This document shows positions 1-64,000 of a stretch of DNA of 64,000 bases, one piece after another. The notes beneath the pieces are model-generated. The model had not been told where the DNA came from, searched no databases, and saw only the letters and a list, made by a program, of their open reading frames with translations. How positions within the stretch are numbered: the first letter of the stretch is position 1; each line of letters opens with the position of its first letter. The stretch covers positions 3,802,226 to 3,866,225 of the forward strand of contig NZ_CM001441.1 in the NCBI RefSeq assembly GCF_000244895.1. Direction: 5' to 3'. Made by a program: the position numbers and the translations under genes. The stretch is from Desulfosporosinus youngiae DSM 17734 (lineage in GTDB: Bacteria > Bacillota > Desulfitobacteriia > Desulfitobacteriales > Desulfitobacteriaceae).

Positions 1-112
1 GCTGCAGAATAATCGGGATTGGTCTGCCTATACGTAATACCTGCTCATTTTTTCTCAGAATGAAAGAACTTCCCCCCGCAGGGAGCGGTTGTTTTTTGTT
101 TTGATAGAGTTC

Positions 113-143
113 AGCACAGGCAGGGAGATGTCTGTGCTTTTTT
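113..143 (+). terminator. Rho-independent terminator of a gene upstream of the window
   Basis: A 7-bp stem (AGCACAG / CTGTGCT) is followed directly by a run of T. It would end a plus-strand transcript entering from the left edge. The rest of 1-189 shows no gene. Confidence 0.6.
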
Positions 144-189
144 ATTTCTTCTTAATTTTTATAGTTCTTTTTACTAAAGGAGGATTTTA

Positions 190-1032
190 ATGAACAAGCA
201 AGTAACCTTTGAGCAAGTTTCACTGAACACTGAATGTTTTGGTAATCCGGATAACCCTGCAATTCTTTTAATTATGGGGGCGGCAAGTTCTATGATCTGG
301 TGGGAAACCCCTTTCTGCCAACTACTAGCTGATCAAGGATTCTTTGTCATCCGCTACGACAACCGGGATACGGGTAAATCCACTTCTTATCCTCCCGGCA
401 AGCCGGAATATACGTTCGAGGATTTGGCGGATGATGCAATCCGGGTACTGGATAGTTACACCGTAGAAAAGGCTGTTATTATGGGGATGTCTATGGGCGG
501 CATGCTGACCCAAATGATAGCCCTGCGCCATCCTGAACGTGTACGCGGTATTGTCCTGTTATCGTCCATGTATTTTGCAGCCGGTGCTGAAAATTTGCCC
601 TACTCCTCCGAGGAAGTTAACGAATTTTTTGCCTCATTCGGGCAAAATGAGCCGGAGAATGATCATGAACTTTTAGAATATGCAATCCGTCAATGGCGGG
701 TTACTAATAAAAGCAGCCGTCCCAAAGATGTGGAACACATCAGAGCTATGCTTAAGCTGGATATTGAAAGAGCGGCCAACTATGCCAGCCGCGTCAATCA
801 TTCTTATGCTCAGGTAACAGGTGACGAACTTGGCAGGATTGCTGAAATTCAAACTCCCGCCCTGGTTATTCACGGTACGGAGGATGTGGTCATTCCCTAT
901 ATCCACGGTGAAATGCTGGCGGGAACTATCCCGGATTCAGTCCTTTACACCATGGAAGGGGCAGGCCACGAACTTCATCCCCAGGATTATATACCGGTGG
1001 TCAAACAAATTGTCAGCCGGTTTGCACCGTAA
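190..1032 (+). CDS. Alpha/beta-fold hydrolase
   Basis: This 280-residue protein is a cytoplasmic serine hydrolase of the alpha/beta fold, resembling the methyl-esterase/MhpC-like group. The nucleophile elbow is GMSMGG with Ser101. A likely catalytic Asp232 lies in HGTED and His260 in GAGHE, which completes the triad. There is no signal peptide. The ATG follows a strong AAAGGAGG site, and the preceding terminator suggests a monocistronic unit. The gene converges on the iron-sulfur gene with only 5 bp between them. The substrate cannot be told from sequence; esterase, lactonase or haloperoxidase-like activity are all possible in this family. Confidence 0.88.
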   Translation: MNKQVTFEQVSLNTECFGNPDNPAILLIMGAASSMIWWETPFCQLLADQGFFVIRYDNRDTGKSTSYPPGKPEYTFEDLADDAIRVLDSYTVEKAVIMGMSMGGMLTQMIALRHPERVRGIVLLSSMYFAAGAENLPYSSEEVNEFFASFGQNEPENDHELLEYAIRQWRVTNKSSRPKDVEHIRAMLKLDIERAANYASRVNHSYAQVTGDELGRIAEIQTPALVIHGTEDVVIPYIHGEMLAGTIPDSVLYTMEGAGHELHPQDYIPVVKQIVSRFAP

Positions 1033-1037
1033 TCATT

Positions 1038-2315
1038 TTATAAAGCACTTTTATTTGACAATAATTTATCCAAATATATGGATTTAAACTGTTTACTAGC
1101 CAGTATCTGCTTTAAAGGCGGCAATTTAAGAATAACTCCAAGCACTGCTGCCATGGCACGATGATTGGCAAATGCCTGGTTATCAAATATGAGATTTTGG
1201 AGGGTTCCTTTTTCGATTGCTTGCAGTACAAATCTATGGGTACTATTCACCGGTGTAATGACTTGAACCTCTCGGCCTACTAATTCAATGGCATTTTTGG
1301 GACAACTTCGCACACATACACCACAGCCAAGGCATACCTCATTATCTACTTGTGCCGCCGCCTTACCCTCTTTGTTGTCTGGCCTGGAAATTGCTGATAC
1401 CGGGCATACCGTTTCACATTTACCGCATCCTACGCATTCTTCCGAAATCTTAGGTATGTAATTTGTCGTGGCCACCGGCTGCATTGGGCTGAATTTTCTT
1501 GCTGCTTGCAGGGCTTCACAACAACAACCGCAACAATTGCAAATAAATGCCGGGTCTTCACGAACATTTTCGCCTATTTGCACCAGATTAGCTGCATAAG
1601 AACGTTCTAAGACATCCATTGCCTCTTTCTTATCAATTAATCTCGCATGCTGCCCATGTTCTGCAAGAGAACGGGCAACATTTCCAAAGGTGAGGCAAAC
1701 ATCCAATGGAGCATTTATTGCACAGGGGTGGCCTGTATGTAACATCTTATGCCTGCAATAACAAGTTCCCAGGCCTATATGAGCTGCTTCCTCAATAATA
1801 TGGCTTGCTCTTTCATAATCCAGAATATGAATTGTCTTATCATTCGTCAAAATTGGCTCCTGCACATAAACCCGCCCAAGACGGGTCTCTGTTGCGAAAA
1901 ATAAGTCCTTAACAAAATCTTCTTCTACATTCATGTATTGATAATACAATTCACTTAAATATTTCTGATCAATGTCGCCCCTTGTACGCATCAAGGCAAA
2001 TTCAATAAATCCTGCCATTGGTGGCGGCATTACAAATTGACGTACTCCATTATAAAATGAATCCACAAGTAAGGCCTTCTGGCAAAGATGCTCTAAAAAA
2101 GCTTCCGCTTTCCCTTCACTGGTATTCCAGATTTTTGCTGCTTTCTTGGCAGTAAATGGACGAACCGGCAATAGCGCGACCCATTTGGCTTCAGTATCCG
2201 TATACAAAACTTGCAAAATATTATACAGGCTGTCCGATGGCGGAGCCCCTTGTGTAAACCAATTGATTCTTTCTTCTAAATTCTTATAGGCATCTTTACT
2301 TGTAATATGTCCCAT
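1038..2315 (-). CDS. 4Fe-4S dicluster (polyferredoxin-type) protein
   Basis: The 425-residue protein ends in a bacterial-type double [4Fe-4S] ferredoxin domain with two CxxCxxCxxxCP motifs (CVGCGKCETVCP and CLGCGVCVRSCP, about residues 295-350). Upstream are extra cysteine clusters, CNCCGCCC near 260 and CYCRHKMLHTGHPC near 185, which could bind further clusters. The first 130 residues contain no cluster motif and read like a winged-helix or alpha-helical domain. There is no signal peptide or membrane segment, so a soluble electron carrier or oxidoreductase partner is likely. It lies downstream of the molybdenum hydroxylase operon on the same strand, but a terminator and 440 bp separate them. 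The exact role is unknown. Confidence 0.8.
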   Translation of the reverse strand: MGHITSKDAYKNLEERINWFTQGAPPSDSLYNILQVLYTDTEAKWVALLPVRPFTAKKAAKIWNTSEGKAEAFLEHLCQKALLVDSFYNGVRQFVMPPPMAGFIEFALMRTRGDIDQKYLSELYYQYMNVEEDFVKDLFFATETRLGRVYVQEPILTNDKTIHILDYERASHIIEEAAHIGLGTCYCRHKMLHTGHPCAINAPLDVCLTFGNVARSLAEHGQHARLIDKKEAMDVLERSYAANLVQIGENVREDPAFICNCCGCCCEALQAARKFSPMQPVATTNYIPKISEECVGCGKCETVCPVSAISRPDNKEGKAAAQVDNEVCLGCGVCVRSCPKNAIELVGREVQVITPVNSTHRFVLQAIEKGTLQNLIFDNQAFANHRAMAAVLGVILKLPPLKQILASKQFKSIYLDKLLSNKSAL

Positions 2316-2501
2316 GGATTCACCTTCCTAATATTAAGTTCATGCCTTGAGGATACAAAAAGTATACCGCATTTCCTTTTACTATGCATAATCCTCCAAT
2401 TACGTGGTGATTAAGGGCCAATTGATTGCCCTAGAATTCAACACACTTTCTGGTAAACCCTTCTCCATTCCAATAAAAATAGCACTTTACTCCCATAATA
2501 T

Positions 2502-2534
2502 AAAAAGGGCCAGATCATCTCATTGATCTGGCTC
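2502..2534 (-). terminator. Terminator of the molybdenum hydroxylase operon
   Basis: Read on the minus strand, an 11-bp stem (GAGCCAGATCA / TGATCTGGCCC, one G-U pair) has a 6-nt loop and is followed by TTTTTA. It lies 220 bp after the last operon gene. The remainder of 2316-2753 holds no gene I can recognise. Confidence 0.75.
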
Positions 2535-2753
2535 TGAATCTTGTGACAAATTTGCTTGGTTCTGGGCAATCAGCTAATTAAGTCAACCTCCCTGCCTGCG
2601 CTGCCGCTAAGAACGAAAACACTGTTTTCGCCGTAGGACAGGGGCTTCCGGCCAGCTCAATTTCTTGTCCCACGCTATCTTCTTTGGTAGATAGCTCACC
2701 TTAGGGATACAAAGATTGACTACAGCCGGCAGCAGTATGCCTTCTATTACCTT

Positions 2754-5366
2754 TTAAGCCTTCGGCTTGCGATAATAGGTATTCTCCAAAGGATATTTAT
2801 ATCTGAATACCCCATCTTTTTTATAGTAGGCATTTTGACAGGCCGGAGCACCCATAACACACACGATTTCTCCAACCCCCTTAGCTCCGAATGCTATATC
2901 AGGGCCGTTTTTCCCAATCAAATGGACCTCGACAGGCGGCATTTGCTGTGCTTTAAAAAGCCCTAATGTACCAAGTTTTACTTGAGGAATCCCATCTTTT
3001 AAGGGAAAGTCTTCCGTTAAAGCATAGCCCAGCCCCATAGCTACACCACCTTCGACCTGACCGCAGACGGAAAGCGGATTGATTACTCTGCCCACGTCAT
3101 GAGCCGCAATAACTTTTACAACTTTCCCTTCTTTATCTATGATAAAAAGCTGGGTTGCATAGCCATAGGCTACATGGCTTACGGGATTAGGTTTTGGCGA
3201 ACCGATAGGATCGGTTTTAAACTCGAACTCTCCTATATATTCATTTCCTTCCAAATCCCCCAAGGAACTCCCTTTCTCCAAGTCAGCTTTTAATTTCAAG
3301 GATGATTGACGTGCCGCTTCTCCCGCAAAGACAGTTTGACGGGATGCCGTTGTTGTACCCGAGTCAGGAGTATATTTGGTGTCCGGATGTTCTACGACAA
3401 CCTGATTCGTCAGCAAGCCTGTTGTATCGCAAACCACCTGAGTCAAAACGGTCTGTACTCCTTGCCCGATGGCACCTGCTGAGGATCTGACATGTACTTT
3501 GCCATCAATTATTTTTAAATTGCAACGTCCAATATCACGAACACCTACTCCAACCCCTGCATTTTTCATAGCAGATGCGATGCCGACGAAGTAATCCGGA
3601 TCAGCTTCATACTTTTCAAACTCTTCTTTGACCGCTTCCAAGGTATCTACCATTGCCGAACCTTCATCCGCAATCTGTCCATTGGGCAGGGACTGACCGG
3701 GTCTGATGGCATTGCGATAACGGATCTCCCAGCCGGAAATACCGGCTTTTTCCGCAAGCTGATTGATGAGGCATTCGACGACTGCACAGGATTGGGTTAC
3801 TCCAAAGCCGCGAAAGGCACCGGCTGGAGGGTTATTTGTATAATAGGCATTTCCTTCAATATCGACATTTTGATAATTATAAGGACCACCGGCATGGGTA
3901 CAAGCTCTTTGCAGTACCGGGCCGCCCAGAGAAGCATAAGCGCCCGTATCGGAAATAATTCTTGCTTTCATCCCTTGCAATATACCATTTTCATCGCAGC
4001 CAATCTTACAATAAATTTCCATAGCATGGCGTTTGGGATGATAGTTTATACTCTCCTGGCGGCTAAAAGAAACGTTTACCGGTCGTTTTGTCAGATAGGC
4101 ACAAAGGGCAGCCTGATGCTGAACGCTCATATCTTCCTTGCCGCCAAATCCTCCTCCAACAACGGCACTTTGGATTCTGACTTTTTCCAAGGGCAGTCCG
4201 AGATAAGCACTGATTTCATGGAATTCATCATAAATTCCTTGCCCCCCTGTAATCACCTTAACACCATCTCCATCAGGAAGAGCAACCGCAGTTTCCGGTT
4301 CCATAAAGGCGTGTTCTGTTGGCGGCATATGAAAAGTACCTTCGACGACAAATTTAGCATTTTTAAGTGCAGTTTCCGCATCACCCCGTTTTACTTCTTC
4401 ATGGTCAAAAAGGTTATTTTCAGGAATGCGAAACTTCCCAAATTGCATAAATCCTTCACCATGAATTTGATGGGCACCCGGAATTTCAGCTTCTTGAGGC
4501 GTACAAATCGGTTTCAGTGGTTCGTATTGGACTTCTACAGCTTTTACAGCCGCGATCGCCTGTTCTCTCGTTTCGGCAACCACCATGGCCAGTGTATCCC
4601 CACAACACTTTGTTTGTTCTCCCACATCAATCATACCCGGCCAGTCCTGTGCCAAATGACCGATATATCTCTGGCCCGGAATATCTTTGGCCGTATAGAT
4701 GGCAACAACCCCCGGCATGATGAGGGCCTTGCTTATATCAATGGCCAGTATTTTGGCACGAGCAAATTTACTGAAGACATTCTTGCCATAAAGCATTCCG
4801 GGAAAGCTAAAATCATTAGCGTACATGGCCGTTCCCAGGGTTTTGGGAATAGCATCAACACGGCAGGTTTTCTCTCCTATCTTCCCGGTTTGGGCTATTT
4901 CAGGTACCTCCAGGTTTTCCCTTAGTATTTTTGCAGCTAAAAGAATCCCATCTTCAATTTTAGCGTAACCTGTACACCTGCAGATATTGGTGCGGATTGA
5001 TCGTTTTACATCCTCTCTGGTTGGATCAGGATTTTGGTCTATCAAAGATTTCCCGCTGATAACCATGCCCGGAATACAGAAGCCGCATTGTACAGCTCCG
5101 CTGACCGCGAAAGCATAGCCAAATACTTGTCTTTCTCTCTCTGTAAATCCCTCTATTGTTTGGACCTTTTTCCCACCCAATTTAGAAAGCTTTTGAATAC
5201 AAGCACGAGCTGTCTTGCCATCAACAATAACAGTACAAGTTCCGCAAACACCTTCTTGGCAGCCATTCTTTACTGAGGTTATTTTGAGTTTTTCACGCAA
5301 AAAATTCATCAAGCTCATATCGGTTTCCGATTGATAATCTTTTCCATTTACATTTACTATAAACAT
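2754..5366 (-). CDS. Selenium-dependent-type xanthine dehydrogenase / molybdenum hydroxylase with fused 2Fe-2S domain
   Basis: The 870-residue fusion has an N-terminal plant-type [2Fe-2S] domain (Cys36, Cys41, Cys44, Cys56), then a second [2Fe-2S] cluster domain with CGFC and CRCTGY (to about 160). A full molybdopterin-binding hydroxylase domain follows (about 175-870). Moco-pocket motifs are GGGFGGKED, AFRGFG and GAKGVGE, the last carrying the catalytic Glu. The length and domain fusion match the family annotated as selenium-dependent xanthine dehydrogenase; its selenium is a labile ligand, not selenocysteine, so no UGA is needed. No FAD domain is present, so electrons must leave through a partner, perhaps the FAD subunit in the same operon. 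It is the last gene of the operon, 208 bp after the 2Fe-2S subunit gene. Substrate is inferred to be a purine or N-heterocycle. Confidence 0.85.
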   Translation of the reverse strand: MFIVNVNGKDYQSETDMSLMNFLREKLKITSVKNGCQEGVCGTCTVIVDGKTARACIQKLSKLGGKKVQTIEGFTERERQVFGYAFAVSGAVQCGFCIPGMVISGKSLIDQNPDPTREDVKRSIRTNICRCTGYAKIEDGILLAAKILRENLEVPEIAQTGKIGEKTCRVDAIPKTLGTAMYANDFSFPGMLYGKNVFSKFARAKILAIDISKALIMPGVVAIYTAKDIPGQRYIGHLAQDWPGMIDVGEQTKCCGDTLAMVVAETREQAIAAVKAVEVQYEPLKPICTPQEAEIPGAHQIHGEGFMQFGKFRIPENNLFDHEEVKRGDAETALKNAKFVVEGTFHMPPTEHAFMEPETAVALPDGDGVKVITGGQGIYDEFHEISAYLGLPLEKVRIQSAVVGGGFGGKEDMSVQHQAALCAYLTKRPVNVSFSRQESINYHPKRHAMEIYCKIGCDENGILQGMKARIISDTGAYASLGGPVLQRACTHAGGPYNYQNVDIEGNAYYTNNPPAGAFRGFGVTQSCAVVECLINQLAEKAGISGWEIRYRNAIRPGQSLPNGQIADEGSAMVDTLEAVKEEFEKYEADPDYFVGIASAMKNAGVGVGVRDIGRCNLKIIDGKVHVRSSAGAIGQGVQTVLTQVVCDTTGLLTNQVVVEHPDTKYTPDSGTTTASRQTVFAGEAARQSSLKLKADLEKGSSLGDLEGNEYIGEFEFKTDPIGSPKPNPVSHVAYGYATQLFIIDKEGKVVKVIAAHDVGRVINPLSVCGQVEGGVAMGLGYALTEDFPLKDGIPQVKLGTLGLFKAQQMPPVEVHLIGKNGPDIAFGAKGVGEIVCVMGAPACQNAYYKKDGVFRYKYPLENTYYRKPKA

Positions 5367-5463
5367 TTTACTCCCGCTTTCTGACTATCAATTAGCCTGC
5401 AAATGTCTCTTGAGCATGAACATTAACTATTGGTGTTATTTATATATGTACCTGGATTCCTTT

Positions 5464-5508
5464 TAGCCAGTATAGCATCAACCATTACTTGGGGTGCTAT
5501 ACTGGCTA
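5464..5508. repeat. 14-bp perfect inverted repeat between operon genes
   Basis: Arms TAGCCAGTATAGCA and its exact complement are separated by a 17-nt loop, in the 208-bp gap between the 2Fe-2S subunit and the 870-residue hydroxylase. No U tract follows on either strand. It is more likely an RNA stability or processing hairpin, or a protein site, than a terminator. Confidence 0.6.
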
Positions 5509-5573
5509 TTGAAGGGGCGAAGGCATCATTCCTTCTAATAATTGTAGGCTTTTCAATTTCAAGAATGATTATA

Positions 5574-6065
5574 CTAGTCTAATTTACCAAGACGTCTGAG
5601 CATGGTTTTTTCTACCGCAGTAACAACATTTTCATATCCGGTGCATCGGCAAAGATGACCCGAAAGAAGCTTTCTTAATTGATCTCTGTTATATTCCTTA
5701 CCCGTTTCCAGTATTTCAACGGACGTCATAATAAATCCCGGAGTACAGAAGCCGCACTGGATAGCTGTTTCATCGATAAATGACTGCTGAATGTCGGAAA
5801 GCTCCCCATTAGGTCCCAGCAGACTTTCCAGGGTACGAATCTTCTTTCCTTCCGCCCAGACAGCCAGGTAAATACAAGAATTAAAGCATTCCCCATCGAT
5901 AAGCACGTTACAGGCTCCGCACTCCCCAACCTCACAGCCTTTTTTTACTGAGGTGAGGCGGTAATCGTTTCTCAGCATATCCGTCAGGGAAGCGCGGACA
6001 TCGACCATGGTTTCAACGTCCTTGCCGTTGATGTTGCATTTTACCAGTTTATATTGTGCAGACAT
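5574..6065 (-). CDS. Molybdenum hydroxylase, [2Fe-2S] small subunit
   Basis: The 163-residue subunit carries two [2Fe-2S] clusters: a plant-type set Cys44/Cys49/Cys52/Cys64, and a C-terminal CGFC ... CRCTGY set typical of xanthine dehydrogenase-family small subunits (XdhC/CoxS/NdhS). It relays electrons from Moco to the FAD subunit. Length is normal for the family. Its start shares one base with the stop of the FAD-subunit gene, so the two are translationally coupled. Together with its two upstream neighbours it forms a complete three-subunit hydroxylase. Confidence 0.9.
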   Translation of the reverse strand: MSAQYKLVKCNINGKDVETMVDVRASLTDMLRNDYRLTSVKKGCEVGECGACNVLIDGECFNSCIYLAVWAEGKKIRTLESLLGPNGELSDIQQSFIDETAIQCGFCTPGFIMTSVEILETGKEYNRDQLRKLLSGHLCRCTGYENVVTAVEKTMLRRLGKLD

Positions 6066-6946
6066 TAAATCTCACCTCCGGACAATCTGATGGCTTCGAT
6101 TAAACAGCGCTCTGCCAGTTCCACGGCAATGTGCTGACGGAATGCTTTGGAAGCACGCCAGCTGTCACGGGGATTGATATCCTCAAGCACGCCGGCAGCA
6201 AAGGCCTTCACTGTCTCACTGCAGACAGGCTGACCATTGGCTTTAACTTCCGCCGCAGGACAGCGCATGGGAACAGGACCGGCAACGCCATAAGCTATCC
6301 GGGCCTTGATGATGGTTTTTTTGTCCTCTGAAAGCTTAACATTGACTGAACAGCCTGTCGTTGCAATATCCATGGCATTTCTCATGGCATACTTGATATA
6401 GTGCCCTTTATAGCCTACGTAGCTTTCCTTCGGAATGATAATAGCCGTCTGGATTTCTCCCGCCCTGATATCTACAACACCTGCTTTAATGTAGAATTCC
6501 TTGATTGGAAGTCTTCTGACTCCTTCAGGGCCTGTGAGCTCGATAATTGCCTCCCAGGCATGCAGGGTGGAAGCGGAGTCTGCCGAGGTAACACCATTGC
6601 AGGTATTGCCGCCTATGGTGCCGATGTTCCGCACCTGAGGACCTCCGATCATATCGACAGCTTCACCAAGAACATTGATGTGTTTTTGAATGATTTCATG
6701 TTTGGTAATGTGGGAAAAGCTGGTTAAGGAGCCGATTCTGATGGCTTCATTCTCGTCAAGCCTGATTCCTCTCATTTCGTCAATCATATAGATACTGATT
6801 AATTCTTTGCCGGCACGTTTCCCTTCACGCATCTGGACCAAAACGTCACTGCCCCCTGCAATAATATCCGCTTCGGGGTGCGCAAGTCTTAATTCAACAG
6901 CTTCCCGGATGCTGCCGGCTTCATATAATGCTTTAATGTCGTACAT
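6065..6946 (-). CDS. Molybdenum hydroxylase, FAD-binding subunit
   Basis: The 293-residue protein belongs to the CoxM/XdhB FAD-binding family. The pyrophosphate-binding loop AGGSDVLVQ is near residue 33 and the second FAD motif IGGPQVRNIGTIGGN near 102-117. A C-terminal CO-dehydrogenase-flavoprotein-like domain occupies about 175-290. It receives electrons from the [2Fe-2S] subunit and passes them to NAD or another acceptor. It lies 65 bp downstream of the Moco subunit, in the same riboswitch-led operon. Confidence 0.9.
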   Translation of the reverse strand: MYDIKALYEAGSIREAVELRLAHPEADIIAGGSDVLVQMREGKRAGKELISIYMIDEMRGIRLDENEAIRIGSLTSFSHITKHEIIQKHINVLGEAVDMIGGPQVRNIGTIGGNTCNGVTSADSASTLHAWEAIIELTGPEGVRRLPIKEFYIKAGVVDIRAGEIQTAIIIPKESYVGYKGHYIKYAMRNAMDIATTGCSVNVKLSEDKKTIIKARIAYGVAGPVPMRCPAAEVKANGQPVCSETVKAFAAGVLEDINPRDSWRASKAFRQHIAVELAERCLIEAIRLSGGEI

Positions 6947-7011
6947 AATAACTCCTTTCAGGCCCGGGGTTTCCGGGCATTTCTGTGCACCATTGTCCTG
7001 TCAATTCGCTG

Positions 7012-9294
7012 TTAAATCAGTCCTTCTTCGCTAAAACGTTCAAAGAGAACATGAGGTGTCATGGGTGCTTTAAACATGCCGACACCTGTTGCATTTAAAA
7101 TAGCATTTCTAATGGCGGGGGCCACCGGACATACCGGAGGCTCGCCCAGAGCCTTTGTGCCAAAGGCGCTGGTAGGTTCATAATTCTCAACGAACTGTGC
7201 TGCAAGATCAGGGTGATCCATGGTTGTCGGCAGCTTATAGTCGAGAAGATTGTCATTGAGTGTCCGGCCTGACTTGGGATCGTACAGAAGCTGTTCCGAC
7301 AAAGCGTAGCCGATGCCCATACTCATCCCGCCATGAACTTGTGCTTCAGCAAGATCAGGGTTAATGAGCTGTCCGCAATCATGAACATTGATAATATCAA
7401 GTATCTTCACTTTGCATAATTTTATATCAACCTCCACATCCACAAAGCAGCAGCCAAAAGAGTAGGCATTGGACTTAATCTGGTAAGTGCTCTCTGCTGT
7501 CATATGCTGTGAATGGGTCAGACTATAAAGAGCTTCACAGGCCAGGTCTGCAATTGACATGAGAATTCTGCCATCCGTGGTGCGGACAATATGGTTGTCT
7601 GCTATTTCCAGGTTGAAGACAGGCATTCTTGTCAATTCGTGAGCATACTCGAGTATTTTGGCCTTTAGTATTTCAGCGGTCTGTCTGATTGCAAAACCCC
7701 CGACGTAGGTTTGCCTGGAGGCATATGAACCTGTACCAAAGGGTGTAACATCCGTGTCCTGACAGGATACAACATTAATTTTATCCATGGAGTAGCCTAA
7801 AATGTCTGCTGCCATCTGGGCGAAAACAGTATCGGCACCCTGACCTATTTCAGTTTCGCCTAACTGTATCTGGACTGAACCATCCTGATTAAGAACCATA
7901 CGACAGGAAGAGGATTCAAGACTGATTGGCCATACTGCTGTGTTATACCAAAAAACTGCACAGCCTATACCACGGCGGGTATCTCCTGTCTGATGCTTGT
8001 ATTCCTCGTATTTTCTATCATAGTCAATAGCCGCTTTTCCTTTTTCTATACATTGTCTAAAGCTGTCAAAATAGTTCTCATTTTTGGAGAATCCATCAAC
8101 ATAGCCCACGGGCATGAGATGCTTCAGCCTGTACTCCAGGGGATGGGCGCCGATTTTGCGTGCTATATCATCAATCTGGCTCTCCACAGGGAACATTGCC
8201 TGAGGGATGCCATATCCTCTCATGGCACCTGCAACAGTGCGGTTTGTGAATACGGTATAAGCATCGGCTTCAACATTGGGGCAGGGGTATAACTGGGGGA
8301 AGGCCCCCATGCCTTTGGCTGCAATACCATGTCCATGAGAAGCATAGGCACCCTGATTGGAGAAAGCTTCCAGCTTTCTGGCCACAATGGTTCCGTCAGG
8401 ACGTACCCAGGTAACTACGTGACTTCTGATGGCATGACGGACACGGTTGTTAGTAAAGGTTTCTTCTCTTGCCACATCAATCTTGACAAGTCTTCCTCCA
8501 ACCTGAGTTGAAAGGTAGGCGCACAAGGGTTCATATAGAGCATCCTGCTTGTTGCCGAAGCCACCGCCGATATAGGGCTTGACTACCCTGACCTTTCCCC
8601 AGGAAATACCAAGGGCCTGGCCAACAACCCGGCGGACGATGTGGGGAATCTGGGTTGAGGAAACAATATTAATCCTGCCATTTTCTTCATAAGCATAGCA
8701 GATATGATTCTCGATATGACAGTGCTGAACGGTAGGAGTATCGTACCAGTCATCAAACTTTATCAGTCCGGGTTCTTTAATGGCCTCCTGATAGTTGCCG
8801 ATTCTTAGATTGGTGTGGCCAAGAATGTTGTTAGGATAGTTTTCATGAAGCTGGGGAGCACCCTCCTTCATGGCCTCCTGAACATCGAGCACAATAGGGT
8901 ATTCCTCATAATCAACTTTAACCTTTCTGACTGCCTGCGCAGCAGCAATATCATTCTCAGCTATTACTGCTGCAACCTCTTCGCCATAGAATCTGACTCT
9001 GTCTGTCAGAAGAAGACGGTCAGCTACGTCCTGATGATGAGGATCGGTTGACCAGGGGTGTCCCGCCGTAGGGAAGTAATATTTAGGAACATCAAAGCAG
9101 GTGACGATTTTAACAACACCTTCGACTTTTTCCGCTTCAGAGATGTCAATTGATTTGACAAGACCATTAGCGATGGTGGAATGAACAAGCTTAACTACAA
9201 GTGCCTGGCTGTCACACAGGTCATCGGTATACTTGGTTCGTCCTGTTGCCTTGTCGAAAGCATCGACACGAGGAATACTTTTACCAATATTCAT
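7012..9294 (-). CDS. Molybdenum hydroxylase, molybdopterin-binding large subunit (xanthine dehydrogenase type)
   Basis: The 760-residue catalytic subunit has an aldehyde oxidase/xanthine dehydrogenase N-terminal domain (about 10-115) followed by the Moco domain. Motifs visible are GGGFGNKQD, AMRGYGIPQ, EIGQGADTV, and GTKALGEPPV with the catalytic Glu near residue 730. It is the first gene of the operon and lies behind the purine-fold riboswitch. The start ATG follows a GGAGG site. With the FAD and [2Fe-2S] subunits it forms a classical heterotrimer. Xanthine, hypoxanthine or another purine as substrate is inferred from the family plus the riboswitch; nicotinate-type substrates cannot be excluded by sequence alone. 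Confidence 0.88.
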   Translation of the reverse strand: MNIGKSIPRVDAFDKATGRTKYTDDLCDSQALVVKLVHSTIANGLVKSIDISEAEKVEGVVKIVTCFDVPKYYFPTAGHPWSTDPHHQDVADRLLLTDRVRFYGEEVAAVIAENDIAAAQAVRKVKVDYEEYPIVLDVQEAMKEGAPQLHENYPNNILGHTNLRIGNYQEAIKEPGLIKFDDWYDTPTVQHCHIENHICYAYEENGRINIVSSTQIPHIVRRVVGQALGISWGKVRVVKPYIGGGFGNKQDALYEPLCAYLSTQVGGRLVKIDVAREETFTNNRVRHAIRSHVVTWVRPDGTIVARKLEAFSNQGAYASHGHGIAAKGMGAFPQLYPCPNVEADAYTVFTNRTVAGAMRGYGIPQAMFPVESQIDDIARKIGAHPLEYRLKHLMPVGYVDGFSKNENYFDSFRQCIEKGKAAIDYDRKYEEYKHQTGDTRRGIGCAVFWYNTAVWPISLESSSCRMVLNQDGSVQIQLGETEIGQGADTVFAQMAADILGYSMDKINVVSCQDTDVTPFGTGSYASRQTYVGGFAIRQTAEILKAKILEYAHELTRMPVFNLEIADNHIVRTTDGRILMSIADLACEALYSLTHSQHMTAESTYQIKSNAYSFGCCFVDVEVDIKLCKVKILDIINVHDCGQLINPDLAEAQVHGGMSMGIGYALSEQLLYDPKSGRTLNDNLLDYKLPTTMDHPDLAAQFVENYEPTSAFGTKALGEPPVCPVAPAIRNAILNATGVGMFKAPMTPHVLFERFSEEGLI

Positions 9295-9522
9295 TACATC
9301 TACCTCCTAATTCCGCACGAGCGAAGAAAATCATAACTTAACATCATTTCGTTGTGAATCATTTCTCAAATCGTTACTTCTGCCTTTACTTGGTTTCTTT
9401 TTCCGCTCCATATTAAATTAAAGGGAAACTCATTTTTCACAGGATGTTAATTTCTTCTAATTGCATGTGTTTATCCTCATCTGCCTGATTAAATTCCTGT
9501 GGATGATCTTAAAAACAAAAAA

Positions 9523-9665
9523 CCCAGGCACACGAATAACAAGTCAGACACACGCGTTTAGGTTTAATAAACGGCAATCTAAATAAGTTATTCATGTAGC
9601 CTGGGCAATTTATGGTTGCCTGGTCGAAACGCTCACACCATATTAATGAGCTTATACAAGAATAA
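9523..9665 (-). promoter_or_regulatory. Purine-fold riboswitch with overlapping terminator (predicted ON switch)
   Basis: Minus strand, reading down from 9665. P1 5' arm TTATTCTTGT (9665-9656) pairs with ACATGAATAA (9597-9588), one mismatch. J1/2 is ATAA. P2 is GCTCA/TGAGC with L2 AATATGG. J2/3 is GTTTCGACC. P3 is GGCAA/TTGCC with L3 CCATAAA. The GG/CC loop-loop contacts of the purine family are kept, as is C74 (9599), which favours guanine-like ligands. Two pocket-region bases differ from consensus: U51 is G (9625) and A73 is G (9600). The 3' half (9605-9587) can instead pair with 9540-9523 into a long stem followed by TTTTTTGTTTTT, a terminator. Ligand binding should therefore block termination and switch the hydroxylase operon on. 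Confidence 0.85.
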
Positions 9666-9713
9666 GAGATTATTTTTTTATAAAAGCATTTTTAATTGGA
9701 GTTTACGGTTTTA

Positions 9714-9741
9714 ATTATACATTTCCTTAGTTTTAAGTCAA
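9714..9741 (-). promoter_or_regulatory. SigA-type promoter of the riboswitch/hydroxylase operon
   Basis: On the minus strand TTGACT (9741-9736), a 16-bp spacer and TATAAT (9719-9714) lie about 50 bp upstream of the aptamer P1 stem. This fits a transcript starting near 9707 that carries the whole riboswitch. Confidence 0.7.
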
Positions 9742-9880
9742 CATTTATTTTCAAAAGTTCTTAAAATTTGCTATAACCTTGCCAGCCTGCAGCTGACATT
9801 CAGGGGCTGCAGCTGGCAGCCTCTGCAGACAGAAAATACGCTGCAAGGCTGAAAATTCCTGTCTAAGACAATAGCCCTTC

Positions 9881-9920
9881 TTGACCAAACTCTGCAGCCA
9901 GCATATAATTGTCTTGACAA
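9881..9920 (+). promoter_or_regulatory. marR promoter with overlapping operator
   Basis: TTGACC (9881-9886), a 17-bp spacer and TATAAT (9904-9909) form a good SigA promoter. A palindrome TTGTCTTGACAA (9909-9920) covers the end of the -10 element and the start point. The same motif recurs at 10404-10415 before the transporter gene, so it is a likely MarR operator. Confidence 0.7.
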
Positions 9921-9945
9921 CAATATTTATAAAGGGAGCGGCAAC

Positions 9946-10371
9946 GTGACATTCAGACTTAGGAATAGCCTTGGCTTTATTTTAAACCGAACCAACACAA
10001 AGATGAAAAATAATTTACTGCACTATTTAAAAGACTATGATGTAACTCCCGAGCAATGGGCTGTTTTAAATTGCTTATGGGATCAGGACGGTATTTCCCC
10101 CAAAGAATTGGCCGAACTTACATCTAAGGATCAGCCTACAACCGTAAGAATGCTATCAAAACTCGAAAAAAAGGGGTTTATCACCAGACAAGTTAATCCA
10201 GACGATAATAGAGCCTATTTCATTTACCTTACAAGTAAGGGGAAAGAATTAGAAGACAAATTATATCCTTTAGCATTTAAAGCTCTTGACAAGGCCATAA
10301 AAGGTATTGATAAAAAACAAATTGAAGAAGTTAAGAGCGTTCTCAACAAAATATTTGATAATCTGGATTGA
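9946..10371 (+). CDS. MarR family transcriptional regulator
   Basis: The 141-residue protein is a winged-helix MarR repressor. The recognition-helix region SPKELAELTSKDQPTTVRMLSKLEKK is near residues 50-75 and the wing (NPDDNRAYFIYLT) near 85-98. It begins at a GTG preceded by AAAGGGAGCGG. It probably represses its own promoter through the overlapping palindrome, and the MFS transporter gene 72 bp downstream through a second copy of the same palindrome. Together they form a typical MarR/efflux pair responding to a small aromatic or toxic ligand; the ligand is unknown. Confidence 0.88.
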   Translation: MTFRLRNSLGFILNRTNTKMKNNLLHYLKDYDVTPEQWAVLNCLWDQDGISPKELAELTSKDQPTTVRMLSKLEKKGFITRQVNPDDNRAYFIYLTSKGKELEDKLYPLAFKALDKAIKGIDKKQIEEVKSVLNKIFDNLD

Positions 10372-10403
10372 TGGATATTGATGGATTTTATTTTCCCATT
10401 TAG

Positions 10404-10415
10404 TTGTCCTGACAA
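10404..10415. promoter_or_regulatory. Second MarR-type operator before the MFS gene
   Basis: TTGTCCTGACAA matches the palindrome over the marR start site at 11 of 12 bases, and lies 28 bp before the transporter ATG. Confidence 0.6.
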
Positions 10416-10442
10416 TAAAATTTTAACAAAAGGGTGAAAAAC

Positions 10443-11603
10443 ATGGAAAATAACACAAACCTTATTCAAAAAGAACCTCTATGGAGACAGGATTTCATTC
10501 TTATTACCTTAGTGAGTTTGTTTACTTCCCTGGGCTTCCAGATGTTACTGCCTACTTTGCCCGTATATGCAAAAAGTTTAGGTGGCGGTAATACTTCAGC
10601 CGGTCTCGTAATTGGTATTTTTACGTTTTCCGCTATCCTTATTCGCCCCTTTACCGGACAAGCTCTGGATGTACATGGTCGAAAAAGTATATTCCTGGCA
10701 GGTATGATACTATTTACCGCATGTGTATTGTCCTATATCTGGGCGCCTTCTTTGTTAGTGTTGCTTGCAATTCGTTTTATCCATGGCTTTGGCTGGGGAC
10801 TTACCAGCACGGCAGCCGGTACGGTAGCAGCCGACATTATTCCTAAGTCCAGAATGGGAGAGGGTATGGGCTATTATGGTTTAGCCGGAACTATATCAAT
10901 GGCGCTTGCCCCTGCATTAGGACTTTTTATGATAGATCGTTTCAGCTTTAATATTATGTTTTCACTCGCAGCGTTTATGGTCATGATAGCCATTATTTTA
11001 GCTTGTCTTATCAAGTATAGGAATGTGACTCCAACCAGACAAACCTTGAGTTTGATTGAAAAAGCGGCATTCCGTCCCACTTTAGTGATATTTTTTATTA
11101 CCATGACTTACGGTGCGATCGTTTCATTTATCGCATTGTATGCCTCTCAGAGAGGCATCGGCAATATTGGTTCTTTTTTTACCGTGTACGCTGTTTCTCT
11201 TGCCATATTCCGGCCTTTTGCCGGGCGTTTATCCGACAAACGGGGTTTTGATTTTGTAGTAATTCCCGGTATTATACTCATTGGATTTGCCATGATTCTG
11301 CTATATTTTGCGGCTAGCATCCAATGGTTTTTAGTGGCCGCATTTGTGTATGGTGCTGGTTTTGGCACAGTTCAGCCGAGTTTACAAGCACTTGCCATCA
11401 TCCTTTCATCTCCTGAAAGGCGCGGATCAGCAAATGCCACATTTTTTACCGGATTTGATTTGGGAATTGGGCTAAGCTCTATAATGTGGGGTGTTGTCGC
11501 AGAGGTAACAGGCTATAGCTTGATCTACATGCTATCATTGGTTCCGGTTATGGCCGCCTTAATCAGCTATGTATTATTAGGCCGTAATACTAGAACAGCA
11601 TAG
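10443..11603 (+). CDS. MFS transporter, probable drug efflux pump
   Basis: A roughly 386-residue major facilitator with about 12 hydrophobic segments. An MFS motif A-like loop (GQALDVHGRKSI, between TM2 and TM3) is present, and the matching loop in the second half reads GRLSDKRGFD, as in DHA1-type exporters. I start it at the ATG at 10443, because AAAAGGG lies 8 bases upstream of it; an in-frame GTG at 10434 has no such site. It lies directly behind marR with a shared operator motif, so it is inferred to export a compound sensed by that regulator. Confidence 0.87.
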   Translation: MENNTNLIQKEPLWRQDFILITLVSLFTSLGFQMLLPTLPVYAKSLGGGNTSAGLVIGIFTFSAILIRPFTGQALDVHGRKSIFLAGMILFTACVLSYIWAPSLLVLLAIRFIHGFGWGLTSTAAGTVAADIIPKSRMGEGMGYYGLAGTISMALAPALGLFMIDRFSFNIMFSLAAFMVMIAIILACLIKYRNVTPTRQTLSLIEKAAFRPTLVIFFITMTYGAIVSFIALYASQRGIGNIGSFFTVYAVSLAIFRPFAGRLSDKRGFDFVVIPGIILIGFAMILLYFAASIQWFLVAAFVYGAGFGTVQPSLQALAIILSSPERRGSANATFFTGFDLGIGLSSIMWGVVAEVTGYSLIYMLSLVPVMAALISYVLLGRNTRTA

Positions 11604-11613
11604 GAAAGAAGCC

Positions 11614-12159
11614 TTATTGTGCGGCTGCGGCAAGCTCCGCAAGTTTGCTCGCCGTATTTGCATTCCTGACAGTTATCTTTTGGTAGGTCTTGGTGCCGGA
11701 AACCTTTGACCATCTTGTTCGGGAAAAGGTTTCCATAGGGGCCGACCAAAAGATGACCCGGCCATAATAGGCAACCCTTTCATATTCCGGTTTGATTTCG
11801 CCGACCTCGGCGCAAACATCCTCCGCGGTGGCGGGCTGGATCACAAAGATGGCATTGTGCTTTGCACCGTTGGGTATATTCCACCATTCCGGCGCGTGTT
11901 CAAGCGCATCGGTGAGTTCTTCAGCGGAGATAATCGCAACGGCTATGGCTAATCCGAATTGTTCCGAGATCAGGGTCTCACATACCCTTTGAAGCGCCTC
12001 TTCGCTGTCATTGCTGGAAAAAATGATATTTCCGCTGTTAATATATGTCTGCGCGTCTGTGTAGCCGGCTTGCCGGAAGGTCTCCTTCAACTGTTGCATG
12101 GATATTTTGTTATTACCGCCTACGTTGATTCCCCGCAGGAGAGCAATATATTTTTTCAT
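11614..12159 (-). CDS. DUF1697 family protein
   Basis: The 181-residue protein matches the DUF1697 family by its N-terminal signature YIALLRGINVGGNNKI (about 4-19), by QTYINSGNIIFSS (about 37-49) and by the R(T)RWSKVSGTKTY-like region near 150. The family is small, soluble, widespread in bacteria and of unknown biochemical role. The gene converges on the MFS gene with about 10 bp between stops and appears monocistronic. Confidence 0.85.
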   Translation of the reverse strand: MKKYIALLRGINVGGNNKISMQQLKETFRQAGYTDAQTYINSGNIIFSSNDSEEALQRVCETLISEQFGLAIAVAIISAEELTDALEHAPEWWNIPNGAKHNAIFVIQPATAEDVCAEVGEIKPEYERVAYYGRVIFWSAPMETFSRTRWSKVSGTKTYQKITVRNANTASKLAELAAAAQ

Positions 12160-12196
12160 GCTGCCGTGTCCTTTCTCTGCTAATGACGTTTAGTTC

Positions 12197-12502
12197 TTAA
12201 CAGGATACAACCCTGTTTCTTCCATCGGATTTTGCTTTTAGCAAGGCATTATCTATTCTAAGCATTAATTGATCAAAACTTTCATTGGTTTTATGTTCTC
12301 CGACCCCTAAACTGATCGATATCTTCTGATCAATTCCAAAATCATGGGTTTGAACAATTATTCTAATCTTTTCAGCAATGTTGACAGCATGCTTTAATTC
12401 AATTTCCGGCAAAATAATGATAAATTCTTCTCCGCCCCAAGGTCCATGAGCGACAATAGCACCCCACATCCTAATCTTAACGGGTTCCATATTGAGGTGC
12501 AA
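12197..12502 (-). pseudogene. Truncated GGDEF (diguanylate cyclase) C-terminal fragment
   Basis: About 100 residues of a GGDEF domain remain: WGGEEFIIILP (the active-site GGEEF loop), followed by AEKIR and ISLGVGEH, and an ending typical of the domain (DNALLKAKSDGRNRV). The first part of the GGDEF fold and any sensor domain are missing, and the first 20 residues of the open frame do not resemble the family. It is inferred to be a decayed remnant that cannot make c-di-GMP. The following 12503-12774 contains no gene. Confidence 0.75.
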
Positions 12503-12774
12503 ATCCTAACTTCACACTAAAATTCACGGCTATAATAGGGGCTAATTGTGAGTAATCCGCATTAGCCCTGTTGCTCTATTACCAAGGGATAAAGGCCCAA
12601 CCACGTGCTATTTACCCCCATAATTCACACTAAAATCACACGCAATTTCACGTCGAATTATAGTAATATATTCAATATGGTTGGAAAATTAGATGTAGGG
12701 ACGGGCAGCATAAACGCCCTATTTGGCAAAAAAGTAGTAGAATTTAATTGACAATCCATTAGGAGGGGAGAAAA
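12503..12774. other. Intergenic region with short repeats and a hairpin
   Basis: No gene seen. A hairpin with arms GGGCTAAT / ATTAGCCC is near 12539-12567. Similar short direct repeats (TTCACACTAAAAT) occur near 12513 and 12624. This may be degraded coding sequence upstream of the GGDEF remnant. Confidence 0.4.
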
Positions 12775-13329
12775 GTGGGGTTAAAAAATATGAAACAATT
12801 GGGGACGCTATACTTTTTCTGTGGAAAAATGGGTGCGGGAAAATCAACTAAATCAAAACAATTGGCGATAGATAAACATGCGGTACTGCTGTCTGAGGAT
12901 GAATGGATTTCATCACTTTATCCCAATCAGGTCACATCATTTGAGGACTATCTAAAATTCTCAGCACAGATTAAGCCATTGGTGAAAAAGCATGTCCAAA
13001 ACATATTAAGTGTCGGTACAGATGTAGTGATGGATTTTCCAGCTAATACTCAAAAATTGCGAAAGTGGTTTTTGGATATGGCGTCAGAGGTCAATGCAAG
13101 CCATCAAGTAATTTTCCTTAATATAAATAACGAGCAATGCTTACGTCAAATTGCACAAAGACGCAGCGAACAACCCCAAAGAGCTGCATTTGACACTGAA
13201 GCGGTGTTTATTCATGTCACTAGTTTTTTTGAAGCACCAGTAGCATCTGAGGGTTTAAATATTTTAGAGCTTAATGGAAAAGCTCAGACTTCAACCCCCT
13301 TAAAAAACTGTTTCCTAAGGGACAGGTAA
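12775..13329 (+). CDS. P-loop kinase / AAA-type ATP-binding protein
   Basis: A 184-residue protein of the small P-loop kinase type (zeta-toxin or chloramphenicol-phosphotransferase-like fold). Walker A is GKMGAGKS (residues 17-24). The pattern LLSEDEW (about 38-44) resembles the substrate-binding acidic motif of these kinases, and DVVMDFP near 83 a Walker-B-like strand. RRSEQPQR (about 128-135) looks like the lid with arginines. The GTG start is chosen because AGGAGG lies 8 bases before it. The C terminus overlaps the end of the convergent permease remnant by 46 bp. Substrate unknown. Confidence 0.75.
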   Translation: MGLKNMKQLGTLYFFCGKMGAGKSTKSKQLAIDKHAVLLSEDEWISSLYPNQVTSFEDYLKFSAQIKPLVKKHVQNILSVGTDVVMDFPANTQKLRKWFLDMASEVNASHQVIFLNINNEQCLRQIAQRRSEQPQRAAFDTEAVFIHVTSFFEAPVASEGLNILELNGKAQTSTPLKNCFLRDR

Positions 13330-14330
13330 AGGAGTACATCCAAAACCGCAACTACCCCTGTTATTATCCAGATAAAGCTCATCATATAACCCACATAAGG
13401 GCTGAACTTAAGCTCTGCGTGCATGTATACCGTGCCTAAACTAATGCCCAGGACAAGAGGGGTAAAGAAAAGGATGGCTAAATGTTTTGTCAGGTAGCTT
13501 CTGCACTCTTGATTGTTCAGCCCAATTCGTTTCAGCATGGCAATCTGTTCTTTTTCCTCATCAATATCCGTGACAATTTTGTAATACAAGACAATACCTG
13601 AGGACAGTAAGAACAAAAATCCTATGAAGCTAAAGGCAAAGAAGGTAAACCCGCCAATCCCGAAGGCGACATCAAAACGCTCCTGCTTATAAATCGGGCG
13701 GAGATGGGTGATGTCGTCTTTTATGCCGAATACTAAACTGGAGCTGGCCCATAAGTTTTCATCAGCGCCGTTTAGGTTACGCAGGCCTTTAAGGATAGAT
13801 TTAAAGACCTGTCTGCCGTCGCCTGATTTCAGATTAAACAAATAGGCTGTTTCCGTATCGGCCCTAAGGCTTTGATAAACCCTGTCGTCAATGACATTGG
13901 CCAAAACTCCTGCATACTCAATATTGCCATAGGAATCAAGGAAAGGCGCATACATCTTGCTTGTTTTTTCCCGGGCATAGACCAGATGTTTTGTCTCCTC
14001 CAAGGAGGCGACAAAGGTATCCCTATCTGTAGGGCCGGTCCCAAAGCTTTGGGCTTGGGTTACACCTTGCCGCCAGGGCTGGACCGTGATAACCGTATCA
14101 TAGTTAAGGGGTTCCTGCGCTCTGGCACTGGAATTATAAACCTGCACTAATTCGTCCGGCATAACATCCAGCTGCAGTCCCATATGCCTGTTAAACTCGC
14201 TTTCACTGATGACCATACTGTCCCGGTAGTGTTCCAAATAGTAATTGCTAAACCCGTCTGCGCTGTTCCTGTAGTTTTGGCAGCTGGCAAATTCCAAAGC
14301 GGAAAAAGTCTCCAAAACACCGCCTGCACC
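13284..14330 (-). pseudogene. C-terminal part of a BceB/FtsX-like ABC transporter permease
   Basis: About 345 residues match the second half of a Bce-type (bacitracin export/sensing) FtsX-family permease. There is a large extracellular domain, then three to four membrane segments (about 220-245, 270-295, 305-335 of the open frame), with the cytoplasmic loop EEKEQIAMLKRIGL between them. The N-terminal half and the ATPase gene that normally precedes it are absent. Frame continuity upstream stops at about 14330, exactly where the histidine kinase loses homology. This looks like a deletion product, not a working permease. The TTG start of the open frame is not convincing. Confidence 0.75.
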
Positions 14331-15177
14331 TGCCGTTTTTGCCCGTAAAAAACAATTCGAAAACCCTGGGGATATCTTCAGCTTCTATACCTATCCCTTC
14401 ATCCCGTATTGTCAGTACCGTGCGTTTTTCGCCCGGAATTATGTCCGCATAGACATTTTTACCTGAAGGACTGTATTTGATGGCATTGGCGATGATTTGC
14501 TCCAGGATATAGGCACACCACTTTTTATCGGTATAGACATAGGCACTCTCACCGCAAAGCTTCGGAAACACGCCGGCATAGATAAAGTCACGCTTCTTTT
14601 CATTAATAACCTTGCTGACCAAGGCCTGCAGATCAACTCGCTCCGGCACGTAATCGTTGGAGAACTCATCAAGTCTCAGAATGTTCAGAGCCTGCTCTAA
14701 ATTTCTTTTCAGCTTTTCATTTTCCAGAGCAATATCGCCGAGAGTGTCGGTGGATGGCTGGGCACAGGCCAGCTCAATGACAGCCAACGAGGTTTTCATG
14801 TTATGAATAAAACTGGAGAACATGGAATTGCGGCCCTCCAGCTTTTCATTCAGGGCCATGATCCTTTCATTATAATGGGCATGTATCTCCTCAATGGCTT
14901 CAAAAACAAAGACTTCCTTACAGGTTTCAGGATATGATTCGTACCCCCTGCTGTGCCTGGCACCGGCTAAATTATGCAAAAAGCTGTGCATCATCACAGC
15001 TTTAAGGATTAAGTAAGCCGCCAATATTATCAGGCTGATCAGAGTTGGATAGACAATGATACCTCCCGTGAAAGTAAGATTGAAAATCAAGAGCAGAACC
15101 GCCGTGTTTGCCAGATAAAAAATAATCCCTTTCCGCTCGCTGTCAATGGTTTGGCAGAGCAGCCGTATTAAATGCAT
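14248..15177 (-). pseudogene. Truncated BceS-like sensor histidine kinase
   Basis: This is an intramembrane-sensing kinase with two close N-terminal TM helices (about 18-38 and 42-62), a DHp region with phospho-acceptor His125 (FIHNMKTSL), the N box NAIKYSPSG, and the G1/F region DEGIGI ... ELFFTGKNGR. Normal homology ends right after TGKNGR. The last 25 residues are an out-of-family tail read from the permease sequence, so the G2 box and last strand of the ATP-binding domain are lost. It overlaps the response regulator gene by 35 bp. Probably inactive through the same deletion that removed the ABC ATPase and half the permease. Confidence 0.75.
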
Positions 15178-15829
15178 ATCCTACCCCTCTTTTCGTTTCA
15201 AGACAGTTTTGCAGTCCGAGCTCCATGAGCTTCTTTTTCACGCGGGTAATATTGACGGTTAAGGTATTGTCGTCAACAAAGCTCACATCGTCCCAAAGCT
15301 CTTCCAAAAGCTGTTCCCGGCTGACGATTTGCCCGGCGTTTTTCATTAAGAGCCGGAGTACCCGGTACTCATTTTTGGAAAGCTCTGTTCCTGCGCCCTT
15401 ATACGCTACACTCAGAGTGTCTTCATTCAAGCATAGCCCATCAAGGGATATAACCCTCTTGTGCAGCTCTGCCTCCCTGCGCAGCATGGCATTTATTTTC
15501 GCCAGCAATACACCAATGGAAAAAGGTTTCGTGATATAATCGTCCGCGCCGTTTTCTATGCCCCGTATCTGCTCCCCTTCTTCGCTGCGCGCTGAAATGA
15601 TGATGATGGGAATTTTATAATGTTTCCGTATCAGCTTCAGATAATAGAAGCCGTCAAATTTCGGCAGATTGATATCAAGCAGAATGAGTTTGGGTCTACA
15701 AGCCGCTATTGTTTCGGGCACAGCATCATAGTCGTCAAGAATCCGCGTCGTGAAGCCGTAGACTTCCAAATACTCGGAGATATATTTCTGCAGCTGCTCA
15801 TTATCTTCAATAAGGAGAATAGTATTCAT
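15143..15829 (-). CDS. OmpR-family response regulator (BceR-like)
   Basis: The 228-residue protein has a receiver domain (about 1-115) with acidic pocket residues Glu8/Asp9 and phospho-acceptor Asp52 in LLDINLP, then a winged-helix Trans_Reg_C domain (about 130-222) with SKNEYRVLRLL and LWDDVSFVDDNTLTVNI. It belongs to the BceR/PsdR group that works with short intramembrane kinases and a BceAB transporter. The gene itself looks intact, but its partner kinase and transporter downstream are truncated, so it may be an orphan now. Confidence 0.87.
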   Translation of the reverse strand: MNTILLIEDNEQLQKYISEYLEVYGFTTRILDDYDAVPETIAACRPKLILLDINLPKFDGFYYLKLIRKHYKIPIIIISARSEEGEQIRGIENGADDYITKPFSIGVLLAKINAMLRREAELHKRVISLDGLCLNEDTLSVAYKGAGTELSKNEYRVLRLLMKNAGQIVSREQLLEELWDDVSFVDDNTLTVNITRVKKKLMELGLQNCLETKRGVGYAFNTAALPNH

Positions 15830-16080
15830 GTGCTCACACCTTTCTAGGACAGTCGATGGCTTCTAAAGCCCTATTTCTCTCTGCACAAAAACCTTTTAAT
15901 TTATTGTTATTCAACGTTTTCTAAGCATTAACTTCATTTTTCATTCCGGTGATACCGACAAGTCAAAATCCGCCCTAATATTCAGCCATTCCCGATTATA
16001 GTTTATCTGCATTTCATTTTTCATAATCTCTATCACCCTTATGTTATCAAAAAATTCCCCATATCATCTATAAAAGGCCG

Positions 16081-16114
16081 AAAAAGAGGGCCGAAAAATT
16101 CACTTTCAGCCCTC
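16081..16114 (-). terminator. Terminator after the DNA glycosylase gene
   Basis: On the minus strand the stem GAGGGCTGAAA / TTTCGGCCCTC is followed by TTTTTC. A T run also follows on the plus side, so it could act in both directions. Apart from this, 15830-16256 shows no gene. Confidence 0.65.
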
Positions 16115-16256
16115 CGCTCTTTTTTTATTCTGAAACCAATATACCGCTCAAACCGTCTTGTTTTCCTTTCAAACCACTATTGTCATCAAATTAATCCTCT
16201 GTCTGATGACAGGGTTATTAAGCTGCTTTAATAAGTAAACGCCAATTTGTTCAGGA

Positions 16257-16868
16257 TTACTTTACGGATACATAGGGGTTGGCTTCTATATAAAACCGCC
16301 ACTGGTAATCCTTTGCTTCCCCGGCATAATCAATTCCGATCCGTTTGGCTGACACGACAGAAAAGTTTTCCCCCTCACCCTCTTCTATGTACAGCTTCCT
16401 TCCGCGCAAATCTTCTCCGTTTAAACTTTTATCGATTAAAAGTGCCCTGCATAATTTTCCCGGTCCATTGGTCAGCCCCTTAATCTGGCTTTTGCTTAAC
16501 TGATGATAAGCCTTTTGGAATCTGTTGGCGGACATTTGCTCAAACCCTTCTGCCGGCTCGACGGCCCTGATCAAGACAGCCTGAGGAATTCCTTCTTCCC
16601 TGGTGACTACATTGAAGCAATAGTACATGCCGTAAATCATGAAAACATAGGAACATCCCGGCCCGCCATACATAACCTCCACCCGGGTCGTTCTTTTTCC
16701 GCCGTAGGAATGAGCCGCTTTATCTTCAATCCCCATATAGGCTTCCGTTTCCACGATTTTTGCGGAAATCCTCCCGCCCTCTGTTTCATGGACCAGTACC
16801 TTTCCCAAAAGTTCCCGGGCCACTATTAAGGAATCTCTATTATAAAATTCTCTGCCGATGGTTTTCAT
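16257..16868 (-). CDS. mpg: DNA-3-methyladenine glycosylase (Mpg/AAG family)
   Basis: The 203-residue protein is the AAG-type alkylpurine DNA glycosylase that removes 3-methyladenine and related damaged bases in base-excision repair. Family hallmarks are ARELLGKVLV near 17, the catalytic-region IVETEAYMG with Glu near 42 that activates water, AAHSYGGKRT, and the YVFMIYGMYYCFNVV strand with the intercalating-tyrosine region. The C-terminal half has LTNGPGKLCRAL. Length is normal. It is a single-gene unit with its own terminator. A 33-bp piece of this gene occurs again near 31.2 kb. Confidence 0.92.
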   Translation of the reverse strand: MKTIGREFYNRDSLIVARELLGKVLVHETEGGRISAKIVETEAYMGIEDKAAHSYGGKRTTRVEVMYGGPGCSYVFMIYGMYYCFNVVTREEGIPQAVLIRAVEPAEGFEQMSANRFQKAYHQLSKSQIKGLTNGPGKLCRALLIDKSLNGEDLRGRKLYIEEGEGENFSVVSAKRIGIDYAGEAKDYQWRFYIEANPYVSVK

Positions 16869-17159
16869 TTTCTTCAGACACCTTTCTCCACGGTTTTGGA
16901 GGACTGTGAGTATATCTTTTTATATTAACATAAGGACGCTCCCTAAACAAAAAGTCCGCCTGGAATATGATTCCGGGTGAACTTTTTATTCGGGAATCTG
17001 CGTCCCATAAGGTTTTGCAGATAGCTTCTGCTGTGCCCCGGGCCGAGGCTCATTTTGTATTCCGAACTTTCCTTAACTGCCTGCTTAAGCTCCCGGGTTG
17101 GCATGCCGGCTACATCATTCTCTGCCATGAAGGTCCCCCTAATCGCCTGGGTGCAGCTC

Positions 17160-17183
17160 AAATTCGGAATTGATTCCGAATTT
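17160..17183. repeat. 24-bp palindrome, copy 1
   Basis: Arms AAATTCGGAAT and ATTCCGAATTT surround a TG centre. The same palindrome with a CG centre lies 325 bp further on. Confidence 0.65.
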
Positions 17184-17484
17184 GAGCCGTCCTGGGCAGC
17201 GGTGAGCTTGCTTTGGGAGGACGGATTTGAACAATCTTACTCATAGCCTATGTGTTCAAGCCCTCACTTGTGACAATAACAAAGTCAAGACCGGAAAGAA
17301 CACCAGAGCATAGGCACTTCACGGTTTTGCCCTTATTTTGTCACAAGTATCCCGGACAAGGGTAACCCCTGCCGAACGAGGGGCATAAGATAAAAAGACA
17401 GGTCACGGCCTGGTTTATCAAAATCCGGAATAAGGGAAGTTTTATCCAGACCCATTCAAATGGCACTGATTTTGCGGATATTTC

Positions 17485-17508
17485 AAATTCGGAATCGATT
17501 CCGAATTT
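17485..17508. repeat. 24-bp palindrome, copy 2
   Basis: A perfect palindrome, with arms identical to copy 1 and a CG centre. It lies about 100 bp upstream of the propeller-protein gene. It could be an operator pair with copy 1 or the ends of a small non-autonomous element. Confidence 0.65.
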
Positions 17509-17609
17509 AAGTCAAATCCATTCTCTGTAAGATCCTTCAATAACTCATGATTCAATGTAAAACCATCAAAGGCTCAGGCAAAATATAGGATGATTGGGAG
17601 GGTATTCTG

Positions 17610-18914
17610 ATGGCCGTTTTTGATACAGGACCCATTGAAAACAGGGCTGTACCTCGTACAACCCAGCTAACCGTTCGCTTGTTCAATACCGGTAAATTAC
17701 CTGCACTTGTTGGGGTTGAAGCATATAGTATCAATCCGGCTGGAGATGGATTCGCCAGCGAAACCCTCTTTGCGGTCAATCTGGTTTCCCTTAATCCATT
17801 TGGTACTCCGGGTTCTAGTTTTACCGTAGATAACATTATTCCCAATCAGGATGTCTTTGGAGTCAGGGTTCTTACCAGCGGGCTTGGTGCCAATAACATT
17901 GCCATAACCATTTTGGAAAAAGGTTCGAATGGGCAGATTTTAAAGGAACATGTGCTGGAAGGGGAACTTTCTCAAATTCAAGAGCTTTTGTATGCCTATG
18001 TTTCAAATCCGTATTCTGATACCGTTATGATCATTAACACAGCAACGAATACTATATTGACTACGCTGTTTTTTCCACCCGGAAGCAATCCGGCAGGTAC
18101 AGCGTTTACCCCTGACGGTTCGTTAGCTTATATCGTAAATTATGGTAATAGTACTGTTACAGTCGTCGACACAGCAACGAATACATTTAAAACTACTATA
18201 ACCTTGTCCCCCGGAAGCAACCCTATATTAATTACTATAACGCCTGACGGTACAAGGGCTTATGTAGCCAATCGCTTGGCTTCTACAGTCTCTGTAATTA
18301 ATACGGCAACCAATACCATATTGACTACCATTATTTTACCTTCCGGAAGCAGTCCTGTAGGAATTGCGATTACCCCTGATAGTTTACAAGCTTATGTAGT
18401 AAATGAAGATAATGACACTGTTGCGGTAATCGACACTATAACGAATACAATAACAACTACGATTAATTTCCCTTCCGGAAGCAGGCCCGTATTAATTGCT
18501 ATTACTCCCAACGGTTCGCGGGCTTATGTCACGGGTTATCTTAATGATACCGTTACGGTAATTGATACAGCAACGAATACTATTCTAACTGCGATTACTT
18601 TACCTTCCGGCAGCGGTCCGGTAGGAATTGCAATTATCCCTGACGGTTCACGTGCTTATGTCACGAACGCAAGCAATGATACAGTTACAGTCATTAACAC
18701 GGCAACGAATACAATATTGACTACTATAGATTTACCTCCCGGAAGTGCTTCGGAAGAAGTTGAGATTACTCCCGACAATTCACGAGCCTATGTCGCGAAT
18801 ACGGGAATTAATTCCATTACGGTGCTTGATACGGCTACTAATGAGGTAATTGCTACTCTGCCGACCGGTGAACTTCCTGTTGATGTTGCGATTACACCAA
18901 TTCTTTTATTTTAA
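17610..18914 (+). CDS. YVTN-repeat seven-bladed beta-propeller protein
   Basis: The 434-residue protein has an N-terminal domain of about 125 residues with no known motif. Seven tandem repeats of about 43 residues follow (from about 128 to the end). Each repeat has the pattern AYVxNxxxDTVxVIDTATNTIxTTI and then GSxPxxIAITPDGS. Seven repeats fit one closed beta-propeller. No signal peptide, lipobox or LPXTG anchor is visible, although such proteins are often surface or exosporium associated. A good GGGAGG site precedes the ATG, and a strong terminator follows. The repeats are similar enough at DNA level to recombine. Confidence 0.85.
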   Translation: MAVFDTGPIENRAVPRTTQLTVRLFNTGKLPALVGVEAYSINPAGDGFASETLFAVNLVSLNPFGTPGSSFTVDNIIPNQDVFGVRVLTSGLGANNIAITILEKGSNGQILKEHVLEGELSQIQELLYAYVSNPYSDTVMIINTATNTILTTLFFPPGSNPAGTAFTPDGSLAYIVNYGNSTVTVVDTATNTFKTTITLSPGSNPILITITPDGTRAYVANRLASTVSVINTATNTILTTIILPSGSSPVGIAITPDSLQAYVVNEDNDTVAVIDTITNTITTTINFPSGSRPVLIAITPNGSRAYVTGYLNDTVTVIDTATNTILTAITLPSGSGPVGIAIIPDGSRAYVTNASNDTVTVINTATNTILTTIDLPPGSASEEVEITPDNSRAYVANTGINSITVLDTATNEVIATLPTGELPVDVAITPILLF

Positions 18915-18947
18915 AAGGATATTCATAGTATCTGCAACTTTAGCCGC

Positions 18948-19000
18948 AAGCCGCAGATGCTGGGCGATGTAAATCACCCAGCATCTGCGGCTTCATTTTT
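18948..19000 (+). terminator. Terminator of the propeller-protein gene
   Basis: A 17-bp perfect stem beginning AAGCCGCAGATG (18948-18964 with 18977-18993) is followed by CATTTTT. The T tail runs into the first degenerate CRISPR repeat. Confidence 0.8.
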
Positions 19001-19226
19001 CAATCTACGCTCCCATGAGGGAGCGACCTTCCGGCAGCAAGTGCAGCAACCCTTGAAGCTATTTCAATCCGCGCTCCCATGTAGGAAGCGACATGTTAAT
19101 ATTTACTCCGATCAAACTGTGACCCTTATTTCAATCCACACTCCCATGTAGGGAGCGACATCCGTAGCAAAATGCCGGCCGCATCATTAGTCGGATTTCA
19201 ATCCACGCTCCCATGAAGGGAGCGAC
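18997..19226 (-). CRISPR. Small decayed CRISPR array 1 (four repeats, three spacers)
   Basis: Repeats lie at 18997-19027 (one base short), 19061-19092, 19128-19159 and 19195-19226. All are mutated versions of the 32-bp type I-C repeat of the main loci (pattern ATTTCAATCC ... GGGAGCGAC). Spacers are 33-35 bp. The sequence after the last repeat, GCAAAAATCAGGAAA, matches the start of the leaders at 34.5 and 45.8 kb, so the leader end is on the right and transcription would be leftward. The leader then diverges, and there are no cas genes next to it. Probably inactive in adaptation, but possibly still processed in trans. Confidence 0.85.
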
Positions 19227-19338
19227 GCAAAAATCAGGAAACAACCCTATCCTTGCATTTCTACATATTTAATAGAATTCTGCCGCGGCAGCATGGGCAA
19301 AAGAGTATAGACCAAAGAGAGCAGTACTAATATTCTTA

Positions 19339-19375
19339 CAAAAAACATGGAAACACTTATGCAAAGCGTTTCCAT
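19339..19375 (-). terminator. Terminator of the glcD-glcF unit
   Basis: On the minus strand a 12-bp stem (ATGGAAACGCTT / AAGTGTTTCCAT, one G-U) with a 5-nt loop is followed by GTTTTTTG, 23 bp after the last stop codon. Confidence 0.75.
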
Positions 19376-19397
19376 CATGCTAACTATTTAGAAGGTT

Positions 19398-20687
19398 TCA
19401 ATTCTTCTTACCGGCCCGATAAGACTCAGCCAGGATTTGAACCGTATGCAATACTTCTTCGTCAAATCCGGCATTCTCCACCCCGCTTTGCAGCTGCAGC
19501 CGGCAAGCCGGACAACCCGTTGCTACGGTATCCGTATGGGTCATCTGGATATCTGCTGTTTTACGATCAGAAATCTGTCCGGAGAGATCCGGGTGGATAA
19601 GGCTGAATGATCCTGCCATACCGCAACAGCGGCCCGGCTCTTTCATTTCAACCAATTCCACACCGGGGATGCTTTTTAAAATCTCCCGGGGTTCCTTACT
19701 AATCCCCTGTCCCCGGTTTAAGTGGCACGGTTCATGATAGGTCACTTTACGCGCTACCCGGCCCAAACCTTCTTTCTTAAAGGGAACTTGATGAATCAGA
19801 AACTCAGAAATATCATAGGATTTTTTAGCCCATTGATCCGCCAGGGCTTTAAGTTCGTGATCATTTTCCAGCAGCTCTCCAAAAACATGCTTCCAGGCAG
19901 TACCACCTGAAGAACAGGCTACCACTAAGGCATCCGCCCCCACCTTCTCAAAGGCCCGCAAATTGCGTTTGGCCAAAGTCCGTGCTGAATCCACATCCCC
20001 ATTGACCGAGGCCGGGATACCGCAACAAGCCTGAGACTTAGGAATAACGACCTCAATGTCATTTTCCCTAAGCACCTCGATCACCGCTTTACCGATGTCC
20101 GTGTAAAAATAGTTAATCATGCAGCCCGTAAAGAACCCGACTCTCAGCTTAGGGTTTTTAACCTTGATCACTTCAGGGAACTGGGAACGCAAGGTCTTCT
20201 TGGCCAGCATGGGGAAGACTTTCTCTTTACCTATCCCCACATCCACGCGCATACGTGCCAATTTGCTGTGCCGGTTCGGTATGTTTTTTAAGGCAACACC
20301 CTGGAAAATACTTCCCGCCTTCATCCCAAAATCAAACACCCGTTGCATCTTCAAGGCAGTAAAGGCAATTTTTTTGGCCGACTGCAGTCCTTTTTTACGG
20401 ACGGCTTCCGCTCTTGCTGCCAGAATAATTTTATCGAACCGAACCCCACAGGGACAGTTGGTATTACAAGCCATACAGGTCGTACAAAGGGAAAAACGAT
20501 CCCCCATGCCCTTCGTCATCTCTATTTCGCCGGAGAGAATGAATTCCGCTAAACTGATTTTTCCCCTGGCAACTCCGACTTCCTGACGGGTTTCCTTGTA
20601 AATGGGGCATACCGCCATGCAATTTCCGCATTTCATACATTTATGGAGTTCTCCGGTAATCGAATCCAGTGAATCATATACGGACAC
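19398..20687 (-). CDS. GlcF-like iron-sulfur subunit of a 2-hydroxyacid dehydrogenase
   Basis: The 429-residue (Fe-S)-binding protein has two [4Fe-4S] ferredoxin motifs, CMKCGNCMAVCP (about 17-28) and CTTCMACNTNCP (about 68-79), then two CCG cysteine-rich domains with QACCGIP near 225 and GRCCGMAG near 355. This is the architecture of glycolate oxidase subunit GlcF and related lactate dehydrogenase partners. It passes electrons from the flavoprotein to the chain or a ferredoxin/quinone acceptor. It begins 3 bp after the flavoprotein gene ends, so the two are co-translated. Next to the CoA-transferase/dehydratase genes it is inferred to oxidise or form a 2-hydroxyacid such as lactate. Confidence 0.87.
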   Translation of the reverse strand: MSVYDSLDSITGELHKCMKCGNCMAVCPIYKETRQEVGVARGKISLAEFILSGEIEMTKGMGDRFSLCTTCMACNTNCPCGVRFDKIILAARAEAVRKKGLQSAKKIAFTALKMQRVFDFGMKAGSIFQGVALKNIPNRHSKLARMRVDVGIGKEKVFPMLAKKTLRSQFPEVIKVKNPKLRVGFFTGCMINYFYTDIGKAVIEVLRENDIEVVIPKSQACCGIPASVNGDVDSARTLAKRNLRAFEKVGADALVVACSSGGTAWKHVFGELLENDHELKALADQWAKKSYDISEFLIHQVPFKKEGLGRVARKVTYHEPCHLNRGQGISKEPREILKSIPGVELVEMKEPGRCCGMAGSFSLIHPDLSGQISDRKTADIQMTHTDTVATGCPACRLQLQSGVENAGFDEEVLHTVQILAESYRAGKKN

Positions 20688-20689
20688 GA

Positions 20690-22078
20690 TCAGTCCCTCC
20701 TTACAATCTTCCCAGGGTTCAGCAAATAGTTGGGATCCAGGGCTTCTTTAAGGCGCCGCAAGGCTGCCACCCCTGCTTCCCCAAATTCCCGGTTCAGATA
20801 TTTCATTTTTGCAATACCAATCCCATGTTCACCGGAAAGGGTTCCGCCCAGGGCCAGCGCCGTTTCGAAAATCTCATCCACTGCCAGGTGCACTCGTTTC
20901 ATTTCTTCTGCTTCCCGTTCATCGGTTAAAATGGTGGGATGCAGATTTCCGTCTCCCGCATGCCCGAAGGTAGCAATTTGCAGATTGTGTTTTATGGCAA
21001 TTCGACGGATGGCTTTAATCATATCCGGAATTTTACTCCGGGGAACGGTGGCATCTTCAAGTACGGTGGTCGGCCGTTTTTGAGCGAGAGCAGGCAGGGC
21101 GCTGCGGCGAGCCAGCCACAAAAGGTCGCGCTCTTTATCATCTTTAGCTATGTTTACCTGAACGGCTCCTTCTACTTTCAGAATTCGTTCCACCAAAACA
21201 GCTTCCCGTTGGACAACTTCCTTGTAGCCGTCCACTTCACATAAGAGGACTGCTTCCGCGTCCATGGGGAGTCCCGCATGGACAAAGTTTTCCACGGTCT
21301 GAATCGTCACATTATCCAGGATCTCCAGGGTCGCCGGAATAATTTTATTGCGAATAATGGCTGCGATGGCCCTCCCGGCTTTATCAAGGTCATCAAAGAC
21401 CGCCAAAATGCTCTTACGTGCTTCCGGAGCCGGAATTAATTTGACGATTATTTCAGTGATAATTCCCAAGGTTCCTTCAGCCCCGGTAAAGAGAGCCACT
21501 AAATCATACCCGGTCACGTTCTTGACCGTTTTTCCGCCCCAACGAATGACTTCTCCATTGGCCAGGACTATTTGCAAGCCCATAATATAATGTTTGGTTA
21601 CACCATATTTCAGGCCGCGCAATCCACCTGAACACTCTGAAACCGAGCCGCCCATAGTTGCTGTGGTGACGGTGCCGGGGTCCGGCGGATACAATAAACC
21701 GTGTTTTGCCGCTTCATCATTGAGAGCCTGAATGATCACCCCAGGCTGAACGGTTGCCGTTAAATTATCCTGGTCTACTTCCAGAATTTTGTTGAGGTTG
21801 AGCATAGAGAGAACGATACCTCCTGCAATGGGAATCGTTCCCCCGCTAAGGTTCGTTCCGGAACCACGTGTATAAATAGGGACCTGGTAACGCAGGGCGA
21901 TTTTCACCACATCTGCCACCTGTTCAGTCGATAGAGGTGCAACCACGACATCCGGCTTATGATGTTTCATCGCCGCAGTTGCGTCATAAGCATAGGTCAA
22001 TAAGTCTTCCTGCTCTGTGAGGACATTTTCACGACCGAGCACTCGAACAAGTTCATCCAAAACTTCACGAGCTAACAT
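20690..22078 (-). CDS. GlcD-like FAD-linked 2-hydroxyacid dehydrogenase
   Basis: The 462-residue flavoprotein belongs to the FAD-oxidase C family (glycolate oxidase GlcD, D-lactate dehydrogenase). The FAD_binding_4 loop PIYTRGSGTNLSGG is near 71-84, the second FAD motif PPDPGTVTTATMGG near 136-149, and the C-terminal substrate-domain signature FGHAGDGNLHP near 370. It ends in LNPGKIV as is usual. It is the first gene of the pair, about 200 bp downstream of the dehydratase operon on the same strand. Stereospecificity cannot be read from sequence. Confidence 0.88.
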   Translation of the reverse strand: MLAREVLDELVRVLGRENVLTEQEDLLTYAYDATAAMKHHKPDVVVAPLSTEQVADVVKIALRYQVPIYTRGSGTNLSGGTIPIAGGIVLSMLNLNKILEVDQDNLTATVQPGVIIQALNDEAAKHGLLYPPDPGTVTTATMGGSVSECSGGLRGLKYGVTKHYIMGLQIVLANGEVIRWGGKTVKNVTGYDLVALFTGAEGTLGIITEIIVKLIPAPEARKSILAVFDDLDKAGRAIAAIIRNKIIPATLEILDNVTIQTVENFVHAGLPMDAEAVLLCEVDGYKEVVQREAVLVERILKVEGAVQVNIAKDDKERDLLWLARRSALPALAQKRPTTVLEDATVPRSKIPDMIKAIRRIAIKHNLQIATFGHAGDGNLHPTILTDEREAEEMKRVHLAVDEIFETALALGGTLSGEHGIGIAKMKYLNREFGEAGVAALRRLKEALDPNYLLNPGKIVRRD

Positions 22079-22185
22079 CCTTATACCTCCTTGTAACGCT
22101 TCGAATATGGCACGCCTGCCGGACCACTTAATTTCAATTAAAGGGAACCTTCACTAAAGAACTATCATTCTCTGCCGAACAAACA

Positions 22186-22220
22186 AAGGGGGAAGGGGCA
22201 CGAACACTACCTCTTCCCAC
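22186..22220 (-). terminator. Weak terminator-like hairpin after the dehydratase operon
   Basis: On the minus strand GGGAAGAGG pairs with CCCCTTCCC, followed by the modest T-rich tail CCTTTGTTTG. It lies between the dehydratase and glcD genes, so readthrough into glcDF is possible. Confidence 0.4.
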
Positions 22221-22274
22221 CACGGGCTGTAAACAAGCAACAAGAGATATAACTACGATCTATTAACTTAGAAA

Positions 22275-23393
22275 TCACAGCATTTCTCTAAAACTTTGAA
22301 CTCTGGTTTTAGTCTGTTCAAAGGAGGTTGGTTCCAGGTCAATTTCTATAAATAAGCTCTTAATTCCGGCTTCTTCAAACTGTCTGTAGTAGATTGGATA
22401 GTCAAATTCTTCAGGGTCACAGAACTTCATCATGCAAACCACAACGGCATCGGCCTTAGATGCTTTAACCATATCCATCAGCATGGGGCCTCTTGGTTTT
22501 TTCGCATCGACAGCCAGAGAACAACCATCGAATTCCTGCCACCATTTAGCCAAGCGATAGAGTGGGTCTGTCCCTGAGGGAACATCATTTCTGAACAGTC
22601 TGGATTCCTGGGCCAGGTCATCTGCCACAACAGCAAAACCGTTATCTTGCAAAATGTCCAATACTTCATTGGGTTCAGCCATAATGCCTGTCAAAACAAC
22701 CTTTTTGCCTGTAAAGGCTTCCACCGGTAACGCTTTAAGCTCTGCATTCAATTCTTTGACCAGAGCGGTATGTTTGGCTTTTTCCATAAAGAATCTGGCT
22801 TTGATAAGCGCATGACGTTTTACGGGATCAATAATGTTGGGATAATTAGCAGCTATCTCTGTAAATTCACGCATTACTTTACGATTTTCGTTATAAATTT
22901 CAATGCTTTGGTTAAGTGCCTCGTCTGTAATCTTAACATTCAGGATTTTTTCCAGTTTTTCACGCACAAGCCTATATTCCTCAGCAAGAAACTTATTGGC
23001 TGCTTCCAGTTTTCTGTTTTGAGGATGAGTTAAAACGATGACAGGGGAGGTTCCTTTCCATTTTTGGCTAAGACATTTTAAGGTGTCACAAGGAACAGGG
23101 AAAAGGACCGCTTCTAAATCGTCATAGACCCCTTCAAGCTGCATTTCCACCACGGATTGCATAATTGAACAAGCAAAGGGAGGCAAATAGGCCCGGGCCT
23201 TGGAAATACTCTTTTGTCCTCCCCAAATACCTACGGGCAGATACCCTGCGGCATGAATGATTTCTTCAGGAGCATAATAAGGCATAACCCCAACCGACCC
23301 TTTGCCGGTTTCTTTTTTATAATCTTCCATAGCCTGGCGGGGATTATTGGCAATGGACGTTAATTCACTGATAATCGTTTCAATTCTACTCAT
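22275..23393 (-). CDS. 2-hydroxyacyl-CoA dehydratase, beta-type subunit (HgdB/FldC family)
   Basis: The 372-residue protein is one half of the [4Fe-4S] heterodimer that removes water from (R)-2-hydroxyacyl-CoA by a ketyl-radical mechanism. Family landmarks are the N-terminal VMPYYAPEEIIHAAGYLPVG, the cluster-cysteine region PFACSIMQ and PVPCDTLKCLSQ, and the C-terminal VVVCMMKFCDPEEFDYP. The gene overlaps the partner subunit gene by 8 bp. Substrate (lactoyl-, 2-hydroxyglutaryl-, phenyllactoyl-CoA and others) is not decidable from the sequence. Confidence 0.88.
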   Translation of the reverse strand: MSRIETIISELTSIANNPRQAMEDYKKETGKGSVGVMPYYAPEEIIHAAGYLPVGIWGGQKSISKARAYLPPFACSIMQSVVEMQLEGVYDDLEAVLFPVPCDTLKCLSQKWKGTSPVIVLTHPQNRKLEAANKFLAEEYRLVREKLEKILNVKITDEALNQSIEIYNENRKVMREFTEIAANYPNIIDPVKRHALIKARFFMEKAKHTALVKELNAELKALPVEAFTGKKVVLTGIMAEPNEVLDILQDNGFAVVADDLAQESRLFRNDVPSGTDPLYRLAKWWQEFDGCSLAVDAKKPRGPMLMDMVKASKADAVVVCMMKFCDPEEFDYPIYYRQFEEAGIKSLFIEIDLEPTSFEQTKTRVQSFREML

Positions 23394-24654
23394 TGGAAAC
23401 TCCCTCCTTATTCTGCTTCATCATTTCATCTAAGGCCTGGATACGTGTATCAAACTGGGCAGGAGCAAAGTTACGAGGATCCGTTTGGTCCCCATCAAAG
23501 CTGACATAGGGTAAATGATTTTGTTTTTGGAGTATATCAGCCGTTTCGACATTGAGAAGACTCATGAGCTTACAGCTTCTGTTCTGATGATAAATAACCC
23601 CGTCACACTTTCCGCCGCTGATGACGTCACTAAGCACCTTAACTTTGTTATCGAGACAAGTATTGATATAAATTCTGGTATAAGCTTCCGCCATGGAACT
23701 CATATCCCCAGGTGTGTAGGTAAGATTCCACAAACCGGGATAAGCCGAACCTGTCATGATATTGCCCAGATTCTTTAAGCCTTTAAATGTATGGCCCAGA
23801 TGCGGCCAAACAGCTATGCCCTCCCAAGTTACACGCTTTTGTTCATTTCCTTTAAAGGCGTAGATACCGTTTTTGAGGTTTTCTTCAAGTTCATCGGCAA
23901 ACTTTTTAAAGGTAATTTCCGCGTAGTCTCTGCTTCTGGCACAAACGATCAGGGCCATATAGTTGAAAAGATCAAAACCATTTAAAGGAGATGGTTTATG
24001 TCCCGACAAAGCAGCAATTCTGTTCCACTGGGCCACAGAACGCTGGGTTTGTTCCTGTACTTTCAAAAATTTGTCGTAGTCGAATTTCCTGCCGCAAATT
24101 TCCTCAAGCTGAGTAATAGCCTCCTTAAACTGTTCCGCAATATAGTCCTTAGCATACTGGGGAATGGGCATGGTATGATTAAAGGGAACATCAATGATGA
24201 TGCAGGGAATATTTAATTCAACGGCAAGATTCTCATACCACTTAAGCAAGGTGTTGCAAATGTTGTTGCAGGTTATGACAAAATCGGGCAGCGGTATTCT
24301 GGCCGCCGGGGATTTTTCAAGCTTTTCCGGCGTTATTCCTGTTAAAGCCTCTTGTTTCAGAAGTTCCATATAACCCATATTGACTCTTGCATAGGAGCAA
24401 GTATCCAGGTTATAGCCTTTTTCATCGGCAACTTCCAGCACATCTAAGGCACCTTTTCTTGCCCCAATCCCCGCAGCATGTGTTTCAGGATAGATCATCG
24501 CCACATCCATAGCCACACAAAACTCCGAAGGAGCAACCGATGCAGACCAACAAACAAGTTTTCCTTCTTTTTTGGCCTGTCTCGCTTCTTCATACAATTC
24601 TTCCTGATAGAAACCTAACAATTCTTTGGCACTCATAGTTGTTGTATCCGTCAT
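23386..24654 (-). CDS. 2-hydroxyacyl-CoA dehydratase, alpha-type subunit (HgdA/FldB family)
   Basis: The 422-residue partner subunit. Cluster-binding regions of the family are seen as GKLVCWSASVAPSE near 32-45, CNNICNTLLKWYENLA near 130-145, and a C-terminal GGKCDGVIYHQNRSCKLMS near 345-363. It is preceded by the activator gene (18-bp gap) and overlaps the beta subunit gene, giving the order CoA transferase, activator, alpha, beta. This is the gene set of acrylate-type and reductive amino-acid fermentation pathways. Confidence 0.88.
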   Translation of the reverse strand: MTDTTTMSAKELLGFYQEELYEEARQAKKEGKLVCWSASVAPSEFCVAMDVAMIYPETHAAGIGARKGALDVLEVADEKGYNLDTCSYARVNMGYMELLKQEALTGITPEKLEKSPAARIPLPDFVITCNNICNTLLKWYENLAVELNIPCIIIDVPFNHTMPIPQYAKDYIAEQFKEAITQLEEICGRKFDYDKFLKVQEQTQRSVAQWNRIAALSGHKPSPLNGFDLFNYMALIVCARSRDYAEITFKKFADELEENLKNGIYAFKGNEQKRVTWEGIAVWPHLGHTFKGLKNLGNIMTGSAYPGLWNLTYTPGDMSSMAEAYTRIYINTCLDNKVKVLSDVISGGKCDGVIYHQNRSCKLMSLLNVETADILQKQNHLPYVSFDGDQTDPRNFAPAQFDTRIQALDEMMKQNKEGVSNE

Positions 24655-24672
24655 TTCCTATACCTCTTTTCT

Positions 24673-25491
24673 TTATTTATTAGCTCCCCTAACTTCTTCG
24701 AAGGCAACCATAACAGTTTCCATAACTTCTTCGAAGGCAAATATAGCAGCTCCAAGTGCAGCTGTAATTTGTGGATTAGGAGCTACAATGACCGGTTTTT
24801 TCAGTTCTTTGCTGATTGCTCTGACAACCCCTAAGTCCTTAGCAACGCCTCCGCACATCACGATGTCCTCTTCCACCCCACATCGATAGGCAAGTCCACA
24901 GGCTTTGCTAGCAACTGACTGGTGAACCCCTGCAATAATGTTCTCTTTAGCAACTCCGTTGGCAAGCTGAGATATTACCTCAGATTCTGCAAAAACTGTG
25001 CAAGTGCTGCTGACCGTGGCAGGTTCTGTTGCCCGGGCATCGTATTCCGCCATTTCATCAAGATTAACTTCCAGTACCCGCGACATAACATCGAGAAAAC
25101 GTCCTGTTCCGGCGGCACATTTATCATTCATAAAAAACTGCTTAACACAGCCTTTACTGTCAAGTTTAATGGCCTTAACATCCTGACCGCCAATATCAAT
25201 AATTAATTTTGCTGAAGGAACTAAAAAGAAAACTCCCTTAGCCTGACAACTGATTTCGCTGATTTGTTTGTGTGCTTCTTCCACAGACGATCTTCCATAG
25301 CCTGTAGCAATAATTTTAGCCATGTCTTGCAATGTAAGACCTGCTTTGGCAAGAGCTTCATCCAGTACACGTTTAGGTCCCGTAGAACCTGTTCCAATCT
25401 GAATAACTTCTCCGGCGATAATATTAACTCCATCTTCAAGGATTACAACCTTTGAGGATGAGGACCCAATATCAATCCCCATTGTAAACAT
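24673..25491 (-). CDS. 2-hydroxyacyl-CoA dehydratase activator (ATP-dependent, HgdC/FldI family)
   Basis: The 272-residue ASKHA-fold ATPase forms a homodimer with one bridging [4Fe-4S] cluster and injects the high-energy electron into the dehydratase. The phosphate-1 loop GIDIGSSSSK is residues 5-14. Cluster cysteines are Cys125 (NDKCAAGTG) and Cys164 (SSTCTVF), nearly the spacing known for HgdC. The adenosine motif CGGVAKD is near 217. It works catalytically and is extremely oxygen sensitive in known members, in line with an anaerobe. Confidence 0.92.
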   Translation of the reverse strand: MFTMGIDIGSSSSKVVILEDGVNIIAGEVIQIGTGSTGPKRVLDEALAKAGLTLQDMAKIIATGYGRSSVEEAHKQISEISCQAKGVFFLVPSAKLIIDIGGQDVKAIKLDSKGCVKQFFMNDKCAAGTGRFLDVMSRVLEVNLDEMAEYDARATEPATVSSTCTVFAESEVISQLANGVAKENIIAGVHQSVASKACGLAYRCGVEEDIVMCGGVAKDLGVVRAISKELKKPVIVAPNPQITAALGAAIFAFEEVMETVMVAFEEVRGANK

Positions 25492-25511
25492 AGCTTAATC
25501 TCCCTCTTTGC

Positions 25512-27068
25512 TTATTTTTTCAAGTTCATTAGTTCTTCACTAAAAAGTCTTGCGTCCATGAGCTTAAGTCCGCTGTCAATCTTAGGGGCAAAATCCATTA
25601 AATCGATAATTTGGGTTTGGATATCAATTCCAGGAGCAACTTCTATTAAGTTAAGTCCATCTTCTTTTAATTCAAATACAGCTCTTTCTGTAATATATAA
25701 AACCGGTTGTTTCGTTTTAACGGCATAATTTCCACTAAATGTAACTTGTTCAACTTCTTTAATAAATTTCCTTTGCCTGCCTTCTTGCTCGACTATTAGC
25801 TTGCCATCTTCAATTCTTTCTTTTAAGCCCCCGGCTGTAAATGTGCCGCAGAAGAATACTTTTTTGGCATTTTGGGTGATATTGATGAAACCACCGCAAC
25901 CTGGTATTTTGGGGCCAAATTTGCTGACATTAATGTTGCCCTGTTTATCACATTCAGCTAAGCCTAAAAATGCCATGTCCAGACCGCCGCCATCATAAAA
26001 ATCAAACTGACTATTTTGATCAATAATAGCGTCAGGATTTAAAGTAGCACCAAATCTGGCTCCGCCTTGAGGACTGCCTCCTATTGCCCCTGATTCAACT
26101 GTTAAGGTCATATAACTTGCTATTCCTTCTTCACTGGCAACTTGAGCAACATACTCAGGTGTTCCTACACCTAAATTAACAACGGTATTCTCTACCAATT
26201 CCATAGCTGCTCTTCTGCCAATAACCTTTTTAATACTTAATGGGGTCGTTTCAACGCCACCTTCAGGTGCTCTTGCTTCCCCGCAAAGTGCCGGGTTATA
26301 TTCATGTCCAACGCTTTGTTCGTGATCTTTCATATCAGCTACTTCTACAACAGCATGAACATAAATGCCAGGTATTTGAACCAGTCTGGGGTCTAAAGTA
26401 CCGCCTTTTACAACCTTTTCCACCTGAACAATGACTTTTCCGCCATTATTGATAACTGCCTGTGCTATAGATGTAACCTCAATAGTAGCTACTTCTTTTT
26501 CCAGGGTTACATTGCCATACTCATCCGCATAAGTACCTCTCAGGAAAGCGATATCTATAGGAAATGCTTTGTAGAAAAGCTTTTCTTCATTGCCAATTTT
26601 TATAACTTCTACTAAATCTTCTGTCGTCCTGGCGTTTATTTTACCTCCGCCATTTCTCGGATCAACAAACGTACCTAACCCAACATGGGTAATTGTGCCG
26701 GGCCTATGACCCGCAGCATCTCTGATAACATATTCCAAAGCACCTTGTGGTAAGTTATAACCTTCACACTTATTAGCCAGACACAGTTCGCCTAACTTCG
26801 GAGCAGTATTTAAATGACCTGCTATGACTCTTTTAACCAAACCTTCGTGAGCAAAATGATCACCGCCTGTGCCGTTCCTGCTGCCTTGTGATGCCGGATA
26901 AAACAACGTTATATTTTGAGGATAGCCGGTCCCTAAAAATTTCTTTTCTATAGCCTTAAAAAGTGCTTCCGGAAGACTATTTCCAACAAATCCACTTGTA
27001 CAAAGAGTGTCCCCATCTTTAACTAAATCTACAGCCTCTTCTGCTGTCAGAACGATAACCTTCTTCAT
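25512..27068 (-). CDS. Acyl-CoA:carboxylate CoA-transferase (propionate/lactate CoA-transferase type)
   Basis: A 518-residue fused alpha-beta family I CoA transferase. The alpha half has GDTLCTSGFVGNSLPEAL near 19-36, and the beta half has NLGVGTPEYVA near 292. The catalytic glutamate is probably in LTVESGAIGG near 325. It activates a 2-hydroxyacid to its CoA thioester using acetyl-, propionyl- or acryloyl-type CoA donors. First gene of the four-gene dehydratase operon, 20 bp before the activator, with GGAGG before its ATG. The leader 27069-27405 contains a GCCCCGC/GCGGGGC hairpin. Confidence 0.9.
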   Translation of the reverse strand: MKKVIVLTAEEAVDLVKDGDTLCTSGFVGNSLPEALFKAIEKKFLGTGYPQNITLFYPASQGSRNGTGGDHFAHEGLVKRVIAGHLNTAPKLGELCLANKCEGYNLPQGALEYVIRDAAGHRPGTITHVGLGTFVDPRNGGGKINARTTEDLVEVIKIGNEEKLFYKAFPIDIAFLRGTYADEYGNVTLEKEVATIEVTSIAQAVINNGGKVIVQVEKVVKGGTLDPRLVQIPGIYVHAVVEVADMKDHEQSVGHEYNPALCGEARAPEGGVETTPLSIKKVIGRRAAMELVENTVVNLGVGTPEYVAQVASEEGIASYMTLTVESGAIGGSPQGGARFGATLNPDAIIDQNSQFDFYDGGGLDMAFLGLAECDKQGNINVSKFGPKIPGCGGFINITQNAKKVFFCGTFTAGGLKERIEDGKLIVEQEGRQRKFIKEVEQVTFSGNYAVKTKQPVLYITERAVFELKEDGLNLIEVAPGIDIQTQIIDLMDFAPKIDSGLKLMDARLFSEELMNLKK

Positions 27069-27108
27069 AGTATGCCCTCCTCCAATGTTATCCTCAGTGA
27101 CTTAACCT

Positions 27109-27127
27109 GCCCCGCAAATTGCGGGGC
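27109..27127. repeat. GC-rich hairpin in the CoA-transferase leader
   Basis: Arms GCCCCGC and GCGGGGC flank AAATT, about 40 bp upstream of the CoA-transferase start. No U tract follows, so it could be a stability element. The rest of 27069-27405 has no gene. Confidence 0.45.
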
Positions 27128-27405
27128 ATTTGATATGAATAAAGAGACCCATCTGAATACCAGGCTAATTGAATATTCCGAAATCAATTAACTGAGTATG
27201 CTGCTAGTGCGTTCTTGACAAGTACTCAGAAGGGTCAATTTTCTGTTTTAATTCAAACATGAATATGATATAATAGTATTGTCCCTGTCTTATGTAACTG
27301 AGGAAAAAATGCTTTAATTTCACTTATAGGTGATATTAGAGGTGTAATAACAGCGACGTTATAGGGACGTGTATTCATGTTGCAAACTATTGGGCAGGAG
27401 TTTTC

Positions 27406-27588
27406 TTAAAAATAGTCCTCTGCATAGAGGTTTATAAATCCACAATTCAAACAAACAAACTTTATTATCTTTTGAGTTTGTGAACTAAGAATTGCTTCAC
27501 TATTCTCAATTAAGGTAAATACATCATCTCTTGTTATGATATCCACCTGTTTTATTTGTCCGGAATGACATGCAATGCACTCTTTCAT
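27406..27588 (-). CDS. Small zinc-ribbon protein (YgiT-finger-like)
   Basis: A 60-residue protein with two CxxC pairs, Cys4/Cys7 (CIACHSG) and Cys46/Cys49 (CLNCG). This is the spacing of a zinc ribbon similar to the N-terminal finger of YgiT/MqsA antitoxins, but with no helix-turn-helix domain. A purine-rich AAAGGAGAGAATG stretch before the ATG is a good ribosome site. It lies alone between the CoA-transferase leader and the acyl-CoA dehydrogenase gene, on their strand. Function unknown. Confidence 0.6.
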   Translation of the reverse strand: MKECIACHSGQIKQVDIITRDDVFTLIENSEAILSSQTQKIIKFVCLNCGFINLYAEDYF

Positions 27589-27781
27589 TCATTCTCTCCT
27601 TTCAACTTTAAATCACATTACTCAAAATAGAAAATTAATAAAAGGGCAATCACGATAAAACCGTGGTGTCTTAATACGAAACTATCTCGTTACCATTCCT
27701 GATGGGGCTACCCAGTGCTAAGGTATCATTTCGCCCTCTGCCAAGGACGCAAATCTACTATAACTGGGGATCCAAATTAAA
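27589..27781. other. Intergenic, no gene seen
   Basis: This 190-bp stretch downstream of the acyl-CoA dehydrogenase shows no gene and no clear U-tract terminator. I compared it by eye with c-di-GMP and cobalamin aptamer cores and found no adequate match. Confidence 0.4.
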
Positions 27782-28930
27782 TTATTTAAAAATAGCTCCG
27801 GAAATAATCATTCTCATTATTTCATTTGTTCCTTCATAGATCTGAGTTATCTTAGCATCTCTCATCATTCTTTCAACATGATAATCCTTCATGAAGCCAT
27901 TTCCACCAAGCATCTGAACGCATTCTACAGTTACGTGCATGGCTGCATCTGTACAAGCCATTTTTGCCTTAGCTGCTGAAACTGAATAAGGTCTTCCTGC
28001 TTGTTTATCAAGAACTCCTTTGTACAAAATATACTTAGCTTGTTCAATTTCAAGTTCTAATTCAGCCATTTTAAATGCTAAATACTGATTCTTAAATAAA
28101 GGCTTGCCAAACTGGATTCTATCTTTCATATATTGTTTCGCTATTTCAAATGCTCCTTCTGCAAGGCCAAGTCCTTGTGCCGCGACTCCGAATCTCCCGC
28201 CATCAAGAGTTTTCATTGCTATGCCAAAACCTTTTCCCTCTTGTCCTACTAGGTTTTCAACCGGGACAACACAGTCTTCAAAAAGCAGTTCTGAAACTTG
28301 AGTGGCTCTTATCCCGCATTTGTTTTCAATAGTGCCTATGGAAAATCCGGGAAAACTTTTTTCAATAATAAACGCTGATAATCCTTTGGTTCCTTGACTT
28401 ATATCCGTTGAAGCAAATACTAAGAAGGTCTCAGATAGAGGGCCGTTGGTAATGAAGCATTTGGAACCATTTAATAGATAGTGATCTCCATTTTTCTTAG
28501 CTGTAGTTCTTACACCGGCTGCATCTGAGCCCGCATTTGGCTCAGTTAATCCGAAGGAGCCAAATTTCTTTCCTGAACATAAATCCGGAAGATATTTTTT
28601 CTTTTGTTCCTCTGAAGCGTTTTGATATATTCCACCCATACAGAGGGAGGTACTTACAGAATACGAGATACCAAGGGCACTAAACACTTTGGAAATTTCT
28701 TCTACGGCTAAGATGTAGGATAAATAGTCTCCGTCGGAACCACCATATTCTGATGGGAACGGTAAGCCCAGCAAACCCATCTCACCCATTTTCTTATACT
28801 GTTCTACAGGAAATCTGCTGGTTTCGTCGAGCTCAAGTGCGATAGGTTTAAGTTCCTTTTCTGCAAATAATCTAGTCGTGTTCATAATCATTTCTTGTTC
28901 TTCTGATAAATTAAAAGCATTAACATCCAT
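27782..28930 (-). CDS. Acyl-CoA dehydrogenase (short/medium-chain type)
   Basis: The 382-residue flavoprotein has the full acyl-CoA dehydrogenase fold. FAD/substrate motifs are FGLTEPNAGSDAAG near 127-140 and CFITNG near 158. The C-terminal motif IYEGTNEI carries the probable catalytic base Glu366, as in short-chain and butyryl-CoA dehydrogenases. No ETF genes lie nearby. In this context it may reduce the enoyl-CoA made by the 2-hydroxyacyl-CoA dehydratase (reductive direction) or oxidise an acyl-CoA. Its minus-strand promoter at 29353-29381 contains a MarR-type operator. Confidence 0.9.
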   Translation of the reverse strand: MDVNAFNLSEEQEMIMNTTRLFAEKELKPIALELDETSRFPVEQYKKMGEMGLLGLPFPSEYGGSDGDYLSYILAVEEISKVFSALGISYSVSTSLCMGGIYQNASEEQKKKYLPDLCSGKKFGSFGLTEPNAGSDAAGVRTTAKKNGDHYLLNGSKCFITNGPLSETFLVFASTDISQGTKGLSAFIIEKSFPGFSIGTIENKCGIRATQVSELLFEDCVVPVENLVGQEGKGFGIAMKTLDGGRFGVAAQGLGLAEGAFEIAKQYMKDRIQFGKPLFKNQYLAFKMAELELEIEQAKYILYKGVLDKQAGRPYSVSAAKAKMACTDAAMHVTVECVQMLGGNGFMKDYHVERMMRDAKITQIYEGTNEIMRMIISGAIFK

Positions 28931-29021
28931 TCTAATTTCCTCCTCCTAAATATAAACAGCCTCCCGGCATTCGCCGAGGCAGTCGGGACAAGGGTGGTTT
29001 CCTTGAACCAACTTTATTGCA

Positions 29022-29046
29022 ATCCTCCCACTTTTAGTGGGAGGAT
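29022..29046. repeat. 11-bp perfect hairpin
   Basis: Arms ATCCTCCCACT and AGTGGGAGGAT surround TTT, in the roughly 420-bp leader between the operator-promoter and the acyl-CoA dehydrogenase. Plus strand is followed by ATTTGTTTTG. It may be an attenuator or the end hairpin of a lost insertion sequence. No gene is seen in 28931-29340. Confidence 0.5.
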
Positions 29047-29352
29047 ATTTGTTTTGTAGGGCTAAACCGGAAATTCACCTGGGATAAATAGTTTTCCGGT
29101 GTACCTATAAACGGCTGACAATACTTGGCCTTCTCAAAACATCCTTATAATTGTGTGGCAAGGGAACTAATTCTTATTAAATTTAGGGTGTCGCTTTGAA
29201 ACCTATACTTATTTCTCACGAACGTATCAAGATTCCGTTCTTCGACTGGCTCTGCTTAAATATAGGTTCACTTTCCATAACGCATATTAAAATCCATATC
29301 ACCCTCCTCTGATTTTCAATTCAATGCATATTCAAAAACTTTTGACAATTCA

Positions 29353-29381
29353 ATATTACTTGCTAGCAAGTATTTTGTCAA
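29353..29381 (-). promoter_or_regulatory. Promoter with MarR-type operator in the spacer (acyl-CoA dehydrogenase side)
   Basis: On the minus strand TTGACA (29381-29376), a 17-bp spacer and TAATAT (29358-29353). A 16-bp perfect palindrome TACTTGCTAGCAAGTA (29357-29372) fills the spacer. A near copy with the same geometry precedes the thioesterase gene. Confidence 0.75.
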
Positions 29382-29651
29382 CAAATAAATATGTATAAAT
29401 ATAGTACTTTAGACTCAAAGTTCCTTATGAGGAATTTCAAGTTAAATCAGCCAATTAAGCTACTAAATACACCTATGCACGTCCCTTTTGAGGCATCAAA
29501 CTCCAGCCTTTGGATTCCGAATTATAATGTTGAATTTTTATTAAGAAAATTATGCTTCAGCTCTGACGCTTGCAAACTTCATTGACAAGATTAATAAGTT
29601 TGAAATATAGTGGTCATATAACTATAACTGAAAAATAGAGGTGCAGTAATT

Positions 29652-30056
29652 ATGGAAATGGCTGAATGTATTAATTTCTTACTAACTCAGGCACAACAAA
29701 AAGTTTTTAAATGTTTAAAGTCAGAACTTGAACCGTTTAACGTAACTCCTGTGCAATATGGAGTATTACAATGTCTTTGGGATGAAGGTGGCCAAACCCC
29801 CAAGCAAATTGGGAATGTTTTAGGTTTAGATAGTTCAACTATCACTGGAATCCTTGATAGATTGGAAAACAAAGCATTGATTATCAGGAATAGTTGTATA
29901 GGAGATCGGCGAGCCATCAAAGTCGAATTAACTGAAAAAGGATCTGAATTGCGTGAGCCAATAGGTAAAATTGTTGAAGACGTAAATATAGAAGTATTAA
30001 AACAATTTAGTTCAGAAGAAATAGCTGAATTAAAGAAAATTTTAAAGCGAATTTAA
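29652..30056 (+). CDS. MarR family transcriptional regulator
   Basis: The 134-residue winged-helix MarR protein has a recognition-helix region (TPKQIGNVLGLDSSTITGILDRLE, about 50-73) and wing residues GDRRAIKVELT (about 84-94). It is divergent from the acyl-CoA dehydrogenase gene. Two copies of a TACTTGCTAGCAAGTA-like palindrome inside promoters on either side of the gene make it the likely regulator of both the dehydrogenase and the thioesterase. By analogy with FadR-type and phenylacetyl-CoA-type MarR proteins the ligand may be an acyl-CoA; this is inference. Confidence 0.87.
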   Translation: MEMAECINFLLTQAQQKVFKCLKSELEPFNVTPVQYGVLQCLWDEGGQTPKQIGNVLGLDSSTITGILDRLENKALIIRNSCIGDRRAIKVELTEKGSELREPIGKIVEDVNIEVLKQFSSEEIAELKKILKRI

Positions 30057-30080
30057 ACTAAAAATCTGTCATAAAAGGGA

Positions 30081-30103
30081 AGGCTGAAGAAAGCCTATTT
30101 TTT
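30081..30103 (+). terminator. Terminator after marR
   Basis: A short AGGCT/AGCCT stem is followed by ATTTTTTT, directly behind the marR stop. Confidence 0.55.
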
Positions 30104-30119
30104 TCAACGCATTATCTTG

Positions 30120-30148
30120 TTGACAAACTATTTGTTAGCAAGTATTCT
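30120..30148 (+). promoter_or_regulatory. Thioesterase promoter with MarR-type operator in the spacer
   Basis: TTGACA (30120-30125), a 17-bp spacer and TATTCT (30143-30148). The spacer holds TATTTGTTAGCAAGTA (30129-30144), matching the palindrome at 29357-29372 in 14 of 16 bases and at the same distance from the -35 box. A leader of about 245 nt follows before the thioesterase. Confidence 0.72.
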
Positions 30149-30397
30149 GTAATTAACTTCAACAAGATCAATAATAATAGCACTATATAATAGCAGAGCT
30201 GGACAACAAAAAATCTTCCCAAACCCTAAGGCCCGGGAAGGTTTCATAGTTCCATATAATTCAGGGCGTAAAAATACTGCTCGATAATACTCAAGCCACG
30301 TCACCAATTTATCTGGTGCAACTTCAAAGCATCCCCGGTAATATCTCCAATCAAGAATACTCCGGTATAGTTACTTTAAATTAGGGAGGTATTTCAA

Positions 30398-30832
30398 ATG
30401 AAAAGTACTTTACAATCCGGTTTGTATTATGAGTTTAAGTTTACTGTTCCAGAAAACAAAACTGTTCCTTATCTTTACCCTGAATCGGAAGAATTCCAAG
30501 CAATGCCTAAAGTGTTTGGAACGGGATTTATGGTGGGCTTATTTGAATGGGCATGTATTAAAGCTATCAATCCTCATTTGGATTGGCCTAATGAACAAAC
30601 CGTTGGAACCGATGTTAAATTAAGCCACCTTGCCGCTACACCACCAGGTTTAACTGTTACCGTTAAACTACGGTTAGAAAAGATCGAAGGTAAAAAATTA
30701 TTCTTTCATGTAGAGGCTCATGACGGGATAGACCTAATTTCTGAAGGCACTCATGAGAGATTCGTCATTGATGCGGCTAAGTTTAATGAAAAGGTAAACA
30801 GGAAATCAAAGACTGAAAGCGTGACTGAGTAA
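30398..30832 (+). CDS. FlK-like hotdog-fold acyl-CoA thioesterase
   Basis: The 144-residue hotdog-fold protein resembles fluoroacetyl-CoA thioesterase FlK and its relatives. Putative catalytic residues line up with FlK: Thr42 (FGTGF), Glu50 (LFEWA) and His77 (LSHLA), against Thr42, Glu50 and His76 in FlK. Its size is usual for the family and GGAGG precedes the ATG. Its promoter carries the same operator as the acyl-CoA dehydrogenase promoter. It may release an acid from the enoyl- or acyl-CoA of the neighbouring pathway, or detoxify a dead-end CoA ester. Confidence 0.83.
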   Translation: MKSTLQSGLYYEFKFTVPENKTVPYLYPESEEFQAMPKVFGTGFMVGLFEWACIKAINPHLDWPNEQTVGTDVKLSHLAATPPGLTVTVKLRLEKIEGKKLFFHVEAHDGIDLISEGTHERFVIDAAKFNEKVNRKSKTESVTE

Positions 30833-31260
30833 GAAGCCCCCAAGAACAGTACAGTTAGAACACTTTGCTTAACGTACCGCACCCAGCATTCTGCAAGTGC
30901 TCAGAATGTTCCTATATTCACCTATGCTGACACTGGTTCGGTAATACTTGCGGGATACTCTTCAAGCATTCGTCATATCGACGCTTTGCATGAGCCTTAT
31001 CTTACTTCTCGAATAAGAGTCATTATCCTCTATGCAGGATATGGCCGCTTTTTTAAGAGCTTCACTCACTGTTCTGATAAAAAACCGAAAAATGCGTTCC
31101 TCAAAGCTATTGACACTTAGTCAATGGCTTTCTCTCTGTCTGACTCTTAAAAATCTCTAGAAGCTATACTTCGTCTCCCATGCATGGCTTACGTTTTTAA
31201 ATTAATTCTTTTCCTGTCCATTGGTCAGCCCCTTAATCTGGCTTTTGCACCGCCCATCCA
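30833..31260. other. 430-bp region without a recognised gene, ending in a copied mpg fragment
   Basis: No open frame of note on either strand and no RNA family I can name. Several short inverted repeats (for example CATTCT / AGAATG on the minus strand near 30900) suggest a decayed element or an untranslated RNA. Bases 31216-31248 are identical to 16463-16495 inside the mpg gene. Confidence 0.4.
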
Positions 31261-31267
31261 CTAACAC

Positions 31268-31315
31268 AAAAGCCCCGCTACCTGCCGGCAGAAGCCAGCG
31301 GATAGAGGGGTTTTT
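31268..31315 (-). terminator. Terminator of the HD-GYP gene
   Basis: On the minus strand an extended stem (CCCC ... GGGG enclosing CTATCCGCTGGC paired with GCCGGCAGGTAG, one mismatch) is followed by TTTT, about 40 bp after the stop codon. A T run on the plus side could make it bidirectional. Confidence 0.65.
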
Positions 31316-31356
31316 CAATAGACTCTTAGGGAACTTGCGGCAAGAGAACAATTCAG

Positions 31357-32169
31357 TCAGCATAATTCCAGTATCTTTTCCAGCAAAGCAATTAATTCTT
31401 GGGAATACTTTTCTTCGTCATTTCTTAGCATCTCTATGGCAGTCTCCATTTCTTGCGGTTGCTTATAAGGTCGGCCGGAGGTAATGGCATCAACGGCATC
31501 GGCAATCATTACGATTTTGGCGTTGCGGCAGATTTCATCTCCCTTGAGTCCTTTGGGATATCCACTTCCGTCCAACCGCTCGTGATGCTGCAAAACCATA
31601 TCCGTGCATTCCTTGGGAAGATCAAACGGTTCCAGAGAACACATGCCCAACTCACAATGCTGCCAAATATAGACCTTTTCCACTTTGTTTAGAGGCCCGG
31701 GTTTTTGAATAATGTGTTTTGGGACCAACAGCTTGCCTACATCATGGAGAAGAGCACCCAATCCTATATTCCAAAGTTCTTTATCATTGTATTTTAGCTC
31801 CACGGCCATCATCAACGAAATAATGGCAACATCAATGGAATGTGTATATAACCAATCCACATAATTACTCAAGGCGTTGACGTAGATCCACCAAGGATTT
31901 GTTTTAGACTCAAAGATGATAGTGCTTAATATCTTGTTCGGATATTCCAGACCGCGATTGTTACGGATCTTCTTTCTTCCTCCGAATGCCTGGATAATCG
32001 AAGACGATGTCGTCTTTTGTTTGGCATCGAAGCCGATCAGCCCTTCTGCTTTAAAGCTGCCAAGCTTTAACAGCTTTTTGGCAACTTCACGCGTTATTTT
32101 ATGACCTTTGCTCAGCAGCAATACCCCATTCTTGTCATAGATATCTTCTTTTGATAAAAAGCCAGACAT
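31357..32169 (-). CDS. HD-GYP domain protein (predicted c-di-GMP phosphodiesterase)
   Basis: The 270-residue protein has an N-terminal segment of about 100 residues followed by an HD-GYP domain. The metal-binding HD pair is in LLHDVGKLLVP (near 146), and the GYP region is HHERLDGSGYPKGLKGDEI (near 195-213). Members hydrolyse c-di-GMP to GMP or pGpG. No receiver or membrane segment is present, so the sensor input is unclear. It is monocistronic. The nearby GGDEF fragment at 12.2 kb suggests c-di-GMP signalling exists in this organism. Confidence 0.87.
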   Translation of the reverse strand: MSGFLSKEDIYDKNGVLLLSKGHKITREVAKKLLKLGSFKAEGLIGFDAKQKTTSSSIIQAFGGRKKIRNNRGLEYPNKILSTIIFESKTNPWWIYVNALSNYVDWLYTHSIDVAIISLMMAVELKYNDKELWNIGLGALLHDVGKLLVPKHIIQKPGPLNKVEKVYIWQHCELGMCSLEPFDLPKECTDMVLQHHERLDGSGYPKGLKGDEICRNAKIVMIADAVDAITSGRPYKQPQEMETAIEMLRNDEEKYSQELIALLEKILELC

Positions 32170-32585
32170 TTCATTAACCCCTTTCTATGTTTACTCCCAA
32201 CTTCCAATAGCTTGTTCTCTAAAAAGTCCGATAGATAAACAGTTGGCTCATGCTTCACTGGGATAAAACGTTCCTTTCCTAAAGTGTCAATGAAAACAAA
32301 AAAAGTAAGCAGCATAAAAGCTGCCTACTTTAAGTTTATGGTTTAAGCTACAAGTAGTCCCTTAATTTAAGTTTAATTCCTTAATCCATATCTTTCTCTT
32401 GGCAACCCAACGATCATGGCAATTTCTTGCTTTAGACTTGCGGCTTTGCGTCTCCACCTTTCGATGGATTTGCCTTTATCAATTTGTAAGTTCTTGTACA
32501 TTTCCTATTCAACGGCACATTTAGTCGTCTCTTTTCAACCTTTTAGCCCGGAATTACAGAGAGTCTTTTCCTTAAGTATGGAAAT

Positions 32586-32616
32586 AATACAACATTCTTG
32601 AAATTTTGTTGCATTT
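32586..32616. other. Recombinase-type site, left (inverted)
   Basis: Imperfect arm AATACAAC and arm GTTGCATTT flank a 14-bp core (32594-32607). Its inner 19 bp (32598-32616) are the exact reverse complement of 33400-33418 on the other side of the recombinase gene. This is the layout of a tyrosine-recombinase crossover site. Confidence 0.6.
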
Positions 32617-32753
32617 TAAAAATTAAAAAATCCAATTATACAAAGGGTTTGAGCTAATGAGTTTTAAAATCACCACAATTTTTATATGTATAGTAGCTTA
32701 TCTTTTTGTATAATATAACATGCAAAAGATACATTAGGAGGACAAAGATAATT

Positions 32754-33314
32754 ATGACTGTTGAACCGATTAGAGAAAAAGCCAAGATTAAGCAGCTTTA
32801 TCAATATTTGAATGGAAGCGATCCGAAATATGCCTTGATTTTTAAGTTTGGTATTAATACCGGCTTGAGAATCAGCGATATCATATCTCTTAAGGTGACT
32901 GATATTTTTAACGAAAAGTTGCAATTCAGAGAGTATCTGATTATAAACGAAAAGAAAACAGCCAAAGAAAAGAAGATTAAAATAAATGAAACCTTGCGCA
33001 AATGTCTTCATATTTATGTTAAAACACGGAATCTAGCCTTAGATGACTACCTTTTTCAAAGTCAAAAAGGCGGTTATTTAGGAAGAATCCAGATTTACAG
33101 GGTGCTGAAGGAAGCTGCAACGGTAATGGGTATTGAAAACTTTGGCACTCACAGTTTAAGAAAAACATGGGGTTATTGGACATATAAGATGTCTAAGTAC
33201 AATATAGGGCTTATTATGGACACCTTTAATCACAGCTCAGCCAGTATCACTCTCCGCTATATTGGCATCAATCAAGATCAAAAAGACGAGCTGTATTCTA
33301 TGGTTCAACTATAA
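32754..33314 (+). CDS. Small tyrosine recombinase / integrase
   Basis: The 186-residue recombinase has only the catalytic domain plus a short N-terminal part, as in XerD-like or FimB-type invertases. The catalytic set is visible: Arg39 (TGLRISD), a lysine near 67-73, His133 and Arg136 (HSLRKTW), His160 (FNHSS) and nucleophile Tyr169 (LRYIG). I start it at the ATG at 32754, since AGGAGG is upstream and earlier frame sequence is not conserved-looking. Two inverted recombinase-type sites flank the gene within about 170 bp on each side, and a terminator follows. It lies just left of CRISPR array 2. Confidence 0.85.
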   Translation: MTVEPIREKAKIKQLYQYLNGSDPKYALIFKFGINTGLRISDIISLKVTDIFNEKLQFREYLIINEKKTAKEKKIKINETLRKCLHIYVKTRNLALDDYLFQSQKGGYLGRIQIYRVLKEAATVMGIENFGTHSLRKTWGYWTYKMSKYNIGLIMDTFNHSSASITLRYIGINQDQKDELYSMVQL

Positions 33315-33399
33315 AAATTGTTTTTTCGTGTAGATTTATTAACATAAAACCAATATGTTGACATTTCAGTAATGATAATATAGAATTAGCACTAAACAT

Positions 33400-33431
33400 A
33401 AATGCAACAAAATTTCAAAAACGTTGCATTT
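33400..33431. other. Recombinase-type site, right (inverted)
   Basis: Perfect 9-bp arms AAATGCAAC and GTTGCATTT flank a 14-bp core (33409-33422). It is in opposite orientation to the left site at 32586-32616, so recombination between them would invert about 0.8 kb holding the recombinase gene. Confidence 0.65.
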
Positions 33432-33486
33432 TATGGTTTATTTTACCAAGAAAATTTCTTTTTTTGCTGATTTTTAAGAATTAAGA

Positions 33487-33526
33487 AGCCGCAGAGTACT
33501 TGTTTTAGTGCTTTGCGGCTCTTTTT
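33487..33526 (+). terminator. Terminator after the recombinase gene
   Basis: The stem AGCCGCAGAGTAC / GTGCTTTGCGGCT (13 bp, two mismatches) is followed by CTTTTT. The rest up to 33767 holds no gene. Confidence 0.75.
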
Positions 33527-33767
33527 ATATTTATATGGCTGTGTTTTTATTTTCTAAAAGCAATAAATAAAAGTTTGCATTATTTTAATGATCTCAAAGA
33601 GGAAACTTCTCATCTGAGGCATAATTATGGCTAACCTAAACATCATTTGTACTCATTTTTATTATTTATTAAAGCACGACGTGACATTCTTTCATTAATA
33701 CTCGATCTCATTTTTTCCAATTGAGTCTGCGGGCCGCCGTCTGGTCGACAATGGCTATCGCCTCAAG

Positions 33768-34531
33768 ATTTCAATCCACACTCCCATGTAGGGAGCGACA
33801 TTGTGTAAATGGAAATCAAGTTACTTATCGAGGGTATTTCAATCCACGCTCCCATGTAGGGAGCGACTAAAGGGATTACGAATACGGATTTAAATTTTGA
33901 ATTTCAATCCACGCTCCCATGTAGGGAGCGACCTTATTTTAGGATGAGGATAATTATCGATGTTCATTTCAATCCACGCTCCCATGTAGGGAGCGACGCG
34001 TAGAGTCATCATTGTATTGAGCCTGGATATCCAATTTCAATCCACGCTCCCATGTAGGGAGCGACCTGACAATGCAGGATAAGTAGGAGGTATTTCAAGT
34101 ATTTCAATCCACGCTCCCATGTAGGGAGCGACACAACACCGGGAGCAAAGTCTTCTTGAAGGCAAGCGATTTCAATCCACGCTCCCATGTAGGGAGCGAC
34201 CTGCTGGCCCCTTTGGTGCGGGTCGCTTCGTGCAAATTTCAATCCACGCTCCCATGTAGGGAGCGACAGTGGACTGGATCTCATCGAAAATCAATATTGT
34301 CATTTCAATCCACGCTCCCATGTAGGGAGCGACCCAAACTTTTGTTGATAGCGATATTGGCTATAGATTTCAATCCACGCTCCCATGTAGGGAGCGACAA
34401 AAGGTATCGGTAATACTTCGTTAGTGCGTGATATATTTCAATCCACGCTCCCATGTAGGGAGCGACGATGACGCCAAGCGACTCCCGGAAAATTTGTAAA
34501 TTTCAATCCACGCTCCCATGTAGGGAGCGAC
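33768..34531 (-). CRISPR. Type I-C CRISPR array 2 (12 repeats, 11 spacers)
   Basis: The 32-bp repeats start at 33768, 33836, 33901, 33966, 34034, 34101, 34169, 34236, 34302, 34367, 34435 and 34500. Plus-strand pattern is ATTTCAATCCACGCTCCC then ATGTAGGGAGCGAC; on the transcribed minus strand it forms the usual I-C hairpin and ends GATTGAAAT. Spacers are 33-36 bp. The first repeat (33768, leader-distal) has a CACACT variant, as expected for the old end. The leader is on the right, between the array and cas2 of locus A. Confidence 0.97.
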
Positions 34532-34699
34532 AGCAAAAATCAGGAAAAGCTATCTCCTATAACACAATTTCCGCCCATCTTCTTCCGTATCACACCAAAA
34601 CCGACAGCCCTTCCCGCGCATTTCTATATATTCCAACAAATTTCCTTACATCTCGCGGTGCGAACCTCCCGGGGTTTTTATGTGCACTATAGGTTCGCA
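34532..34699 (-). promoter_or_regulatory. CRISPR leader A
   Basis: The sequence between cas2 and array 2 is nearly identical to leader B at 45756-45923. Reading leftward it starts with a hairpin right at the cas2 stop (GTGCGAACCT at 34658-34667 with AGGTTCGCAC at 34691-34700) and ends at the first repeat with the motif read on plus as AGCAAAAATCAGGAAA. It should hold the array promoter and integration-guiding elements. Confidence 0.8.
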
Positions 34700-34985
34700 C
34701 TAAATAATCAGCGTATCCTCAACATCAAAAGAAGCCTTGGCACCAATGTGCTCAACCTTATTCTTGTAATTATTCCCCAACAAATAAAACCTCAGGCTGT
34801 CCTTCTCCACATCAATGATCTTCTCCAGCTTATGTTGGACCTCACGGAACTTCGCCGCATCCAGTACGCATTCAAAAACCGAATTCTGAACTCTCTGCCC
34901 ATAGTTCACACATTGTTTGGCGACCTGACGCAAGCGCTTTCTCCCCGCTGCCGTTTGCGTATTTACATCATAGGGTAATCAGCAC
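34700..34985 (-). pseudogene. cas2: cas2 (locus A), frameshifted near its start
   Basis: Cas2 is the small structural partner of Cas1 in spacer integration. Compared with the locus-B copy, one extra base (a GGG instead of GG at plus 34973-34975) shifts the frame after about five codons (GTG CTG ATT ACC CTA TGA), so translation from the normal start stops at once. The downstream frame (from Arg19 on) is intact and almost identical to copy B. An internal start at 34933 would make a 77-residue protein lacking the first beta strand with the conserved YDV. Likely non-functional unless the insertion is a sequencing error. Confidence 0.82.
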
Positions 34986-35001
34986 TAAAATTTTATCTCA
35001 C

Positions 35002-36033
35002 CTACTTCCACATAAAGGCCGGATATCCGTCCAGATCCCCCCGAATAAACCGGGCCAACAACATGGCCTGAGCATAGGGCACAAGCCTCCACTCCATTTT
35101 CTCCTGCAGAAAAGGATGCTTTATCTCCTCCTGTTTCCTGCTTTGCCACGCCTTTAGGACATTTCTTCTCGTATCGTCATCCATGATGACGGCTCCATTT
35201 TCCATCCTGGTAAATCCATCGGGACTGACCTCCCGTCTGTTAATCAGAGAAAGGACAAAACGATCCGCATAGACGGCCCGCAGTTCTTCCATCAGATCCA
35301 AGGCCAAGGAAATCCTCCCCGGCCTGTCCCGGTGCAAAAATCCTACATAGGGGTCCAACCCCACCGTTTCCAGTGCCGCAGCAGCATCATGAGCCAATAA
35401 GGTATAGGCAAAAGAGAGCAGGGCGTTGACATTGTCCAAAGGAGGGCGTTTATTCCGAACCTTAAAATAAAAGTCCTCCTTTTGCCGGAGAATCAAATCA
35501 TCCAGCACCCTGAAATATTGGGCTGCCGCTTCCCCTTCCACTCCCCGCAGCTGCTCCAAATCCTTGCTGTTCTCAACCGATTTCAGAGCATTGGCCAAGG
35601 TTTGGCAGACGCCTTTTAACTTTTCTACATCCAGCCTGGCCCCATGATCCCGGGTAGCCCGCTCCACCACCCAGCGGGAGTTATATATTTTTCCCAAAAT
35701 GAAGCTCTTGGCGATTCTATGGCTTTCCGTCCCATCGTCGGAAAGTCTGTACTGGGCTTTTCTTAGGGTGACATTCCCCCTGACTTCCCCCACTACCCTG
35801 CCCAGGAATTTCCCGCTGGATTTCATAAAGCTCAAGGCGATATTGCGTTTGGCACAAGCCCCCATCAAGGCCGGGCTGGCCCCGGTATAGCCAAAGGCGA
35901 TAATGCCTTCCAGATTATGCAGAGGAACTCTCAAGGCCTCCACATCCTCCTTTAAAATCACAATATTTTCTCCATCAAGGGATAGATAAGTATTAGGGGA
36001 CGTCACATAGAGGGTATTCAATAATTTTCTCAT
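35002..36033 (-). CDS. cas1: Cas1, type I-C (locus A, full length)
   Basis: The 343-residue integrase of spacer acquisition. It has an N-terminal beta domain (to about 95) and an all-alpha catalytic domain. Metal-binding residues of the family are visible as Glu in GVEGEAAAQYF (near 170), His in GFLHRDRPGR (near 235) and acidic residues in LALDLMEELR. Length and sequence fit I-C Cas1. It overlaps cas4 by 4 bp. Compared with copy B it keeps a 29-residue stretch (130-158) that copy B lacks, so this is the complete copy. Confidence 0.95.
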   Translation of the reverse strand: MRKLLNTLYVTSPNTYLSLDGENIVILKEDVEALRVPLHNLEGIIAFGYTGASPALMGACAKRNIALSFMKSSGKFLGRVVGEVRGNVTLRKAQYRLSDDGTESHRIAKSFILGKIYNSRWVVERATRDHGARLDVEKLKGVCQTLANALKSVENSKDLEQLRGVEGEAAAQYFRVLDDLILRQKEDFYFKVRNKRPPLDNVNALLSFAYTLLAHDAAAALETVGLDPYVGFLHRDRPGRISLALDLMEELRAVYADRFVLSLINRREVSPDGFTRMENGAVIMDDDTRRNVLKAWQSRKQEEIKHPFLQEKMEWRLVPYAQAMLLARFIRGDLDGYPAFMWK

Positions 36034-36701
36034 GGATCAACCTCAATCTCTGCAATGGTTTTCCTCATATAGTCCAGGGCCGACGGATTCTTGCATAACT
36101 TAGGCAGACAAAGCTCCTTAAGGGAACAAGCCTTGCAGGCCTTAGTGGTTTTGACTTTAGGAGTGTATCTCTTGTCATAGAGCTCATGCATCTCCCAGCA
36201 AATCCTGATGACTTCCTCCCGGATCTCCTCGTCCAAGGTAACTTTTGTTCTGCGTTTGGGTTCTCCATAATATAAGTACCCCTCCGGGATAGTACATAAA
36301 AGCATCTCTTCCAGGCACATAGCCTGGGCGCATAATTGGAGCACATCCGCATTATCCTGTTTGGGTTTGCCCCGTTTGTACTCCACCGGCACCGGCAAAT
36401 AGGTTTCCTGCCTGCCGTAAAGCGTGACGCCGTCCCGGGACTTATGGAACTCCACTACATCACAGGCCCCGGTGATCCCCAGGGTACGGGAGAAAACTCC
36501 CATCCCCCGGGAAATGATCAGAGTTCCCCGCTTTTCCCTGATGGTGCTGTCATGGGTTTTCTCATGCAGAATGGCCCCCTCCACGGTACGCAGATTCTCC
36601 TGCCACTGCTGTTCGATGTGGATCAAGGCCCACTGGCGTTTGCAAAACACATAGTGCTGGATGCCCGACAAGAGCAGGAAATCGTCTTCTTGATATTCCA
36701 T
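36030..36701 (-). CDS. cas4: Cas4 exonuclease, type I-C (locus A, intact)
   Basis: The 223-residue Cas4 is a RecB-family nuclease that trims prespacers and checks the PAM for Cas1-Cas2. The N-terminal cysteine is in YVFCKRQWAL (near 20) and the C-terminal iron-sulfur cysteines in CKACSLKELCLPKLC (near 190-205). The nuclease core includes GACDVVEF and VPVEYKRGKPK. It overlaps cas1 by 4 bp and lies 97 bp after cas7. Sequence homology with locus B begins just before its start codon, which marks the module boundary. Confidence 0.94.
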   Translation of the reverse strand: MEYQEDDFLLLSGIQHYVFCKRQWALIHIEQQWQENLRTVEGAILHEKTHDSTIREKRGTLIISRGMGVFSRTLGITGACDVVEFHKSRDGVTLYGRQETYLPVPVEYKRGKPKQDNADVLQLCAQAMCLEEMLLCTIPEGYLYYGEPKRRTKVTLDEEIREEVIRICWEMHELYDKRYTPKVKTTKACKACSLKELCLPKLCKNPSALDYMRKTIAEIEVDP

Positions 36702-36798
36702 CCTTAAAACCTCACTAATCTCTCACTACATCAATGCCCCGCTGACACCCCAACAATCTTTCTCCGCCAATTTTTGCTTCGTTTGATCCAACGGATCA

Positions 36799-37653
36799 TT
36801 AAACCAAATCGATGATTTCAGGAACACACTCCGTCGGCTTCAGCTCAATCTCATAATCAGCAAAGGATTGGGGAACATCTTTTTTAGGCGTGATATGCAA
36901 AGCCCGCTGGATCATTGCCGATGTTTCTTTCGGTGTTTTATCCCCATGCTCCCACCAGTAAACCCTGCATACTTCACAAGAACCCTCGGGCCGCGCCGAA
37001 GAGGCATCATTTTCAAACAAGGTGCGCAATGCCTCTTTAAACCTTTCGGCATCCTCATGAGTGAAACCGGTTTTCTCCGCCAATTGGCAATTGATGCTGC
37101 CCCGGATCACATACAAACCGAAATTAACGAAATGCTTCATTCCCATGGTGTCCGATGATTTGCCGCTCTTTCCCGCTTCACTGTTCACGCTCTTGGTGAT
37201 TTGCATACCCACAATATCAATCGGTGAAACACTGACCGCCTGCTGCACCGACACCGGGCCGCGCACTCCCACGGATACCTCATCCCCTTTAAAAGCAAAG
37301 ACCTGGCCGAAAGCCCGCACATCAAACCATTTGCGGCAAGCGATTTGCATGCACTTATCCCGGTCTGCTTTCTTCCCTTTGCCCATTTCCGCTTTAAACT
37401 CCTCATAACCATCCGCCCGGTCCTTCAAACTTTTGTACCCGTCGTCCGAACGGTCATCAGACTGGACAAAGATGCACTCACCCAGATCCTGAAGCCGGTT
37501 GCGAAGCTTGCGCTTGACGGCCACATCCGAAAAAATCCCATGCCCGTCATAATCTTCCCGGGGACGGTTTCCGTTGAGGGGGTCCCCGTTAATATTGGCC
37601 CGTGTGACTGAAACGATGGCCGCAAAGTCAATCTTATTTTGCAGAATGCTCAT
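36799..37653 (-). CDS. cas7: Cas7 (Csd2), type I-C backbone subunit, locus A
   Basis: The 284-residue RAMP-type backbone of the I-C Cascade. It starts with the family signature TRANINGDPLNGNRPREDYDG (about 19-38), and the RRM-like fold continues with GVRGPVSVQQAVSVSPIDI near 135-155. Six or seven copies are expected to coat the crRNA in known I-C complexes. It overlaps cas8c by 4 bp. It is clearly different from the Cas7 of locus B. Confidence 0.95.
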   Translation of the reverse strand: MSILQNKIDFAAIVSVTRANINGDPLNGNRPREDYDGHGIFSDVAVKRKLRNRLQDLGECIFVQSDDRSDDGYKSLKDRADGYEEFKAEMGKGKKADRDKCMQIACRKWFDVRAFGQVFAFKGDEVSVGVRGPVSVQQAVSVSPIDIVGMQITKSVNSEAGKSGKSSDTMGMKHFVNFGLYVIRGSINCQLAEKTGFTHEDAERFKEALRTLFENDASSARPEGSCEVCRVYWWEHGDKTPKETSAMIQRALHITPKKDVPQSFADYEIELKPTECVPEIIDLV

Positions 37654-39782
37654 CTAGGTTCCTCTCCTTCTCCATCATCATAATCTTCATCCGTTTCTTC
37701 CGGCGAAAGAATTGCCCCCACCGGAGCAGACTGCTCCTTGGGCCAGCGCTTCAAATCCGTTCGTTGACAGTCATAGCCGATCAGGTATTTTCCGTCCAGG
37801 GCTTCGTTAGATACGCGGTCTTTGTATTTAAATAACCCCGTGATTTCACCACTCAGCAGATTCTTGTAATACTCTCTGGAAGCAGGATTCAGCTTTGCCA
37901 GATAGGGCTGCAGATTTTTCCAGATAACATTCCAGGTCCGGAAGGGACTGCGGGAAAATGCCTGCATATACCGCTCCGCATTAGTAATCCGCGTTTCCCC
38001 TTTCTCATAGGTGGCTCTCTCCACCCGTTCCGCCACAGCCAGCATGCGCCCGTAAAGATAGCTCCTGTCCCGGTTCGTTTTATCAAGCTCCATCCCCAAA
38101 ATCACTCCTTCACTTTCCTTGCGCTGCAGCTTCTCCCAATAAAGACGCTTCACCATAGAGCAAGCGATATGCAGAACCTTATTGTAATGAAATTTCGCTT
38201 TATAAGCCAAAGGGTTGGAGGCCTTCAGGACGGCCGCCCGCACCATATCCCGGGGGATCGCCCCGCCGTCAATAATGCACGGGCGCAATCGTTCAAAAAC
38301 GGCAACCAACAGGGGCGCCTTATTATCGCTGTTCTTGGCCAGCTTAAGCTGGGAGTTATTGTCCTCCCCTTGCTCCGTACCGTAAACGGCCAGGGCAATC
38401 TCCCGGAGGGAAACCATCCCTTCATAAACCTTCAGTTTCTTATCCTGAATATATTCATGTTTCCAGGCACAACTGTCATGCCACAGGCGAAGATTTTTAA
38501 GATAACGGGAGGCCTCCAGTTCCTTATAATAAGTCATGGCCAATCTCCCCGGCGTGGCACTGTCCAGAGCCAGAACCACCATCTTGGAAATACCGCTCAG
38601 CTTCGAGGCATAGCCATCCAGCGCCGCATTAAATTTTGCCGCACTGGCATAATTTGTTTCCGGAACATCCCCTTCGTCCTCCTCAGGCAGGCTCTCTTCC
38701 TCGAATTCAAATTCAGCCTCATTTCCCGCTTCTTCTGTTACCCTGGACAGAATATCAGCCGCACTGGCGTAGAAATCGGGTAGATCCCGCAAGGCATTTT
38801 CCCAAGCCACAATGCAGACCCCATCCCGGCTGAACCCTTGCCTGCGAATAATCCATTTCAAAGCATTATGGGCTTTCTGGGAAGTGACATAGCCTATGGA
38901 CAATGCCTCATTATAGCCTGTTTCTTTGTCTTTAGTATTGAACCTGCCCCGGTACGTAAAGTTCGCATCGTCATTGGCGGAAATCAATTTGGCCTTGGTA
39001 TCCCATTTCCCCCGGATTTTCAGTGGATGGGTTTTGGCGCGGGGCATATGTTCTCCGGTCAGATAGCAAAGGTCCGTAGTCTGAAAGGTGGATAAGTAAT
39101 AGTCGATAAAGCTGCTCTGCACCGTTCTGTCCAGCCATACGGCACTGTCATAAGCGTTGTTCGGATCACCCAGAATATCCTCCGGCAGAAGTTCATCATT
39201 CATAAATACGCGGAAACGGACAAAAGCCTTATCCAGAGAGGCTTTTTGGATTTTCACTTTATCGGAAACGATACCATTTTCATCAGCCCCTAACACCTGG
39301 CTCCCGATTAAATCTCCCGCAACGGTCTGCTTGGCAACATAGCGATAGATAGCCTTTACTTTGGGATGGGAAAAGGGGGATTCGCACCAGACCTTAAGGT
39401 CTGCAAGGTAAAGAGGAAAGGACTCTTTCAGCCTCACCAGTTTGCGCTGTCTTTCTTTTTCATTTTTAGCATCGGGGAAATAAAAGGTCACCGCCTCCGA
39501 CAGGTCACCGGCAACATAGGCCAGGGAGTCAAAAAGAGGCAACGCTTTGATGCCGCTGGTTCTGCTTTCCGGGTAAGGGACCAGGGTTTCCGCTTCCTCC
39601 TTTTCCAGGATGCGCGCGCCGAGGTAGTTTCCCTCCTGATCAATATGAATTTCGATTTGCGCCTCCATGGTATCGTACCCTACAGGGAACAGCACCAGGG
39701 ACTTCCCCTTCCACATCTCCGCTTTACCGGCCCGCTCCGCGTTGGCATCATACAAAGCGCAAAGGGATGATACCCAATTCAT
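37650..39782 (-). CDS. cas8c: Cas8c (Csd1), type I-C large subunit, locus A
   Basis: The 710-residue protein is the PAM-recognising large subunit of I-C Cascade. It has Csd1 features: an N-terminal [16 protein letters not shown]-like start region, DLCYLTGE near 225, [17 protein letters not shown] near 315, and a helical C terminus with [18 protein letters not shown] near 590. Length is slightly above the family average. It shares 4-bp overlaps with both cas5 and cas7, so it is tightly coupled. An internal in-frame start inside cas8c makes a Cas11-like small subunit in known I-C systems; I cannot place that site with confidence here. Confidence 0.93.
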
Positions 39783-40531
39783 TCCGCCACCCCCTCCCCG
39801 GCAAATTCGGCCAGACCTGAAAAATTACCGCCAGCTTCTCCGAAGGGCTTGACCGGCATTTTATGGAGGATGCGTCTGTCCCGATCCGGAATCTCTTCCG
39901 GGCCAGGGAATTCGATCACACCCCTTTTCATGACCACATGATGAAAGCGTACGCTCATATGCCCCTTTTCCGCCTCCCGCAGCGCTTCATCCGCATAGGT
40001 AAAGCCGTGAAACATATAGCCCAGATGAAGCTCCTCCACCTGATCATAGATGCCCGCTCCCTCGCCGAAGACACAGGGTTCCACCGTCCCCTGACATTCC
40101 CTGGCTCCCAGAAAAATATCCCGCCTTCCGCCCCGCTCAATCATGCGCCGGGCAATATTGTGGTGTTTATGCTCATTACGGTCGGCAGCCAGCTCCGGCC
40201 GGTTTTCATTCCAGATGAAATGGGCCCGGACCTGATAGCTGACATCTTTCAGATAGGTATAGACAGACAAATCGTTGCCGCCATCGTAATTTCTGGTGCG
40301 GACTCCTTCTGACGCCGTTTGAATCATGTTCATCACCCGGACCGCGTCAATCATCCAAACCAGGGTTGGCTTCCAGTAGACGGAGGCCAGTATCCCTTTC
40401 AAAGCTTCATAAGTAGGCACATAGTAACTGGTTTTTTCTCCTCCCACCCGGGTGACCGGATCGGCAAACAAGGCCCTGTCTCCCCTGACCAGGAACTCCA
40501 CGGTATTTCGCTTGACTTCCATAACCATCAC
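39779..40531 (-). CDS. cas5c: Cas5 (Cas5d/c), type I-C crRNA-processing subunit, locus A
   Basis: The 250-residue RAMP protein. In I-C systems without Cas6, Cas5 cuts the pre-crRNA and holds the 5' handle. Family motifs are [25 protein letters not shown] (about 20-44) and the C-terminal [18 protein letters not shown] region near 150. No Cas6 gene is present in the window. It overlaps cas8c by 4 bp and sits 4 bp after cas3. Confidence 0.94.
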
Positions 40532-40535
40532 CTCC

Positions 40536-42983
40536 TCAAAAGATCAGTGTTTCCATCTTAATGTCCAGGGTTTCATCCACTCCATACTCCCCGTCATAGT
40601 AACCGGGGGGGAGCACCAGAATGCCCGCGTCCTCCAGTGTCAGAGCTAAGCGCTGCCTTTGAATCCAGTCATTCTCCCGCAACTGAACCATGTAAGGCTG
40701 AAGCTGCCGCAGGGCTGAACGTTTTTCCTGGAGGGTCGTTGCCGCCTTCAGCTTTTGCAGCCTGTTCCCGGCCTCATGGTCATAGTCAATAAATACATCT
40801 ACTTTTCCGTCATCCTCGATCACGGAAAACGCCTTACCCGCTTCTCTGAAGGCCTGCTTCAAATCGGGAAGCCGCTCCTGAGGATATTTTTCCTCAAATC
40901 CTCTTTGGCCGGAAGGATTGCTCGTCAGCAAATGGAGCAGGTTGTGCTCCGGATCGAACTTCAGGGGATAGGCCATTTCCGCAAACAAAGAGTAAAAGTA
41001 TCGTGCATAATATTCTTTCATGGCGGCCTTGGACAAAGCCCCTCCCGGATAACGCCCGGGAGAGGTTTTTATGCTGTACAGCAATTCCTGAGTGGCCTGC
41101 CGGGCTTCTTTGAGATAACCCAGCCTGCCTGTCTGTTCATCCCGGAGGTTGATGATGGAGACGATTCCGCAGGCGGTTTCATAATTTCGGTTGCAGCGTC
41201 CCGCCGCCTGGACAATATTATCCAGGCCGGTCAGCGAACGGACAACCCGTTCAAAAGACACATCCACTCCCGCTTCGATTAAGGATGTACTGATACAGAT
41301 CATCTTTTCACCGGACTCCTTATCCTCAAGCCCTGCGCGCAATTGACGCAGGACTCTGCTGCGATGAGCGGGGCACATATTGGTGGAGAGATGGACAATC
41401 CGGCAGGGCGTTTCATCTGCCAGCCTGTTCCGTATCTGCTTAAAAATTTCACGAGCGCCTCGTTTGGTGTTGACAATGGCCAGCACGGACCGGGCCTCGG
41501 CCAGTTGACCGGCAATAAAATCCGCCGCATCTTCCCGTGAATAACCCCGCTCCGTCATGCAGTCCACAATTTTCACCCGTCGGAAAGCCTTGATGTATTT
41601 TTCTTCATCGGCAATGATGCTTTTCGGAGGTAAGATCTGATATTTATCCACCTCATCCAAAAGAGGCTGAGTGGCGGAACAGAGGACCACAGAAGTTTTA
41701 CAGAAAGTAGCCAGAAAATTCATAGCCCCGTTAAAAAGCTTCAAAACCTTAATGGGCAGGGCCTGGATTTCATCCAGGATAATCACAGAATTCCCCAGAG
41801 CCTGCATCCGGCGCAGGTTGGAGGTCTTACCCCCGAACAACGTGTTCAGGAACTGAACGGCGGTGGTAGCTACCACCGGGGACTGGGCCCAGTTTTCCGT
41901 CAGCAGTTGATACCTTTTCTCCTCTTCCTTTTTATCGTTGCTCTCATTATCATTAAAAATAATGTTGGAATGATGTTCCAGCACAGCGTCTGGGTCCCCG
42001 ATAAACCTGGAGATTTCCGCTGCGTTTTGCTCCAGAATGGAGTTGAAGGGAGCGACATAAAAAATGCGCTCTTTTCCATAATCCCGGGCAGTATGTAAGG
42101 CATAGCGGAGAGCGGCCAGGGTTTTTCCTGCCCCGCAGGGCACCACCAACCGAAAGATCCCCGCTTCGCCGCCGTCAAATTCGGCACAGGACCTGGATAT
42201 TTCCCCTCGGTAAGGATCCAGGCTGGATGGTTTTTTCCCTTTTGTCAGCTCTTCCAGTTCTTTTTCATAATGGGCTAGATAGGTTTCCCACATAGCCCGG
42301 CGCTCGTCGAGTGCTTTGGGCTGGGGCAAGGCTCGCTTGTCTTCAAAACAGGCGGTATCTGTCCGGTCGGCATCTATGACAAAGGATGTGAGCAGGCGGG
42401 TAAACATAGCCAAGTAAAATTGGAAAGAACCTAAGGACTTATCTTGTTTGGTCAGTGACTTAATGCTTTTGATCATGGCGCGGATATCAAGGCAGGCATC
42501 TGCAAATTCCTGATTGATCAAATCCCCGCCATAACAGTGATAAACAACCTCTTTTACACTTTTATAGGAATCGGCAACCTTTTCCGCCGCTTCCGCAAAC
42601 ACGGCATCCCCGTCCAGAGAAAGGCAGTCCCTCAGTCCGTGATGGCTCATAATCGCCGTCCGGACCATTTCTGCGGTTAAGCGGGGACTCAGCTTTGAGG
42701 AAGCCAGTTCGTTGACCAGCATAGCGCCGTGAGTGGAATGAATAACCGAACCGCGGACGACTTTTTTCCCTTCAGCCGCCGCCCGGATATATGCGGCAAA
42801 CTCAGGCGTATTTTTGCCGTCGTCATGATGCCGCCCCGCAAATTTGGCGATATTAGCTAAGCCGTAGCTCTGAGCCATAGCGGCGGCCAAGTCTGCTACA
42901 TGATCATTGTGCTCATCCACATATTGTTCTTGTTTATCTGCCGCGCGGATATGAGCAATAAAACGCTTGGAGTTCGTATGCAT
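40536..42983 (-). CDS. cas3: Cas3 helicase-nuclease, type I-C, locus A
   Basis: The 815-residue target-degrading enzyme has an N-terminal HD nuclease ([11 protein letters not shown], His53/Asp54) and a superfamily-2 helicase: Walker A VPCGAGKT near 285, DEIQALP box near 412, and motif [11 protein letters not shown] near 605. First gene of locus A, so order is cas3-cas5-cas8c-cas7-cas4-cas1-cas2. The G-rich ribosome site lies unusually tight against the ATG (GGGGGG directly before it). Its promoter region (TATAAT at 43009-43014, minus) is shared in sequence with the effector operon of locus B. Confidence 0.95.
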
Positions 42984-43008
42984 CCCCCCTGCTTATACTT
43001 GTCTTTTT

Positions 43009-43014
43009 ATTATA
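43009..43014 (-). promoter_or_regulatory. -10 element of the locus A cas operon
   Basis: TATAAT on the minus strand, preceded by the block ACAAAATATGGTAA that is conserved before the locus B operon (TATAAT at 53793-53798). No good TTGACA is found 17 bp upstream, so an extended or activated promoter is possible. Confidence 0.5.
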
Positions 43015-43070
43015 GCTCTCCTTTTACCATATTTTGTGTTATAATTTGTCGTTTCTTTTGCTTTGATAAA

Positions 43071-43111
43071 TAAAAAGAACGTCTTAACCAATTTTTATGG
43101 GAAGACATTCT
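43071..43111 (-). terminator. Terminator downstream of the two-repeat array
   Basis: On the minus strand the stem AGAATGTCTT / AAGACGTTCT (one G-U) is followed by TTTTTATTT. It would stop the leftward array transcript before the cas operon promoter. The same terminator is found at 53862-53892. Confidence 0.75.
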
Positions 43112-43121
43112 CTTTACATAA

Positions 43122-43221
43122 ATTTCAATCCACACTTCCCTATGGGAAGTGACCTGGATCTGAATCAGATTTTCTTCTAAGTTCTTTGTATTTCAATCCA
43201 CACTTCCCTATGGGAAGTGAC
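43122..43221 (-). CRISPR. Two-repeat CRISPR mini-array with variant repeat
   Basis: Repeats at 43122-43153 and 43190-43221 share ATTTCAATCCAC with the main repeat but have CTTCCC ... GGGAAGTGAC in place of GCTCCC ... GGGAGCGAC. The changes keep the hairpin paired. One spacer of 36 bp. The AGCAAAAACTAATAAAAACTATCTT that follows resembles the other leaders, so orientation is the same. Confidence 0.85.
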
Positions 43222-43460
43222 AGCAAAAACTAATAAAAACTATCTTATTTCAGATAGTTTTATCCTATTTTATTCCGTTGTTTACCAAGAACCTAACTTT
43301 TTCCCCAATAATCCTTACATATTTCAGCAAATTCTCGCACGCTTCGCGGTGCGAATCCCCCAGGAATTTTATGTTCGCTACACATTCGCACTAAGATAAT
43401 GCATATATCCTCATTCTCCTTTTCTTGATATACCTTCGACCTAAATATTAGAAAAGGTCT
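43222..43460 (-). other. Leader relic and trace of cas2
   Basis: A diverged leader follows the mini-array. It keeps the hairpin GTGCGAAT (43349-43356) with ATTCGCAC (43384-43391). On its right the minus strand reads GAGGATATATGCATTATC, like the last codons of cas2 (EDxxII), and then homology ends. This is a decayed adaptation-module edge. Confidence 0.55.
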
Positions 43461-43465
43461 CTTTT

Positions 43466-43861
43466 TTATTGGCTGCGAATGCATTTTTTACTCAAATTAG
43501 CCACGCACTTGGAGAGCATGGTCCGTTTTATATTAAGCTCTTTTGCCCGTTCTGTCTTAGCCAAATCAATGGCTTCATCCGCATTAAGGTTTATTGTAGG
43601 CTTTAACGCTCCTATTACTCCTCGGATTGACTTCTTAGTTTTAGGTTGAACTTCAATAATTCCTTCTTTTTCATTTAAGATAAAAGCTAGTCTATCTCCT
43701 TCATTAAGTTTTAATAGGTTTCTCAACTCTACCGGAATAGTCATTTGCCCTTCGCTGGTTAACTTTCCAGAGAGAAGTGCTTGGCCATAATCAATTACCC
43801 CTTTACAAAAAGTATTACTTAAAGTATAAGTAATACTTTTTGTAAAGTAAAGTTTTTCCAA
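43466..43861 (-). CDS. AbrB/MazE/SpoVT-type DNA-binding protein, start disturbed
   Basis: The open frame contains a clear swapped-hairpin AbrB domain: SGKLTSEGQMTIPVELRNLLKLNEGDRLAFIL (about residues 31-62), then a tail rich in Lys. The extreme N terminus is doubtful. A TTG opens the long frame, but an AAAGGGG site points to an ATG at 43788 that runs in another frame and stops after nine codons, so a small frameshift near the start is likely. A 20-bp-arm inverted repeat (43801-43847) just upstream is a probable autoregulatory site or part of a lost reading frame. It could be an antitoxin whose toxin is missing. Confidence 0.6.
   Translation of the reverse strand: MEKLYFTKSITYTLSNTFCKGVIDYGQALLSGKLTSEGQMTIPVELRNLLKLNEGDRLAFILNEKEGIIEVQPKTKKSIRGVIGALKPTINLNADEAIDLAKTERAKELNIKRTMLSKCVANLSKKCIRSQ
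43801..43847. repeat. Inverted repeat with 20-bp perfect arms
   Basis: The arms start CTTTACAAAAAG (43801-43820) and end CTTTTTGTAAAG (43828-43847), with a 7-nt loop. It lies directly upstream of the AbrB-like coding region. Confidence 0.75.
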
Positions 43862-43940
43862 GTTGCTTTTCGATCACCAAGGCCACTGTCTCAACGCGCA
43901 AAATTTTAATTCTATTTTCATCTGAAATACCAACCATCAT
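43815..43940 (-). CDS. Small 41-residue open frame, unknown
   Basis: A short frame starting MMVGISDEN behind a strong GGAGAGGGAA site and ending inside the 43801-43847 inverted repeat. The sequence KILRVETVALVIEKQLGKTL looks like an N-terminal helix of a larger lost protein, perhaps a toxin or DUF gene truncated by the repeat. Low confidence as a functional gene. Confidence 0.35.
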   Translation of the reverse strand: MMVGISDENRIKILRVETVALVIEKQLGKTLLYKKYYLYFK

Positions 43941-44300
43941 TTCCCTCTCCTTTTTCCTATTTCTTTTTTCTTATCGGCTAACCATTCTCCTTGCACCTCC
44001 ATACTGCCGGTTAAACCGTTGGAATCTATTTATTTGAATAACGTGGTTTTTAACTCAAAATAATTTTTAATCACAGCTACTTGAACCGAAAGAGCTTGAA
44101 TACGAGCCGTCTCCAAAGAATCGACCCATCCCGCCGTATCGTTTTACAAGACCCTCAAGCCGGTGCGTAATATTCAGGATAATTGTAATAAAAGGGAATA
44201 GGTCAAGCGTATTTGAGGAACAGTCAGCAAATGGATGGGAGGCTAAGATATGCTCTTCCAAGATAATATGGAACGAGACTGCTTGCCTCCCCCTGCAGTG

Positions 44301-44344
44301 AAGATCATTCAAATTCGTCACTGGCGACGAATTTGAATGATCTT
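44301..44344. repeat. Inverted repeat with 19-bp perfect arms
   Basis: Arms begin AAGATCATTCAAATT and end AATTTGAATGATCTT, with a 6-nt loop and no U tract. It lies in a stretch (43941-44426) with no recognised gene; a minus-strand frame at 44067-44321 reads across part of it without any known motif. Confidence 0.65.
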
Positions 44345-44426
44345 CAACATACCACGCAGTCTCAAAGGAGTTTATATCCAGATATTAAGTGAATTTCATA
44401 AACTCAATAGTGTCCTATCTTAAATT

Positions 44427-44650
44427 TAGGCTTCCCTGTGGGAAGCGAAGCAAAAAATAATAAAAAACTCTCTTTAGTAAAGGCTTTTGTCTAAATTCTT
44501 AAGCTTTTCGTCAAAAACTACAATTACAAATCCAATATTCTCCTATATTTCAGCAAAATCTTCATGATTTCGCGATGCGAATCCCTCGGTAATTCTATAT
44601 TCACTCCACATTCGCACTAAATGATAAATGTGTCCTTATTCTCTTTTCCT
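44427..44650 (-). other. Second leader relic with half a repeat
   Basis: GGCTTCCCTGTGGGAAGCGAAG is half of a CRISPR repeat (hairpin kept) followed by leader-like AGCAAAAAATAATAAAAAAC. Further right the conserved leader hairpin survives as ATGCGAAT (44575-44582) with ATTCGCAC (44610-44617), then a trace of the cas2 end. Up to 44923 nothing else is recognised. Confidence 0.5.
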
Positions 44651-44923
44651 TGTATGTATCTTCGGCATAAATACTTGCAAAACCTTGTTCTTTGATAGAT
44701 TTATGCCGATCATCACCAATTTAAATAAATTCTATTCTCACGAGACCATGAGGGCAGCTTATTTTCAATTGCATTTCTGTATCAGCAGATTGGGGATTGA
44801 ATTAATATGCTTAAGGACTTTTCGTTCAAATCATTTCCAGCCTTTAGTTTCTTTTTATGTTCTTTGAATTTGTCGTAATCAATATCCCAAAACGAAGACC
44901 GTCAATAGCTATTTTGCCGTCAA

Positions 44924-45755
44924 ATTTCAATCCACGCTCCCATGTAGGGAGCGACTGAGTGTTGGAAGAAGAAATGCACCTGCGGCGCTATTTCAATCCA
45001 CGCTCCCATGTAGGGAGCGACCGTCTCATCCATTGCATTTGGTTCAAACTCAAGACATTTCAATCCACGCTCCCATGTAGGGAGCGACAATTTTATCGTC
45101 TTGATCCATGTCGACATCTAATATTTCAATCCACGCTCCCATGTAGGGAGCGACTTCGCATAACCGGGATTAATATCTACTATTGTTGATTTCAATCCAC
45201 GCTCCCATGTAGGGAGCGACAAGCAGCATTACTGAATAAATAACGGTAAACCAATTTCAATCCACGCTCCCATGTAGGGAGCGACGAGCGTCCAAGATCG
45301 CACGGTTTATTTGATGCAATTTCAATCCACGCTCCCATGTAGGGAGCGACCGACTCCACTTGCAATAGCACCAAATACTATTAATATTTCAATCCACGCT
45401 CCCATGTAGGGAGCGACAGATGATACTTGCCAGACATCACCATTCACGTTACCCATTTCAATCCACGCTCCCATGTAGGGAGCGACACAGCGTCTGGTGC
45501 CGGCATTGTTTCCCCCTCCAAATATTTCAATCCACGCTCCCATGTAGGGAGCGACCAAAGACAACGCGGTTGTCGATCCGATCACCGGCATTTCAATCCA
45601 CGCTCCCATGTAGGGAGCGACAATGGTTTGTATGTCTGCGATTGTATAAGACACGATATTTCAATCCACGCTCCCATGTAGGGAGCGACGCCATGACGTT
45701 GAGGATTGGTTGAACATGGTCGAATTTCAATCCACGCTCCCATGTAGGGAGCGAC
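44924..45755 (-). CRISPR. Type I-C CRISPR array 3 (13 repeats, 12 spacers)
   Basis: Repeats identical in sequence to those of array 2 start at 44924, 44990, 45057, 45123, 45189, 45254, 45319, 45386, 45455, 45524, 45590, 45658 and 45724. Spacers are 33-37 bp and, by eye, different from those of array 2. The leader is on the right next to cas2 of locus B. All 13 repeats look unmutated, including the distal one, which suggests recent growth or recent repair by conversion. Confidence 0.97.
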
Positions 45756-45923
45756 AGCAAAAATCAGGAAAAACTATCTCCTATAAAACAATTTTCGCCC
45801 ATCTTTTTCCATATTACACCAAAACCGACAGCCCTTCCCGCGCATTTCTATATATTTCAACAAATTTTCTTACATCTCGCGGTGCGAACCTCCCGGGGTT
45901 TTTATGTGTACTATAGGTTCGCA
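45756..45923 (-). promoter_or_regulatory. CRISPR leader B
   Basis: Nearly identical to leader A (34532-34699). It keeps the hairpin GTGCGAACCT (45882-45891) with AGGTTCGCAC (45915-45924) at the cas2 stop and the AGCAAAAATCAGGAAA motif at the first repeat. Confidence 0.8.
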
Positions 45924-46208
45924 CTAAATAATCAGCGTATCCTCAACATCAAAAGAAGCCTTGGCACCAATGTGCTCAACCTTATTCTTATAGTTATTCC
46001 CCAACAAATAAAACCTCAGGCTGTCCTTCTCCACATCAATGATCTTCTCCAGCTTATGCTGCACCTCACGGAATTTCGCCGCATCCAGCACACATTCAAA
46101 AACCGAATTCTGAACTCTCTGCCCATAGTTCACACATTGCTTGGCAACCTGACGCAAGCGCTTTCTCCCCGCTGCCGTTTGCGTATTGACATCATAGGTA
46201 ATCAGCAC
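45924..46208 (-). CDS. cas2: Cas2, type I-C (locus B, intact frame)
   Basis: The 94-residue Cas2 forms the central dimer of the Cas1-Cas2 integrase. The start region LITYDVNTQTAAGRKRL carries the conserved YDV of the first beta strand, and VQNSVFECVLD is the second family motif. Start is GTG at 46208. An ATG eight bases earlier is out of frame by one base, so the ancestral start (probably ATGAAAATTTTAGTG) may have lost an A; translation then relies on the GTG. It lies 16 bp after cas1. This is the only undamaged cas2 in the window. Confidence 0.9.
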   Translation of the reverse strand: MLITYDVNTQTAAGRKRLRQVAKQCVNYGQRVQNSVFECVLDAAKFREVQHKLEKIIDVEKDSLRFYLLGNNYKNKVEHIGAKASFDVEDTLII

Positions 46209-46224
46209 TAAAATTTCATTTCAC

Positions 46225-47169
46225 CTACTTCCACATAAAGGCCGGATATCCGTCCAGATCCCCCCGGATAAACCGGGCCAACAACATGGCCTGAGCATAG
46301 GGCACAAGTCCCCACTCCATTTTCTCCTGCAGAAAAGGATGCTTTATCTCCTCCTGTTTCCTGCTTTGCCATGCCTTGAGGACATTTCTTCTCGTATCGT
46401 CATCCATGATGACCGCTCCATTTTCCATCCTGGTAAATCCATCGGGACCGACTTCCCGCCTGTTAATCAGAGAAAGGACAAAACGATCCGCATAGACGGT
46501 CCGCAGCTCTTCCATGAGATCCAAAGCCAGGGAAATCCTCCCCGGTCTGTCCCGGTGTAAAAATCCCACATAGGGGTCCAGTCCAACAGTTTCCAGAGCC
46601 GCAGCAGCATCATGAGCCAATAAGGTATAAGCAAAAGAGAGCAAGGCATTGACATTGTCCAGGGGAGGACGTTTATTCCGGACCTTAAAATAAAAATCAT
46701 CCTTTTGCTGGAGAATCAAATCATCCAGCACTCTGAAATACTGGGCTGCTGCTTCCCCCTCCACGCCCCGCAGCTGCTCCAGATCCCGGGTGGCCCGCTC
46801 CACCACCCAGCGGGAGTTATATATCTTTCCCAGAATGAAGCTCTTGGCAATGCCGTGGCTAGACGTCTCATCGTCGGAAAGTCTGTACTGGGCCTTTCTT
46901 AAGGTGACATTCCCTCTGACTTCCCCCACTACCCTGCCCAGAAATTTTCCGCTGGATTTTGCAAAGCTCAATGCGATATTGCGTTTGGCACAGGCCCCCA
47001 TCAAGGCCGGGCTGGCCCCGGTATAACCAAAGGCGATGATGCCCTCTAGATTATGCAGAGGAACTCTCAAAGCCTCCACATCCTCTTTCAAAATCACAAT
47101 ATTTTCCCCGTCAAGGGATAAATAGGCATTGGGGGACGTCACATAAAGGGTATTCAGTAATTTTCTCAT
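46225..47169 (-). CDS. cas1: Cas1, type I-C (locus B) with 29-residue in-frame deletion
   Basis: The 314-residue copy is almost identical to Cas1 of locus A, but residues 130-158 of that protein (HGARLDVEK through SVENSKD) are missing. The join lies after residue 129 (near 46782), and the deleted 87 bp are bordered in copy A by the short repeat ATCC, a typical slippage deletion. The lost piece is a helix at the start of the catalytic alpha domain; the Glu and His metal ligands remain. Start MRKLLNTLY at 47169 matches copy A; a longer frame exists but reads into cas4. It may be folded badly or inactive. Confidence 0.88.
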   Translation of the reverse strand: MRKLLNTLYVTSPNAYLSLDGENIVILKEDVEALRVPLHNLEGIIAFGYTGASPALMGACAKRNIALSFAKSSGKFLGRVVGEVRGNVTLRKAQYRLSDDETSSHGIAKSFILGKIYNSRWVVERATRDLEQLRGVEGEAAAQYFRVLDDLILQQKDDFYFKVRNKRPPLDNVNALLSFAYTLLAHDAAAALETVGLDPYVGFLHRDRPGRISLALDLMEELRTVYADRFVLSLINRREVGPDGFTRMENGAVIMDDDTRRNVLKAWQSRKQEEIKHPFLQEKMEWGLVPYAQAMLLARFIRGDLDGYPAFMWK

Positions 47170-47869
47170 GAACCAACCTCGATCTCTGCTATGGTTTTTC
47201 TCATATAGTCCAGGGCCGATGAATTCTTGCATAGCTTCGGCAGGCAGAGCTCCTTAAGGGAGCAGGCCTTGCAGGCTTTGGTGGTTTTGACTTTAGGCGT
47301 GTATCGCTTGTCATAGAACTCATGCATTTCCCGGCAAATCCTGATGACTTCTTCCCGGATCTCCTCGTCCAAAGCGACTTTTGTTCTGCGTTTAGGCTCT
47401 CCATAGTACAGGAACCCCTCCGGGATGGTACACAAAAGCATCTCTTCCAGGCACATTGCCTGAGCACATAATTGCGGCACATCCGCGTTATCCTGTTTGG
47501 GTTTACCCCGTTTGTATTCCACAGGCACCGGCTGATAGGTTCCTTCCCGGCCATAGAGGGTAACGCCGTCCCGGGACTTGTGGAATTCCACTACATCACA
47601 GGCCCCGGTGATGCCCAGGGTCCGGGAGAAGACTCCCATCCTCCGGGAAATGATCAGAGCCCCCCCCGCTTTTCCTTAATGCCAGTATCGTGGGTTTTCT
47701 CATGGAGGATATTCCCCTCCACGGTACGCAGGTTTTCCTCCCACTGCTGTTCAATGTGGATTAAGGCCCACTGGCGTTTGCAAAAGACGAAGTGCTGGAT
47801 GCCAGATAAGAGCAGAAAATCTTCCTCTTGGTATTCTATTGTTAAAACCTCCAGACTCAATCCTTCCAA
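47166..47869 (-). pseudogene. cas4: cas4 (locus B), frameshifted at a run of eight G
   Basis: Two frames, 47654-47869 (residues to EKRGG) and 47166-47639 (from MGVFSRTL), together correspond to the intact Cas4 of locus A. The break is at a homopolymer of eight G on the coding strand (plus 47660-47667 C), where copy A has four. The change is equal to a shift of -1/+2. The cysteines for the Fe-S cluster are in separate frames, so no full Cas4 is made unless slippage restores the frame. The original ATG codon is also ATA here, and a start 9 codons earlier is used in the open frame. Confidence 0.85.
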
Positions 47870-47873
47870 GAAT

Positions 47874-50081
47874 TCAAATGATGATAGCTTCTCCTCTATA
47901 TTTCTTTAATTTCACGATACTGGCCATATAACCCAGAAAATCGTCATATTCGAGATTCCACCTGTATATATGGTCCATGATCACGGGCGTTCTCAGTTCA
48001 TCCAACTTATATTTGGCAATTTGAACCGAGACTTTCTGCAGTTCTTGCCAATCAACTTTTCCGTACTGCAAGCGTTTTGCTACAGCCAGATCAACCACGA
48101 CAAGACGGGTATCGCTGTCAATTACCTTGAAATTCCGTTCCACCTCACGAAAGTTTCGTAATTTCTCATCAGTGACCAAATTCTCATGCTTTTTGGATCG
48201 TCCATATAAGGCGATTTCATCAGCAAGGGATTGGGTGCTCAGTTCGGGAGCAATGGCTTTATCCTCTTCGAAATACCCTTTAAGAACAGTGGCAGAGTCC
48301 TTTAAGCCCGGATTAAACTTTAACAACCCGTCTTCCAAAATACAAAATGTCCACATCTCAGCATCATCAAGGAGTCCCTCTCGATTAACACGTCCTGAAG
48401 CTTGCAGCAGCGATACCAGTGATCCCAGCTCGCGGAATCCGTTTTTGAAAGACAGGTCTACGCCGGCTTCAATACACGACGTTGCAACCAGGGTCCAATT
48501 GGTGTCCTCTTTGTCAGCCAAGCGTTCCTTGACTCGTTTAAGTGTCCTTTCCCGATCGTCTGCAGTCAAAGCCGTAGACAAATGCTCCACACACTCCCGG
48601 CCAAAGTGTTCCGAAAAATAGTCCGCTAATACGGCGGCACTTTGAACCGTATTCAGGATAACTAGTCTCGGTCCCGGAAACTTACTGATCCACTTAGCAA
48701 GCTCCGCTGTGTTTTTAGGGGATAAATCATAATGATAAGAAATCCGATTGTTTTCATAAACCGCAAGGCGACTGCGCAGTTCGTCAGCGATGATTTCCGG
48801 TACAGAGTGAGAAATCTCGCTGGCTGCGATTTCCGGGATTGTCCAGAATCGATTCAGTGAGCCAGAGGCCAGAACCCAGTAGCAGCCCCATTCCGCAGCA
48901 TAAATATTGATCCACTTCCAGGCAATAGGCAGAAGTTTAGCCGGCAAGGCGGCATGGGATTCATCTACAAAAACGGCACTGCCGGGCAATTCATGCAAGC
49001 GGCGCAGAGTTGAGGTGGAATTCGCGGCCAGGGTTTCAAAAAAAGCAACGGCCGTTGTGACAATAATGGGTGCCCGCCAAAGGGCAGTCAGGTGTCTGGC
49101 CTCTTCGCTTTCAAAGTCCGCCCGGTGGTGCAGCTCCGCCACAACCTCTTCAGCCCTTTCCCCCGGCAAAACGAGGGTCTTCCGATAGGTATCGACCGAT
49201 TGTTTAATGATATTCGTAAAGGGCAGCACAACAAAGATGCGCCTCAGCCCACGTTTTTCCGCCTGAGCCAGCAAATGAGCCATAACCGCTGTTGTCTTTC
49301 CCGATCCCACCGGGCTGTCACAGGAGGTTATGCCGGCGTTAATGCCGGCATCCCGGCAAGCAAAATACATCTCATTGCGCAGAGCGTTCCGATCATCGTC
49401 AGTTCCTTTCTTCTTTAGCTCTGCAATATGCCGGTCTAATTGGGCAAGCCGTTCGGCGGCACACAATTGAACCGGAGTCATTTCAGCCGGATACTTCCGG
49501 TAATGAATCGCCGTATCGGTGTGGTCCCCATCGACGAGGCAGGATAAAAGCATCCGCAGGAAAACCGATTGATCTCCTTTGATATCTTCCTCACCATATT
49601 CAAAATGACTATCAATAAGACTATTGTGGATGGCTTCAAGTTCCGGCAGCTCTTTGTCCACCTCTGAGGCAATGGAGCTGTCCCGAAAAACCGCATCTCC
49701 TCTATCCATCTCAACCGTAAAATCGGGAAAGCCCATGTGGTGAGCCTGGATGACAGCGGCAGAGAGCGCAGAAAGGTGTTCGCCTTTCAAAAAATAGGCC
49801 GCTCCCGCATCAACGTGATTGCGTGGAAGGGATTTATCTGATTTTTTCGATTTATCTGGCTTTTTTCCGGAAAGCACATCCTGATTTTCTTGGTTCAGCT
49901 TGCCCAGATCGTGAAAGGTGGAAGCTTTTTCTGTGATCTGTGACAGCAGTGTTTTGTCACAATTTGCATAGCGGCTGATATCCTGCACATATTCCTGTAC
50001 AAGGGTCTTTACACCACGAATATGCATCGGGTACTCCTGCTCGGGAATATCGTCTTTTTTACTGTGCGCGTAATAAATCAT
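47874..50081 (-). CDS. cas3: Cas3 helicase-nuclease, divergent I-C-like, locus B
   Basis: The 735-residue Cas3 has an HD nuclease domain (FHDLGKLNQENQ, His57/Asp58, with NHVDAGAAYFL near 92) and an SF2 helicase with Walker A VGSGKTT near 265, DESHAALP box near 372, ATSCIEAGVDLSF near 545 and motif VI QASGRVNREG near 573. Sequence is far from the Cas3 of locus A, and the gene position differs too: here it follows cas7 and directly precedes cas4. Overlap with cas7 is 4 bp. Confidence 0.93.
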   Translation of the reverse strand: MIYYAHSKKDDIPEQEYPMHIRGVKTLVQEYVQDISRYANCDKTLLSQITEKASTFHDLGKLNQENQDVLSGKKPDKSKKSDKSLPRNHVDAGAAYFLKGEHLSALSAAVIQAHHMGFPDFTVEMDRGDAVFRDSSIASEVDKELPELEAIHNSLIDSHFEYGEEDIKGDQSVFLRMLLSCLVDGDHTDTAIHYRKYPAEMTPVQLCAAERLAQLDRHIAELKKKGTDDDRNALRNEMYFACRDAGINAGITSCDSPVGSGKTTAVMAHLLAQAEKRGLRRIFVVLPFTNIIKQSVDTYRKTLVLPGERAEEVVAELHHRADFESEEARHLTALWRAPIIVTTAVAFFETLAANSTSTLRRLHELPGSAVFVDESHAALPAKLLPIAWKWINIYAAEWGCYWVLASGSLNRFWTIPEIAASEISHSVPEIIADELRSRLAVYENNRISYHYDLSPKNTAELAKWISKFPGPRLVILNTVQSAAVLADYFSEHFGRECVEHLSTALTADDRERTLKRVKERLADKEDTNWTLVATSCIEAGVDLSFKNGFRELGSLVSLLQASGRVNREGLLDDAEMWTFCILEDGLLKFNPGLKDSATVLKGYFEEDKAIAPELSTQSLADEIALYGRSKKHENLVTDEKLRNFREVERNFKVIDSDTRLVVVDLAVAKRLQYGKVDWQELQKVSVQIAKYKLDELRTPVIMDHIYRWNLEYDDFLGYMASIVKLKKYRGEAIII

Positions 50082-50962
50082 ACCAGCATCAAGTCGCTTA
50101 CGGAACTCACCTTAGCCTGCAATTCCTCCGGCAGAGCGGCCCTATCTTCATAGTCGTTCCAGCGGGTCGATGCAATAGTCCCATCGCCAATCCGCTTTGG
50201 TGTAAGCGCTTCCAAAAGAAGATAATCCGGACAACTGCCCAAGGCATTCAGATGCTCAATATACCAGGCATGACGAATGCGCACATCGGTGCGAATGGCG
50301 GAACGGTTCAAATCATACGCTCTGGGAATTAACAGCTTAAGTAAGTCAATATCTTCCTTCGTGCAACCGGTCTTGCCTGCATAATTGGGATTCACAAAAA
50401 ACGGCATACAATACACGCCATGTTCCACAATCCGGAAGGCCAACGGAGCCATTCCGCCTTGTTTATCCTCCTGTACTCCGGCTTTTTTGGTGTTCGTGTG
50501 GCGTATTACATTGACCGGTGAAATGGATACCCCCACACCGAATTGAACAACACCCGTTTTAATAAATCCCTTATTGGCTCCTTTTTCTAAAAAGGTATTG
50601 CCAAAGACCCGGGCATCCCAATATTTTTGCACAAAGGTACTTTCTAAAAATTCCTTCTGATCAAAGTTTTTGACGTCCTTGGACATCTCCCCTGTGATAG
50701 ACTTCAAGTCGCGGTCGCGGGACTCCAATATGCTGTATCTCTCTGAATTGCTCACATAAATCTGAGGAAGGCTCTGGAAAAATAAACTGTCGTGGTCATC
50801 CACTAAATCACGAAGCTTGCGTTTGAAAGAAACCGGTGAAATTTCCCCCAGGCCATTGGGACGCTGGCGGGGATCACTCTCTCTGTCCGGGTCCCCATTC
50901 GCATTTGAATTGACCACTTCAATCACCAAAAGCCCGGTTGCCCGCTTAATCTCACTGTTCAT
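50078..50962 (-). CDS. cas7: Cas7, Csd2/Csh2 family, locus B
   Basis: A 294-residue backbone subunit with the Csd2/Csh2 start region GLLVIEVVNSNANGDPDRES (about 9-28), then ISPVSFKRKLRDLV and VQFGVGVSISPVNVIRHT near 165-180. I set the start at the ATG at 50962, which has GGAGG 8 bases upstream and an 11-bp overlap with cas8. A longer frame exists without a good site. It is clearly distinct from Cas7 of locus A, so locus B builds a separate Cascade. Confidence 0.92.
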   Translation of the reverse strand: MNSEIKRATGLLVIEVVNSNANGDPDRESDPRQRPNGLGEISPVSFKRKLRDLVDDHDSLFFQSLPQIYVSNSERYSILESRDRDLKSITGEMSKDVKNFDQKEFLESTFVQKYWDARVFGNTFLEKGANKGFIKTGVVQFGVGVSISPVNVIRHTNTKKAGVQEDKQGGMAPLAFRIVEHGVYCMPFFVNPNYAGKTGCTKEDIDLLKLLIPRAYDLNRSAIRTDVRIRHAWYIEHLNALGSCPDYLLLEALTPKRIGDGTIASTRWNDYEDRAALPEELQAKVSSVSDLMLV

Positions 50963-53087
50963 CGTCAGTTCCTCCTTCATTATTATCCTGATCGTTATCA
51001 GCACCGCTTGCTGTTACTGAAGGCTCTCTTTTAGGAAAGGATGCCAGATAGCCGATAAACAGCTGTGCCTTTTCTATATCCGTGAATCGTGTTGAGCCCG
51101 TCACTGTCACTTTCAGTTTGTTAGCCGCATTTTCATACAAATTGAGATACCAGCGTGCTCTCCAACTCTCTTCATTTTTTGTGGAAATATTTTTGAAACG
51201 GTATTGTTTGGCCCAGGTTATATAGGGATTCATGCGAAGAGATAATTGAGCCATCGCCTGATAGGGCGTTTCACCGGCTGTTGTAAACAGGGCACTGCCC
51301 GCCAGCTGTGGTGGGACATCCCCGCTTCGCACAACTTTACAGTACAAGGTATGCAGTTCGTCGGATATTTTCAGGAGCTGTCCGACCAAATAAGCCATGT
51401 TTTCCATGTAGTTCTCCTTTCGATCACCCCGTTTATAAAGCAGCAGCCCAAGGAAAGACAACAACGGAACCGTTTCATTTTTTAATCTTTCTAAGGCCTT
51501 CTCCTCTTTCTTGTCCTTGCATTTTGAACCTCCGTGCATCCAGTTGCCCATATAGCTTATCAACCCGGATGAATGATTAAGTACGGTATGCAGGTAATTG
51601 TCGATCATACTTTCCTGCATAAGGTCGAGCAGCAATTCCATCCCCTGATAATATTTCATTCGCTCAACGTCAGTCTTGCCCTGGGCCAATTCCCCGTTTT
51701 GCTTCCAGACATTGTTGACGATGCGGGCCACCTGCAGGGGAAAAGGGGTTTTGCGCTCACCTAACTCTGTTTCAGGCGTATTCCAACAACCGGCTCTCCA
51801 ATCTTCCGCCGCTTTGATGAGCTGATCCGGTGAGCAATTGCGGGTAAATACCACCTTAGAGCGGGCTTTGTCTAATTTGCGGATTGTGAAAATCTGAATA
51901 AACTCCGGCTTATCCTTGACTGGAAGACCCTTTAGAGTCCGGATAAAGTCTTGAGCAATGTTTTCAAACCGTGCTTCCGCCTGTATGGAACGTTCCGCTT
52001 GACTGACGCCGAAAATTGAAACAAATTTTGGCTGAATCTCCGACAGCTTGGAAGGGTAAGCAAATACAATTTCGTTCTTATCGATTTTCCGCCATGTGAC
52101 ACCCTCCCGCTCCAGGCCGGCAACCCATTCCAGTGATTTTTTGACAAGTGAACGATTTTCCAAAGCAATAGGGTAGGAACCATCATCGATCTGTTCATAA
52201 CGATACTGGCAGGGTTGCCCGTTAAACATCGAACGCAAAGTTACCTCAAATCCACTGAGTTTCACGCTTGGCATCGGTTCATTGGGATTAACAAAAGGAA
52301 TTCCAAAGGCGTCATTCCCAGCACCTTCAGGCTCTTTCGAGGCATTCAACAAGCTGGATGCCAATAGCCTATCGTTGATCCACTCGGTGGTGTGCCGGCT
52401 TGTTACGGGATACCCATACTGTCGCCAGTCAAACAAATCTAAAACAACGGAAATTGATACCCCAGTGTCGTCGTGATGATTTTTTTTAGGGTCGCCTTTA
52501 TGGAATAGCACGGCAAGCAGAATACCGAGGTCCTCTTGTTTTTGAAGCTTAGTAAAAATGCACTTTTCCAATGCGGATTTGAAGCTCTTGTCCGACCCGT
52601 TTTTGAAACCGGACGCTAAACGGATTAATTCTGAAAGGAGGGTTCCTTCAGGTTGTTCCTGATTTCCAATTAAGTCCGAAAGGGTCTGGGAAATACTATG
52701 TAAGCTTCTCTCGATTTTTTTGACAATACTTTCTTTCCAATTGTCATCGACACACCATAATTTAATTTTTTCAAAATCAGGGGGGATAGTACCTTTTTCA
52801 ATCTGCTCCAGCTCGGAAATCTGATTTTCATTGGTGATGCGGTATAGGGGAACGATATTGAAAGCGGGAAATGTTCCTTGATTGTTCCCGTATTTTCTCA
52901 GCGACTGGGCAAGCTCTGCGCTTATGCTCTCAAGTCCACGAATCGAGCCGTCCTGGGCAAGCCATATCCGTATACAGGGGGCTTTGGCAGTAACCTTGGG
53001 TAAGGGTTTATATTCTCTATGCCACTCCTTGGTGCTAATCCCTTTATTTTTTAAAGCAGTGGATAAACTATACAATTCATTGAGCAT
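50952..53087 (-). CDS. cas8c: Cas8-type large subunit (Csd1-like, divergent), locus B
   Basis: A roughly 711-residue protein in the large-subunit position. Csd1-like traits are the start MLNELYSLSTALKNKG, DWRQYGYPVTSRHTTEWIND near 240, KKSLEWVAGLEREGVTWRKID near 335, and a helical C terminus with MAYLVGQLLKISDELH near 575. It ends in an acidic, low-complexity tail (DNDQDNNEGGTDDEQ). I choose the ATG at 53087 because AAAGGGG precedes it and it overlaps cas5 by 11 bp. Family assignment rests on position plus weak motifs, so it is less certain than for locus A. Confidence 0.82.
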   Translation of the reverse strand: MLNELYSLSTALKNKGISTKEWHREYKPLPKVTAKAPCIRIWLAQDGSIRGLESISAELAQSLRKYGNNQGTFPAFNIVPLYRITNENQISELEQIEKGTIPPDFEKIKLWCVDDNWKESIVKKIERSLHSISQTLSDLIGNQEQPEGTLLSELIRLASGFKNGSDKSFKSALEKCIFTKLQKQEDLGILLAVLFHKGDPKKNHHDDTGVSISVVLDLFDWRQYGYPVTSRHTTEWINDRLLASSLLNASKEPEGAGNDAFGIPFVNPNEPMPSVKLSGFEVTLRSMFNGQPCQYRYEQIDDGSYPIALENRSLVKKSLEWVAGLEREGVTWRKIDKNEIVFAYPSKLSEIQPKFVSIFGVSQAERSIQAEARFENIAQDFIRTLKGLPVKDKPEFIQIFTIRKLDKARSKVVFTRNCSPDQLIKAAEDWRAGCWNTPETELGERKTPFPLQVARIVNNVWKQNGELAQGKTDVERMKYYQGMELLLDLMQESMIDNYLHTVLNHSSGLISYMGNWMHGGSKCKDKKEEKALERLKNETVPLLSFLGLLLYKRGDRKENYMENMAYLVGQLLKISDELHTLYCKVVRSGDVPPQLAGSALFTTAGETPYQAMAQLSLRMNPYITWAKQYRFKNISTKNEESWRARWYLNLYENAANKLKVTVTGSTRFTDIEKAQLFIGYLASFPKREPSVTASGADNDQDNNEGGTDDEQ

Positions 53088-53757
53088 AGGTTTTACCCCT
53101 TTGCGGATACTCCAACACGCCGTTTTGAATGACAAGGTCATTGTCGTATACATAGGAAACCGGAGAGGCATATCCTTTGGCAAAAACCTGTCTCAGCATA
53201 GAGGGTATGATTACGGAGCTCGTACCAGACAGCACCTGTGTCGTGTCCCGAAATTCACCAAAATAGGAAGGGGTAAATTCTTTCCACCCCAAGGTCGGAA
53301 GGGAATAGCACTGACCTCGTTTCAGTCTTCTTTCAAAAATACTTTGATAAGCATGGCCGGGTGAGGTCGTTCTTTTATCCCATTGCACCGCCCTTTCCGG
53401 CAACCTGCCTTTTTCTTTGGCGGGAACAACTTCTGCGTACAGTCTATAACAAACATCAATTAACACAGTGGCATACAACTGATAATTATTTCCCTCTTTA
53501 ATCGATTTGGGATTTCGCAGAGGTCCTCCATAGTTAGTGCAATAAGAATGGTATTGTATGGGCGCACACAACTCCACTTTTGTGGGAATTATTTCTACGC
53601 CAGGCCCCCATAAGACGGATTCAAAAATAGCCTTAACTGCAGAATAGGTGGGGGCCGGATAGCTGACCGGACAGTCGCCGCTGTCCGGTCTTGTCCACAT
53701 GGCGGTGTTGCCGGCTATCTCCATGGCAACTGGATACGACAATTGAACCATGAACAT
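53077..53757 (-). CDS. cas5c: Cas5, I-C-like, locus B
   Basis: The 226-residue RAMP protein is first in the operon. It has the Cas5 pattern SYPAPTYSAVKAIFESVLW (about 33-51) and RRLKRGQCYSLPTLGWKEFTP near 150, comparable with the processing Cas5 of I-C. It should cleave the same repeats as locus A Cas5, since array repeats are identical, although the two proteins are very different in sequence. The operon order here is cas5-cas8-cas7-cas3-cas4-cas1-cas2. Confidence 0.9.
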   Translation of the reverse strand: MFMVQLSYPVAMEIAGNTAMWTRPDSGDCPVSYPAPTYSAVKAIFESVLWGPGVEIIPTKVELCAPIQYHSYCTNYGGPLRNPKSIKEGNNYQLYATVLIDVCYRLYAEVVPAKEKGRLPERAVQWDKRTTSPGHAYQSIFERRLKRGQCYSLPTLGWKEFTPSYFGEFRDTTQVLSGTSSVIIPSMLRQVFAKGYASPVSYVYDNDLVIQNGVLEYPQRGKTYAQ

Positions 53758-53792
53758 CCTCCTCTCTGATCAAATTATGCTTGTCTTCCTAA

Positions 53793-53892
53793 ATTATAGC
53801 TTTCCTATTACCATATTTTGTGTCGTATTTTGTTGTTATTAGGATTGATAAATAAAAAGAATGTCTTAACCCGATTTTGGGAAAGACATTCT
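53793..53892 (-). promoter_or_regulatory. Locus B cas promoter and upstream terminator
   Basis: TATAAT (minus, 53798-53793) sits in a block of about 110 bp that is homologous to 43009-43111 before locus A. A terminator hairpin AGAATGTCTT / AAGACATTCT with TTTTTATTT lies at 53862-53892. So both effector operons, though unrelated in gene order, start behind the same promoter-terminator block. Confidence 0.6.
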
Positions 53893-53914
53893 TATTGCAC
53901 AAATAGACGTATAT

Positions 53915-53946
53915 ATTTCAATCCACGCTCCTATGTAGAGAACGAC
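53915..53946 (-). CRISPR. Orphan degenerate CRISPR repeat
   Basis: A single 32-bp repeat with three changes in the second half (CCTATGTAGAGAACGAC). It is probably the distal end of array 4, now separated from it by about 1.5 kb of inserted sequence. Confidence 0.7.
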
Positions 53947-54005
53947 ATCTTTACAATACCATAAATGTTAAAATATGTGAACATTTTATTGCCTTTATTA
54001 TATTG

Positions 54006-54063
54006 GTTTTATATAAGTCTACATGTAAAATAAAGTTTTATATAAGTCTAAATGTAAAGTAAA
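54006..54063. repeat. Two tandem 29-bp AT-rich repeats
   Basis: GTTTTATATAAGTCTA begins each unit (54006-54034 and 54035-54063), which differ at about two positions. This may be a regulatory iteron-like site near the inserted small genes. Confidence 0.6.
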
Positions 54064-54144
54064 ATCTTTTAAGAATAAAGCCTTCACCTTTGCATATCCT
54101 CTAGTAGAGTTCAGAATTTCTCAGACAGGAGAGGAGGCTATATC

Positions 54145-54369
54145 ATGATAAAAATTTTTTCTACGAAAAAATTCCTAAGCATTCGCAAAAAAGTTTCAAA
54201 CGATGCTAGCATCACCGAAACCTGCTGTAAATATAGTATCAGTATTCGTTGCATCAGCTCTGCGATTGGTTTTCCCAAGAAATCGGACATGGCACAAAAG
54301 CAGCGAAACAAAATAAGCCCCATCTTTGGACTGTTCATTGCTTTCCAAAGACGCAGCTCCCGTCAGTAA
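54145..54369 (+). CDS. Small 74-residue open frame, unknown
   Basis: A short basic frame (MIKIFSTKKFLSIRK) with an unusually good ribosome site GGAGAGGAGG seven bases before the ATG. No domain recognised; many Ser, Lys and Cys residues. Followed by a GGGGAAT/ATTCCCC hairpin. The ribosome site argues for a gene, the composition against it. Confidence 0.35.
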   Translation: MIKIFSTKKFLSIRKKVSNDASITETCCKYSISIRCISSAIGFPKKSDMAQKQRNKISPIFGLFIAFQRRSSRQ

Positions 54370-54567
54370 CTTCACCTAGGTGATGACTAGGGGAATAATT
54401 CCCCCTGCTTCCTATCATAGGGACGTCATCGTAATTCTTCATGGAAAAGCAGAGTTTGGCCTCCTTTAGGTGCTTACCAATCTCGGCGACCCCTAAAAAT
54501 GAACATAGTTATTTCTATACTTTTCCATTCCGAAGAAAAACAACAATATTATTGCGACTTGCTAAAA

Positions 54568-54789
54568 TTATTTCTCCGGCGGTACAAATTCCAGCAGATC
54601 GCTAATGTCACAATCAAGTACCGTACATATCCGGGCCAGAACATCCGTGTCCAATCTGCTTATACTGTTATTACAATAATTGTTGATTTGAGAACGCTGC
54701 ATTTCCGCTCTGTGACTCAGCTTGTTTTTGCTGATTCCCTCTTTTTTAATCAGTTCATCCAACTTTATTTTGATTGTTCCGTATTCCAT
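54568..54789 (-). CDS. XRE family helix-turn-helix regulator
   Basis: A 73-residue Cro/CI-type protein consisting of a single HTH_3 domain: LDELIKKEGISKNKLSHRAEMQRSQINNY with the recognition helix near 31-41, ending in LDCDISDLLEF, the usual last helix. Start at 54789 is favoured by a GGGGGG site before it. It is divergent from the small gene at 54921. Such minimal XRE proteins are common on mobile islands, consistent with inserted DNA between the orphan repeat and array 4. Confidence 0.82.
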   Translation of the reverse strand: MEYGTIKIKLDELIKKEGISKNKLSHRAEMQRSQINNYCNNSISRLDTDVLARICTVLDCDISDLLEFVPPEK

Positions 54790-54920
54790 CGGAATTCCCC
54801 CCTTGTCCGTTAGCAACCCGTATCATTGACATATATAGTATGCTCTTAGTAGAATGAACATATAAGCTCTAATATGTCTTGTTAGACTAGTTGCACACTA
54901 ACGCAAAGGGAGAGAATAAA

Positions 54921-55139
54921 ATGGATACTGCGAAAGCCAAAAAAGCTCTGATAAAGCTTGCCAAGCAGAAGGGTGTAAGCGAAGAGGCCCTACGCCATGA
55001 AATCAAACTTGCCATAACGGAAGCCCTTAAAAGTCCTGAGCCACAGGCACAAACGTTTTGGAAATCCATCCCCCACAAGGGAGAACAGCCAACGCCGGAG
55101 GAAGTCATTGCGTACATAGCGGATACAGTAAAGGATTAA
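54921..55139 (+). CDS. Conserved-looking small protein, unknown
   Basis: The 72-residue frame starts at an ATG behind AAAGGGAGAG. The sequence KAKKALIKLAKQKGVSEEALRHEIKLAITEAL reads as two helices and is followed by FWKSIPHKGEQPTPEEVIAYIAD. It recalls small hypothetical proteins of Clostridia; no function is known to me. It is divergent from the XRE gene and may be controlled by it. An inverted repeat follows about 120 bp downstream. Confidence 0.65.
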   Translation: MDTAKAKKALIKLAKQKGVSEEALRHEIKLAITEALKSPEPQAQTFWKSIPHKGEQPTPEEVIAYIADTVKD

Positions 55140-55261
55140 TGCAATAAACATCTGACAGAGTTGGCCCGAAATGCTTTTAAGCAAAGGTATTTAAATCTTG
55201 AAAGAAGTCCATCTCAAACCTTAGATGAAAGAGGGGGCAGATCACAGGCGGTCATTATAAA

Positions 55262-55305
55262 GGCCTGTTCCAAAATCTCAAACCTTTGCGATTTTAGAAC
55301 AGGCC
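55262..55305. repeat. Inverted repeat, about 15 paired bases per arm
   Basis: GGCCTGTTC-AAAATC pairs with GATTTT-GAACAGGCC (one mismatch at the same place). No U tract. A possible factor-dependent end for the 54921 gene. Right of it, to 55446, only a short coding-like trace on minus (ENTPLLTIETPDKEEM) is seen. Confidence 0.6.
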
Positions 55306-55446
55306 CAGCCATATAGAATTTATAAATCCGCCAGCATTTCTTCCTTGTCCGGCGTCTCAATAGTTAAAAGCGGAGTATTTTCATGACCCTAACGGGCACG
55401 ACAAATATTACTTCATAAACTTCTTAAGCAGAGACAACGGGTACCT

Positions 55447-55808
55447 ATTTCAATCCACGCTCCCATGTAGGGAGCGACGCTGCACTTACAACGGCTACAC
55501 AGGCCGAAGCCGTTTCAATCCACGCTCCCATGTAGGGAGCGACCTCTGCGCTTATACCAGTCTCACGGCTCACTCGCTGTTTCAATCCACGCTCCCATGT
55601 AGGGAGCGACCCTCCGAATTCAACTAACTCCTCAAACCCCTTACAGTTTCAATCCACGCTCCCATGTAGGGAGCGACCTTAGCTTTGAGTTATTGTCAAT
55701 TGCCCAGCTGCGTTTCAATCCACGCTCCCATGTAGGGAGCGACCCGGCGGTTACCGGATTAGATGCCCCATGAAAGGTTTCAATCCACGCTCCCATGTAG
55801 GGAGCGAC
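55447..55808 (-). CRISPR. Type I-C CRISPR array 4 (6 repeats, 5 spacers)
   Basis: Repeats start at 55447, 55512, 55579, 55646, 55712 and 55777. Except for the first, they begin GTTTCAATCC instead of ATTTCAATCC, a one-base difference that marks this array as a separate lineage. Spacers are 33-36 bp. The leader is on the right (AGCAAAAGTCAGGAAAAAC), diverged from leaders A and B. Confidence 0.95.
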
Positions 55809-56170
55809 AGCAAAAGTCAGGAAAAACTATTGTTCAAAGAACAACTCCATCCCACATCCTTCCATATTACACTAAAACCGCCAACTTCACTCTCACATTT
55901 CTACATGTTTCAACAAATTTACTTACGTCTCGCGGTGCGAACCTCCCAGGGATTTTATGTACGCTATAGGTTCGCACTAAATAATCTGCACATCCTCAAC
56001 ATCAAAAAAATCTTGACAATAATGTACTAGACCTTATTTTGACAAATAAAACCGCAGATTATCTCTCTTCATTACTTCCATCAGAATCTAAAGTCAGAGA
56101 AATCCTGCCCGGTGCAGAAATCCCGCATAAAGGTCCAGCCCAACGTTTTCTAAAGCCGCCGCAATATCAT
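55809..56170 (-). pseudogene. Leader and remnants of a third cas2-cas1 module
   Basis: After a leader with the conserved hairpin (55935-55944 with 55968-55977), the minus strand reads GATGTTGAGGATGTGCAG, the end of a cas2 (DVEDVQI, stop). Next come broken cas2 codons, then a piece matching cas1 around GFLHRDRPGRISLALDLM and the preceding AAAALETVGLD region (near 56090-56170). Large parts are missing. This is a dead third adaptation module, so array 4 depends on the other loci for any new spacers. Confidence 0.75.
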
Positions 56171-56225
56171 GGACCAAAAAGAGTATAACAAGGGGAGAAA
56201 GCCTTTAAAAGCCCTGTCCTGGGGT

Positions 56226-56462
56226 TTATGGATTCAGGTTCAATTCCTTCACTCTTTGCAGATAAGCAAAAACCCTGCGCAGCCAATCTTCCTTAAGACC
56301 AAAGGTTCGGCTCCACTGGGAAATCAGGTCCGGATCGGGAAAACCAGGATTTTCATTGGACAGCTCTTTGCGCTTGGCAAGGAGGGAGCAGATCTCTTCG
56401 TCCAGAGGAGCCAACCCCTGGCAGTAATAATCCGTAGGTGGGTGAAAGGGCATAGCTTTCAT
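56226..56462 (-). CDS. Small protein of unknown function (chorismate-mutase-like helix)
   Basis: A 78-residue acidic helical protein. The segment PLDEEICSLLAKRKELSNENPGFPDPD resembles the first helix of AroQ-type chorismate mutases (D.EI..LL..R), but the other catalytic helices are absent, so enzymatic activity is unlikely. It is a conserved-looking hypothetical with an AAGG site before the ATG. It sits directly behind the cas1 remnant, outside the CRISPR module. Confidence 0.6.
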   Translation of the reverse strand: MKAMPFHPPTDYYCQGLAPLDEEICSLLAKRKELSNENPGFPDPDLISQWSRTFGLKEDWLRRVFAYLQRVKELNLNP

Positions 56463-56550
56463 GCACTCAACCTTCTTTCCAGTTGTTTATGAATCCTACT
56501 CCAGTTACTTCCACCATTATCGTCTTTTTCCTGCCTTACTGATTTTTTAT

Positions 56551-56643
56551 GCCTTAACTATCTTCTTATCCACCGGCTAAACGTGGCAGCCGGCACAAAC
56601 ATGTCCCCATACGCGCCAACGTGTCGCGTATGGGGACAAACCC
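56551..56643. repeat. 93-bp repeat with long hairpin, left copy
   Basis: Contains a 14-bp perfect hairpin, TGTCCCCATACGCG (56602-56615) with its complement at 56625-56638. A copy with a few differences lies at 58963-59055 in the same orientation, on the other side of the tetR-MATE pair. Confidence 0.8.
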
Positions 56644-56709
56644 GATTTCAAATGATTATAACCGAAGAGCCGGTAACTGTGATTTTAATCAAGGTTACCG
56701 GCTCTGCTA

Positions 56710-57312
56710 TTAGGCCTTAACAGCAATCTCCCGCTCATATAGTTTGCGGCCCTCATCAGTAAGCAGAGGAATAACCATTCCCCAGACGCATTCCTTAAGT
56801 TCAACCTTTTCCGGAAAAGACTCTGCTTCCAGCTTGCTAAGCTCGGACCAGTACATTGTGACCATTCGCAAGGCTTTGCATAAATGATCATACTGGTGAG
56901 GATAGTCTTCCTTTTTGATCAGTCCGGCCAAGCTAAGATTTTGGAAAGTCCTTTGCCAAAGAATCTTATTTTCTCTCAGCATTCTGATTTGTATTTCATT
57001 AATTTTGGCACTGACTTGAGCCAACTGAGTACGATGACCGAAATAAAAGGCAAGCTGCTCCTGGAGCTCCTGAATGTGAACGATGAGCTCAGCCAGCTCC
57101 CCAAGGGTTTGAGGGGCTGGTCTGGGCTTATACTCTTTTTGCATGTCCAGGACAATGGCTTCAATAAGCTCTTCTTTGCGTTTAAAATAATAAGTCACAT
57201 TCCCTACACTAATCCGGAGGGACTCTGCTATATCCCGCATACTGACACCGTTGTAGCCCTTTTCCGCAAACAGTCTCCGGGCCAGGTTCAAAATTTCCTG
57301 TTTTCTATTCAC
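56710..57312 (-). CDS. TetR family transcriptional regulator
   Basis: The 200-residue protein has an N-terminal TetR HTH (ILNLARRLFAEKGYNGVSMRDIAESLRISVGNVTYYFKRKEEL, about 5-47, recognition helix near 32-40) and a ligand-binding helical domain. It lies about 40 bp downstream of the MATE efflux gene on the same strand and probably represses that operon. The N-terminal half is typical; the ligand domain gives no clue to the inducer. Confidence 0.88.
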   Translation of the reverse strand: MNRKQEILNLARRLFAEKGYNGVSMRDIAESLRISVGNVTYYFKRKEELIEAIVLDMQKEYKPRPAPQTLGELAELIVHIQELQEQLAFYFGHRTQLAQVSAKINEIQIRMLRENKILWQRTFQNLSLAGLIKKEDYPHQYDHLCKALRMVTMYWSELSKLEAESFPEKVELKECVWGMVIPLLTDEGRKLYEREIAVKA

Positions 57313-57353
57313 TTCAGCTGCTCCTCCCTTCGATCACCCGGCCTTAAGTTTCC

Positions 57354-58867
57354 TTAAGCTTCCCCCGGCTTCTCACCGGACCGGAAAGATTTCATTGCTT
57401 TCAGCTCCCGGCTGATAAATGACAGGGACACGATGACAGCCAGGGAATCGGCGATAGGTCCCGCAAAAATTGCTCCTTCAATGCCAAACCAGAGAGGCAG
57501 AATAATCAGAAGAGGCAATAAAAATAGTCCTTGACGGGTGAGGGCCAGAAAAATTCCCTGTTTGGCCTTCCCTGTGGCGACAAAAAAGTTGGAAGTTAAA
57601 GGCTGAATACCGCTGATAAACATCATCAGCATAAAAATACGCATATATTGGGATGCAAAGGTAAAGTAAGTCTCACTCCCCTCTCCGAATATCCCCACAA
57701 TCTGTCGGGGAAAAAGCTGGAAGCAGAAAAAGAAAAACACTGAAGCGCCCACGATGCCCGCCGCGGCTTTCATATAGGCTTCTCTGACCCGGGGATAATT
57801 CTTTGCTCCATAATTAAAACTGATAATCGGCTGAGTTCCCTGGGCAATGCCGATTACAAAGGCAAGGACGACAAAATTGACCTTTGAGATAACTCCAATG
57901 ACGGCCAGAGGCAGTTCACTGCCATATTCAGACAAGCACCGTAATGGGTAAACGTATTATTCATGGTTATTTGGACCAGCATCATAATAAAATGGTTTAA
58001 AAAACCGGCGGCCCCCAGGGTGACAATACCCTTGACATAGCTCAGCCTGGGCAGCCAATTCCCCTTGACGGGATTGCCGGCTTTGAATTTTGTCAGGTAA
58101 ACAACGGTTAAAACAAAGGACAGGATCTGCCCTAAAACAGTAGCCAAAGCCGACCCGGCAATTCCCCATTGCAAAACCAGCACAAAAAGCGCATTCAAGG
58201 GAATATTCAGGATGGCACCGGAAGACAGGGTTATCATGGCAAAGGTTGGGCTGCCGTCGGCGCGTATTATGGCGGAGCAGGCCGTTGCAAAAAGAAGAAA
58301 AGGCATACCAAGGGCCGTAATCCCCAGATAAGTTGCCGCCAAGGGCAGGATTTGCGGCGTCGCCCCAAAAAGAATCAGCAAAGGTTTCAGGAATAAAAGG
58401 GTCGCCCCGGTTATAACCAAGCCCAAAATCAGCATCAGGCTGATACCGTTGCCCACGTATCTGAGAGCATCCTGCTTTTTATCGGCTCCTAAATTCAAGT
58501 TGAAATTGGTCGCAGTGCCCAGGCCGATCATCAGGGCACAAGCGGACAGGAAGGTTGTAACGGGAAAGGCAATATTGGTGGCCGCGTTACCAAGCATACC
58601 CACCACATGACCGATAAAAATCTGATCCGTTATGTTATATATGGCATTAATCAAGGTATTTATAATTGCAGGAATTGAAAATTGCACAATCAATTTTACC
58701 ACAGGAACCGTGCCTAGGGGATTACCCAGCGGTGAATTCCCCGGCCCTTTAGTGCCCGGGCCTGCCGGAATTCCTCCGGGGCCCTGCCCAGGGACATCGG
58801 GTGGTCGATCCTCAAGACCCTCAGCCCTTGAATTCTTATCCTTCCGACTTGGATTTTTACGTTCCAT
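57354..58867 (-). pseudogene. MATE family efflux pump, interrupted by a frameshift
   Basis: Two overlapping frames make one MATE/DinF-type transporter of about 500 residues. The first (57854-58867) starts with a Pro/Gly-rich 55-residue extension before the membrane part (IPAIINTLINAIYNITDQIFIGHVVG). The second (57354-57935) continues from SEYGSELPLAVIGV to the end. Homology passes from one frame to the other near 57930-57942, where one base seems missing (THYGA|LSEYG). If real this inactivates the pump; a sequencing error is a fair alternative because both halves look well preserved. Confidence 0.82.
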
Positions 58868-58962
58868 AACCGCTCCCTCCTTATTTCTTTGACCGAATAA
58901 TTTAGAGATTTGTGCCGATCAGATATTAGTACATTTGTACTAATGTTGCCAGAAATTTTTTT

Positions 58963-59055
58963 GCCTTAACTATTTTCTTATCCGCCGGCTAAACATGGCA
59001 ACCCGGCACAAACATGTCCCCATACGCGCCACGTGTCGCGTATGGGGACAAACCC
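58963..59055. repeat. 93-bp repeat with long hairpin, right copy
   Basis: Same element as 56551-56643. The hairpin arms are 59015-59028 and 59037-59050. A REP-like intergenic element is the simplest reading. Its position downstream of the purB fragment's left edge suggests rearrangement here. Confidence 0.8.
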
Positions 59056-59185
59056 AATTCACCATTTTTAACTAGACTGTAACCTCCTGAAAAATCAATT
59101 TATTCACTATTTACTGAGGTTGATACGACGAGGGGAGAAGCTAGACTGCCCTCCTATGTATTGCAGATTTCCGTAATGGCTGGGA

Positions 59186-59698
59186 ATGAATGATGCGTGG
59201 TTACCGGCGGCGAAAAAACTTGTCGATGAAGTTGCTGAGATGGCAGAAGAATTAAAAGATGTTCCAATGTTATCCCATACTCATGGACAGCCGGCCTCGC
59301 CAACTACTATTGGGAAGGAACTGGCAATATTTGTTTATAGATGGAACCGACAACTAAAGCTAATTCGTTCACTTGAGTATCTTGGTAAATTTAATGGCGC
59401 TGTAGGTAATTTCAATGCTCATAAAATCGCGTATCCCAATGTTAAATGGGAGAAAGCAGCCAAGGGATTTGTCAGCGGTTTGGGCCTGGAGTATAACCCC
59501 ATGACTACACAGATTGAGTCTCATGATTATATGTCTGAATGTTTCCATGCCATCAGTCGTTTTAACAATATTGTTTTAGATTTTGACAGGCAGGTCAACC
59601 GTCTTGAATATCCTTATCATGACAATAAAAATGGTCCCGGACCGCTTGCTGCAAGCCCAAAACCACAGAACTTCCGCCTTATTTTATTAGTTTCCTGA
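59186..59698 (+). pseudogene. purB (adenylosuccinate lyase) internal fragment
   Basis: About 150 residues from the middle of a PurB-type adenylosuccinate lyase are kept: KDVPMLSHTHGQPASPTT (the catalytic-His region), GKFNGAVGNFNAH, and TTQIESHDYMSE, up to NIVLDFDRQV. The N-terminal third and the C-terminal half with the flexible signature loop are absent, and the ending (NKNGPGPLAAS...) is unrelated sequence. A gene remnant, probably from a deletion next to the 93-bp repeat. Confidence 0.85.
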
Positions 59699-59728
59699 TT
59701 TCCTCTTCAGCCAGCCCTGTAGCATTCA

Positions 59729-60160
59729 TCACTTTAGCCCAACATTCAGCTTTGCTAATTGTTTCTCTTGTCGAAAAGACTTTTTAGCCAAATAGCTAAC
59801 GTCCTCGGCAATCTCATCTAATTTTTCATCCGTAATTCTTGACTCAAGTTGCAGCTCCTCAATCTTTGTCCCAAAGGTGGTATGAGCATCTTTATTATCG
59901 TTGTTTACCTGATCCTGGCTGACTCTAAAATCGTGTAGGGCACTGATCTGTTTATCAAACTTATCTTCCAAACGAACTATGTCACTTTTTAACGCTTGTA
60001 TGTCACCCTTTAATTCAGTCCTTAACCCTTGCATTTCACCTTTTAATTCAGTCCTTAGCTCTTGCATGTCACCCTTTAACTCAGTCCTTAACCCTTGCAT
60101 TTCCTTAAACATTTTAGCAAACTGATCTGCCATAAACTCTTGAAATTTATCGTTTTCCAT
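59729..60160 (-). CDS. Coiled-coil protein with 11-residue repeats
   Basis: The 143-residue protein is mostly helical. After a short start (FQEFMADQFAKMFKE) come four 11-residue repeats of the type MQGLRTELKGD (about 19-62), encoded by 33-bp DNA repeats that vary little. A longer coiled coil follows, ending in KKSFRQEKQLAKLNVGLK. Hendecad repeats of this kind support right-handed coiled coils. A good AGGGG site precedes the ATG. It resembles small repeat proteins of Desulfitobacterium-type genomes annotated as hypothetical; role unknown. Confidence 0.75.
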   Translation of the reverse strand: MENDKFQEFMADQFAKMFKEMQGLRTELKGDMQELRTELKGEMQGLRTELKGDIQALKSDIVRLEDKFDKQISALHDFRVSQDQVNNDNKDAHTTFGTKIEELQLESRITDEKLDEIAEDVSYLAKKSFRQEKQLAKLNVGLK

Positions 60161-60480
60161 CTGGCTTTTCCCTCCCCTCTCATAATATTAGCCTGGGAGC
60201 CGGCAAGTCAACCGTCCAAATACGATAATACAGAAAATATTTATTCCCTTACTTGAAGTAAGCGTTTCAATGATTCTGCCAATACTAAGCCAAATATTGA
60301 GGCGGTTAAAAAGTTAGAGATAACTGTATAAGTGTGCATATGTGCTAATTGTGCCTTAAGTTTAATGTGACAGCTTTTGTCTCTTATAGTAAACTATTCA
60401 CAATCAGATACAAGGCGACTCTGGCAACTGCGCGAATATGGGGCGTTTTCATTTGAAATAAACGCCATCAAGGAGGAGCA
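60161..60480. other. 320-bp intergenic region
   Basis: No gene. This is the divergent promoter region between the coiled-coil gene and the lipoprotein gene. No operator or riboswitch recognised. Confidence 0.4.
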
Positions 60481-61776
60481 ATGAGTATAACTGCGGTAAA
60501 AAAATGGAGTGGCATAAAAAATACGAAAAACAAAGTATGGTGTACATCCTTGCTGATTGCCATGCTGCTGTCCGGCTGCGTACCCTCGGTTCCGTCCGTT
60601 GATAAGGCGGAAAATACGCCTCCGTCTTCCGAAATGTCTGCCGTTTCAACGCCGGCGGATACACAGCCCGCCGGTAATGCGGAAAAGCTCCGGGCTGGGA
60701 CAGCACCGGCTAAAACGGAGCCGGCAGACCCGGTTATACTGAAATACTACAACTATTTTGTGGAGCACCACACCTTGGTGGACAACAGAATATTTACTGT
60801 CAACGAAAATACACTGCAGGACGATATAATATACTTTGCCTTTATGAACACCGAGCCGGCGGACGGAAAGCCGGCCAATATCCGCACGAAGAAGCAGATA
60901 GATGATGTCTTGATGAAGTACTTCGGGATAAAACCCAAACGATACAGCACGGGGATCTCCGGTGCGGCGTCAAACGGAGATGTACAGCTTGGCAGTGTGA
61001 TTGAGGACGTGGTACGAGTGCACCGGCTGCTTTTAAAGCAGCTTACCGATAACGGCGATGGCAGCTGCAGCGCGGTTTTTAAACTGTACCAAATCCCAAC
61101 AGACGGCGCGCGGCCCGATTTTGACCGCAGAATTCTTGAAAGGGACCCTGAAATGGAGACGTACCATAGGCTGGACGTGAAGACGACCTTCACCGGGGTC
61201 CCGGAGGGAGGGTCGTATTATTTAAAGTTCAGCGAATTTACGCTGATACCCCGTGAAGGACCCTTTGCCCCGCCGCCCCAAGAGACGGATTACTCAAAAA
61301 AGGTGAGCCCCGCTGAACTAAAATCCTTTCACGGGCTTTCCATCGGCATGACCCTGGACGAAGCCAAAAAACTGCTTAATCTGCCTGAAAGCGCCTATGA
61401 GTACCATGAAGACAGCTATGCCGATTACACCCTCGTCAATGCAGACGGCTGGAGCTATACATTCCGCACCCCTTCCAAGGAAAAGAGCGATGACAAAAGC
61501 CAATATCTCATGAGCATCAACATCCGCGAATTTCCCGATGTGATTTTCCGCGGCATCAAGCTGGGCGATGCTTATGCAGACGTGATTAAAAAGTTCCCGT
61601 CAGGCAAAGAAGAGGGTCAGTTACTTGGCTCGCCGGACAGCTATTTTACCCGCGACTACGGATTTGCCTCCACCCTGCACGCTGTGGATATTTTTACCGG
61701 CGATATGCATATTTTCATGCTGTTCGGGATGTACGACACGCTGGCTTGGGCGGATATCTACTCCAGCGATTCCTGA
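60481..61776 (+). CDS. Predicted lipoprotein, unknown function
   Basis: The 431-residue exported protein has a positively charged start, a hydrophobic stretch (TSLLIAMLLSGC) and a lipobox LLSGC, so Cys near residue 34 should be lipidated and anchored outside the membrane. A Pro/Thr/Ala-rich linker follows (about 38-80), then a domain to about 265. A C-terminal domain (FHGLSIGMTLDEAKKLLNL ... IKLGDAYADVIKKFP) has two short repeats like those in BamE/SmpA-type or DUF4309-type folds. GGAGGAGC precedes the ATG. It faces the ECF sigma/anti-sigma pair with 14 bp between stops. Confidence 0.82.
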   Translation: MSITAVKKWSGIKNTKNKVWCTSLLIAMLLSGCVPSVPSVDKAENTPPSSEMSAVSTPADTQPAGNAEKLRAGTAPAKTEPADPVILKYYNYFVEHHTLVDNRIFTVNENTLQDDIIYFAFMNTEPADGKPANIRTKKQIDDVLMKYFGIKPKRYSTGISGAASNGDVQLGSVIEDVVRVHRLLLKQLTDNGDGSCSAVFKLYQIPTDGARPDFDRRILERDPEMETYHRLDVKTTFTGVPEGGSYYLKFSEFTLIPREGPFAPPPQETDYSKKVSPAELKSFHGLSIGMTLDEAKKLLNLPESAYEYHEDSYADYTLVNADGWSYTFRTPSKEKSDDKSQYLMSINIREFPDVIFRGIKLGDAYADVIKKFPSGKEEGQLLGSPDSYFTRDYGFASTLHAVDIFTGDMHIFMLFGMYDTLAWADIYSSDS

Positions 61777-61790
61777 ACCGGCAGGAATCC

Positions 61791-63194
61791 CTATTTCTGA
61801 AGCTCGATCTTAATTTTTAAATCCTCCATAAAATCGATCGTGGCAAACTGAGATGTGCCGACACTGTACCCTTGGCTTAAATCCAGGGCCGGAAATACCA
61901 TGGTAAAGTCATTCGGGTGATTTTCATCCCTTCTGATATCATATCGTTGGGGATGGATATATTCCCCAGCGGCATTTTTTAAATATAAGTTGGTTGCCTG
62001 AAAATAAGGCGCTTTGCCTTCAGCCGTATAACGAAGCACAGTTTCCCCCTTCGCGGTAGTGATATTTTTAATGATTAATTTCCCCATCTTCCCCTGAGAA
62101 AGCTCCAACGGATAATTGCCGTCAATTGCTTTAAGACTTTCGGCGGGATTCTCTGAGTTGGCACTGTCGCCGCTGACAACCGGAAACCTGCAGGGAACGA
62201 TGGTAAGGGAACGGGGAAGGTTTTTTACGGCCTGAAATTTAGCTGTTCCCTGGAAATCCTTGCCGTAAGGAGCGTTATTACCGCCGAAAGTGCCGCCTCC
62301 CGAGGAGAGCTCTATTCCCTGGTCATCAAAAACAAACCACCAGTAAACTACCCTATCCATGGCTTTGGTTACGGCGTCTTGGTCTTTGTAGTTGCCGCTG
62401 AAGTGAATCGTACTGTCGATCGGTGTCAACACCACCTGATCTACCGTCACCAGGCCTTCCGGTAAATCCACTTGTTGATTGGTCTTAAATACCCTGGTCT
62501 TCCGGACCAGTTCCGTTTTGGCCACCGTGAAGGAAAAATCCCAATGACCTTTGACGCCCATAAACTCATCTACATTTAAATCAATTTTCAATATATCCGC
62601 AGCCGACGGAGAATGATAAGTTATACTAGCAACGCCGACGTAGGTTGTTTCGTCAAGATATTCTCCGGAAAAGCCGCCTCCTTGGGGCGAACTGCCGTTA
62701 ATCCTTAAATCTCCCATTATCATGGCCCCGGCCAGCTGTAAATCCTCAATTTGGCCGCTGCTTTTGACGGTATACCCTAAAACCAGGGTAGAATCGTCAG
62801 CCAAAGCTTCATTAATGGTCAAGGTTATGCCCTGATCGGTGACACTCTTATCCACCAGTTGAGAATAGGGAATATACTCTTGGTAGGTTCCGAATTTATC
62901 ATTAAAGATCTTAAAAATTGAATTGATGACCGGAATATTCCTGGCTACAGCCGGTGACACCGTCCCGGCGCTTATCAATATCACCAGCAATACGGCGGCA
63001 GCGATTAAACTTCTTTTTGCCTTCTGCAGATAGTTTTTATTCCTGATTTCTTTCTGAACATTTTTCCTGACCTTGTCCTTAAGGCTTTTCGGCATTTCAT
63101 CGGTCACCGGCTCCCCTTCGCTCTGATCAAACCTGACTTCATTCAACAGCCGGTAGATATCCTTTTCTTCCAGATAAAATTTCAAGTGTTCCAT
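61791..63194 (-). CDS. DUF4179 membrane protein, probable anti-sigma factor
   Basis: The 467-residue protein has a cytoplasmic N-terminal part (1-60), one membrane helix (SLIAAAVLLVILISAGTVSP, about 63-82) and a large extracellular DUF4179-type domain (LVDKSVTDQGITLTINEALADDSTLVLGY near 111-139). Proteins of this type sit directly after ECF sigma genes in Firmicutes and are thought to hold the sigma factor at the membrane. The gene shares its first base with the last base of the sigma gene, so they are translationally coupled. Confidence 0.85.
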   Translation of the reverse strand: MEHLKFYLEEKDIYRLLNEVRFDQSEGEPVTDEMPKSLKDKVRKNVQKEIRNKNYLQKAKRSLIAAAVLLVILISAGTVSPAVARNIPVINSIFKIFNDKFGTYQEYIPYSQLVDKSVTDQGITLTINEALADDSTLVLGYTVKSSGQIEDLQLAGAMIMGDLRINGSSPQGGGFSGEYLDETTYVGVASITYHSPSAADILKIDLNVDEFMGVKGHWDFSFTVAKTELVRKTRVFKTNQQVDLPEGLVTVDQVVLTPIDSTIHFSGNYKDQDAVTKAMDRVVYWWFVFDDQGIELSSGGGTFGGNNAPYGKDFQGTAKFQAVKNLPRSLTIVPCRFPVVSGDSANSENPAESLKAIDGNYPLELSQGKMGKLIIKNITTAKGETVLRYTAEGKAPYFQATNLYLKNAAGEYIHPQRYDIRRDENHPNDFTMVFPALDLSQGYSVGTSQFATIDFMEDLKIKIELQK

Positions 63195-63775
63195 CAGAGC
63201 CTCTCCCCCTTCGCGACCAGTTTTTCCTTTAAAAACTTCCGGCCTCTGGAAAGCCTTTGATCCACGACATTTCTGTCCACAGAAAATGTTCTGGCGATGT
63301 TTTCGATGTCTTCGGCAAGAAAGTAACGCCGGATAAAAATCTCCCTGTCCTGGTCATTCATATCCCGGATAGCCGCCAAAAGCTCTTTCCTGGTTTCTTT
63401 GGATACCAGAATATTTTCCGGCGTAAGCTCCGCCGATAATTCCCTGTCCGTAGCCCATTCTACAGAGTCCCGCTTACTTAGCTTCCGCCGATAATCAATG
63501 GCTTTATATTTGGAGACGGCAGCAATCCAGCTTTTGAAGTTGCCTTTACTCTCGTCAAAACTTGCCATGTTGTTCCACACAGACAGGAAAACATCGTTCA
63601 GACATTCTTCAACATCAGAGTCGCCGAAGCCGGCCTGAAGCACCTTGCGTACAATACTGTAAACCAGATTCCCGTAGGTCTCCATGACAAATTCCAATGC
63701 TCTTCTGTTCTTCTTTTGCAATTGGGCTACAAAATTGGTATCATTGATCTCCATCTTTCCGCCACCTTCATCCAT
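63194..63775 (-). CDS. ECF-type RNA polymerase sigma factor
   Basis: A 193-residue sigma-70 family protein. It has region 2 (LEFVMETYGNLVYSIVRK, DVFLSVWNNMASFDESKGNFKSWIAAVSKYKAIDYRR, about 28-105) and region 4 (LLAAIRDMNDQDREIFIRRYFLAEDIENIARTFSVDRNVVDQRLSRGRKFLK, about 135-186). No sigma domain 3, hence ECF. A second start, ATG at 63754 with AAGGTGG seven bases upstream, is equally plausible and would remove seven residues. It forms a pair with the DUF4179 protein downstream. Confidence 0.9.
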   Translation of the reverse strand: MDEGGGKMEINDTNFVAQLQKKNRRALEFVMETYGNLVYSIVRKVLQAGFGDSDVEECLNDVFLSVWNNMASFDESKGNFKSWIAAVSKYKAIDYRRKLSKRDSVEWATDRELSAELTPENILVSKETRKELLAAIRDMNDQDREIFIRRYFLAEDIENIARTFSVDRNVVDQRLSRGRKFLKEKLVAKGERL

Positions 63776-63790
63776 TCCTTGAGAAGCTTA

Positions 63791-63950
63791 TCACCAGCTA
63801 ATACGAAACAATTTGGACTTTCTGACATAAATATCGAATATTTCGCCTAAATTCCTGCGGATTTCTGCCTGAGGATGATTGTTCAATAATCTGATCTGAA
63901 CAATGTCAAAAGCCCGTTCCCGTTCCGGCCGGTCGGCTGGAGATTGCCGT
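63791..63950 (-). other. Coding-like remnant at the right edge
   Basis: A minus-strand frame reads about 50 residues of natural-looking protein (PERERAFDIVQIRLL, RRNLGEIFDIYV, KSKLFRIS) before its stop near 63791, but is cut by a stop upstream near 63952. It could be the frameshifted end of a gene that begins outside the window, or a decayed gene. Confidence 0.35.
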
Positions 63951-64000
63951 ATTTTTCCGTCATACTGCTAAGGCTGTTGCTCTTTAAGGACTTACGTGAA

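Follow-up and report, generated by a model that had tools for sequence, protein, structure and literature searches.

How xanthine dehydrogenase is controlled in Desulfosporosinus, a genus of sulfate reducers, and what the altered purine-type riboswitch in front of its genes might sense, are the questions raised by a leader in the window, the whole 64,000-nt stretch of DNA analyzed here. The first-pass annotation had described a complete purine-family aptamer (P1-P2-P3, with C74 conserved), with kissing bases in L2 and L3 and with G at both position 51 and position 73, located before a xanthine dehydrogenase-type operon. In our Rfam scan, the Purine family (RF00167; gathering score 37) matched 9679-9577(-) across the full model (1-102; E 9.8e-11), and was the best of its clan at the aptamer, with one lower-scoring clan match omitted. 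By inspection, L2 offers GG and L3 offers CC, and C74 and both G residues could be read directly on the minus strand, which bears out that description. With P3 taken as GGCAA/UUGCC, J2-3 has 10 nt compared to 8 in the RF00167 consensus, and J3-1 has 5 nt compared to 2 (Table 1).

The location before a xanthine dehydrogenase-type operon was likewise borne out, as xdhA, xdhB, and xdhC each score above the curated NCBIfam cut-off. A gene for a selenium-dependent xanthine dehydrogenase follows xdhC and is probably the last gene of the operon, in which case it would be co-transcribed; a similar gene after xdhC, in the same gene order, was read by eye in a second genome (G014). The hairpin 3' of this gene is weak evidence for the operon end, since the terminator-like sites in its region (7) are no more numerous than in shuffles (7.5). 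Divergently oriented neighbors upstream of the aptamer and xdhA encode a MarR-family regulator and an MFS transporter. Both XdhABC and the selenium-dependent enzyme, which are different kinds of xanthine dehydrogenase, are encoded in the cluster 2754-9294(-), and they may be controlled together by a single riboswitch.

Table 1. Features of the leader and its downstream genes, in window coordinates, listed in the direction of transcription.
Feature	Position	Strand	Basis or remark
Promoter-like site, TTGACT-16-TATAAT	9714..9741	-	11/12 consensus bases; consensus match only
Xanthine-II-type aptamer (78 nt) with a P1/P2/P3 three-way junction	9588..9665	-	RF00167 71.8 bits; R2 97.0 bits, E 1.4e-24
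P1	9665-9655 with 9598-9588	-	One U.U mismatch, 9659/9594; by inspection
J1-2	9654-9652	-	UAA; by inspection
P2	9651-9646 with 9636-9631	-	By inspection
L2 GG	9639-9638	-	Kissing bases; by inspection
J2-3 GUUUCGACCA, G51 = 9625	9621..9630	-	10 nt; sequence
P3	9620-9616 with 9608-9604	-	GGCAA/UUGCC; by inspection
L3 CC	9615-9614	-	Kissing bases; by inspection
J3-1 CAGGC; G72 9601, G73 9600, C74 9599	9599..9603	-	5 nt
Intrinsic terminator stem; 5' arm = P3 3' strand, J3-1, P1 3' strand of aptamer	9522..9606	-	Fold of 9608-9510
U-tract UUUUUUGUUUUU	9511..9522	-	Sequence; first U folded into terminator stem
xdhA, xanthine dehydrogenase molybdenum subunit, 760 aa	7012..9294	-	NF043082 1229.7 bits, cut-off 780
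xdhB, FAD subunit, 293 aa	6065..6946	-	NF043083 422.2 bits, cut-off 310
xdhC, iron-sulfur subunit, 163 aa	5574..6065	-	NF043084 251.1 bits, cut-off 217
Selenium-dependent xanthine dehydrogenase, 870 aa	2754..5366	-	TIGR03311 1258.2 bits, cut-off 830.45
Terminator-like hairpin 3' of last xanthine dehydrogenase gene, possible operon end	2509..2532	-	Weak

Next to its pocket changes, the RNA had been predicted to use its 3' half as the 5' arm of a strong terminator. We found this arrangement in the fold of 9608-9510 (-40.6 kcal/mol), in which the stem takes up the P3 3' strand from 9606. The boundary of the element, previously set at 9523, shifts, since the folded stem reaches one base further and the U-tract continues beyond it. 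A simple terminator scan confined to perfect stems with loops of 3-8 bases did not report the leader terminator. Promoter-like sites such as the one upstream of the aptamer number 5 in an 801-base region, compared to a shuffle mean of 2.1.

The free fold of the leader (9665-9510) has an energy of -51.3 kcal/mol, compared to -30.7 kcal/mol with the aptamer enforced. With the terminator form favored over the aptamer form by about 20 kcal/mol, switching would need to be under kinetic control. Folds of the growing chain, sampled at increasing lengths from 9664, gave the three-stem aptamer as the best structure at 78, 86, 110, 118, and 126 nt, while P1 was absent from the best fold at 70, 94, and 102 nt; the P1 3' strand was captured at 134 nt and the terminator was complete at 142 and 150 nt. 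Together, the strands shared between aptamer and terminator and the growing-chain folds suggest that a ligand holding the aptamer should favor read-through, making this an ON switch.

It had further been suggested that, in this RNA with G51 and G73, pairing with C53 could reshape the pocket. We surveyed 398 genomes of the phylum with model R1 and read the best 90 matches of a longer list. G51 occurs in 6 of these, from 5 genomes, all with G73; another 42 combine U51 with G73, 39 have U51 and A73 (two of them with U74), and 3 have other combinations. These shares do not represent population frequencies, as the selecting model R1 itself has G73. Since 42 U51 RNAs carry G73, we rejected the idea that it is specific to G51 RNAs, and a possible C53-G73 pair, being shared with U51 relatives, cannot alone set the ligand. 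U51 with G73 is seen, for example, in L044, L046, L048, and similar rows of alignment A5, some with a short J3-1 (CGGC).

The element is sparsely distributed among close relatives. BLAST (E up to 0.001) found matches in 3 of 45 genomes of the family, and R1 recovered the same three genomes with one match each of at least 104.9 bits, while all other matches listed score at most 46.6 bits; in the genus group, R1 places the element in 3 of 29 genomes. R1 also matches 822330-822406 of a genus-group genome (G018), the site at which a D. orientis DSM 765 purine riboswitch has been reported (822336-822401; PMC4521916); the word 'xanthine' is absent from the accessible part of that paper.

To sample more widely, genome contigs were scanned with a sequence pattern, yielding 52 loci, 44 of which score with R1. 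The other eight (L073, L085, L092, L101, L102, L104, L107, and L117), five of them near-identical stretches from Dyadobacter, received no R1 score at E up to 1, and we discarded them as chance matches. The 44 loci together with L012, L013, L047, and L049 form alignment A4 (48 rows, 37 distinct). Its hosts are chiefly Paenibacillus, along with Cohnella, a 'Bacillus', Lacrimispora, other clostridial records, uncultured records, and Desulfosporosinus. All 48 rows have the J2-3 sequence GUYUCGACCA, 44 of them by force of the search pattern, which we had derived from the window sequence and the matches closest to it. As close relatives are present among the rows, counts from A4 and from the best 90 matches are of sequences rather than independent events.

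Covariation of the stems in homologous loci, proposed earlier as a check, was found among the 37 distinct sequences. Eight pairs changed on both sides, a number attained in 1 of 500 shuffles (mean 5.4), with 51 two-sided changed cells compared to 23.4 in shuffles (0 of 500), and 93.1% of stem cells were paired, compared to 32.5-50.9% when the stems were slid. The shared terminator strand is also common. In 41 of 47 leaders tested (39 of 45 distinct leaders), the P3/J3-1 strand, which includes the pocket-forming J3-1, doubles as a terminator arm, with at least 7 contiguous pairs to the bases just before the T-run; L080 was left out because it has too little sequence. In each of the 41 rows, 0 or 1 of 100 shuffles did as well, although this control is weak, as the shuffles keep base counts only and also break T-runs. 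Leaders below this length were L113 (6 pairs), L118, L084, L095, and L114 (5 pairs each), and L093, which has only a chance stem elsewhere. Among 13 rows with U for C in J3-1, the terminator arm has A in four (L086, L091, L075, and L049) and G, forming a wobble pair, in nine (L088, L108, L110, L112, L116, L119, L121, L087, and L081).

The genes downstream of these RNAs were identified by tblastn with five representatives: 16 precede a Rieske dioxygenase, 13 an allantoinase, 12 a xanthine dehydrogenase small subunit, 3 xdhA, and 1 a PnrA-like substrate-binding (transporter) protein. Together these account for 45 of the 48 rows; L080, L076, and L049 gave no tblastn match in their scant downstream sequence (7, 107, and 516 bases, respectively).

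The window RNA and its relatives correspond to a published class. According to the portions of the founding report available to us, xanthine-II riboswitches are distinguished by U51G, a two-nucleotide insertion in J2-3, and an insertion in J3-1 (Hamal Dhakal et al. 2022, PMC9295807); they precede dioxygenase, allantoinase, and xanthine dehydrogenase genes, with ON architecture in some examples. Their 92 allB RNA from Paenibacillus sp. DMB5 binds xanthine weakly (KD about 36.5 uM), and of the purines tried on the tested member, xanthine alone altered its structure. A xanthine-II crystal structure, 9IWF (Xu et al. 2025), is cited in PMC12776560. In A4, the DMB5 locus before an allantoinase gene (L094) has J1-2 and J2-3 identical to those of the window and a J3-1 differing by one C, and is very likely the 92 allB RNA; a second DMB5 locus (L096) precedes a dioxygenase.

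We built model R2 from 33 relatives, a DMB5 locus included and no Desulfosporosinus sequence among them. It scored the window aptamer at 97.0 bits and the copies in two other genomes at 97.5 (G014) and 102.7 (G017), compared to 34.9-40.4 bits for the four guanine-type riboswitches of the source genome. As the features match the xanthine-II description in the available text (PMC9295807) and R2 scores the aptamer highly, we rejected the idea of a new riboswitch class. The best U51 RNA among those scored, the guanine-II-like L043, reached 90.2 bits, so R2 separates xanthine-II from guanine-II poorly, and it is G51 together with the two extra J2-3 nucleotides that supports the assignment. With high confidence, we assign this RNA, located in the leader of the Desulfosporosinus xanthine dehydrogenase operon, to the xanthine-II riboswitches, as a transcriptional ON switch with xanthine as the presumed ligand. 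The earlier proposal of an altered purine riboswitch with ON wiring and xanthine-type sensing is consistent with this class as published, while its alternative ligand, an oxidized or modified purine, appears less likely because the tested member responded to xanthine only, among the purines tried (PMC9295807, as far as its available text goes).

Given the R2 score of L043, the RNA could instead be a guanine-II-like ON riboswitch that senses guanine, with xanthine dehydrogenase induced by excess guanine. Guanine-II RNAs have most of the changes seen in xanthine-II, and those of Paenibacillus are predicted to be ON switches, but the window aptamer combines G51 with two extra J2-3 nucleotides where guanine-II has U51 and one, and guanine-II RNAs are most commonly found upstream of phosphoribosyltransferase genes (PMC9295807, in the text available). 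We consider a guanine sensor very improbable.

Within the preferred xanthine-II reading, the length of J3-1 sets Desulfosporosinus apart. J3-1 is CAGGC in the window and L012, and one nucleotide longer in the other 46 of 48 A4 rows (CCAGGC in 33, CUAGGC in 13). Sequencing error is unlikely, since GCCCAGGCTA also stands in two relics of the element (L010 and L011). A selectivity shifted by this shortening in a xanthine-II-derived RNA, for example toward uric acid or another oxidized purine, would draw on the same agreement among the window, L012, and the relics, but the other junction bases of the window are unchanged relative to the class, and a J3-1 of the usual six nucleotides occurs in the third intact Desulfosporosinus copy (L089/L014), which precedes an xdhA that is 96.6% identical over 535 compared residues. 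We rate this slightly below even the guanine sensor. A less radical idea, that RNAs with five-nucleotide J3-1 form a functional xanthine-II sub-type in which the lost nucleotide retunes affinity, selectivity, or terminator-arm balance, has somewhat better prospects but is still doubtful; all three intact Desulfosporosinus copies, the one with the longer J3-1 included, carry three G's in the terminator arm. Since CAGGC and CCAGGC both occur within the genus, the role of the J3-1 insertion could be tested simply on natural variants.

Decayed relics of the same element occur in Desulfosporosinus, yet we give almost no credence to the window RNA being a decayed or non-functional remnant, as it is complete with promoter-like site, terminator, and intact xdhABC, and copies 95-96% identical precede xdhA in two other genomes.

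One relic lies 24 kb beyond the window (G000:C1:3890665-3890748; L010, L131). It was suspected to be a second sensor with the same terminator, an idea that we rejected: Rfam gives no hit there at gathering scores, and similarity to the operon is confined to the terminator region and a short xdhA-start piece, kept in L131, the 5' part of the aptamer being lost. The second, L011 (G017:C70:24466-24564), has likewise lost the 5' part of the aptamer, and what it retains is a vestige of P3 along with the terminator region.

Other riboswitches were met along the way. The source genome (G000) has six RF00167 matches: four of the guanine type (U51, A73, C74), the element described here, and a variant, L006 (G000:C1:1306877-1306976(+)). 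Like L019 and L024, which are similar, L006 is a U51 variant in which C54-G72 is apparently swapped to G54-C72 and A73 is changed. It lies upstream of an XdhA C-terminal fragment and, also downstream, a gene that we take to encode a purine permease, which had no NCBIfam match at E 1e-10. In another genome, L138/L129 (G167:C60:3010-3089(-)) is a purine-fold aptamer with J2-3 GUGCAGUACCA and J3-1 CCAGGC, preceding FtcD-like, cyclase-like, and allantoinase-like genes. It is the sole J2-3 core to depart in this way among the best 90 matches read, one of four genomes from its class has the pattern, and the RNA may represent an additional variant that recognizes a different ligand. The window itself contains a c-di-GMP-I riboswitch at 32398-32484(-) (RF01051, 86.7 bits), before a gene for an HD-domain protein at 31357-32169(-).

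The aptamer with G51 and its junction changes, the overlapping terminator, and the downstream genes are present at this locus, and the same layout recurs in relatives. On this basis, we propose that transcription starts just downstream of 9714, so that the aptamer would be made first. If xanthine, the likely ligand, were bound, the strands of P1, P3, and J3-1 would be kept in the aptamer, and a held aptamer would permit read-through into xdhABC and the selenium-dependent xanthine dehydrogenase gene. Without ligand, 9540-9522 would capture the P3 3' strand, J3-1, and the P1 3' strand, completing the terminator, and transcription would stop at the U-tract. Binding would thus shift termination, with the choice made during transcription. 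Xanthine most likely induces the xanthine dehydrogenase operon through the riboswitch.

Among known systems, xanthine-I (NMT1) has xanthine as its class ligand and similar genes but an unrelated fold (PMC9295807, text available in part), and the Rfam scan at gathering scores found no match to it in the 64,000-nt window. Guanine-I riboswitches (the RF00167 consensus and the four copies in the source genome) have the same scaffold, kissing loops, and C74; unlike the window aptamer, they have U51, A73, an 8-nt J2-3, and a 2-nt J3-1. Guanine-II, as described in PMC9295807, has the scaffold, most junction changes, and the predicted ON direction in common with the window aptamer, but keeps U51, has one extra J2-3 nucleotide, and has phosphoribosyltransferase genes as its commonest neighbors. 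With xanthine-II, the window locus has in common the three-way junction with kissing loops, G51, two extra J2-3 nucleotides, an enlarged J3-1, an overlapping terminator with ON architecture, and xanthine dehydrogenase genes, here xdhABC. It differs in its Desulfosporosinus host and in its J3-1, which lacks one nucleotide relative to 46 of the 48 A4 rows, the comparison being with the 6 nt of the aligned relatives rather than with a published xanthine-II length. The hosts given in the available text of PMC9295807 for its three variant groups together are Paenibacillus, Propionispira, and unnamed Clostridium species, and a word search of its main text finds neither Desulfosporosinus nor Lacrimispora. 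Our analysis extends this rare, recently described class to Desulfosporosinus, a further host genus, and adds decayed relics and a shorter J3-1 to what is known of it.
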